Assembly: GCA_016283195.1 (NCBI GenBank) | Contig: JAEEML010000124.1 | Location: forward strand, 1 to 38,222 | Reading direction: 5' to 3' | Length of the DNA stretch: 38,222 nucleotides | From: Deltaproteobacteria bacterium | Lineage (GTDB): Bacteria > JAEEML01 | Position numbers and translations under genes: made by a program | Shown here: positions 1 through 38,222 of the stretch, one piece after another | How the letters are laid out: every line of letters begins with the position of its first letter | Numbering within the stretch: position 1 is the first letter of the stretch | The notes under the pieces: model-generated | The model's database searches: none | What the model was told of the DNA's origin: nothing | What the model saw: only the letters and a program-made list of their open reading frames with translations

Positions 1-632
1 ACCTCCGAAGTGAGTGTGGAGCCGGCACCAATATAAGCGCCTTCATGAATAATCAGCGGAGCCACAATGGTACTGTTAGAGCCGATAAAACAACCCGCGC
101 CTATGGAGGTGCGATGTTTTTTCTCACCATCATAATTACAAGTAATAGTGCCGGCACCGATATTGGTTTTGGCCCCGATATCGCTATCACCCAAATAAGA
201 GAGGTGGTTGGCTTTAACTCCGGCGGCTAAATGGCTGTTTTTTATTTCCACAAAATTGCCCACATGAACATTTTCGCCGCACTCAGCACCGGGCCTTAGG
301 CGTGAATAAGGCCCTATTTGGCAGCTTTCACCCACTTTGGCGTCCTCAAGATAAGAAAAAGCCCGAATGTATGTACCGGCGGCCACCACCATATTTTTGA
401 GGCTGGAATAGCCCTCAATGGTTACATTTTCGCCTATTTCCGTATTGCCGGCGAGGATAACCCCGGGGCCGATAACCGTCCCCTGCCCTATTTTTACGCC
501 TTCATCTATTACCGGCCATGGAGCAGCAGTAAATTGCACTCCGGCAGCCAGGTGGTGCAGCAAAATTTTCTTTTGCTCGGCCTCTCTTTTTAATAAATTA
601 TCTTGTAATTCAATGAGTTTTTCAGATTCCAT
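1..632 (-). CDS. Stand-alone GlmU C-terminal left-handed beta-helix domain (glucosamine-1-phosphate N-acetyltransferase), truncated by window edge at its 3' end
   Basis: Manual reverse-strand translation from ATG at 632-630: [58 protein letters not shown]...[88 protein letters not shown]. Strong SD (GAGGAG) just upstream. Absent from the ORF track because it runs off the window. Confidence 0.92.
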
Positions 633-641
633 CTTTGCTCC

Positions 642-1118
642 TCACTTAATAAAGTAGGCACCAAGCGCCACTAAAGCCCCGGCATAAATCCCGGCGGCCA
701 CATCATCCATAGTAACGCCAAAGCCATTTTTAACTTTCTTATCGAAAAATGAAGCCGGCCAGGGTTTGGTAATATCAAAAAGGCGAAAGGCGGCAAAAAG
801 CAAAAGAGCCATGAGCGGGCTAAATTGCGGAACCAAAAGAGCTGCCACCAAATAACCGGCTACTTCGTCGATAACAATGCGCCCGTCATCGGTTTCGTTA
901 AATATTTTTCCGGCTTTGTGGGCAATAAGCACCGAAAGTCCGATAAACAAAAGAGTTACCACATATAAAAGCCAGTTTGGCGCCAGCAAAGAACACAATG
1001 AGTAGATGAGCACTCCGCCCAAAGTGCCGAAAGTTCCTGGGGCTTTGGGCAAAAATCCCAGGCCAAAAAAGGTAGCTAAAATCAAAATCAGCTTTTCGCC
1101 AGCACTATACTTTTTCAT
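642..1118 (-). CDS. pgpA: Phosphatidylglycerophosphatase A
   Basis: 158 aa; FGLGFLPKAPGTFGTLGG, IVIDEVAGYLVA, FRLFDITKPWPASFFD, GFGVTMDDVAAGIYA motifs of the PgpA family. Confidence 0.93.
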   Translation of the reverse strand: MKKYSAGEKLILILATFFGLGFLPKAPGTFGTLGGVLIYSLCSLLAPNWLLYVVTLLFIGLSVLIAHKAGKIFNETDDGRIVIDEVAGYLVAALLVPQFSPLMALLLFAAFRLFDITKPWPASFFDKKVKNGFGVTMDDVAAGIYAGALVALGAYFIK

Positions 1119-3481
1119 ATATTTCTAACCCGTAGTAACCAGCCGCCGCCCTCTTTTAAGAGTTCCATGAGCTGCTTATCACCGATAGTATGTAAAATAG
1201 CGCCAAGACGGGCAATAAAATATTCTTCCGGCACCGCCACAGGCAGATTATCACCATAAGCCATAGCGGCAATCACCGTAAGCAGATTTTCCACTTCCGG
1301 GCGCAAAAAACTATACACGCTGTCACAGCTCGTGAGATCATTTAAAAGCTCTTCCGCCAAATCATAGGCCTGCTGCCAGAGCAACTGAGAGATGTAAAGA
1401 TAAATAAGGGCCAACGTATCAAGCATAAACGGCCGGCGGCCTGAGCTCTGTATGCTGGCAAGTTCGCTCATTTTTTCGCGGAATTCCCGGCGATTTCGCT
1501 GCCATAGATAGCGGTGAACGGTGCTCATAAGTTCCAAATAAAGGCTTGGTATGGCACTGCGATCGGTAAAGAAATGCTCAACGGCCAAAAGAGCCATATA
1601 CCAGCGGCGCTTTTCTATTTCCAATACCAGAAAATAGAGGCGGCGCTCCAAAATAAGCCCCGCAGAACGATCCATAGTGGCCACACAAAAATCCATTAGA
1701 GCGCTAAGGTCGCGGCGGTAGATGATTTGTATTAATTCATCCTGCCAGGCGGCATCAGAAGGCGGCAGAGAAAAAGCCCGTTGCAACTTGCTTTCCCCAA
1801 GGCGCGGTGGCCAGGGAGGAAACGGCAGCTCCAAAGAGGCCAATTCAACACATTGGTAAAGCTCGCCGGTGGCAGCAATTTTTATAGCCCCAAGTGCAGT
1901 TGCCGATGTTTTTTCAGCGGCATCCCAAAAAGTTGGCGGCCCCGGAAACGACACAGTGCCTAAAGAGAGATGAATAACCCAATCCAGCCCGGTGAGAATC
2001 AGGCCATCGCTACAAAGAGCTGCGCTTTTAAGAGGGCTAGGAAGCACTAATTCACGATAATTATAGGGCTCTTTCCCGGCTGTTAGGGCAAATTCATAAA
2101 TAATCAGGCCACTATCAATTAAAATGGCAGTATCCTGCCCGGAGGCCAAAAGCTTGGGCGAGATCAGGGTCATGGGCAATTGATAGCGTTTTTGGCGGCG
2201 GCCGCTAAGATAATATAAGCAATATTTATCGGCTTCCTTTGTGAGAATAAAATGCGGTTGAAGCGCAATAAAAGAGGGAGATTTACTGCTTTTAATGTGC
2301 CCAAAACTATTTTGCAGCGCCTCTATATACCAGGTGCGCTGCGCTAAAAAGAGCTGCCGCCTGCTACTCCAAGTATAATTAATAATTTGCCCGTTATTAT
2401 ATAAGAACCAGAGTTCGCCGCTATGTTCATCGTAGGCAAAATCAACAGCTTGCTCAAAAACTCGCGGTTTTATCAGCAAATAGAGCGGGTCTGCCGGATT
2501 ATATTTTACTGTGGGCAGAATAGTCCTTAGCAACATGAGTTCGGCGCCGGCCAAGGTATTGCCGGCCAGCTTTAAAACAGTTGTGGCATCGTTCAAGGGA
2601 TAAAGGGCCAGTAAATCGGCCGGTAGATTAATCTCGGCCGTAAAACCCATAATGGTTAAATACCATGATGAACGCGCCATATCTTCCGTTCGCCACAAAA
2701 AGGCCTCGCCGGCGAGAGCATATAATTCTGCTGCTTCCGGCGCTAATTTGCTGGGTAACAAGCGACTAAAGGCGGCGCTTTTGGCAATTACAAGATTCTT
2801 TTTTTCGGCAGACGAAAAACCAATCAATTTAGGCGACGGCGCTAAATAACGCCCCAGTTCGTCGGCTTTAGAGGCAAATTCTATTAAATAGTCGCTTAAG
2901 AGCTGGGCGGCCTGCGGTGTAAGCCAGTACAGGCTCTCCTCCGGAGAGCTCAGGCGATTTAACAAAATATTAAGCGCCGCCGCCTGGTCGCCGGCTAAAA
3001 GCTGGTTAGCCATTTTTTCCAAAGTGCGGCTTACAGTTAAAGGCGGCGGAGCTTTTTCAATATTGCCGTCGTTTTGCAAAAAACTAATAAAATATGGATA
3101 GATAGGACTTTTAGAAGTTATGCGATAGCCGCTATAAGTGCAAATTGTCAGCCCTGGCCAGCGCAATAAATCCGGCAACAAAAGTTTAAACCGGCCTGTG
3201 GGGCCCGAAGCGCCGAAAAGCGGCAAAGCATGAAAAACATCATCCTCAAAAACTTGCTCAGAGTAGCCGGGAAGCGGCGGCAGTTCCGCGCCCAAAAGGC
3301 GGTAGTTCCGCTCGCCGGAGCGCGGCATATTAAGCCACAAAAGCGGCTCAAGCGGCGCCGGGAAAGCCGGGACAGCAGCCCCGCACTGGCCGCAATAGCG
3401 GCTCACCATAAATGAACCGCACTGCCCGCAGTGTGGCAGAAGGCACAAAAAAGGCCTTGCATTTTCGTTAGTTACCGGCAC
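1115..3481 (-). CDS. Uncharacterised 788-aa protein with N-terminal zinc ribbon (CGQC-x8-CGQC) and possible beta-propeller-like middle
   Basis: Long ORF with GTG start overlapping the upstream gene by 14 bp; N-terminal double CxxC; middle shows beta-strand-rich repeats; C-terminal third looks helical. Confidence 0.75.
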   Translation of the reverse strand: MPVTNENARPFLCLLPHCGQCGSFMVSRYCGQCGAAVPAFPAPLEPLLWLNMPRSGERNYRLLGAELPPLPGYSEQVFEDDVFHALPLFGASGPTGRFKLLLPDLLRWPGLTICTYSGYRITSKSPIYPYFISFLQNDGNIEKAPPPLTVSRTLEKMANQLLAGDQAAALNILLNRLSSPEESLYWLTPQAAQLLSDYLIEFASKADELGRYLAPSPKLIGFSSAEKKNLVIAKSAAFSRLLPSKLAPEAAELYALAGEAFLWRTEDMARSSWYLTIMGFTAEINLPADLLALYPLNDATTVLKLAGNTLAGAELMLLRTILPTVKYNPADPLYLLIKPRVFEQAVDFAYDEHSGELWFLYNNGQIINYTWSSRRQLFLAQRTWYIEALQNSFGHIKSSKSPSFIALQPHFILTKEADKYCLYYLSGRRQKRYQLPMTLISPKLLASGQDTAILIDSGLIIYEFALTAGKEPYNYRELVLPSPLKSAALCSDGLILTGLDWVIHLSLGTVSFPGPPTFWDAAEKTSATALGAIKIAATGELYQCVELASLELPFPPWPPRLGESKLQRAFSLPPSDAAWQDELIQIIYRRDLSALMDFCVATMDRSAGLILERRLYFLVLEIEKRRWYMALLAVEHFFTDRSAIPSLYLELMSTVHRYLWQRNRREFREKMSELASIQSSGRRPFMLDTLALIYLYISQLLWQQAYDLAEELLNDLTSCDSVYSFLRPEVENLLTVIAAMAYGDNLPVAVPEEYFIARLGAILHTIGDKQLMELLKEGGGWLLRVRNI

Positions 3482-4274
3482 AGAGCACCACCACTTCCGG
3501 GGAAATATGAATCAAAACACTTTCCGCCGCATAACGCTTATTAATCTGGCGCAAAAGTCCGGCCTTGTCATGGGCCAGCCCTTCCAGCTGCCAGCGCTGT
3601 CTGGCGGCATCAGCCACCACCCGCTCGGCAATGCGCTTACTGGTTAAAAAATAATATGTATCTATCTGTTCCAGTTGGCGTTTGCGCTCTTCTTCCATAG
3701 CCAAAGTGGCCGCATTTATTTTCTCGGCCAGAGCCTCTTTAAAATATGCTTCGGCCAAATTCTCCACTTTTTGTAACACGCTCTCATCCCAAGCAGGAAA
3801 AACGGCACCTTCACTCAGGCTGGCGAGTAAATTCTGCTCTTCATCGGCCGTGAGCTGCGGCAAAAGCTGTGGTTCGCCGCTTTCCGGCAGCCAAAAAGGC
3901 AAAAGACAAAGCTCTTCATCTATATTCACTGCGCGGATAGATACATTCCACCAGACAAAAAAGAATTGCCCGCTCCCGGCACTCATGTTATGCCATTTTT
4001 CCGGCAAATTGCGCCGTTTTTTGGCCAAAAGCCGCGCTTTATACACTGCCTGGCAATGCTCCAGAATATGTTCCACAAGCCAAGAAAATTGGCTGGTGGA
4101 ATGGGCTTCGTCCATAGAAGTTACAGTGATGGTGCTACCGGCTGCCCGCCCGGCCAAAGTAGCTGTCTCCGGAATGGCTATTTTTAGCTCATCGCCAGCT
4201 AAAACCACCTCGTTATATCCAAGAAGCTCCTTACTGTATTCTGCCAAAAGCGGCAGGGCACTTTTTTCACTCAT
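3468..4274 (-). CDS. Uncharacterised 268-aa protein, helical/coiled C-terminal part; partner of adjacent SNF2 helicase
   Basis: ORF overlaps both neighbours (8 bp with the SNF2 gene, 14 bp with the 788-aa gene). C-terminus ...RQLEQIDTYYFLTSKRIAERVV...LLRQINKRYAAESVLIHISPEVVVLCAG. Confidence 0.75.
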   Translation of the reverse strand: MSEKSALPLLAEYSKELLGYNEVVLAGDELKIAIPETATLAGRAAGSTITVTSMDEAHSTSQFSWLVEHILEHCQAVYKARLLAKKRRNLPEKWHNMSAGSGQFFFVWWNVSIRAVNIDEELCLLPFWLPESGEPQLLPQLTADEEQNLLASLSEGAVFPAWDESVLQKVENLAEAYFKEALAEKINAATLAMEEERKRQLEQIDTYYFLTSKRIAERVVADAARQRWQLEGLAHDKAGLLRQINKRYAAESVLIHISPEVVVLCAGN

Positions 4275-6165
4275 GCTGCTCTCCGGCGGAAAAGTTAAGA
4301 ATGGTGGCCGTCATCTGGCGGTCATGGTCAAATAAGAGCTGGGCCTCCTCAATCTCCTTGGCCAGTTCTTTAAAACGTTTCAAAAGCTCCTCATCTTCGA
4401 CGCTTTCCAAAATAGCCTGCCCTATGCGCCCCTCTATAGTGGCCTCATTTTTCACATAGCTCAAAATAGAATCAATTTCGCCGACAACCTTGGTAAAGAG
4501 GCCTATCTTGGCCCAGAGCAACGCCAAAAGATAACTCTCAAAAGTGCCTTCACTCACAATATTAAATATTTCCACTATATTTTGCTGCCCCAAACGATGC
4601 ACCCGACCGATGCGCTGTTCCACCCGCATGGGATTCCAAGGCAAATCATAGTTAATAATGCGGTGGCAAAATTGCAAGTTGAGACCCTGCCCGCCAACTT
4701 CGGTGCTAATCATAATGGGCACATCGGCTTTAAAAGCCGCCAGCTGCTCCCGGCGTACGCGCTCTGTTTGGGCGCCGCTAAAGGTGACAAATTTATAGCC
4801 AGCCATAGTGAGAATTTGCTCAAGTTTGGTAAGCGTGGCATGATATTCAGTATAAATTATCACCTTATCGGCAGGATCCCAAGAAGACAAAAGCTTAAGC
4901 AGAGCCTTCATTTTGGCGCTGAGTCCAAGAGATGCCCCCTGCTCCATAATGCGCCGCGCCAGAGCCAGTTGCCCATCATCTTTTATGCGCTTTAGCAAAG
5001 AATTTTCCATAGTGGCCAAAATAGCCGCCGGTGAAGAAGTAGATTCTTTGAGCAAAACCAGCAAAATGAGCAACCACCGACTACGCTCGAATGTATCGCC
5101 GCCAAAGCGATCGGCCAAAACTTCTGTGCGGTAAAGCAGGCGGGCAAGCTCCAAAATAAATTGATAAAAACGCTCTTCGGCAGCCGAAAGCTTTACCGTA
5201 ACCGTTTCCACCTGGCGGCTGGGGATAGGCACCAAAGTAGAGATGCGCCGATTGCGCACCATCACTCGCCGGCAACTGTCTTGCAAAAGATCGGCATTAC
5301 GCACCGAGTGATTCTCATCAATAAAGCGTCGCTTAAAAAAGCGCCGCGAACGAAAATGCCCCGGTTGCACCAACTGAATGAGCGAATAGAGCTCATACAA
5401 ATTATTTTGCAAGGGTGTGGCCGTTAAAAGCAGTGTGTAGCGACGCGGCAAGCTGTACATAAAGCGGTACAAAATGGTGTTACTGCTGCGCAAAATCTGG
5501 GCTTCGTCAACAATAACCATATCCAGCGCCTGGCTGGCCGCCAGAGTATTATATGGTGCTCCGCGCACTCGCTGGTGAGAAATAATAGCTATATCCGGCC
5601 AGTGTTCCGGCACATCATGAATAATCTCTGCCGCAAGACCAAATTTTTCCGCCAGTTCGTTCTGCCATTGCTCCATAAGAGCTGCCGGCACAATAATAAG
5701 CGTTTTTTTGACCATTTTGCGGGCCAAGAGCTCATTTAATATAAGGCCGGCCTCCACCGTTTTGCCAAGACCGACTTCATCGGCCAAAATAGCGTTCCCG
5801 CCCATGCTTCCCAGCACCTGACGCACGGCTTGCAACTGATAATCACGCGGCATAAAGGGCAAAGTGCCCAGAGTTTTAAATTGAAAGCCGCCGTTTTGCC
5901 TGAGCATTCGCCGGCAATTTATGGCTGCTCTAAGATGAGCCATGGTGGCATTATGGGCTCGCTTTTGGCGTAGCTTTTCCCAAAGCGGCGCGGCAAATGG
6001 TGCCATCTTCCAAGTCGGCCCGGAGAGCGGCTCTAATTCTTCCGGAGATGCCGAAGGCGCGGCATTTTTGGCACAGCCGCAAAAGAGGCAAAAGGCGGCG
6101 CTCAGCGGGTTATCTTCCCCGCATTTTGGGCAGCGATAAAAGGTATAATCACCTAAAACCGGCAT
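4267..6165 (-). CDS. SNF2-family (RapA/HepA-like) DEAD/DEAH-box helicase with N-terminal zinc ribbon
   Basis: 632 aa; CPKCGEDNPLSAAFCLFCG zinc ribbon, ADEVGLGKTVEAGLI (Walker A), VIVDEAQ (motif II), LLLTATPLQNNLYELYSL, STEVGGQGLNLQFCHRIINYDLPWNPMRVEQRIGRVHRLGQ. Confidence 0.95.
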   Translation of the reverse strand: MPVLGDYTFYRCPKCGEDNPLSAAFCLFCGCAKNAAPSASPEELEPLSGPTWKMAPFAAPLWEKLRQKRAHNATMAHLRAAINCRRMLRQNGGFQFKTLGTLPFMPRDYQLQAVRQVLGSMGGNAILADEVGLGKTVEAGLILNELLARKMVKKTLIIVPAALMEQWQNELAEKFGLAAEIIHDVPEHWPDIAIISHQRVRGAPYNTLAASQALDMVIVDEAQILRSSNTILYRFMYSLPRRYTLLLTATPLQNNLYELYSLIQLVQPGHFRSRRFFKRRFIDENHSVRNADLLQDSCRRVMVRNRRISTLVPIPSRQVETVTVKLSAAEERFYQFILELARLLYRTEVLADRFGGDTFERSRWLLILLVLLKESTSSPAAILATMENSLLKRIKDDGQLALARRIMEQGASLGLSAKMKALLKLLSSWDPADKVIIYTEYHATLTKLEQILTMAGYKFVTFSGAQTERVRREQLAAFKADVPIMISTEVGGQGLNLQFCHRIINYDLPWNPMRVEQRIGRVHRLGQQNIVEIFNIVSEGTFESYLLALLWAKIGLFTKVVGEIDSILSYVKNEATIEGRIGQAILESVEDEELLKRFKELAKEIEEAQLLFDHDRQMTATILNFSAGEQHE

Positions 6166-6175
6166 AGCACCACAC

Positions 6176-6997
6176 CTAGTCCACTAAAACCACAAGAGCC
6201 CCGGCCGACAAAAGCTGCCTGAGGCGCTTGGTTTCGCTGATTAACTGGCTATCTTCCGCTGAGAGGACGATATCCACCGGATAGGTGCCGCTGCTTTTTA
6301 CAGCTTTAACGTGCCAGGGATTAGCTCCCGCCCTTTGGGCCAATTTGCGCGTCACCTCTTTTATGTAAATAAGCGGCCCAACCTCCATGAGCGCTGCCGA
6401 ATCGGCGGTATCAAAAAGCACCGCCCCCTGCGGAGAGCGAATTTTGGGCAAGAGCGCCGGTTTAAGGCCGGTGCCACGCGCGTCGATAATAATACCGCTG
6501 GCCGCCCCCTTTAGCGGCGTCACTTTGGTATTTCTTTGTTCACCCGGTTCTAATTTGGCATAGAGAATAGCCGAAAATGCCCCTTCGAGCGGCATATAAG
6601 TTGTCACTTCAGCCGAATTATCAGCCCCAAATTTCACTCCGCTTTGGCGATAACTGCGTAAAATACCGCGCACTTTGTATTTTAGCGCCCCCTTCTCTTC
6701 CAAATAGGCCAAAAGTGTCTGGTTTGAGTTAAAGCGAATGCCGCTAAGCATATCTATATAGGCCCGCCAGGCCTTTTGCTTGGCCGCAAGCTCTGCTCCC
6801 TCACGCGCCTGGGCTGGTGATTCCGGGTCCGGATAAGGAGAGGCTTTAGCCACCACTTTGAGCTGCCTGGTACTCCAGTCAATAGTTCCTTTGTTAAGGC
6901 GTTCAACTTTTTCGTTAGCTAAAAGAGCAAGCGGAAATAAAAAAGATATAAGCCCAAACAAAAGAGCTGTTTTTCCGCTTTTAAGGAACCGTTTCAT
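6176..6997 (-). CDS. Secreted LPP20/FlgT-like envelope protein
   Basis: 273 aa with signal peptide (ALLFGLISFLFPLALLANE) and the ..AREGAELAAKQKAWRAYIDML..SGIIIDARGTGLKPALLPKI.. pattern seen in LPP20/FlgT-like proteins. Confidence 0.6.
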   Translation of the reverse strand: MKRFLKSGKTALLFGLISFLFPLALLANEKVERLNKGTIDWSTRQLKVVAKASPYPDPESPAQAREGAELAAKQKAWRAYIDMLSGIRFNSNQTLLAYLEEKGALKYKVRGILRSYRQSGVKFGADNSAEVTTYMPLEGAFSAILYAKLEPGEQRNTKVTPLKGAASGIIIDARGTGLKPALLPKIRSPQGAVLFDTADSAALMEVGPLIYIKEVTRKLAQRAGANPWHVKAVKSSGTYPVDIVLSAEDSQLISETKRLRQLLSAGALVVLVD

Positions 6998-7006
6998 GGC
7001 GCACCA

Positions 7007-7729
7007 TTACATTTTATAGCGGCCGAAATAGCGCTTGTCCAAATTAGACAAAAGCTCTTTTAAAACCTCCGGATCAACATTTTCATCGCCAAGCAGGAGA
7101 GCAGCCGGCTCTGCGGGAGCCTGCTCCTCATCTTCATCATTTTCTTCTTCCTCTTCTTTGGCTTCCTCCGCGGCCATTTCGGCTGCGCAATCTTCGCCCT
7201 CGTGGCTTTCCGGAGGCACACGGCCACTCATGGAGGCGAGAAGCGGCAAAATCTGCATCCCGATATTTTGATCGCTCTCTTTAATAACCGGCAAGTCGCC
7301 TTCATCATTGGTAAGGTCGTAAAGTTCTCTAAAAACCTCATCATAGCAATAAAACGGCTTGCCGGTTAACATGGAAAGTAAGACACAATCACTGGGTTTA
7401 ATTGGCAACACCAGCTGTTTTTCCATGCCAACCAAGGTCATTTGGGCGCTATAAAGAGCATTTTTTATGGCAGTTATTTCTAAATCAACCAGCTCAATAT
7501 CAAAACCTTTTAGCACCATCAAAAGCAAATCTATGGCCGACGGTTTTTGCAACTCAGCTCGGCCGCTTTTTTGGGCGACAATTCTAAGAGCCGCTAAAAT
7601 GGATATACCAATGGGCAAACAGCGTTTTTCGCCTTCCAGCTCCCGGAGGACCATAATGGGCTGCAGAAAGCCCTGTTCACTGCTCATATCTTCAAATTCA
7701 ATTAATCTTCGCGCGGCATCGTCAGCCAT
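7007..7729 (-). CDS. Bifunctional nuclease (DUF151/BFN) domain protein with acidic C-terminal tail
   Basis: LPIGISILAALRIV...PSAIDLLLMVLKGFDIELVDLEITAIKNALYSAQMTL...VLPIKPSDCVLLSMLTGKPFYCYDEV matches DUF151; Asp/Glu-rich C-terminal linker. Confidence 0.85.
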   Translation of the reverse strand: MADDAARRLIEFEDMSSEQGFLQPIMVLRELEGEKRCLPIGISILAALRIVAQKSGRAELQKPSAIDLLLMVLKGFDIELVDLEITAIKNALYSAQMTLVGMEKQLVLPIKPSDCVLLSMLTGKPFYCYDEVFRELYDLTNDEGDLPVIKESDQNIGMQILPLLASMSGRVPPESHEGEDCAAEMAAEEAKEEEEENDEDEEQAPAEPAALLLGDENVDPEVLKELLSNLDKRYFGRYKM

Positions 7730-9047
7730 GGCAAAGTTCTCCCCTAAGTGAGTGGGTACCGATAGCGGTTATTTTTACCGTTACCAAACTCCCCGGCTTA
7801 ACATCAGCCGAAAAATGAACCAGCTTATTGCCTTCGGTGCGACCGGTAATAAGGCTTTTATCGCTTTTACTGGGCCCTTCCACCAACACTTTTAGCTCTT
7901 TTCCCAAAAGCTTTTCCATGTGCTTTTGAGAATGAATATTTTGAATTTCAACAATTTTTGTGAGCCTGGCCACCTTCTCTTTTTGCGGCACATCATCCAC
8001 TAGTTCTGCAGCTTTAGTATGCGGCCTCGGCGAGTAAGCAAAAACAAAAAGATCTGTATAATCAGCTAGTTCTACAAGAGAAGCCGTTTCCAGAAAATCG
8101 CTTTCGCTCTCGCCGGGGAAGCCAACAAGAATATCAGTGGTGAGCGCAATATCCGGCACATAAGAACGGATCATCTGCAATAAATCCAGATAATGTTCCC
8201 GCGTATAACCCCGGCCCATAGCTTTTAAAACCTTGTTGGAACCGGCTTGTACCGGCAAGTGCAGAGCCTTACAAATATTTGGCACATCAGCTATGGCCTT
8301 AACAATATCCGCGCTTAAATCTTTGGGGTGGCTGGTCATAAAGCGCAGGCGTTTAAGCCCCGGCACCTCGGCCACATAGCGCAAAAGGTCGGCAAAGGTA
8401 GCCACGCTGCCGCTGCCTTTATAGGAATTGACATTTTGCCCCAAAAGGGAAACTTCCTGCACTCCCTGCTCCGTGAGGCGCTTAACTTCGTCGTAAATAT
8501 CCTGAGCCGGGCGACTGCGCTCCGGCCCGCGCGCATAAGGCACTACGCAGTAAGCACAAAAATTATCACAGCCTTTCATTACCGTAACAAAGGCGCTAGG
8601 GCCGGTATGTGAACAGGCGGCGGGGATAAAATCATGCGCCTCTCCACACTGCGGCTCATTTGTCCACACTTTGCGCCCTTTTAAGCTGCCGCCCAAAAGC
8701 TCCGGCAAGCGGTAATAATCATTGGGGCCGACAAAATGGCTGACGGCAGTCACTTTACCCAGCAGCTCGCGCTGATGCACCTGCGCCATGCAACCGGCCA
8801 TGACAATTAGCGGCGGGTTTTCCTGCTTGGCATAGGTACCAATAAGAGAAAGGGCTTTTTGCTCGGCTTTGGCCCGCACACTGCAGGTGTTGACAATAAG
8901 CACATCGGCGCTACCTACGGCATCATCCTCACCGCCCAGGGAGACAGTGTAACCGGCAGCTTGCAAAATCTCAGCCATGCGCTCGCTGTCGCAGACATTC
9001 ATCTGGCAACCAAAGGTAATAATCTGTACATGTGGTAAATTCATCAC
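7722..9047 (-). CDS. miaB: tRNA-2-methylthio-N6-dimethylallyladenosine synthase
   Basis: 441 aa; [22 protein letters not shown], radical-SAM [47 protein letters not shown]-terminal TRAM domain. Confidence 0.97.
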
Positions 9048-9499
9048 TCTCGCCCTGTCGAACCAAATCCGCCGCCACCGCGCTCTGTGTCATTAAGGCT
9101 CTCACTAACAATAAAATCAGCCTTCATAACCGGCGCAATCACCAGCTGAGCCACGCGCATACCGCTTTCCACAACAAAAGGTTCACGGCCAAAATTATGC
9201 AAAATAACCTTAACTTCTCCGCGATAATCGGCATCTATCGTCCCCGGACTGTTGGGGATAGTAAGATGCGCCTTCAAGGCCAGGCCACTACGCGGGCGCA
9301 CCTGCCCTTCATAGCCGGCGGGTATAGCGATAGCCAGGCCGCAAGGCACCAGAGCCGTAGCCCCGGGCTCAATAGTCATTGGGGCATCAAGGGCGGCCCT
9401 TAAATCAGCACCGGCGGCCAAAAGAGTCTTGTATTCCGGCACGCCGGCGCTAGGGTGCAAGAGCTTTACACCAATATTTACCTGCCTATTATCGTTCAT
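9044..9499 (-). CDS. dut: dUTP diphosphatase
   Basis: 151 aa; [56 protein letters not shown]: all five Dut motifs. Confidence 0.97.
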
Positions 9500-10707
9500 A
9501 GATTTCCTTGTAATACCGGCACAATACGTTCAAGAGCCCAATCGAGCTCCTCTTTGGTGATAATGAGCGGCGGCGCAAAGCGAATGACATTTTCATGAGT
9601 CTCTTTGCACAGCATTCCGGCTTTTTGCAAAGCCTCGCAGAAGCGCCTGGCCCCGCCGGCATTTTCTTCCAAAACCACGCCGATAAAGAGCCCTTTCCCG
9701 CGAATACATTTCACATAAGGGCTCTTAATGGCCATGAGTTTTTCTTTAAAATAGGCCCCAAGTTCTGCTGAGCGCTCGCTTAATTTTTCTTCTTTGAAAA
9801 CTTCGATAGCCGCGAGGCCCACCGCCGCCGCCAGCGGGTTGCCACCAAAAGTGGAGCCATGCTCGCCCGGCTGATAAAGCCCCATGATAGCCCGGCTGGA
9901 GACAACAGCCGAAACGGGATAGACACCGCCGCCCAGCGCTTTACCTAAAATAAAGACATCAGGCTGCACATTTTCGTGCTGGCAGGCAAAATCTTTGCCG
10001 CTGCGCCCAAAACCGCTTTGAATTTCATCGGCCATAAAGAGCACATTATTTTTTTCGCAGAGTTTTTTGGCTCCGGCTAAAAAGCCCTCCGGCGGCACCA
10101 CCACTCCGGCCTCACCCTGAATAGGCTCCACCAAAAAGGCGGCGGTGTTAGGAGTAATGGTCTTTTCCAAAGCCGCTAAATCACCATAGGGAATAGATTT
10201 AAAACCGGGCGTAAAAGGCGCAAATGGGTCTTTATATTCCGGCTCGCTGGAAAAGCTGATAATGGAAATGGTGCGCCCGTGGAAATTGCCATCGCAAACA
10301 ATAATTTCCGCTTTATCGTGCGGCACTTTTTTAACTTCATAAGCCCACTTGCGAGCCAGTTTGAGCGCTGTTTCCACCGCCTCGGCCCCGGAATTCATGG
10401 GCAGAACCATCTCCATGCCGCAAAGCTCGGCCACCTTCTCACAAAACTCACCCAGCTTATCATTGTAAAAAGCGCGGGAAGTAAGGGTTATTTTATCCAG
10501 CTGGTCTTTCAAAGCAGCAATGATTTTTGGATGACGGTGCCCCTGATTAAGAGCACTGTAACAAGAGAGGAAATCGAGATAACGTTTGCCATCGACATCG
10601 GTCACCCACACGCCCTCCCCCTTTGTGAGGACAACCGGCAACGGTTTATAATTGTGAGCGCCAAATTTTTCTGTTTGTTCCATAATAGCAGCTGAATTAG
10701 TCATCAT
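9496..10707 (-). CDS. rocD: Ornithine--oxo-acid (delta) aminotransferase
   Basis: 403 aa; [52 protein letters not shown] site [27 protein letters not shown] upstream. Confidence 0.95.
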
Positions 10708-10723
10708 ATCTCCTTTTCAAAAC

Positions 10724-10739
10724 GGTGCCACCCGGCACC
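10724..10739. other. Hairpin GGTGCC-N4-GGCACC upstream of the rocD ribosome-binding site
   Basis: Direct reading; 6-bp perfect stem 17 nt upstream of the rocD ATG. Confidence 0.4.
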
Positions 10740-10849
10740 CGCCTCTTGCTATCACAAGATGCACTTTTAGTCCATTATGTTCTAACTTGCCGCCCAAGCG
10801 GTTAAGAGGTAAGTCTATAAAATTTAACAAATTATTGTATTTTATCTAT

Positions 10850-12568
10850 TTAGACAAATTGGCGTTTTTTCATAAATAAAAGGATAAGAGCCAGTAAAGC
10901 GCCTAGCCCCGTTTCACCGCCGGCATTGCACCCCTTCTTTTTACTGTTATTCGGGTCGCGGCAATCGGCATCACAAGCGCAATCGCACTTTTTACTCACA
11001 TCACAGGTACAGGGACATTCCGGGTCACATGGGCAATCACTCGAACAGGCGGTATCTATATCACATGCACAAATCTGGCTATTGTTATTATTTTGTTCCG
11101 GTTCATCATCAGTAGTCTCGTCTTGGGCTTCTTCCTTAAAACAAACATTATTAACACATTCCGCACCATCTTCACAGCCGCCACAATCGCAACCCGCAAT
11201 TTCGCCGCAGTTTCTGGCTGCGCAAATAGATTCACAGCCGTTGTCATAGGGCATACAGCCTTCATTAACAGCGCAAGTATCAACATGAGTGCAGAGTTTG
11301 TAGCATTTTTCTTCTTCATCACCTACACAATAGCCAATACCGTCATCACTTGAATTACACCAATAATCTCCATTAATATCACATTCAGTGTGATTATTTT
11401 CCACGCAGAAAGAGTTATAACTGCCCTCCAAATTGCTTGGAACCGGCATACAATATGAGCTGCTGTCAGAAGCGGAACAAGGTTCCGGTTTACATGGGGT
11501 TAAACAGACCGAACCCATTGTTTCTTTATAACAAATCTTGCCATCGCTACAATCGGCGTTAGTTATACATTTTGTGCCGCCCAGCGCATTCCAAGCTTCA
11601 TATGATATGCACACACCACCTCTGCCGGCCGGCTTTTTCTCGCACTTACTGGTGGCAGTATTACATTCCATGCCATAGTCGCAATTGCCGCAGAAGCAAG
11701 CGCCGCTTTGGCCACATTCTTTATTGGCACAGGCAGCTTTGCAAGTGGGATTATCATATTCATTGACAAAGCTTCTTATCCAGTCTTCGTGGATATCAAC
11801 CGGTGTATAGCTGGAAACATAAGCATAGTTTTCACCGGTGGAAAGCACACCGGCTACCCGCACGCCGTCACCATAATCATAAAGTAGCGGTGAGCCGGAA
11901 TCACCTTGCAAAGTACCTTTTTTACCATAACCGATAACAGCCAGCTGGCCGCTGAAATAGCCAAAACAATCAAGTGTTACCCAGTAGCGCTGGCTATTAT
12001 TACTGTATTCATCTTCCGGATCGGTTTTTCCATAGCCGACAGATTGCACTTCATGGCCGATAATATCACTCACACCGCCACTTTTTATCTCTATTTTGGT
12101 GGTAGTATTTTCGGGCTCCTCCAAAATCAAAATGGCAATATCATCGTTAAAATCTTTAAGATAATCTTTGAAATATACTTCGCTCACATAGAGAATTTTA
12201 TCAGGTTGGGAATAATCTGAGCCAATAATAACGTAAATATTATCCGCATCAACCTCTTTGTTCTCATCATAAACACAATGCGCGGCAGTCAGCACCACAT
12301 GTGGCGAAATAAGTGTGCCAGTGCAAGAGCCGGCATATAAATACCCATTATTTTCAAATTCTGAGTAAATAGCCACAATGCTGTCTATTTGTTTAGCAGT
12401 GAGATTGGTATAAAGTGTTGGCTCAAGCTCACCATTAAAAATAGGCTGGTTTATACTCTCGGTGTTTTTAATCTTTTGCAATTCCGGCAAATTACCGGTG
12501 CTTTCGTTCTTACAGCCGGAGCTAAAAAAGAGCGCACTCATAATGAAGTACAAAAAGCATTTCTTCAT
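10850..12568 (-). CDS. Secreted trypsin-like (S1) serine protease with Cys-rich C-terminal region and MYXO-CTERM-like tail
   Basis: Catalytic motifs LTAAHC, NDDIAILIL, LQGDSGSP; signal peptide with Cys (FFSSGCKNES); Cys-rich modules; C-terminal GCNAGGETGLGALLALILLFMKKRQFV. Confidence 0.9.
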   Translation of the reverse strand: MKKCFLYFIMSALFFSSGCKNESTGNLPELQKIKNTESINQPIFNGELEPTLYTNLTAKQIDSIVAIYSEFENNGYLYAGSCTGTLISPHVVLTAAHCVYDENKEVDADNIYVIIGSDYSQPDKILYVSEVYFKDYLKDFNDDIAILILEEPENTTTKIEIKSGGVSDIIGHEVQSVGYGKTDPEDEYSNNSQRYWVTLDCFGYFSGQLAVIGYGKKGTLQGDSGSPLLYDYGDGVRVAGVLSTGENYAYVSSYTPVDIHEDWIRSFVNEYDNPTCKAACANKECGQSGACFCGNCDYGMECNTATSKCEKKPAGRGGVCISYEAWNALGGTKCITNADCSDGKICYKETMGSVCLTPCKPEPCSASDSSSYCMPVPSNLEGSYNSFCVENNHTECDINGDYWCNSSDDGIGYCVGDEEEKCYKLCTHVDTCAVNEGCMPYDNGCESICAARNCGEIAGCDCGGCEDGAECVNNVCFKEEAQDETTDDEPEQNNNNSQICACDIDTACSSDCPCDPECPCTCDVSKKCDCACDADCRDPNNSKKKGCNAGGETGLGALLALILLFMKKRQFV

Positions 12569-12598
12569 TTTCCCCTCCCCACAAAAAAATTAAAGTAT

Positions 12599-13543
12599 TT
12601 AAAGAGCCAAAAGCCTTGTAAGCCCCATCATTAAATTAATAACCAAAGCGCCGCCGCCGATAAAAGTCATCAAAGAGAGCGGCAAGGCCAAAAGAAAATT
12701 TATGCGATATGCCGCCACAATGGCAATAAGTAATATTGCCGGTATTATCAAAATAGCAGTGCCGAAAATCGGAGGAATAAAGGCCAAAAGCAAAACTGTG
12801 GAAGAATAAGCCACCACCCGCAAAGTGTGGAAGTAGCCCATATTATCTATGCGGAGGAGCCATAAAAAACTCTGCAAAACAATAGCTAACAAATAAGTTG
12901 GCAAAAGAGCCCAAAATGGGGTAATTGCCCAGAGAAAAAGCATAAAATTCTGCAACTTATCCATGCCGCCGAAAGTTTCTTTTATCACTTCTTCGGCATT
13001 GGGCAGTGCGGCCGTTAAAGCAGCTGGGTCGGAGATAAGCAGGTAATACTGCGTCCCCAAAGTAAAAGCAAAGTAGATAAACCAAAGAATATAGCTGTAA
13101 TGCAAGGGTGCCATGCTGTAAGTATCGGGGAGCGTGGCAAAAAAACGCGTGGGGCGAAAAAAAGCATCGCGCGCGGTGAGGAGGAAGCGTTTCCAGATGG
13201 GCTTATCTCTGTTTTCCCATTCCGGCGTTATCATCTCAATATCCGCATGCTGCTCGGATATTGGCCCGGCGGTTACGTTCTGCCCGGCCTCTTTAGTTAC
13301 TTCACCTGCCTCCGGTTGAGGCTCGGCGGCTGTTACCGCTTCAGCGGTATTCTCGGTAATATCTACAGCCGGAGCAGCTAATTTTTCCTCCGGCTTTAGA
13401 TCCGCATTGGCCGGGGAAGGCGTATTCTCTGCGGCAAGCACAGCCGGCGCCGCGCGATTAAATACCGGCTTGCCGCAAAAGGGGCAATCTATCAGCCCGT
13501 ATGCCTCCGGGGTAAATTCTTTATGACAATGCGGACAATTCAA
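12599..13543 (-). CDS. YIP1-family multi-pass membrane protein with N-terminal zinc ribbon
   Basis: 314 aa; MNCPHCHKEFTPEAYGLIDCPFCGK; linker; RDAFFRPTRFFATLP...; several hydrophobic helices. Confidence 0.75.
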   Translation of the reverse strand: MNCPHCHKEFTPEAYGLIDCPFCGKPVFNRAAPAVLAAENTPSPANADLKPEEKLAAPAVDITENTAEAVTAAEPQPEAGEVTKEAGQNVTAGPISEQHADIEMITPEWENRDKPIWKRFLLTARDAFFRPTRFFATLPDTYSMAPLHYSYILWFIYFAFTLGTQYYLLISDPAALTAALPNAEEVIKETFGGMDKLQNFMLFLWAITPFWALLPTYLLAIVLQSFLWLLRIDNMGYFHTLRVVAYSSTVLLLAFIPPIFGTAILIIPAILLIAIVAAYRINFLLALPLSLMTFIGGGALVINLMMGLTRLLAL

Positions 13544-13566
13544 AATACACCTCTTTTGCCTAGCAC

Positions 13567-15033
13567 TTACTCCGGCGCATCCGCATTTTCAGCGGGTGAA
13601 TTATTCTCGCCTTCTTCGGCACCTTCGGCGGCCGGGCTCTGCTCAGCGCCATTTTCTTTGGCCGCTTCGGCCGCTTTCCTGGCCTCTTCTTCCTGCTCGG
13701 CCTTTATGCGCCGCTCGCGTTCTTCACGCTTACGCATACGTTCCAAGCGCTTTTCCTCATTGGCAATATCTTTTTTAGCCCATTCTATATAGCCGTCTAT
13801 AACTTTGCGCTCGGCGGCCGACGGTGAAGCAATTTGTAAATATTTTTGCAAATATTCTATGGCCTTATTTGATTTAGGAATAAGTGTTAAGTCTTCAACT
13901 TCATTATCAAAATACAAAAGGCCAAGATTATAAATAACTTCCTTGTTTTGCGGATCTTTCTCCTGCACTTTGCGGTAAGCTTCCAGCGCTTTGGCATATT
14001 CGCCGGTAAAACGGTAGGCATTGCCCAGTTCCAAAATAATATTGGGATCATCCGGGCGCATGGAATAAGCCAGTTTTATATTTTCAAGAGCCTTTTCGGC
14101 ATCGCCTTGTGTGCGCAGTAAGGTGCTGGAATTTAAAAGCAAAGCCGGGTTATCAGGTTGCAAAAATACCGCTTCTTTGAGAGCATATAAAGCCTCAGGA
14201 TAGCGCTCGTTTTGCAAACGCACAAAAGCTTGCAAATTAAAGGCTGCGGCGTTTTTAGGGTCGATATTGATTACCTGGTCGGCAGCAAAAGAGGCAAGTT
14301 CATATTTTTTTTGCTTATAATATACCTTGCCCAAATTGAGCATGGCATTGATATCTTTTTCATCTTTTTTGAGAATGGAAAGAGCTATTTTTTCACCCTC
14401 ATCAAGGCGGCCCATGCTGATATAAAGAGCCGCTTTTTGATTCAAAAGCGCCAGACAATCCGGCAGAGCTCTAAGGCCGTCTTCAATAGTTCGCTCAGCT
14501 TCATCAAGGCGATTCTGCTCTCTCAAAAGCACCACCAGAGTAACGCGGGCCCACTCGTTTTTAGGGTAAGCGGAAATCATAGTAGAAAGCATGCGCTCCG
14601 CCCCTTTGAAGTCACCCTTATTTTGCAATAAAAGCGCCACATTGTGCATAGCGGCTTCGGAATTGGGCTCTTCGCGCAAAATGGCCTGATAAGCAGCCAA
14701 AGCTTTGTCCGGGTCGGAACTTATTTGTTCTTGGGCAGCTCTGTGCGCCGGTGAATAGATATCCGGCTTGGGCTTTTCCGGCTCTTTGGGGGCATCGGTG
14801 GCTGTGTCAGCGGCTCCGCCTTCTGCTCCCGGCTCGGCGGCACTTGGCAGCTCACCACTCGCGCCGGCCGGAGTAGCCGCGTTTTGGCCATTTTCCGGCT
14901 CCTTTGCCCCGCTATCACCCTCTGCAGTTGCTGCCGGGGTAGCTGCTGCTGGCGCGAGCGGCTCGGCAGCTTTCGGCATACAGGCTGCCAAACTCACACA
15001 AATAAGCATATTTGCAAAATTACGCCACTTCAT
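13567..15033 (-). CDS. TPR-repeat lipoprotein (GltE/AglT-like architecture)
   Basis: 488 aa; lipobox-like VSLAACMPKA; tandem TPRs (AMHNVALLLQNKGDFKGAERML..., INAMLNLGKVYYKQKKYELA...); follows the 1266-aa TPR gene with a 4-bp overlap. Confidence 0.8.
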   Translation of the reverse strand: MKWRNFANMLICVSLAACMPKAAEPLAPAAATPAATAEGDSGAKEPENGQNAATPAGASGELPSAAEPGAEGGAADTATDAPKEPEKPKPDIYSPAHRAAQEQISSDPDKALAAYQAILREEPNSEAAMHNVALLLQNKGDFKGAERMLSTMISAYPKNEWARVTLVVLLREQNRLDEAERTIEDGLRALPDCLALLNQKAALYISMGRLDEGEKIALSILKKDEKDINAMLNLGKVYYKQKKYELASFAADQVINIDPKNAAAFNLQAFVRLQNERYPEALYALKEAVFLQPDNPALLLNSSTLLRTQGDAEKALENIKLAYSMRPDDPNIILELGNAYRFTGEYAKALEAYRKVQEKDPQNKEVIYNLGLLYFDNEVEDLTLIPKSNKAIEYLQKYLQIASPSAAERKVIDGYIEWAKKDIANEEKRLERMRKREERERRIKAEQEEEARKAAEAAKENGAEQSPAAEGAEEGENNSPAENADAPE

Positions 15034-18000
15034 TGGATCACCAGGCTATCTAAATAACTGGGCTCATAAGCATCGCCGTTTGCGCCGCCGGAGCTGCTGT
15101 CACTTTCGGCCGGTGGCGGCGCAACCGGCGCCGGGGCGCCGGCAGAGGAACCTGATCCGGCCATGGGATCCGGCGCCCCGGGAATAAAGGGCTGCGGATT
15201 GCTATTTTTATTTTCCGCCGGCGGCGGCTCTTCTTGCTGTGTTTCCTCGGCCGGCGGCTCCGGAGCACTTTCTGCCGGCACATCGGCTGCTACCGGCGGT
15301 TCCGTTTCTGCTGCCGGCGGCGGCGCCGGCACCGGGGCCATCGGCGCTGCTTCAGCTTGAGCCGGCGCCGGCTCCTGGCTGTCTTGAGCAGCCGCACCTT
15401 CTTCGGCCGCTTGTTTTTCCTGGGCTATTTCCTGAGCGGCCTCACGTGCGGCCGCCTCCGCTGCTTCTCTGGCGGCTTCTTCTTCGGCGGCCGCTTCCGC
15501 CGCAGCTTTGGCTTCCTCCTCCTTACGTGCTTTCTCGGCCGCTTCGGCTCGCCCCTCTTGCAACATAAGGCCCAGAGATTGCGTCTCACCATTAGCCATA
15601 ATAATACCGGTATCAATATTCATAGGATCAAAGTAAGTAAGGCTCTTGGGCTCTTTTTCCAAAGGATACTCTTCCGGGCTCAAATAATTGAGTCGCACCT
15701 GCGCCTCTTTTGTCCACTTATTGGCCACTTTGTATTCACGCGCCCGTTCAAGTACCCCGAGAAAAGCGGCCACCGCCATCTCCAAACCTGGAGTAGCCAG
15801 GGTTTCTTGCAAATTGGCGGCATACTCAATACAGAGTTCTTCCACATCCATGCCGCTCTGGCGGGCCAATTTTTTAAAGTCTGTCGGACACTCGGCACCC
15901 ACAATTGTATCCACCATGTTCTGGCGCAAAATACCGATAGTCACCATGGCGGCCAAAGCCCATTCCAAATGTTTATATTCAAGAACTTGATTATAGCGTT
16001 TTTCCAGCTCACCGCGCACTTTAGCTTTTTTCAGCAAAATATTCTTTTGTTGATCGCCGGTGCCGGTAATCTTCATAGCCTCATACGCCGGTCTATCGAG
16101 TTCCACCAAAAGGAACTGCGCCTGCGCGGCAAAAGCCACGGCCGCCTCCTTCTCTGTCAGTTTGGCAAAAGAAGAAATAACAAGTTGCAACTCTTTTTTG
16201 TATTTATCAGGCTGTTTCAGCTTTTTATAAGCCAGAGCCAAACCCAAATGAGCTTGCACAATTCTCTTGCCCTGGTCGGGAGTGCGGGAATAGCGCTTTA
16301 TAAAATCTTGATAACTGGTAACAACCTTCTTCATATCGCCGATTTTTTCATAAAGCTCGGCCACGCGATAATAGGCATCAGCCGCATCTTCGCGATCTTT
16401 AAAGAGTTTGCAATACATCTCATAATGCTGAATTGCCCGCTTATATTGCTGGGTATTTTCCATGGTAATAGCGGCATTATAAAGAGCATCGGCCCGTTTG
16501 GGACTCTTGGGGTAATTGTTCACCAGGTTCATATTGGCAGCAATAGCGCCCTCAAAATCAAAGAAGCGCTCCGAGTTCCAACCAACGCGGAAAACAGCGT
16601 TATCAGCCAGCGGCGATTTGGGATATTCCTTATAAAGGCGTTCGTACATGCGCGTAGCTGTTTCAAAGCGATTGGCTTTTTCATAAGCAATAGCCGCATT
16701 ATTAAGGGCCCGGTCTTCATACTCATTGCCCTTCATATCGCCAACCAGGCGCAGATATTCTTCCGCCGCCTCATCATATTGACCGGCGCTGTCGAGCTCC
16801 AAAGCATGCATAAAAATAGCGCCGACTTTATACTTTTTGAGCTCATCTTTATAAGTAGCGGAAACAGCGGTTAAATTGCGTTTTAAAATTTCATCAACTG
16901 TGCTTTCAACAAGCACCCATTTCTCTTCAATCATGTAGCTTTCAATAAGTAAATTAGCAGCAAATTCAGCTACTTTGTGATCAGGATAATTATCAATAAC
17001 CCGCCAAAAACGCTTGCGGGCCTCAGGGAAGCGGTCATGGGCAAAGAATATTTGCGCAGCATTATATTCTGTAGTGGCAGCCGACTCGCTATCTTTAACT
17101 TTCCGCACATATATATCACTGGATTTAATCAACTTTTTATAAATAGTATCCAGCTTTTTCGGCACTATTTTGGCTCCCACCGGACGGTCGGTACTGGTCA
17201 CCACTTTTAAGGGCTCCCGCTCGCCTTTTATCTCTTCCAGTTTTAGCTCGTTTTCATAGGCCAAAACGGCACTTAGTGCTGCCGGCTCAAGAAATTTAGT
17301 ATCGTTATCGGAGTCGCGCACCCAGGAGAAAAGGTCGGCCGCTTGCAAATATTTAAAGGAATAGTAAAGACAATCGGCATAATAGAATTTTAATTCATAA
17401 AGTTGTCTATCGCTGGGGAAGCGCTCCAAATACTCGCCATAACTATCGGCAGCCAGGCCGTATTCCTGGCTGGCCAGCTCCAACTGCCCGGCCTCTTTAA
17501 AAGCCTGGGCCTGATTATGGTGAAATTGAGCAGCCGAAAGCAGCGACATACTGGTGAGTTCTTCGGCTTTTCTGATTACCGGGTCGTTATAACGATGCTT
17601 ATTATACCACTCGCTACCCGGTGAATAATTCTTTACCAAAACCTCACGCGCTTTGGTCGCCGCCTCAAAATCACGTTGTTTTTCATAGGCTTTTACTATT
17701 TTATCCTGCACCACAGGTGATTCTGGATCCAGAGGATAATGAGCCTGAATATATTCATATACTTCAATGGCATTTGGGTATTTTGTTTGGTCATAATAAA
17801 TATCGCCAAGAGCATAATAAACTTCTCTGGCGTAGGCCCGATCGCCAATGGAGGAAAAATAGTCTATAAGTTTTTTAAGAGAGCCCCATTCCTCTTCGGC
17901 AAAGGATATAGCCACATATTGAATGGCTTCGGGCCTAAGCTCCGAACCTCTGCCGGTGCCCTTCTCTTCCTGCTCGGCAGCAAAATCAATGAGTTTTATA

Positions 18001-18830
18001 AAATTATCCACAGCTGCGTCATAATGAAAAGCGTTAGTTTCGGTATCAGCCATGCGATAATGGGTCCAAGCCAATTTATATAAGGCTTTGTCATACATGG
18101 TGCTTTCCGGATAATCCATCACCCGGCTATAAGCCGAAAGAGCCTTTTCAAGATTATTATTTTCAAAATAATACTCACCGATACGAGTCAAAACTTCGGG
18201 AATAAAACGGCTCTCCGGCAAGAGAGCCACCAACTCCTCGTATATTTTAACTGCTCTGTCGTCTTCCATCTGTTCCGATAGGCAGTAGGCCAAAAGATAA
18301 TAACAACCATCCAGGAGGCGATAATCGGGATACTCCTTAATGAGCTTTTGCATCAAGGCGATAGTATCCTCATAGTGCTTCACCGGCGCCGGAAGCTCCT
18401 GGCCTTTGGCAATGGCAGTCTCATAGGCATCATTCTCTATGAGATAATTATCATAAGAGCGCTCATAATAGAGCTCACTGAGGCGGAACATGGCATCGGG
18501 CGTATATTTGCGATCCGCCGGATATTTAGCTAAAAATTTTTCAAATCTATCAATAGCTTTGTTACGTTCATCGCGCTGTTCGTTCTCCGCTTGCACGATG
18601 CTGCGTTCAAAAGCGTCGTTGATAGTTTTTTCGCGCTCATGGTAAACTTCGGAAACAATGCGCTTGGCTTCCATCCGCGCCTCTTCCGACTCCTTATTAA
18701 AGCGCTCACTCTCGCTCAAAAACTCATCGATCATTTCGGTGGGAGCTTCTAAGAGCGGCTCTTCCTCGCCATGAGCTATTAGCGGAAGCAGCAATAGAAA
18801 GAGAAATGAAGTCATAAAACGTTTCATCAT
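15030..18830 (-). CDS. Large secreted TPR protein with Ala/Glu- and Pro-rich C-terminus (GltD/AgmU-like architecture)
   Basis: 1266 aa; signal peptide; many TPR units (PDAMFRLSELYYERSYDNY, PEVLTRIGEYYFENNNLEKALSAY); C-terminal AEAAAEEEAAREAAEAAAREAA then Pro-rich tail. Confidence 0.85.
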   Translation of the reverse strand: MMKRFMTSFLFLLLLPLIAHGEEEPLLEAPTEMIDEFLSESERFNKESEEARMEAKRIVSEVYHEREKTINDAFERSIVQAENEQRDERNKAIDRFEKFLAKYPADRKYTPDAMFRLSELYYERSYDNYLIENDAYETAIAKGQELPAPVKHYEDTIALMQKLIKEYPDYRLLDGCYYLLAYCLSEQMEDDRAVKIYEELVALLPESRFIPEVLTRIGEYYFENNNLEKALSAYSRVMDYPESTMYDKALYKLAWTHYRMADTETNAFHYDAAVDNFIKLIDFAAEQEEKGTGRGSELRPEAIQYVAISFAEEEWGSLKKLIDYFSSIGDRAYAREVYYALGDIYYDQTKYPNAIEVYEYIQAHYPLDPESPVVQDKIVKAYEKQRDFEAATKAREVLVKNYSPGSEWYNKHRYNDPVIRKAEELTSMSLLSAAQFHHNQAQAFKEAGQLELASQEYGLAADSYGEYLERFPSDRQLYELKFYYADCLYYSFKYLQAADLFSWVRDSDNDTKFLEPAALSAVLAYENELKLEEIKGEREPLKVVTSTDRPVGAKIVPKKLDTIYKKLIKSSDIYVRKVKDSESAATTEYNAAQIFFAHDRFPEARKRFWRVIDNYPDHKVAEFAANLLIESYMIEEKWVLVESTVDEILKRNLTAVSATYKDELKKYKVGAIFMHALELDSAGQYDEAAEEYLRLVGDMKGNEYEDRALNNAAIAYEKANRFETATRMYERLYKEYPKSPLADNAVFRVGWNSERFFDFEGAIAANMNLVNNYPKSPKRADALYNAAITMENTQQYKRAIQHYEMYCKLFKDREDAADAYYRVAELYEKIGDMKKVVTSYQDFIKRYSRTPDQGKRIVQAHLGLALAYKKLKQPDKYKKELQLVISSFAKLTEKEAAVAFAAQAQFLLVELDRPAYEAMKITGTGDQQKNILLKKAKVRGELEKRYNQVLEYKHLEWALAAMVTIGILRQNMVDTIVGAECPTDFKKLARQSGMDVEELCIEYAANLQETLATPGLEMAVAAFLGVLERAREYKVANKWTKEAQVRLNYLSPEEYPLEKEPKSLTYFDPMNIDTGIIMANGETQSLGLMLQEGRAEAAEKARKEEEAKAAAEAAAEEEAAREAAEAAAREAAQEIAQEKQAAEEGAAAQDSQEPAPAQAEAAPMAPVPAPPPAAETEPPVAADVPAESAPEPPAEETQQEEPPPAENKNSNPQPFIPGAPDPMAGSGSSAGAPAPVAPPPAESDSSSGGANGDAYEPSYLDSLVIQ

Positions 18831-21679
18831 TCCTCTTCCTCATCGGCTATTTCACCGAATTCCTGGCGCAAAAGCTCAAGCCGCACATTGCGTTCTTCCA
18901 CTAAATCGGTGATTTTCTTCGTGCGCGATTCTTTGCGATTCCAAGCTAAATCAAGAATACCGACATCAGCTCGTAACATAACTGAATTAAAGCGTTTTTC
19001 CACATTTTCAAAAGTAGCTGTACTCACATCGACCAAGAGATCGCTGTTATCATTCTCCAGCTTTTCGAGGCTAGCTTTATAGCCTTCAAAAATCTGCTTT
19101 TGAGCCATAATTTCTGAGCGCATATCTTTGGTTTGCGCTTCAACCAAAATCTGCACTCTGCCCATATAAATATCAAGGCGCAAAAGGGCTACATCGATTT
19201 TCCGCTTAGCCAAAAGCAGGCGATTTTGCAAAAGCGCGCCTTCTTCCTTATTGCTTAAGGCTATTTTGGCTCTACCCATTTTATTAAGCTGCTTTTCGAG
19301 CATTCTATCAGTAACAGCTTTGCCGGAAATACGCTCTAAAGTTTCCCGCTGCACCTTTAAATCTTTCTTTAATTCGGCTTCAAGCACAGCAAATTTAGCT
19401 ATACTGGTTTCCAGGTGATTAACTTTTTTCAAATAATCGCGGTAAGCTTTGGGCAATTCGCCCTCAGGCAGTTTTTTGGGATTAGCCCACTTGGTTTCAA
19501 TGGAAATCTGTGATTTTAAAGTTGAAATATCGCCGGTTAAATCATTCAGCCGCTTTTGGGCATAGGCCACCATAAAGAAGAGGCGGTCATAAGCTGCATT
19601 CCACTCTTTTGAGCCTTTCTCAAGAGTTGCCATATAGCGCACAATGGCCTCATAGGGCGAAGCTTCACCGGCAGTTTGCTCGGCCATGGCCTTTTTGAGC
19701 AGCTCACCCTCTTTATTCACTGCCTTTAAATAGCGCTCGCGGATAACCTGATCCCGCTGCTCTTCTTCGTTTAAAATCTTTATAATCATGCGATCGCGTT
19801 TAAGTTTACTATTAAGCGATTTTTGCATGGCATCTAGTTCTTGGATTACCTGGCGCTCGCTAAGCATCTTCTCTTTTACTTCTTTAATCTCGGCTTCGGA
19901 AAGTTTAAGCTGCTCACGATTGCTGTTAAACCACTTTTCCATGGCATCAAGTTGTTGATTTAATGAGGTAACTTCCACTCCCAGACGAAAGGCCGCCTGC
20001 TCGGTCTGCTCTATTGATTCGGTAATCAGCTTTTTGCGCTTATCATAGGAATCGGCATCTTGCGGAATCTTTTTAAAAAGCACCTCAAGTTCCTCACGCT
20101 CTTTGCGTGCTTTTATCAGTGCCTCCTGCGTAGCACTCGGAGCATCATCAAAAACCATCTCGCGTTGCATATCAGTAAGTTGCTCGGCCAGGCGAATAAA
20201 AGTAGCGCGCATGGCAGTTTGTTCTTTTTGAATTTCCGCGAGTTCCGGCAAAAATTGCAAGCGGTTATTGGTATCCAGAGAGTTCAGCATGGTATCCATT
20301 AATTGAATACCTTCATCAATCCATTGGCGGCTGCGATCAACCTCATGTAAAGTGCTGAGAGCGGCAACAACGTTTTTGTCTTCCCCGGCCCATACAGCTA
20401 CTTCGGTGGGCATAATGTTTTCCCAGCCTAGTTCGCCTTTCTTCCTGGTAGCCAAAATTTGTTTAAAATATGCCTTTGGTGAGGAATAGCCTTTGGTAAT
20501 AGCCGTAATACTATCAACTATTTTACCATAGCGGTTAATTATAGAATCAAATTGTTCTTCCGCCCCGTTTTCATCATTCATGCGCAACATGAGGTTGCCT
20601 TCCAAGAGGCGAGCTTCGGCGGCCAAAACAGTATTGTCCTCCGCGCCCAAAAGCAAGTCGAGCATAGATATAGCCAGGCGGTAATTATTCTCTTTTTCTT
20701 TTTCGGTGAGGTCGGGATTCTGCGCCCGGCGCACATAAGTCCAAGTAACATCATAGAGCATCTGCTCAAATTGCTTGGAGTGATGCGAGATATTTTGATA
20801 AGCATCGAGAGCAGCGGTAAAATCTTCCATTTCATAATAAACACGGCCAATTGCCATGTGACTCAAATCTATTATATCTTGCAAATTTTCCTTTTCGTCT
20901 GCGGTTAATTTGGGATTATGCTGCCATTCCACAGCCCGCACTACCACCCCGCGGAAACGTTCTATCGATTCCTCATATTTTTTAACCATTACCAGAGCTA
21001 CGGCCACAAAATAATCGGCCTTCACTCCTTCCAGCGAGGAAAGGTCCATATTGCCTAAAATATCAATTACTTTCTGCGGCTCACCCTGGCGAATCAGTGA
21101 TTTAGCATAAACATAACCGACTTCCAGAGGAACAGAGCCTCCGGTTAAAGAGGACATTATTTCAATATAGCGATCCACATTATCTAAATCATTTTGTAAA
21201 TCACCTATTTGGATAAGGCGCATCAAAGCATCGCCAATGTATTTGCGATCTTTTAATTCCACTAATTCGCCAAAATAGCGCTTGGCCAAAGAATAATTCT
21301 TAATTTGGAAATTAGACTCGCCAAGATAATAATAGACTTTGGATAAGCTCTTGGTATCATTAGCTTTTACATCATCAAGCAAATCACTTAAGAGGAGCGA
21401 GGCCTCGTTATAGCTATTGAGCAAAAACATTATCTCCGCATTGGTCACCCGGTCTTTCAAGGGAGCGCGCGTAGATAAGGCCTCCGGTTTGCGGCTTTTT
21501 TCATAAGCGGTGCTCAAACCGGTCCAGGCAACATCGAGCTCTTGCTCACGCAGCCAAAGCTGTTGCTCATGGTCAGGCGGCAACTCTTCCGGCCGCGCAG
21601 CCCAAAGCGGGCTCAGCTCGGTGCACAAAAAGCAAATTATTATAAGCGGCTTAAGCCATTTATAAAAATTTAAATTCAC
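18827..21679 (-). CDS. Secreted TPR/coiled-coil envelope protein
   Basis: 950 aa; signal peptide ending LWAA; N-terminal TPRs; long C-terminal coiled coil; 4-bp overlap with the next gene. Confidence 0.82.
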   Translation of the reverse strand: MNLNFYKWLKPLIIICFLCTELSPLWAARPEELPPDHEQQLWLREQELDVAWTGLSTAYEKSRKPEALSTRAPLKDRVTNAEIMFLLNSYNEASLLLSDLLDDVKANDTKSLSKVYYYLGESNFQIKNYSLAKRYFGELVELKDRKYIGDALMRLIQIGDLQNDLDNVDRYIEIMSSLTGGSVPLEVGYVYAKSLIRQGEPQKVIDILGNMDLSSLEGVKADYFVAVALVMVKKYEESIERFRGVVVRAVEWQHNPKLTADEKENLQDIIDLSHMAIGRVYYEMEDFTAALDAYQNISHHSKQFEQMLYDVTWTYVRRAQNPDLTEKEKENNYRLAISMLDLLLGAEDNTVLAAEARLLEGNLMLRMNDENGAEEQFDSIINRYGKIVDSITAITKGYSSPKAYFKQILATRKKGELGWENIMPTEVAVWAGEDKNVVAALSTLHEVDRSRQWIDEGIQLMDTMLNSLDTNNRLQFLPELAEIQKEQTAMRATFIRLAEQLTDMQREMVFDDAPSATQEALIKARKEREELEVLFKKIPQDADSYDKRKKLITESIEQTEQAAFRLGVEVTSLNQQLDAMEKWFNSNREQLKLSEAEIKEVKEKMLSERQVIQELDAMQKSLNSKLKRDRMIIKILNEEEQRDQVIRERYLKAVNKEGELLKKAMAEQTAGEASPYEAIVRYMATLEKGSKEWNAAYDRLFFMVAYAQKRLNDLTGDISTLKSQISIETKWANPKKLPEGELPKAYRDYLKKVNHLETSIAKFAVLEAELKKDLKVQRETLERISGKAVTDRMLEKQLNKMGRAKIALSNKEEGALLQNRLLLAKRKIDVALLRLDIYMGRVQILVEAQTKDMRSEIMAQKQIFEGYKASLEKLENDNSDLLVDVSTATFENVEKRFNSVMLRADVGILDLAWNRKESRTKKITDLVEERNVRLELLRQEFGEIADEEEE

Positions 21680-21694
21680 AATAAAGCCTCTGAA

Positions 21695-22528
21695 TTAACG
21701 GTTCGCCGCCTCAGCTTTGGCAGCACTGCTCATTCCCCCGGATTTGGAATCTTTATTCTCCGAGGTAAGCGCTGTACTCTGCTCAAACTCGTCGCGAAGA
21801 GCTTTTTTGCGCTCAACATCATAACGCACAGTGGGCCTGTCCTCCATGGAATATGTAGGATTTCCCTTTAAATACGGCACAATAACCACTGTTGTCAGCT
21901 TGCCTTCATCGGCACTGAAGGTGTTGCTGGATTTAATTTGAAATTCATAATCATTCAAATATTGGAACATTTTACCATCGCCCCTGAGCTCAATATAAAC
22001 AGAGAGCAGATGGCTACCGGGCGTCAAATTATCCTCAAAGACAACAAACTCTTTGTTTTTAGTTAAGTCGCCGTTATTTTGTACTTTATTGTAAATTGGC
22101 TGGCTATCAAGCGAATACTGAATACGCTCAATAATATACTGATGTCCAAGTTCGTTGCGGTGAATTATTTTGGCTCTGGCGCCGTTAATAGCGCCATTGA
22201 TTACCACTTCCTGCAATTGCACCAAGCGGGCTTTTGATTGGTGAATACGCTCTTTAAGCTGATTAACTCGCTGCTCTAAATCCTTTAATTTTATGGAATA
22301 ATCTGCCGGAAGTGCGTTTGCTTTTTGGGCCTCGCTCTCATCTGCATCAAATTCATCGTCAAAAGCTTCATCGGTTGAAGCATTTCCCAAAGCGGCTAAA
22401 GATGACGGTGCTTCACTGGCGGCATCAGGCGTAGCCGCCTCAGACACATTTTCTTCGGCTATAATCGGGCTGGTTATTCCAAAAAAGAATAGCAGCGCAG
22501 CAAGCTGCAACTGGTATTTTCTGCTCAT
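21695..22528 (-). CDS. Exported coiled-coil/beta-rich protein of the type often annotated 'dihydrolipoamide acetyltransferase' in myxobacteria
   Basis: ATG at 22528 preferred over the TTG at 22549 because AGGAG sits 7 nt upstream; signal peptide; LKERIHQSKARLVQLQEVVINGAINGARAKIIHRNELGHQYIIERIQYSLDSQPIYNK. Confidence 0.72.
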   Translation of the reverse strand: MSRKYQLQLAALLFFFGITSPIIAEENVSEAATPDAASEAPSSLAALGNASTDEAFDDEFDADESEAQKANALPADYSIKLKDLEQRVNQLKERIHQSKARLVQLQEVVINGAINGARAKIIHRNELGHQYIIERIQYSLDSQPIYNKVQNNGDLTKNKEFVVFEDNLTPGSHLLSVYIELRGDGKMFQYLNDYEFQIKSSNTFSADEGKLTTVVIVPYLKGNPTYSMEDRPTVRYDVERKKALRDEFEQSTALTSENKDSKSGGMSSAAKAEAANR

Positions 22529-22557
22529 CGGCACACTCCTAGCAATCAAAACCGCTT

Positions 22558-22926
22558 CTATTCCAAATAAATAGAAACCGGCACTGCCAAGTATTTATCA
22601 ATAAAAAGTAATTTAGCTTCGATGGTGTATTCTATCTCCAGATACTCTTCGGATTTTGTCACTTTAAAAGTCACATTTTTGGGGTCAAGCTCCACACCTG
22701 TCTCTTTTTCTACTTCCTCAATCAGCTTGTTCACGAGAACAACGCGGCGGTCATTATTAAAATTGGGCATAAGGCGCTGGCCAAAGGTAGTTATAGCCAT
22801 TTGCCTAATGTTTAAATAGTCAATAAAATGAGGTATTAAAGCAGCACCAAAATAGGCGGCGACCAAAAGAAGAAGTATTATCACCCGCCCGAAAAAGCGG
22901 CTCACACTGTCATTTCTTACTACCAT
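22558..22926 (-). CDS. Small single-pass membrane protein, uncharacterised
   Basis: About 122 aa from the internal ATG (MVVRNDSVSRFFGRVIILLLLVAAYFGAALIP); the track's upstream start at 22947 is a TTG. Confidence 0.6.
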   Translation of the reverse strand: MVVRNDSVSRFFGRVIILLLLVAAYFGAALIPHFIDYLNIRQMAITTFGQRLMPNFNNDRRVVLVNKLIEEVEKETGVELDPKNVTFKVTKSEEYLEIEYTIEAKLLFIDKYLAVPVSIYLE

Positions 22927-22951
22927 AGCTTCAATCCCGCATCGCAAATGA

Positions 22952-22976
22952 GCGTTTACAACACTAAACGCGTTTA
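22952..22976. promoter_or_regulatory. Composite inverted repeat GCGTTTA-N6-TAAACGCGTTTA (operator-like)
   Basis: Direct reading; contains a 12-bp perfect palindrome TAAACGCGTTTA at 22965-22976 upstream of the small membrane protein gene. Confidence 0.5.
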
Positions 22977-23039
22977 TAGATTACTCCAAACAAGCAGAAC
23001 TTGTCATTAAGTAATCAGCAAATTGTCAGGGAAATGATA

Positions 23040-26000
23040 TCAAATAGTGGGGAAAGGCAAATAATTTGCCGAAGCCAGGAGATTCTTGCCCAGAATATAG
23101 AGGTCGGCGGCTTTTAAGAGCATGGAATCGCAGCAACAAGTAGGCTCCTTAAGTTCAAAGTTGGAAACAACCAGTTCGGAACCAACTTTTTTCATCTCAG
23201 CAACCATAGCGGAGCAGCTATATTTTAGCTTGTCGCCATTTACTTCCAGGCGATCGGTGCCCTTTTTGTTTTTAGCCTCCACCACAAAGCCACCATCTTT
23301 TTTGCGACTTAATCTATAGCCTCGCTCTTCGGCTGCAAAAGCTTCATCGGAGAAGCAAAGGCGCGGTTTATCTTGATAAGGCGCGCCGGCGGTTGGGCAA
23401 AAACTCTTGCAATTACCGCACTCGTTGCAACAATCGGCCAAATTCAGAGTTTGAAAATGCTGGGTCACAGCAACTTGGCTCTTAGTTTCGGAAACAACTT
23501 TACCGCCCTCGATTTTGAGCTTCGGCACAGTAATGGTTTCCGGTTCCACAAAGTAGGTAATATTGGCTCTATTGGGGCAAACGGTATCGCAAAGAGAGCA
23601 AATCTCATCGCAGTCTAGGCAGCGGGAAGCCTCGGCCCGCGCCGCCGCCTCATCAAGAGAGGTAATAACCCGCTCAAAGGAGTGGCGTTTTTCAATAGGC
23701 AAAACCGGCACTTTATCGCCATAATTGCGATAGCTCTTGCGTGCCATAGCAGCAGCAAAATCGATCTTTTTGGCAAATTCGCGGCTGAGCGGGAATTCCG
23801 CTCCGGCAGCCCCGGCAATCACCATAGCGGCGGCGCGGGCATCGGCCACGGCACGAATAGCGGTAGCAGCGCCGCGTACGGCATCACCGCCGGCATAGAC
23901 GCCACTCATAGCTGTCTCGCCGTTTTCATTAACCTCAATGGTGCCCTTCTTGCCAAGAGCCACTTGGCTGCCTTTAAGCACGCCATCGTCCAAATCCTGG
24001 CTCACGGCCACTATCAATGTATCCAGAGGAATACGCTCTTCGGAACCTGGTATTTCTACAGGTCTCGCGCGGCCGGAAGCATCTTTAGCACCAAGTTCCA
24101 TGCGGCTTACGACCAGAGCTTTTAAATGGCCGTTTTCATCCACTTCAATGGCTTTTTGCAAACGCAGCTCACAAATATGAATGCCTTCTTCGATAACGGC
24201 TTCGATTTCCTCAGGATCGGCCGGCATCTGCTCTTTGGTGCGGCGATAAATAAGGGAGACATTAGCTCCCTCTTTAGCCACGCGCCAGGCCGTGCGCACG
24301 GCATCCATAGCCGAATTACCGCCACCGATAACTGCCACATTTTGCCCCAGGTCACCAAGTTTGCCCGCTTTGGCCAGTTTTAAGAAATCCAGGCAACCAT
24401 AGATACCTTTGGCATCTTCATTGGCAAGGCCCAGGCGGCGGGAATGCTGAGCACCAACGCTTATGTATATGTAATCATATTCATTTTTCAATTGGCTCAA
24501 GGTCTTATCCTGACCAACATTCACGCCATAGATAAATTTTACGCCCAACTTGGTGAGCATATCCACATCCTGGCTAATGGCACTATCCGGCAGCCTGTAG
24601 CTGGGAATAGTCTTGGCCGGAATACCGCCGGCGATTTCGCCCTGATCAATAACCGAGACACTAAAACCGGCCAGAGTGAGATAATAAGCAGCTGCCATGC
24701 CGCCAGGGCCGGCACCGATAACGGCCACACTCTTGCCGTTAGCAGCTTTTTTCTCGCCAATTTTGCGTTCGGCATGCTCGGTAACAAAGCGCTTAATCTC
24801 GCGAATAGCCAGCGGGCGATCCATTTTGTTGCGCGTACATTTGGCGGTACATGGATGGTCGCAAATAGAGCCGATAATGGAAGGCAGTGCGTTTTCGCCC
24901 AAAATAACAGCCATAGCGTCATCATAGCGGCCGGCAGCTGTTAAGTAGAGGTAATCAGGCACATTTTGGTGTGCCGGGCAAGTATCCTGACAAGGCGCTT
25001 TTATGCAATCAAAGCGGCCGAGCGGGCGATTTGTCTTGGTATTTGGCGGCACTACGGGCTTTTTATAGCGCTCATCATGACGCACTGCTTCGGCATAAGC
25101 AGCCAGTTTTTCCATAGAAGGCTCAATTTTGCCCGCTTCGCCAAGAGCTTCCAGATATTGACCAAGGCGGCCATAGCCACCCGGGCGCAAGAGATCGGAA
25201 CTCATGGTAACCGGTGAGAAGCCGCTTTCAATTAAATGAACAATATTAAAGGCATCGGCACCGCCGGCAAAAGATATGGGCAGTTTAAAGCCCAGCTGCT
25301 TGCGGATTTCATAGCCGAGATTCACAGAAAGCGGATGGAGCGCCCGGCCGGACATATAGTGCATAGCTTCATTTTCCGGCAAAACTTTGCGCTGATTGAC
25401 TGTCTCCAAAGTGTTGGTGAGTTTAAGGCCAAAGAAAACGCCCTTCTTCTCGGCCGCCGCCATCAGACGGCTAATCATCGGCACTGCCGCTTCCATTGTT
25501 GGGTCATGGCCAAAAGCGCTGTCCGGCACATGAATATCGGCCCCATAGCCCAAATCTTTGTTGAGAATCTGGCGCAATAGAGTCGGCCCCAAAAGGGTCG
25601 GATTAAGTTTAATAGTGGTATTAAGGCCTAAATCTTCAATGAGATAAAGAGCAATGCGCTCAATTTCATCCGGCGGGCAGCCGTGCATGGTCGAAAGAGT
25701 GATATTATCGCTCAGCATAGCCGGAATATCGCGCTCCAGTTTTTGCCGCCACTCGGCAGAAAGTGCGGCCAAAATTTCCCGGCGCTTTTCGGTGCTATCT
25801 TTCATTTTGGCAAAAAAGTCTTTAATTTTATTGGACTTAATGCCATCCAAATTGTAGCCCACACTCATATTGAAAATAAAGCCGGGCCCGTCGTTATATT
25901 TGGGGAATTTGAGTTCTTCCCGCAGAGCCTCAATAATCAGATAGGCTTTTAAATATTCCTCAAAAGATTGTTTTAAGCGGAGTTCTTGCGACCATTCGCA

Positions 26001-26324
26001 GTTATAGCCCACATCTTCTACATCAATACAGGGCTTAGAAACATTTAATTCATCAAGAATTTGCACAGTTTTTAGTTCAATAAAACGCGCACCGCAAAGA
26101 TAAGCGGTGATAATATTTTGCGCCAGTTGCGTTTGCGGCCCGGCGGCTACACCGATAGGAGTTTCCAAATGCTTTCCGTAGAGTTTTCTGGCATAGGGTT
26201 CATCACCTTTGGGCCTAAAAAAGATATCTTCGGGCACTCCAAAAATGGTATGCCGCGATTTTAACTCGCCAAATACCCATGATGTCAATTGCTCCAAGGA
26301 ATAAGGGAACATCTCACCGGCCAT
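23040..26324 (-). CDS. YgfK-like (putative selenate reductase subunit) protein: dihydroorotate dehydrogenase-like, GltD-like NAD(P)H/FAD and ferredoxin domains
   Basis: 1094 aa; N-terminus IGVAAGPQTQLAQNIITAYLCGARFIELKTVQILDELNVSKPCIDVEDVGYNCEWSQEL; GltD-like CIKAPCQDTCPAHQNVPDY and SVAVIGAGPGGMAAAYYL; Fe-S cysteines CLDCDEICSLCDTVCPN and CCNECGNCKSFCPTAG; SD AGGAGG. Confidence 0.9.
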   Translation of the reverse strand: MAGEMFPYSLEQLTSWVFGELKSRHTIFGVPEDIFFRPKGDEPYARKLYGKHLETPIGVAAGPQTQLAQNIITAYLCGARFIELKTVQILDELNVSKPCIDVEDVGYNCEWSQELRLKQSFEEYLKAYLIIEALREELKFPKYNDGPGFIFNMSVGYNLDGIKSNKIKDFFAKMKDSTEKRREILAALSAEWRQKLERDIPAMLSDNITLSTMHGCPPDEIERIALYLIEDLGLNTTIKLNPTLLGPTLLRQILNKDLGYGADIHVPDSAFGHDPTMEAAVPMISRLMAAAEKKGVFFGLKLTNTLETVNQRKVLPENEAMHYMSGRALHPLSVNLGYEIRKQLGFKLPISFAGGADAFNIVHLIESGFSPVTMSSDLLRPGGYGRLGQYLEALGEAGKIEPSMEKLAAYAEAVRHDERYKKPVVPPNTKTNRPLGRFDCIKAPCQDTCPAHQNVPDYLYLTAAGRYDDAMAVILGENALPSIIGSICDHPCTAKCTRNKMDRPLAIREIKRFVTEHAERKIGEKKAANGKSVAVIGAGPGGMAAAYYLTLAGFSVSVIDQGEIAGGIPAKTIPSYRLPDSAISQDVDMLTKLGVKFIYGVNVGQDKTLSQLKNEYDYIYISVGAQHSRRLGLANEDAKGIYGCLDFLKLAKAGKLGDLGQNVAVIGGGNSAMDAVRTAWRVAKEGANVSLIYRRTKEQMPADPEEIEAVIEEGIHICELRLQKAIEVDENGHLKALVVSRMELGAKDASGRARPVEIPGSEERIPLDTLIVAVSQDLDDGVLKGSQVALGKKGTIEVNENGETAMSGVYAGGDAVRGAATAIRAVADARAAAMVIAGAAGAEFPLSREFAKKIDFAAAMARKSYRNYGDKVPVLPIEKRHSFERVITSLDEAAARAEASRCLDCDEICSLCDTVCPNRANITYFVEPETITVPKLKIEGGKVVSETKSQVAVTQHFQTLNLADCCNECGNCKSFCPTAGAPYQDKPRLCFSDEAFAAEERGYRLSRKKDGGFVVEAKNKKGTDRLEVNGDKLKYSCSAMVAEMKKVGSELVVSNFELKEPTCCCDSMLLKAADLYILGKNLLASANYLPFPTI

Positions 26325-26396
26325 AGTATCCTCCTTTAATGGCTGTGCTGTTTATAACGTCTTAGCAGTTTAATGCTAAAACTGTTAGATTTTGTT

Positions 26397-27566
26397 TTAA
26401 TTTATTTTTAGTACTTTGCGCAAGTAGGTGAGATCATCTTTTAAGAGAAGATCGTAATTCTTAGGATCGATATTGGTAGCATAGGTAAAAGCATTGTATG
26501 CTTCCTGGAATTTACCGCGGCGTTTGAAAATATAGCCTGGCAAATAGTAATGCCAAGCCACATTCGGCGCTTTTTCCACAGCCACTTTGCAAGCATCGGT
26601 AGCAAGACGCATTTTACCGCGCTTATATTCAAGGTCGCAAAGGAGTCCATAAGCAATACCCCAATCCGGAGCTGTGGGAAATACAGATTTAATCCACTCG
26701 CCGGCCTCTTCGTTCATGCCCATAGCCTGATAAATGCGGGCCATAGAATAACGAGCCAGTGGGTTGGGCGGATCAATTTTCAAGGCTTCCCGCAAATGCT
26801 TCATCGAAGGTTCGGCATCAGACAAAGTAACCGCTTCCCCGCGCGAGAGCTTCTCATCAAACGGTACTCTGGCACTTTGAGCTTGCTCATAAGCGGCCAT
26901 AAAGCGCGGCTCTACGAGCCAAGCTTTTTGGTCAAAATGGCGGTTGCTACACACCGGCAGGATACTCACTACCGATTCGGCCACTGCCTTCTTTTCGTTG
27001 TCACTGGATTTATTCAAAAAATCGACAACATCATAATAATAGAAACACATCCGTACATTTCTGTCGGCCATGGGTGCCAAATAATTAAGCACCATCTGCG
27101 CCTGAGCAGCTGGTAATTCCGGTTCCTTGGCAATCTCGTAAATGAAAATGCTGTAATTCACACCCAAATCAGCTGTTACCTGCACAGCAAGTTCCGAGCG
27201 TAAAGATACCGGCTCAACGGCTTTTAGCGCATTTATAATATCCTCGGCATTATCTGCTCCATAAGCTGAAAGGAGTTTTACAGCCAATACTTGTTGTTCT
27301 TTTCTGGCTTGCTCTGAGCGATCCTCCTTACCGAGGGCATCGCCTTTAATAAGTTGCACCAGATAGGCTTTAGCAGAATTCTCATGGAATTTTCCAAGTT
27401 TAATAGTTGCTGCTCGCCTAATGGCCGCATCATTTCTGTCATCAACCATTATCTTTTGCAAGGCAGAGATGTTCTTCTCAGCAGCATAGCGGTCAACCGT
27501 AGCCACGCTCACACAGCCAGCTAAAGCCATAGCAAACAAAAGAGCTAAACAGGTAATTTTTTTCAT
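26397..27566 (-). CDS. HEAT/TPR lipoprotein
   Basis: 389 aa; lipobox ALAGC; HEAT-like N-terminal half and TPRs at the C-terminal side. Confidence 0.75.
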   Translation of the reverse strand: MKKITCLALLFAMALAGCVSVATVDRYAAEKNISALQKIMVDDRNDAAIRRAATIKLGKFHENSAKAYLVQLIKGDALGKEDRSEQARKEQQVLAVKLLSAYGADNAEDIINALKAVEPVSLRSELAVQVTADLGVNYSIFIYEIAKEPELPAAQAQMVLNYLAPMADRNVRMCFYYYDVVDFLNKSSDNEKKAVAESVVSILPVCSNRHFDQKAWLVEPRFMAAYEQAQSARVPFDEKLSRGEAVTLSDAEPSMKHLREALKIDPPNPLARYSMARIYQAMGMNEEAGEWIKSVFPTAPDWGIAYGLLCDLEYKRGKMRLATDACKVAVEKAPNVAWHYYLPGYIFKRRGKFQEAYNAFTYATNIDPKNYDLLLKDDLTYLRKVLKIN

Positions 27567-27610
27567 TTTCTTCCCCTTAAAATAAGAAGTGTGAGTATCA
27601 AAAATCCCCT

Positions 27611-28846
27611 TTAAAGCGATTCAATCGGCGATTCTTCACCGTAATCATCGCTATACACCGGAGCACGCCCTTCATCATTATTGGCTCCGTCACGTGAATC
27701 AGCAGCTTCCGCACCGATAGCTTCGAGGGCATTAACTACCTGCATATTATCAGGATCAATCTCATAAGCCTCTCTAAGTATCGCCACGGCTTCATCCATT
27801 TTATCGAGTTCAACCAAACAGCCGGCCCAATCGAGACGCACCGGCACTCCTACATTCTTAGCCGCTTCTTTAGTTTTAGGCAAATAAGATAATCCTTTGC
27901 GGTAGTGCTCAACAGCATCGCCGCACCGTTTATCATGGCGCATATCATCGCCCAGGCGAATTTCATCAAAAGCTAATTGAATGCGGGTTTCGCCATCCTG
28001 ACGGGCTTTTTCATCGTCCTCGTTTTTAGCGCGCTCCTGGTCTAACATATTTTTATATGCTTCCGGCAAACGCTCTTCGGAGCTATCAACCTTCTCGATT
28101 TTAGAAGGTTTTATCTTTATGCGATAAAATATGCTAAGACCAAATCTAACCCCGGAAGTACTAACTACAGCCGAATCTTTAACAGCTGTTTTGCTGGACA
28201 ATTCGCCCTCACCGTAGAGGCCCAAACCAAAACCGCCGGCCAGCAGAAAATCAAGACCGACTCTTAAACCGGCAGCCACTTGGGCCAGCGACTCTTTATG
28301 AACTTCGTTCGGCCCGTTTAAGTACGATATACTACCGGCATTTACGCCAATAAAAGCGCCGGCATAAGGTTGCACGCGCAGTTTAAAGGGAGCAAAACGA
28401 GCATAAAAGCGAATAGGAATGATTGTCGCTTTGTAATTATTGATAGCATCGGGCTTAACACCGGTACCAATGGCCGAGCCATCATAAAGATTGCCTATAG
28501 CCATGCGCACACCAATTTGCAAAGCCAACTCGGTATAGGCCTTTAAAAATTGGGTTCCCAAATTGAGTTGCCCACCGTCAAAAACCTTGGCTTTACTCAT
28601 GGAATCGAGATTGCCCCAAGTTATTTTGGCAGTATCGGCAGTAAGCGGTTCCTGAAATTTAAAAGGAATAGGATGAGAGGTTTCGAGAGAAATATTCATC
28701 CCAAATTTGGATTCAACCGCCCTTCTCTCGGTTTTTATGGTTTCTTCGGTATCCTCGGCAGCCTGAGCGTGCAAAGGAGAAAGTAAAAAGCCCGCCAAGG
28801 CACATTTAATCAAGAACTTACCGTATTTAAAATGCACTTTACTCAT
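27611..28846 (-). CDS. Predicted outer-membrane beta-barrel-like protein with C-terminal TPRs
   Basis: 411 aa; signal peptide ending HAQAAE; Gly/aromatic-rich alternating strands in the middle; C-terminal TPR. Confidence 0.65.
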   Translation of the reverse strand: MSKVHFKYGKFLIKCALAGFLLSPLHAQAAEDTEETIKTERRAVESKFGMNISLETSHPIPFKFQEPLTADTAKITWGNLDSMSKAKVFDGGQLNLGTQFLKAYTELALQIGVRMAIGNLYDGSAIGTGVKPDAINNYKATIIPIRFYARFAPFKLRVQPYAGAFIGVNAGSISYLNGPNEVHKESLAQVAAGLRVGLDFLLAGGFGLGLYGEGELSSKTAVKDSAVVSTSGVRFGLSIFYRIKIKPSKIEKVDSSEERLPEAYKNMLDQERAKNEDDEKARQDGETRIQLAFDEIRLGDDMRHDKRCGDAVEHYRKGLSYLPKTKEAAKNVGVPVRLDWAGCLVELDKMDEAVAILREAYEIDPDNMQVVNALEAIGAEAADSRDGANNDEGRAPVYSDDYGEESPIESL

Positions 28847-28863
28847 AACATATCCCCAAAAAA

Positions 28864-30906
28864 TTATCTTTTTAAATAGGCCGCTTGCTTTTGCGACCAG
28901 ATTTTTTCGTATTTTTTGGCGCGGGCACCGGCGGCGGCAAAAGTATCAACAGTCACCTTATAAAACTCGCGCATGGTATTAGGCGCGGTCCGACGGTTGG
29001 TAATAAACATATTTTCGGCATCGGTAAACCATTGGTTAGCTGTATCAATATCGCCCAATTTTACATACATTATGCCCATTTGCCGATATACTTCCGGATA
29101 GCGCTCGCGAATTTCGGCCGCCTTTTGATAATAACCGACGGCGTCCTGATACTTAGCTTGTTCCTGTTTTAAAAAGCCTAATGAATAATAGCCTTCGGCA
29201 TAAGAAGAATTGATGGTAATAGCGCGGTTATAGGCTCCCTCAGCTTCGTCAAAATAAGCCGGTTTTTTGTCGCCGGAAGCCAGAGCCATTTTTAGCAAAA
29301 TATCGCCATATTTCAAATGATATTCTTTGCTTACACCTTCTTCTTTTGCTGCCAGGCGCTTCAAATTGGAAAGAGCTTTTTCATAATTACCAGCCTGAAT
29401 ATTGGCATCGACAATATCCAAAATAATGCGCTTTGAATCAGGATAAATAACCAGGGCACTTTCCAGATTGGCCATACCGCGGCTGGCCTCGCCGGCGGCT
29501 ATTAAAATCCGTCCGCGAGCATCCATCAGGATGGGATCTGTGGGATAAAGTTCTAAAGCGGCATCGATCTTCTGCTCGGCTTTTTTAAATTCATTTTCAC
29601 GCAAATAAAGTTCAGCCCAAGCCAGAGCAATAGCCGCTTGATCTTTGGGAGCAGTCAAATTAGCAGCTATTTTTTCCACTTTGCTAAGGCCATTTTCAAT
29701 TTCCGTAGCATCTTTATTCTGGCGAGTAGCCGCTATTAAAGCTCTGGCCTTGGCTATAGGATGGCCAGGGTTCATTACACCTGCTTTTTCCCAATAAAAA
29801 CGGGCGTTTCTTTCATCGCCATCGAGATAATAAGCATCTCCGAGAGAGAGAGTATAAAGAGGTGTACGCGAAGAAATATCCACGGCTTTTTTGAGCTCGG
29901 CAAGGCCAACATCAAGGCCGCCAAGCATACGCTCGGACATACCGGCCAAATAGAGCAAGCGCTCATCCTGCGCACCCTTTTTGATAAGGCCAGAAGCCAG
30001 TTGTTTAACATCTTTATAGCGCCCGTCAGCTAGGCCCAGGAGACCCTCGGCCATATATGTTTCGGCTTTTTCGATACCCCGGCGGCGACATTCTTTAAGA
30101 TAATATTCGGCACGCGTCCGGTGAGCTTGCATACCATGTTCAAAAAAGAGCATGGCATGGGCTTCGGAAAGCCCGCTTAGGGCATAATCATTTTTGCTGT
30201 CAAGAGCGAGAACTTTTTCATAAGTTTCAATAGAATAACTGACAGCAGGAACATCACCGGCCACTGCCGACGGCCGCGCTTGCATAACCAGGCTGGCCGC
30301 TTCATAAGCCACATCGGCCCGCCACTTGTAAATACCGAAAAGCGCGCTGCAACAAAGCGCAGCTATAGCAACTTGCAAAAGTGCCGAGGGCAAAGTTTCG
30401 CGTTCAGGCTTTTCTGGGACAATAGAATGAAAAGCATTGGCGCTATCTGCCGAAATTTCCGCAATATTTTCACCCAAGCCGCGCAAAAGTTCCACCGTCT
30501 GGCGATCTTTATTATCAAGCGCATAAGCCTCTTTTAAGTAGCTTAGAGCATTCTCTTTTTTATTTTCTTCCAGAGCCAGTTCACCAAGCATTCTAAGGGC
30601 CGCGCTATTTTTATGCAAACGGTCCCCCAAAGAGGTAAGTATTTGTTTGGCTTCGTTATTTCTAAAAGTATCAAAATAGGCACAGCCTAGAAGAAAGCGG
30701 ACTTCCGGATCTTTGGTGAGCGCGCCCTGGTTGCCAATCAATTTGATGACTTTACCGGGCTTTCCGGCCGCCAAATAAGCCTCAGCCAGTGGTTTAAAAT
30801 AATTGCGGTCAGCCTTATACTTCTGCTCAAGTTGCCGAATTTGTTCGGCATCTCCCAGCCTGTGTTCTTTTAAAAGCGTGGCACCATGCTCCGTCATAGT
30901 GGCCAT
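28864..30906 (-). CDS. TPR-repeat membrane protein
   Basis: ATG at 30906 preferred (GGAGG 6 nt upstream) over the GTG at 30921; one TM helix (LLQVAIAALCCSALFGIYKW) and many TPRs. Confidence 0.82.
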   Translation of the reverse strand: MATMTEHGATLLKEHRLGDAEQIRQLEQKYKADRNYFKPLAEAYLAAGKPGKVIKLIGNQGALTKDPEVRFLLGCAYFDTFRNNEAKQILTSLGDRLHKNSAALRMLGELALEENKKENALSYLKEAYALDNKDRQTVELLRGLGENIAEISADSANAFHSIVPEKPERETLPSALLQVAIAALCCSALFGIYKWRADVAYEAASLVMQARPSAVAGDVPAVSYSIETYEKVLALDSKNDYALSGLSEAHAMLFFEHGMQAHRTRAEYYLKECRRRGIEKAETYMAEGLLGLADGRYKDVKQLASGLIKKGAQDERLLYLAGMSERMLGGLDVGLAELKKAVDISSRTPLYTLSLGDAYYLDGDERNARFYWEKAGVMNPGHPIAKARALIAATRQNKDATEIENGLSKVEKIAANLTAPKDQAAIALAWAELYLRENEFKKAEQKIDAALELYPTDPILMDARGRILIAAGEASRGMANLESALVIYPDSKRIILDIVDANIQAGNYEKALSNLKRLAAKEEGVSKEYHLKYGDILLKMALASGDKKPAYFDEAEGAYNRAITINSSYAEGYYSLGFLKQEQAKYQDAVGYYQKAAEIRERYPEVYRQMGIMYVKLGDIDTANQWFTDAENMFITNRRTAPNTMREFYKVTVDTFAAAGARAKKYEKIWSQKQAAYLKR

Positions 30907-30991
30907 ATAAACCCTCCGCACTACAGAGTACAGCAGCTCTAACCGCTACCAGAGCCACATTATATTGTCAAGTGGCCCAAGACTCGAGGCC

Positions 30992-31003
30992 GCATTATAA
31001 TGC
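30992..31003. promoter_or_regulatory. Perfect 12-bp palindrome GCATTATAATGC with TATAAT on both strands in the divergent intergenic region
   Basis: Direct reading, between the divergent TPR and kinase genes. Confidence 0.45.
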
Positions 31004-31063
31004 CAAGCGGCGATCTATGGAAGCTATTTTACACAATTTTTATCTATACAGAGCCACTCCCCT

Positions 31064-32083
31064 ATGTTACTTTTAGGTCGGGCGGCTGAGATGGGCGAAG
31101 AACTTTTCGGCAAATATAGACTCATTGAATTTATCGGCAAAGGCGGAATGGCTGAGGTCTATAAAGCCTCAGCCGAAAGCGGCCCCTTTGTCGGTCGTAA
31201 CTTGGCAATAAAGCGCATCTTGCCGGAATTTCAGGATAATTCCGAATATACAGATCTTTTCCTGGCTGAGGCTGATTTAACCAGGATGCTCAAACACCAT
31301 GCAATTATACCTGTTTTGGAAACGGGCATAATTGCCGGAAGATACTATATTCTCATGGATTTTATCAGCGGCATGGATTTGGAAAAGCTCACCTACTGGT
31401 GTCAGCAGTTTAGTATTACCCTGCCCGTTGATTTTTGCTGTTTCATTGCCTATACCATCGCCGAAGCCCTTTCTTATGCTCACAACGCCAAGTCCCCAAG
31501 CGGCACACCGCTTAATATTGTGCACTGCGATGTGACACCGGCTAATATTTTTATTTCCGATATGGGCGAGATTTTTCTGGGCGATTTCGGTGTTTCACAG
31601 AGCATCGGCCTCCTGCAGCGCGATGAGCACGCCGTTATGGGCAAAGCCTCTTATATGGCGCCGGAACAAATCACCGGCCAGGAGGTTTTGTCGGCCACTG
31701 ATATTTTTGCTCTGGGCACCATATTTTATCAGCTGATAACCGGGCGCCCAGCTTATAAAGGCAAAAATTATAATGCCACCTGGGATGCCATCTTGGCCGG
31801 TAGCCACACCCAAGCGATAAAGTTGCGCCCGGAAATTTCCCCCGAGTTGAACATGGTAATCGAGCGCGCCATTGCGCCGAATCTGCCGGCCGGCGGCCTG
31901 CATGGCTGGCTGCGTCATAATCTGACTCCCTGGAGCACAGAGCGTTACACCGCTGCCGATGAATTACTCAAAGACTTAGGGCCCCTTTTTGATCATAAAA
32001 TAGGCGACCCATTGGCTATAGCCGCCGTGGTTCGCGGCATTCAACATGTTTTAAAAAGCAAACAACCGGCGAGTTGTCGCTAG
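31064..32083 (+). CDS. Ser/Thr protein kinase (PknB/Hanks type), non-RD
   Basis: IGKGGMAEVYKA, LAIKRIL, IVHCDVTPANIFI, LGDFGVSQ, GKASYMAPEQITG. An alternative start is the ATG at 31091. Confidence 0.92.
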   Translation: MLLLGRAAEMGEELFGKYRLIEFIGKGGMAEVYKASAESGPFVGRNLAIKRILPEFQDNSEYTDLFLAEADLTRMLKHHAIIPVLETGIIAGRYYILMDFISGMDLEKLTYWCQQFSITLPVDFCCFIAYTIAEALSYAHNAKSPSGTPLNIVHCDVTPANIFISDMGEIFLGDFGVSQSIGLLQRDEHAVMGKASYMAPEQITGQEVLSATDIFALGTIFYQLITGRPAYKGKNYNATWDAILAGSHTQAIKLRPEISPELNMVIERAIAPNLPAGGLHGWLRHNLTPWSTERYTAADELLKDLGPLFDHKIGDPLAIAAVVRGIQHVLKSKQPASCR

Positions 32084-32105
32084 GTAATATTATGGAGTTT
32101 TTATA

Positions 32106-34100
32106 ATGAAAACGGCCAATTTAGCCATCATGTTTACCGACATTCAAGGCTATACCGAAAAAACTTCCGCCTCTTCCAGAGAAGAAGCTCGCGACCTTTT
32201 AAGCAAACATGCCAACCTGCTGATGCCTATTATCCGCCATTTTCGCGGGCGCCTTGTCAAAACGATAGGCGATGCCTTTCTGGTGGTTTTTTACTCACCG
32301 ACGGCAGCTGTTCTTTGCGGCACCACCATTCAGGATGCTCTTTACAGGTACAATAGCGACAAAGATTCGCAAAATCACATAAATATTCGCGTGGCTATTA
32401 ATGTCGGCGAGGTGATTCTCTCACGCGGCGATGTTTATGGAGAAGCGGTAAATATTGCTTCCAGAGTGGAAAATATCACTCCGGCTCAGGAGGTGTATTT
32501 AACCGAATCGGTCTATCTCTCGATGAATAAGACAGAAATTCGCACCGAAAGAATCGGTGAATTTAATTTAAAGGGCATTCCGGAACCGGTTACCGTTTAC
32601 TGCGCCCCCCACAATAAGATCACTCAGACCGAAGATGATGTTTCCGGAGCAGGCAATATTCAGCGCCGCCTCACTGCCCCGGCACTTTTAACCATGCCTT
32701 ACGGCGGTAAGCACCTGGCCGAGGTAGATTCGGAAATTATTACGCCACGACGTCTAAAAGTTCTTTTGATTTCAGCACTTATTCTGCTTGTTGCCGCCAT
32801 TTCCACTTTTATTGTGCCCAGAGTCCGCAACAATTATCAATGGTCACAGGTCGAATCGGCCATTGGCCGCGGACAAATCGAAAGAGCGCAATCGCTCCTT
32901 AATCAAATTCCCAATCGCGTGGAAACCGACACATCACGCCGTTTTATTTTGCAAGTGGAAATTGCCACCCGCCTTTTGGAGCGTCATGAGTCTGAGCGCT
33001 CAGCTTTAATTCTGGCAGATCTAAAGCCTCAAGATCTATCAGATAAAACAATGGTTTTTCGCTTGCAATTAAGAGCACTTGAACAATTTATAGAGGCCGG
33101 CCAACTGGATACGGCTCTGCATACTATTTCCAGTATCGCCACTTATTCCGATACCGAAAAACGCGCTCTCATTGATATGCACATCGTTCTTGCCGAAGCC
33201 CTTTTAAAAATCGGGCGCTTTGAGGAACTGAAAAGCGAAGTGGAGTTTTTGCAGACAGTGGCTCCGGGTAATGCCAAAACTCACCTTTTGGCCGGCCACC
33301 TGCACATGGCATTAAGCCAGCGCGAACAAACTTTCCAAGAAATTAAAACTGCCTTTATTCATTACGAAAAAGCACTACAAACGGAGCTGGCTCTCGCCAG
33401 TAACGAGCTCCTCCTCGATAACGTGGCCCACTCATATGAAGAATTGCAGGAAAACGAAAAGCAGCAAGTCATCATTATTACCCAGGCGGCTTCTCTCATT
33501 GATAAATATCTTGGCGCAAAAGCCATAGATCCGCTTATTTCTCAGCTGGAAAACGGCAATAACAATAAATTGGCCCGCCGGGCTTTAACCGCGCAAATAG
33601 CCAAACTGGGAGCCAGCAGTGATGTTGACAACATAAAACTGGCTATTGAAGATTTGGAAGGTATCACCTGTAACACGGCCACCAATCGCCGCCATGCTAT
33701 GCGTCTCATCGACAGACTCCGGGAAACTGGTACAGCCGATGTGCGGCCTCTGGGGGCGCTGCTAAAATTTGCCGCCAAACAAAACGGTTGCCAAGCCTAT
33801 GCCTTACAGGCCATCCAGAGACTTATCGGCAAAGATATCGGCTTTATGGCTAAATCCGATCTCACCCTCGCTCCTGTTTTGGAAGAGCTCAGCAATGCCA
33901 ATTGTCAGCGTCTGAAAAATCGCCAGCGGGCCAAAGCCATCCTGGACAATATGAAACGCATCGGCGATTTGCGTACGGTGGGGCCAATTTTAGCTTTCGC
34001 CCAAAAATCCCCCAAATGTGCCGAGCAGGCCATTAACACGGCCAGTGCCATTTTGGGCACAAAAGTACAATTTCAAGAATCTTCCGCAGAAAATCAGTAG
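32106..34100 (+). CDS. Class III adenylate/guanylate cyclase with TM helix and helical-repeat C-terminal region
   Basis: 664 aa; IMFTDIQGYTEKT, LVKTIGDAFLVVF, RGDVYGEAVNIASRVE; TM LKVLLISALILLVAAISTFIV. Confidence 0.92.
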   Translation: MKTANLAIMFTDIQGYTEKTSASSREEARDLLSKHANLLMPIIRHFRGRLVKTIGDAFLVVFYSPTAAVLCGTTIQDALYRYNSDKDSQNHINIRVAINVGEVILSRGDVYGEAVNIASRVENITPAQEVYLTESVYLSMNKTEIRTERIGEFNLKGIPEPVTVYCAPHNKITQTEDDVSGAGNIQRRLTAPALLTMPYGGKHLAEVDSEIITPRRLKVLLISALILLVAAISTFIVPRVRNNYQWSQVESAIGRGQIERAQSLLNQIPNRVETDTSRRFILQVEIATRLLERHESERSALILADLKPQDLSDKTMVFRLQLRALEQFIEAGQLDTALHTISSIATYSDTEKRALIDMHIVLAEALLKIGRFEELKSEVEFLQTVAPGNAKTHLLAGHLHMALSQREQTFQEIKTAFIHYEKALQTELALASNELLLDNVAHSYEELQENEKQQVIIITQAASLIDKYLGAKAIDPLISQLENGNNNKLARRALTAQIAKLGASSDVDNIKLAIEDLEGITCNTATNRRHAMRLIDRLRETGTADVRPLGALLKFAAKQNGCQAYALQAIQRLIGKDIGFMAKSDLTLAPVLEELSNANCQRLKNRQRAKAILDNMKRIGDLRTVGPILAFAQKSPKCAEQAINTASAILGTKVQFQESSAENQ

Positions 34101-34150
34101 AAATATTTTTCCCTAACCGCTTCATTGCCCAGATTATTGAAAATAAATGA

Positions 34151-34179
34151 TAGACATAAGCGCTCCTGTGCACTAGAAT
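34151..34179 (+). promoter_or_regulatory. Candidate sigma70-type promoter for the DUF4388/REC gene
   Basis: TAGACA (34151-34156), 17-nt spacer, TAGAAT (34174-34179); each hexamer matches consensus at 5 of 6 positions. Confidence 0.55.
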
Positions 34180-34183
34180 ACTT

Positions 34184-34208
34184 CCCCTTAGGGGCGGCCT
34201 TATGGCCG
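34184..34208. other. Two back-to-back small inverted repeats (CCCC-TTA-GGGG and CGGCC-TTAT-GGCCG)
   Basis: Read directly from sequence; lie at and just after the predicted transcription start. Confidence 0.6.
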
Positions 34209-34244
34209 ATTAACAGCATAGTGCTTTGCGTGAAAGCGTCATAA

Positions 34245-36686
34245 ATGAGTTTGGAAGGTAGTCTGACAGATATTCCGCTGGGTGAGTTGTTCCAAATCAT
34301 CTCTATGGCTAATAAAACCGGCTCTATAGTTTTACATACAGTCGGAGCCAGTGGTGAAATATTGCTATCGGCCGGCAAAGTATCGGCTGTGCTCAACAGC
34401 AATGTCAAAACAACCATAGGTGAAGTTCTCTTTGAAGACGGCATTATTTCCCCGCAACAATACCAGGAAATGATGTATTATCATCGCCACCATCCGGAAA
34501 ACGAGGATTATCAACCCCCGCGGCTCTGGGAAAAATTCGGTATCGATCCGGCCCAGGTTGAAAGCACATTAAAACACGCTGTGGAGAGCCTCATCTACCC
34601 CATGTTTGAATGGGATGGCACTTTTGATTACACAGTAGATGACAGTGTTATGGATAATTACCGGATATTCTCGGTAAATTCTCCGATGATTGTGCTTAAA
34701 AACGGCATAAATCCCCAATGGTTAGCTATGGAGGGTATGCGCCTTCTCGATGAGAAAAAGCGCAGTGAACCCGATCCTTATTCCGATTTTCTGGAATACA
34801 AAGAAAAGAAGCGGGAAGAAGAGTTTGGCTCTCTCAGCACACCTGCTTATGACGACCCCTTTGTCAGCGAAGTAACCGATGATGATGATTTTTCGGATCT
34901 CAACGACTCTGTAAACAAGGAGCCGGAAAAAGCCCCCGAACAAGAGCCGGAGCAAGAGCCGGAACAAGAGCCGGAACAAGAGCCGGAACAAGAGCCGGAG
35001 CAAGAACCGGAACAAAAACCGGAACAAGAGCCGGAGCAAGAGCCCAAACAAGAACCGGAGCAAGAACCGGAACAAGAGCCGAAGCAACCGGAAGAAAAAG
35101 CTCCGATCGGCCTTCATGAACATGCTCAGTCAATAACTATTGAAGTCAGCGATATAGTGCGCGATGCCCTAGCAGCGGCAGCTAAAGCTAAAGAGATATC
35201 CTCTAACGGCCCTCTGGCCAAAACTGAAGTGGCTGTTAAACCGAAATCGGAGCAAGAGCCGGAACAAGAACCCAAGCAAGAGCCAGAACAGGAACCGGAA
35301 CAGGAACCGGAACAGGAACCGGAACAAGAGCCAGAACAAGAGCCAGAACAAGAGCAGAAGCCTGAACAGGAACCGGAGCAAGAACCGGAACAAGAGCAGA
35401 AGCCAGAACAGGAACAGGAACAGGAACCGGAGCAAGAGCAGGAGCCAGAACAAGAGCCCGAACAAGAGCCCGAGCAGGAGCCCACAGATATTAAATATGC
35501 CGCAGGATGCACAACCATTGTCATAGACGATGACGAGACTTACCTAAGCCAAGTTAAGTCTGAGCTAACCAGCCTTAATCTTTCTGTTTTTACTTGTAAA
35601 TCAGTGCGGCTTGGTATCGATCAAATCAAAGAATCTTTGGCAAAAGAAGTACCGCTTCTCGTTATTGCCGATTTGGTAATAGCCAGATCGGACAGCAGCG
35701 GCATTTTAGGCGGCCTCGAAGTTTTAGCCGAGCTGAAAAAGCTTAATTCTTCCGTGCCTATAATTATTGTCACCGATTACAATAATGAAGATGCCAGGAA
35801 GGAGGCTCTCTCCTCCGGCGCCAATCATTTTATAGACAAGCCGCGCCGGAGTGCCATTTTGCCTAATGCCGTTTCTTCTGAAATGGCAGCTTTTTTCAAG
35901 AAAATAGAGCAGTTAATTGAGCCGCTTTTGCCTAAATCAAGCAAAGCGGACATAGCTCCTTCAGAGCCTGAGTCTGAGCCCAAAGCCCAAACAGCGGCCG
36001 AACCGCAAAATCAAGCTTTGGAAGAAGCACCGGCCGAAGATGCGCCGAAAACGCAAAAAGATGAGCCAGAAAATGATTTTGACCTCACAGCCGAGCTTTC
36101 CGAAGAACTTAGCGATGTGACTTTAGAGCTCGAAGAAGAGGCTCCGGCAGCCGGGCACGATTCGCCGGAAATTTCCACTCTAAAATCTATGATGCTTGAG
36201 CTGAATGACCCGGCAAACAAAGAAAATATCACTCTTCTAATTCTGCGTTTTGCCGCGAGTATTCTCCCGCGGGCGGCAATTTTTTATATTACCGATAACG
36301 AAGCTATCGGCCTTGGGGGATTTTCAAGTATAAACGGCGAGGAAGAAAATAGTAATTTTATTCAAAAAATACGCAAGCTTACCCTACCGATAGATAATGA
36401 TTCCATATTTAAAACAATTGTTAGCTTCCGCACCCCATATCGTGGTATTCTGCCAAATACGGCAGCTAATAATCTGCTGCTGGAAAAACTTGGGGGTATA
36501 AAGCCTATTGAGGTTTTTGCCGCGCCTATTGTCTCCGCCAACAAAGTGGCGGCGATTTTATACGGCGACACCGTATCCCAGCCTCTCACCAATACTCAGG
36601 GGCTGGAAATATTTTTATTGCAAGCCGGTTTGGCTATGGAGCGCACACTTTTAGAACGTAAACTCCTTGAGGCCAGTAAACACTGA
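34245..36686 (+). CDS. DUF4388 (PATAN) + receiver (REC) + GAF-like regulator with (EPEQ)n linkers
   Basis: MSLEGSLTDIPLGELFQIISMANKTGSIVL (DUF4388); TIVIDDDETYLSQV...VIADLVIARSD...IVTDYN...IDKP (REC); C-terminal GAF-like ...YRGILPNTAANNLLLEKLGGIKPIEVFAAPIVSANKVAAILYGD. Confidence 0.9.
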   Translation: MSLEGSLTDIPLGELFQIISMANKTGSIVLHTVGASGEILLSAGKVSAVLNSNVKTTIGEVLFEDGIISPQQYQEMMYYHRHHPENEDYQPPRLWEKFGIDPAQVESTLKHAVESLIYPMFEWDGTFDYTVDDSVMDNYRIFSVNSPMIVLKNGINPQWLAMEGMRLLDEKKRSEPDPYSDFLEYKEKKREEEFGSLSTPAYDDPFVSEVTDDDDFSDLNDSVNKEPEKAPEQEPEQEPEQEPEQEPEQEPEQEPEQKPEQEPEQEPKQEPEQEPEQEPKQPEEKAPIGLHEHAQSITIEVSDIVRDALAAAAKAKEISSNGPLAKTEVAVKPKSEQEPEQEPKQEPEQEPEQEPEQEPEQEPEQEPEQEQKPEQEPEQEPEQEQKPEQEQEQEPEQEQEPEQEPEQEPEQEPTDIKYAAGCTTIVIDDDETYLSQVKSELTSLNLSVFTCKSVRLGIDQIKESLAKEVPLLVIADLVIARSDSSGILGGLEVLAELKKLNSSVPIIIVTDYNNEDARKEALSSGANHFIDKPRRSAILPNAVSSEMAAFFKKIEQLIEPLLPKSSKADIAPSEPESEPKAQTAAEPQNQALEEAPAEDAPKTQKDEPENDFDLTAELSEELSDVTLELEEEAPAAGHDSPEISTLKSMMLELNDPANKENITLLILRFAASILPRAAIFYITDNEAIGLGGFSSINGEEENSNFIQKIRKLTLPIDNDSIFKTIVSFRTPYRGILPNTAANNLLLEKLGGIKPIEVFAAPIVSANKVAAILYGDTVSQPLTNTQGLEIFLLQAGLAMERTLLERKLLEASKH
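34935..35090 (+). repeat. Imperfect 12-bp tandem repeat (gagccggaacaa) encoding EPEQ units, tract 1
   Basis: Direct reading: EQEPEQEPEQEPEQEPEQEPEQEPEQKPEQEPEQEPKQEPEQEPEQEPKQ. Confidence 0.95.
35247..35482 (+). repeat. Imperfect 12-bp tandem repeat encoding EPEQ units, tract 2
   Basis: Direct reading: SEQEPEQEPKQEPEQ...EPEQEQKPEQEQEQEPEQEQEPEQEPEQEPEQEP. Confidence 0.95.
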
Positions 36687-36714
36687 GCCGATAGGTGCAG
36701 AGCGAGAGGTTATA

Positions 36715-37101
36715 ATGAAGGTACTCGTTGTTGAAGACAGTTCGGCCATGCGTAATGTCATTGCTTCTACAGCTGAAGAAGTACAGGGGGTTGTGGCAGT
36801 GCAGGCACCCAATGGTTTTGAGGCTTTAAAGCTTTTGCCAAGCGGTGATTTTGCCCTTATTATTACCGATATAAATATGCCGGATTTAAACGGACTGGAA
36901 CTAATCCGTTACATAAGACAGCACCCCCGTTATCAAACCACCCCTTTGTTTATTGTTACAACTGAAGGCAGCGATACCGATAGGCAGCGCGGTTTGGCTC
37001 TTGGCGTAAACGAATATTTAATAAAGCCATTTGATCCACGGGCCCTCAAAACGTTAATCAACAAATATTTGGTGGAAGAAGGAGCTAATCGTGGTGAGTA
37101 A
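36715..37101 (+). CDS. CheY-like single-domain response regulator
   Basis: ATG at 36715 with SD GAGAGGT; VLVVEDSSAMRNVI, ALIITDINMPDLNGLELI, TTEGSD, EYLIKPF. Confidence 0.93.
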   Translation: MKVLVVEDSSAMRNVIASTAEEVQGVVAVQAPNGFEALKLLPSGDFALIITDINMPDLNGLELIRYIRQHPRYQTTPLFIVTTEGSDTDRQRGLALGVNEYLIKPFDPRALKTLINKYLVEEGANRGE

Positions 37102-38222
37102 TAGCGACGGAAAACGTTCAAGCAAAAAGAACGGAAAAAATAATAATGAAATCGCCAAAAACAGCGAGTTTCTTAACGAAGCGCAGGAAATTATTGATGA
37201 TTTAAATCGTGATCTCCTGGTGCTGAACTCCAGCGAAAAACAAAATGCCGACCCGGAGCTGATAAATAATCTCTTCCGCAGTGCCCATTCTTTAAAGGGG
37301 CTGGCCGGTATGTTCAATGTGCGCTATGTCTCTATTTTAGCTCACAATTTGGAAAATGTGCTGGATGCGTTGCGCCTAGGAAAAATAGAGCTTTCGCAGG
37401 AGCTTTTAGATACATTTTTCGATGCTATTGAGCTCTTTACCAAGCTCATTGCCAATTCCGACGACACCAATGACGATGCCAGAGTTGAGCAACTAATGCT
37501 CAGAATGGATCGCCTGATTATTCAAAATCAGGATGCCAATCACGGCGATTTGGCCGCCAAATTGGATTTGCCGGCCGCAGTATTTAACAGCTTTACCGAA
37601 TATGAAGAGCACCGCCTCATGGAGTGTCTGAGAAAAGGGCTCAATATCCTTTCCATCACCACTTCCATGTCTATTGCCGATTTTGATGTCTCGCTCACAC
37701 AATTAACTTCGGCTCTTAAGCAATATGGCGAAGTCATCACCAAATTGCCGGGCTCAAAGTTTGAATCGACAGAGCTCATATCTTTTGATATTATTCTTGG
37801 GACGCAGAAGACAGCCGAAGAGTTGCAAAAACTCATTGATTTTGATGATGTAACCGTGCGCCAGGTAAGCAAATCGGCCGCCACTGAAGCCTCATCTGCG
37901 GCCGAAACGGAAACACCGGCTGAAGATGCTTCCACAGCCAATGTGGGACAAGCCGTTATGCCGCTAAACGGCGATGGCGCTCCGATGAAGGAATTTATCG
38001 GCGAAGCCCAGGAAATTATTGATAATATCAATCGCCTGCTTTTGGAACTCGACAATGGCCAAAAAAGTGGCAAAATAGCACCTGATTTGATTAACGACCT
38101 CTTCCGCAATGCCCACTCGCTAAAGGGCCTCGCCGGTATGTTTGGCGCCATTGATATTTCCACTTTGGCCCATAACATGGAAAATCTGTTGGACGGTTTG
38201 CGCCTCGGCAAACTGGCCATTA
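37091..38222 (+). CDS. CheA-like protein with two tandem Hpt domains, truncated by window edge
   Basis: GTG at 37091 with AAGGAG 6 nt upstream; reads open to the window end; H-boxes RSAHSLKGLAGMF and RNAHSLKGLAGMF. Absent from the ORF track. Confidence 0.88.
   Translation, partial: MVSNSDGKRSSKKNGKNNNEIAKNSEFLNEAQEIIDDLNRDLLVLNSSEKQNADPELINNLFRSAHSLKGLAGMFNVRYVSILAHNLENVLDALRLGKIELSQELLDTFFDAIELFTKLIANSDDTNDDARVEQLMLRMDRLIIQNQDANHGDLAAKLDLPAAVFNSFTEYEEHRLMECLRKGLNILSITTSMSIADFDVSLTQLTSALKQYGEVITKLPGSKFESTELISFDIILGTQKTAEELQKLIDFDDVTVRQVSKSAATEASSAAETETPAEDASTANVGQAVMPLNGDGAPMKEFIGEAQEIIDNINRLLLELDNGQKSGKIAPDLINDLFRNAHSLKGLAGMFGAIDISTLAHNMENLLDGLRLGKLAI

Follow-up and report, generated by a model that had tools for sequence, protein, structure and literature searches.

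The main result of this analysis is that the YqhG family, whose genes accompany that of the YqhH/HepA helicase in bacteria and haloarchaea alike, appears by profile comparison to be homologous to the C-terminal tail of RapA, a motor protein that releases stuck RNA polymerase. The stretch of DNA analysed, a 38,222-nucleotide contig of a Deltaproteobacteria bacterium that we call the window, probably carries a divergent member of this widespread two-part RapA-like pair, made up of a SNF2 helicase of 632 aa and a 268-aa protein. Since YqhG travels with the YqhH/HepA helicase and matches the RapA tail, a testable function can be offered for what is, in Pfam, a family of unknown function. If this is true, studies of B. 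subtilis HepA conducted without YqhG have dealt with half an enzyme.

The comparison was made between a partner profile of 91 sequences and a RapA C-terminus profile consisting of E. coli RapA and RapA_C matches. HHalign gave a probability of 91%, an E-value of about 1e-6 and a score of 56, the maximum among 200 column-shuffled profiles being 22.6 and the score of the reversed profile 14.3. The match spans RapA residues about 711–922, which we take as the Spacer and C-terminal domain (CTD); the domain order of RapA is NTD, ATPase core, Spacer and CTD, and D744 has been named as a Spacer contact (PMC8501970). In addition, there is a natural fusion, L139, a single chain of 1144 aa from the uncultured bacterium APA_bin_98 in which the helicase is followed by a YqhG-like domain, whereas the window has two genes. 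The fusion matches the partner HMM at 5e-8 and Pfam RapA_C at 9e-5, the latter below the cut-off. Because the partner profile matches the RapA Spacer and CTD and because the two parts occur naturally fused, the most fitting reading of the pair is that of a RapA divided over two subunits. The Nitrospira-type helicases L058 and L136 (1237–1240 aa) resemble helicase–partner fusions on inspection, but no confirmation came from the partner HMM. YqhG and RapA were found together in no paper in a literature search that left most subscription papers outside its reach, and the link between them may be unreported so far.

Relatives of the window helicase, sought in a domain-wide sample of 386 genomes at a threshold of E ≤ 1e-40, are present in 27 of them, the window genome counted in. 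The best 80 loci were also taken from a scan of one genome per species (84,980 species), and many of these belong to Bacillales. Nearly every helicase relative has a same-strand gene immediately 3′ of it. According to the partner HMM, 86 of 105 loci have a YqhG-like partner immediately downstream of the helicase, a count from which two duplicate loci and E. coli RapA were left out, and the pair spans Bacillales, cyanobacteria, acidobacteria and haloarchaea. The two genes overlap at 58 of the 86 junctions, a figure that depends on a mechanical choice of starts. In Bacillus and Paenibacillus, the partner is YqhG, with PF11079 matches of 1e-46 to 1e-127; outside the Bacillales it is a greatly extended version of YqhG, and many of these extended proteins carry zinc ribbons after the shared core.

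The earlier note on this DNA had named in advance what would speak against its proposal, namely, that homologues of the partners do not co-occur with the helicase. For the partner family, the reverse was found: when the same 386 genomes were searched with the partner profile, borderline matches (E > 0.001) being set aside, 25 had the partner and 23 of the 27 helicase genomes had both (Fisher p 8e-31, uncorrected for genome relatedness). When the partner is not beside the helicase, it is encoded elsewhere in the genome (G053, G196, G328, G241 and G332), and all 13 of the helicase genomes in the class of G332 have it. What is widely conserved is a pair of genes, encoding the helicase and a YqhG-like partner. 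Three genes of the window had been put forward as one conserved module, the third encoding a protein of 788 aa; only the two-gene pair recurs, and the 788-aa gene was found as a third gene in none of the other helicase–partner loci examined.

The partners themselves vary in what follows the shared core. Those of L038, L039, L046, L049 and L057 continue into a cysteine-rich stretch of great length that looks like an array of many zinc ribbons, and such arrays gave no Pfam match in those scanned. In the actinobacterial partners of L099, L110, L116 and L138 (651–732 aa), the core and a zinc ribbon are followed by a second conserved C-terminal domain that ends in L..R..W. The name itself calls for care: in work on E. 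coli and S. aureus (PMC6727828, PMC12646430), “yqhG” seems to denote other proteins, unlike Bacillus PF11079, the S. aureus yqhG being called periplasmic in the abstract, and this homonym can mislead literature searches.

In the window, the helicase, the 268-aa protein and the 788-aa protein are encoded by three minus-strand ORFs with overlaps of 8 bp (helicase and 268-aa genes) and 14 bp (268-aa and 788-aa genes), as first described and as the coordinates bear out. The codon usage of all three resembles that of the adjoining housekeeping genes (miaB, dut and pgpA), whereas that of opposite-strand ORFs does not; therefore, the three ORFs are genes and not chance frames. The earlier note had also read the overlaps as a sign that the trio shares a function. 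Such overlaps are not peculiar to the trio, since the whole region is a dense string of nine genes (aminotransferase–dut–miaB–BFN–273aa–helicase–268–788–pgpA), its junctions lying between an overlap of 14 bp and a gap of 10 bp, and pgpA (642..1118, minus strand; Pfam PgpA, 3e-39), the gene after the trio, also overlaps the 788-aa gene, by 4 bp. As the string is equally dense throughout, overlap alone is no proof of shared function; it suggests an operon, not necessarily a complex. We regard pgpA as part of the string and as lying outside the proposed machine. The suggested Myxococcota setting finds no support, the window genome being the sole member of its phylum among the genomes searched.

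The helicase (4267..6165, minus strand) is of the YqhH/HepA type of the RapA group, as judged from Pfam (SNF2-rel_dom, 2e-37; Helicase_C, 5e-23) and from 34–40% identity to YqhH-type helicases. The core SNF2 motifs and the N-terminal zinc ribbon noticed at the outset are both in place. The Walker A motif DEVGLGKT (residues 129–136; 5758..5781, minus strand) is invariant in the helicase alignment, the Walker B motif DEAQ (residues 220–223; 5497..5508, minus strand) is mostly DEAH in the relatives, and TATP and motif VI, EQRIGRVHRLGQ (residues 516–527; 4585..4620, minus strand), are likewise intact. The cysteines of the ribbon, CPKC...CLFC, occupy residues 12–29 (6079..6132, minus strand); Pfam Zn_Ribbon_1 matches at 7e-4, under the cut-off of that model, and the ribbon aligns with those of the L034, L035, L038, L039, L046 and L057 helicases, among others. 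On alignment evidence, the window helicase is related to, though divergent from, B. subtilis YqhH/HepA. In a tree constructed without a DrmD sequence, its SNF2 core is nearest to YqhH-type helicases, with E. coli RapA apart on a very long branch, and it is sister to the G332 helicase with 99% SH-aLRT, although both branches are long and the exact position is unsure. The NCBIfam RapA equivalog scores it at 152.7 of 576 bits, missing the cut-off. A separate arrangement occurs at L033, L154, L155 and L156, in the genomes whose helicases are most closely related to that of the window: a gene of 722–726 aa matching TerB_N (3e-8; at 4195–6375 in L033) lies directly upstream of the helicase, with a junction of between a 28-bp overlap and a 17-bp gap, and the YqhG-like partner is elsewhere in the genome.

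Several known arrangements resemble that of the window in part. In Bacillus, the helicase core is 34–40% identical to that of the window, and YqhG stands, like the 268-aa protein, directly behind the helicase, with 259–280 aa, a helical hairpin and a C-terminal strand; however, Bacillus YqhH is without the N-terminal zinc ribbon, the 268-aa protein, unlike Bacillus YqhG, misses the PF11079 model, and the window has the additional 788-aa gene. The zinc-ribbon relatives (L038, L039, L046, L057/KSB3 and others) have the aligned N-terminal helicase ribbon and an overlapping partner gene, as in the window, but their partner is 557–750 aa long with a long zinc-ribbon array, whereas that of the window has 268 aa and no ribbons. 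E. coli RapA shares the RapA-group SNF2 core, and the YqhG family matches its Spacer/C-terminal region; in contrast to the pair, it is a single chain of 968 aa with an N-terminal domain, and its flap-tip-binding residues differ from those of the window helicase.

What, then, is the 788-aa protein (1115..3481, minus strand), which has a GTG start, predicted helical ends and, at low confidence, a possible strand-rich middle? The double CxxC reported at its N-terminus is present as a zinc-ribbon-like pair, CGQC at residues 18 and 30 (residues 18–33; 3383..3430, minus strand). The protein gave no match in Pfam, NCBIfam, PADLOC, PHROGs, the PDB or the 386 genomes, nor in scans of viral and genome collections; as in the earlier note, no named family can be given for it. 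Two weak genome matches (E 0.003 and 0.007) were discarded, the first lying in a protein-kinase locus and the second being a short fragment; an overlapping third gene at L042 was rejected as a relative because it is UvrA, as recognised from its sequence. The beta-propeller proposed for the middle of the protein is unsupported, there being no family match and AlphaFold of the protein alone giving an unusable model (pLDDT 34). It is a serious possibility, falling just short of an even one, that the 788-aa protein is unconnected with the pair and merely shares its operon, as pgpA does, which would be compatible with a split motor. The uniform density of the nine-gene string and the lack of the gene at the other loci favour this; on the other side, the gene immediately follows the pair, with an overlap larger than any other in the string, and its product opens with a zinc ribbon, where other partners carry their zinc tail. 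The 268-aa protein stops at roughly the point after which other partners have their zinc tail, and the 788-aa protein may be such a tail, split off from the partner. The 788-aa protein is tied to the helicase–partner pair by adjacency alone. If it belongs to the machine at all, it would be a lineage-specific addition, and its N-terminal ribbon might, as one guess, take over from the zinc tail found after the shared core in most YqhG relatives. The orphan adds little on its own until relatives turn up.

We propose, with somewhat more confidence than doubt, that the window encodes a RapA-like motor of two subunits, the helicase and the 268-aa protein, as a divergent counterpart of Bacillus YqhH and YqhG. 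Both subunits would be produced in step from one overlapping message and would assemble into a complex. The SNF2 ATPase subunit would translocate on double-stranded DNA, and the YqhG-like subunit would supply in trans the equivalent of the Spacer and C-terminal domain of E. coli RapA, its helical hairpin and beta elements docking the motor on a protein target and regulating it. By homology with RapA/HepA, the likeliest target would be RNA polymerase, stalled or post-termination, which would be backtracked or dislodged by ATP-driven translocation. In E. coli RapA, the Spacer and NTD touch the zinc domain of polymerase β′ and the ATPase core touches the flap tip (PMC8501970), and YqhH, also termed HepA/RapA, is cited as interacting with RNA polymerase (PMC7385302).

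The same split motor could act on another substrate, remodelling other DNA–protein complexes, for example, in DNA repair; we consider this rather unlikely. The flap-tip patch of RapA (L216, V217 and L220) is Q, N and A in the window helicase and varies in YqhH relatives, and because it is not conserved, docking may work differently or another complex may be the target. Moreover, B. thuringiensis YqhH has ATPase and helicase activity in vitro and deletion of yqhH lowers UV survival (PMC10054049), and in PcrA-depleted B. subtilis, deletion of hepA changes survival with MMS (PMC7385302). However, the UV and MMS effects fit polymerase clearing too, the half of RapA that YqhG matches includes the Spacer, which contacts the β′ zinc domain, and HepA is cited as polymerase-binding (PMC7385302). 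The boldest form of the polymerase reading, in which YqhG is the C-terminal half of RapA working in trans, bacteria and haloarchaea widely possess a two-subunit remodeller of RNA polymerase, and a 788-aa zinc-ribbon subunit has been added here to retarget or regulate it, is offered tentatively, as more doubtful than probable.

For the window, the proposal depends on the 268-aa protein (3468..4274, minus strand), which stands in the place of the YqhG-like partner by position, profile rank and predicted architecture. It is on the same strand as the helicase, directly 3′ of it, with a length like that of Bacillales YqhG. When the protein was ranked against the partner profile by HHalign together with 400 unrelated real genes, 400 shuffles, the reversed protein and the 788-aa protein, it came first of the 803, with a score of 31.5 (E 0.0012), the next being 27.6. 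AlphaFold, given the family alignment as input and thus not independent of it, predicts a confident hairpin and C-terminal strand with the rest poor (mean pLDDT 62). The hairpin comprises residues 164–217 and 223–247 (3534..3785, minus strand; pLDDT mostly 80–98), and its LEQIDTYY aligns with the L-x-x-YY signature of the partner family. In a Foldseek search of the PDB with this model, RapA (6bog) ranked third at E 0.31, the two entries above it being long-helix microtubule proteins with rmsd near 45; this match is suggestive only.

It would be improbable, but not negligibly so, that the 268-aa protein is unrelated to YqhG and that an independent coiled-coil protein took the place of the partner beside the helicase. 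In its favour, hmmsearch of the protein with the partner profile is not significant (E 0.36 and 3.5), the similarity of its N-terminal half to the partner family is no higher than chance, and the best alignment, the source of the score, falls in the coiled coil. Comparisons with the RapA C-terminal profile directly and with the partners of sister helicases in the class of G332 were not significant either, and PF11079 gives no match even at E 10, a model that also misses many clear partners, such as L092. Against it are the exact gene place, a length within the 259–280 aa range, the HHalign rank above 400 real unrelated genes, and the window genome itself, in which no second partner copy was found; the other strong helicase genomes have a partner or a fusion. 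We infer, strongly from its place and weakly from its sequence, that the 268-aa protein is a YqhG, and we consider it the probable equivalent of the RapA Spacer/CTD. The suggestion that it substitutes for the C-terminal region of RapA-like proteins is accordingly the most likely reading. The accompanying remark that no named family is recognised for it finds no support, since its position, its length and its rank in the profile comparison all point towards the YqhG/PF11079 superfamily.

An anti-phage defence module, with a DISARM-, Dpd- or BREX-like helicase and unknown partners, is very improbable: DISARM DrmD, Dpd DpdE and BREX BrxH, which have a related RapA-group SNF2 core, are the best NCBIfam/PADLOC matches of the helicase, but all are far under their curated cut-offs (DrmD, 232 of 610 bits), none of their partner genes is seen beside it, and the genes sit among dut, miaB and pgpA. 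Because the matches of a Bacillus YqhH rank in the same order (DrmD_b, 261 of 950), these scores are generic to the RapA group, and the PADLOC/NCBIfam defence assignments were rejected. The neighbours scanned contained no defence system and no DISARM gene, with only weak shared-domain matches. A role in transcription or remodelling, which the earlier note had weighed against defence, is the better guess, given the housekeeping setting and the generic nature of the scores.

The remainder of the window holds several other features. At 6176–6997, between the helicase and the BFN-domain gene, there is a 273-aa protein without a Pfam match. At 10850–30921, a gene for a trypsin-like protease precedes a long series of TPR-repeat proteins, several genes there being without a Pfam match, and on the plus strand, at 31064–36686, lies a signalling cluster of a Ser/Thr kinase, a protein with an N-terminal adenylate/guanylate cyclase domain and a DUF4388–response-regulator protein.
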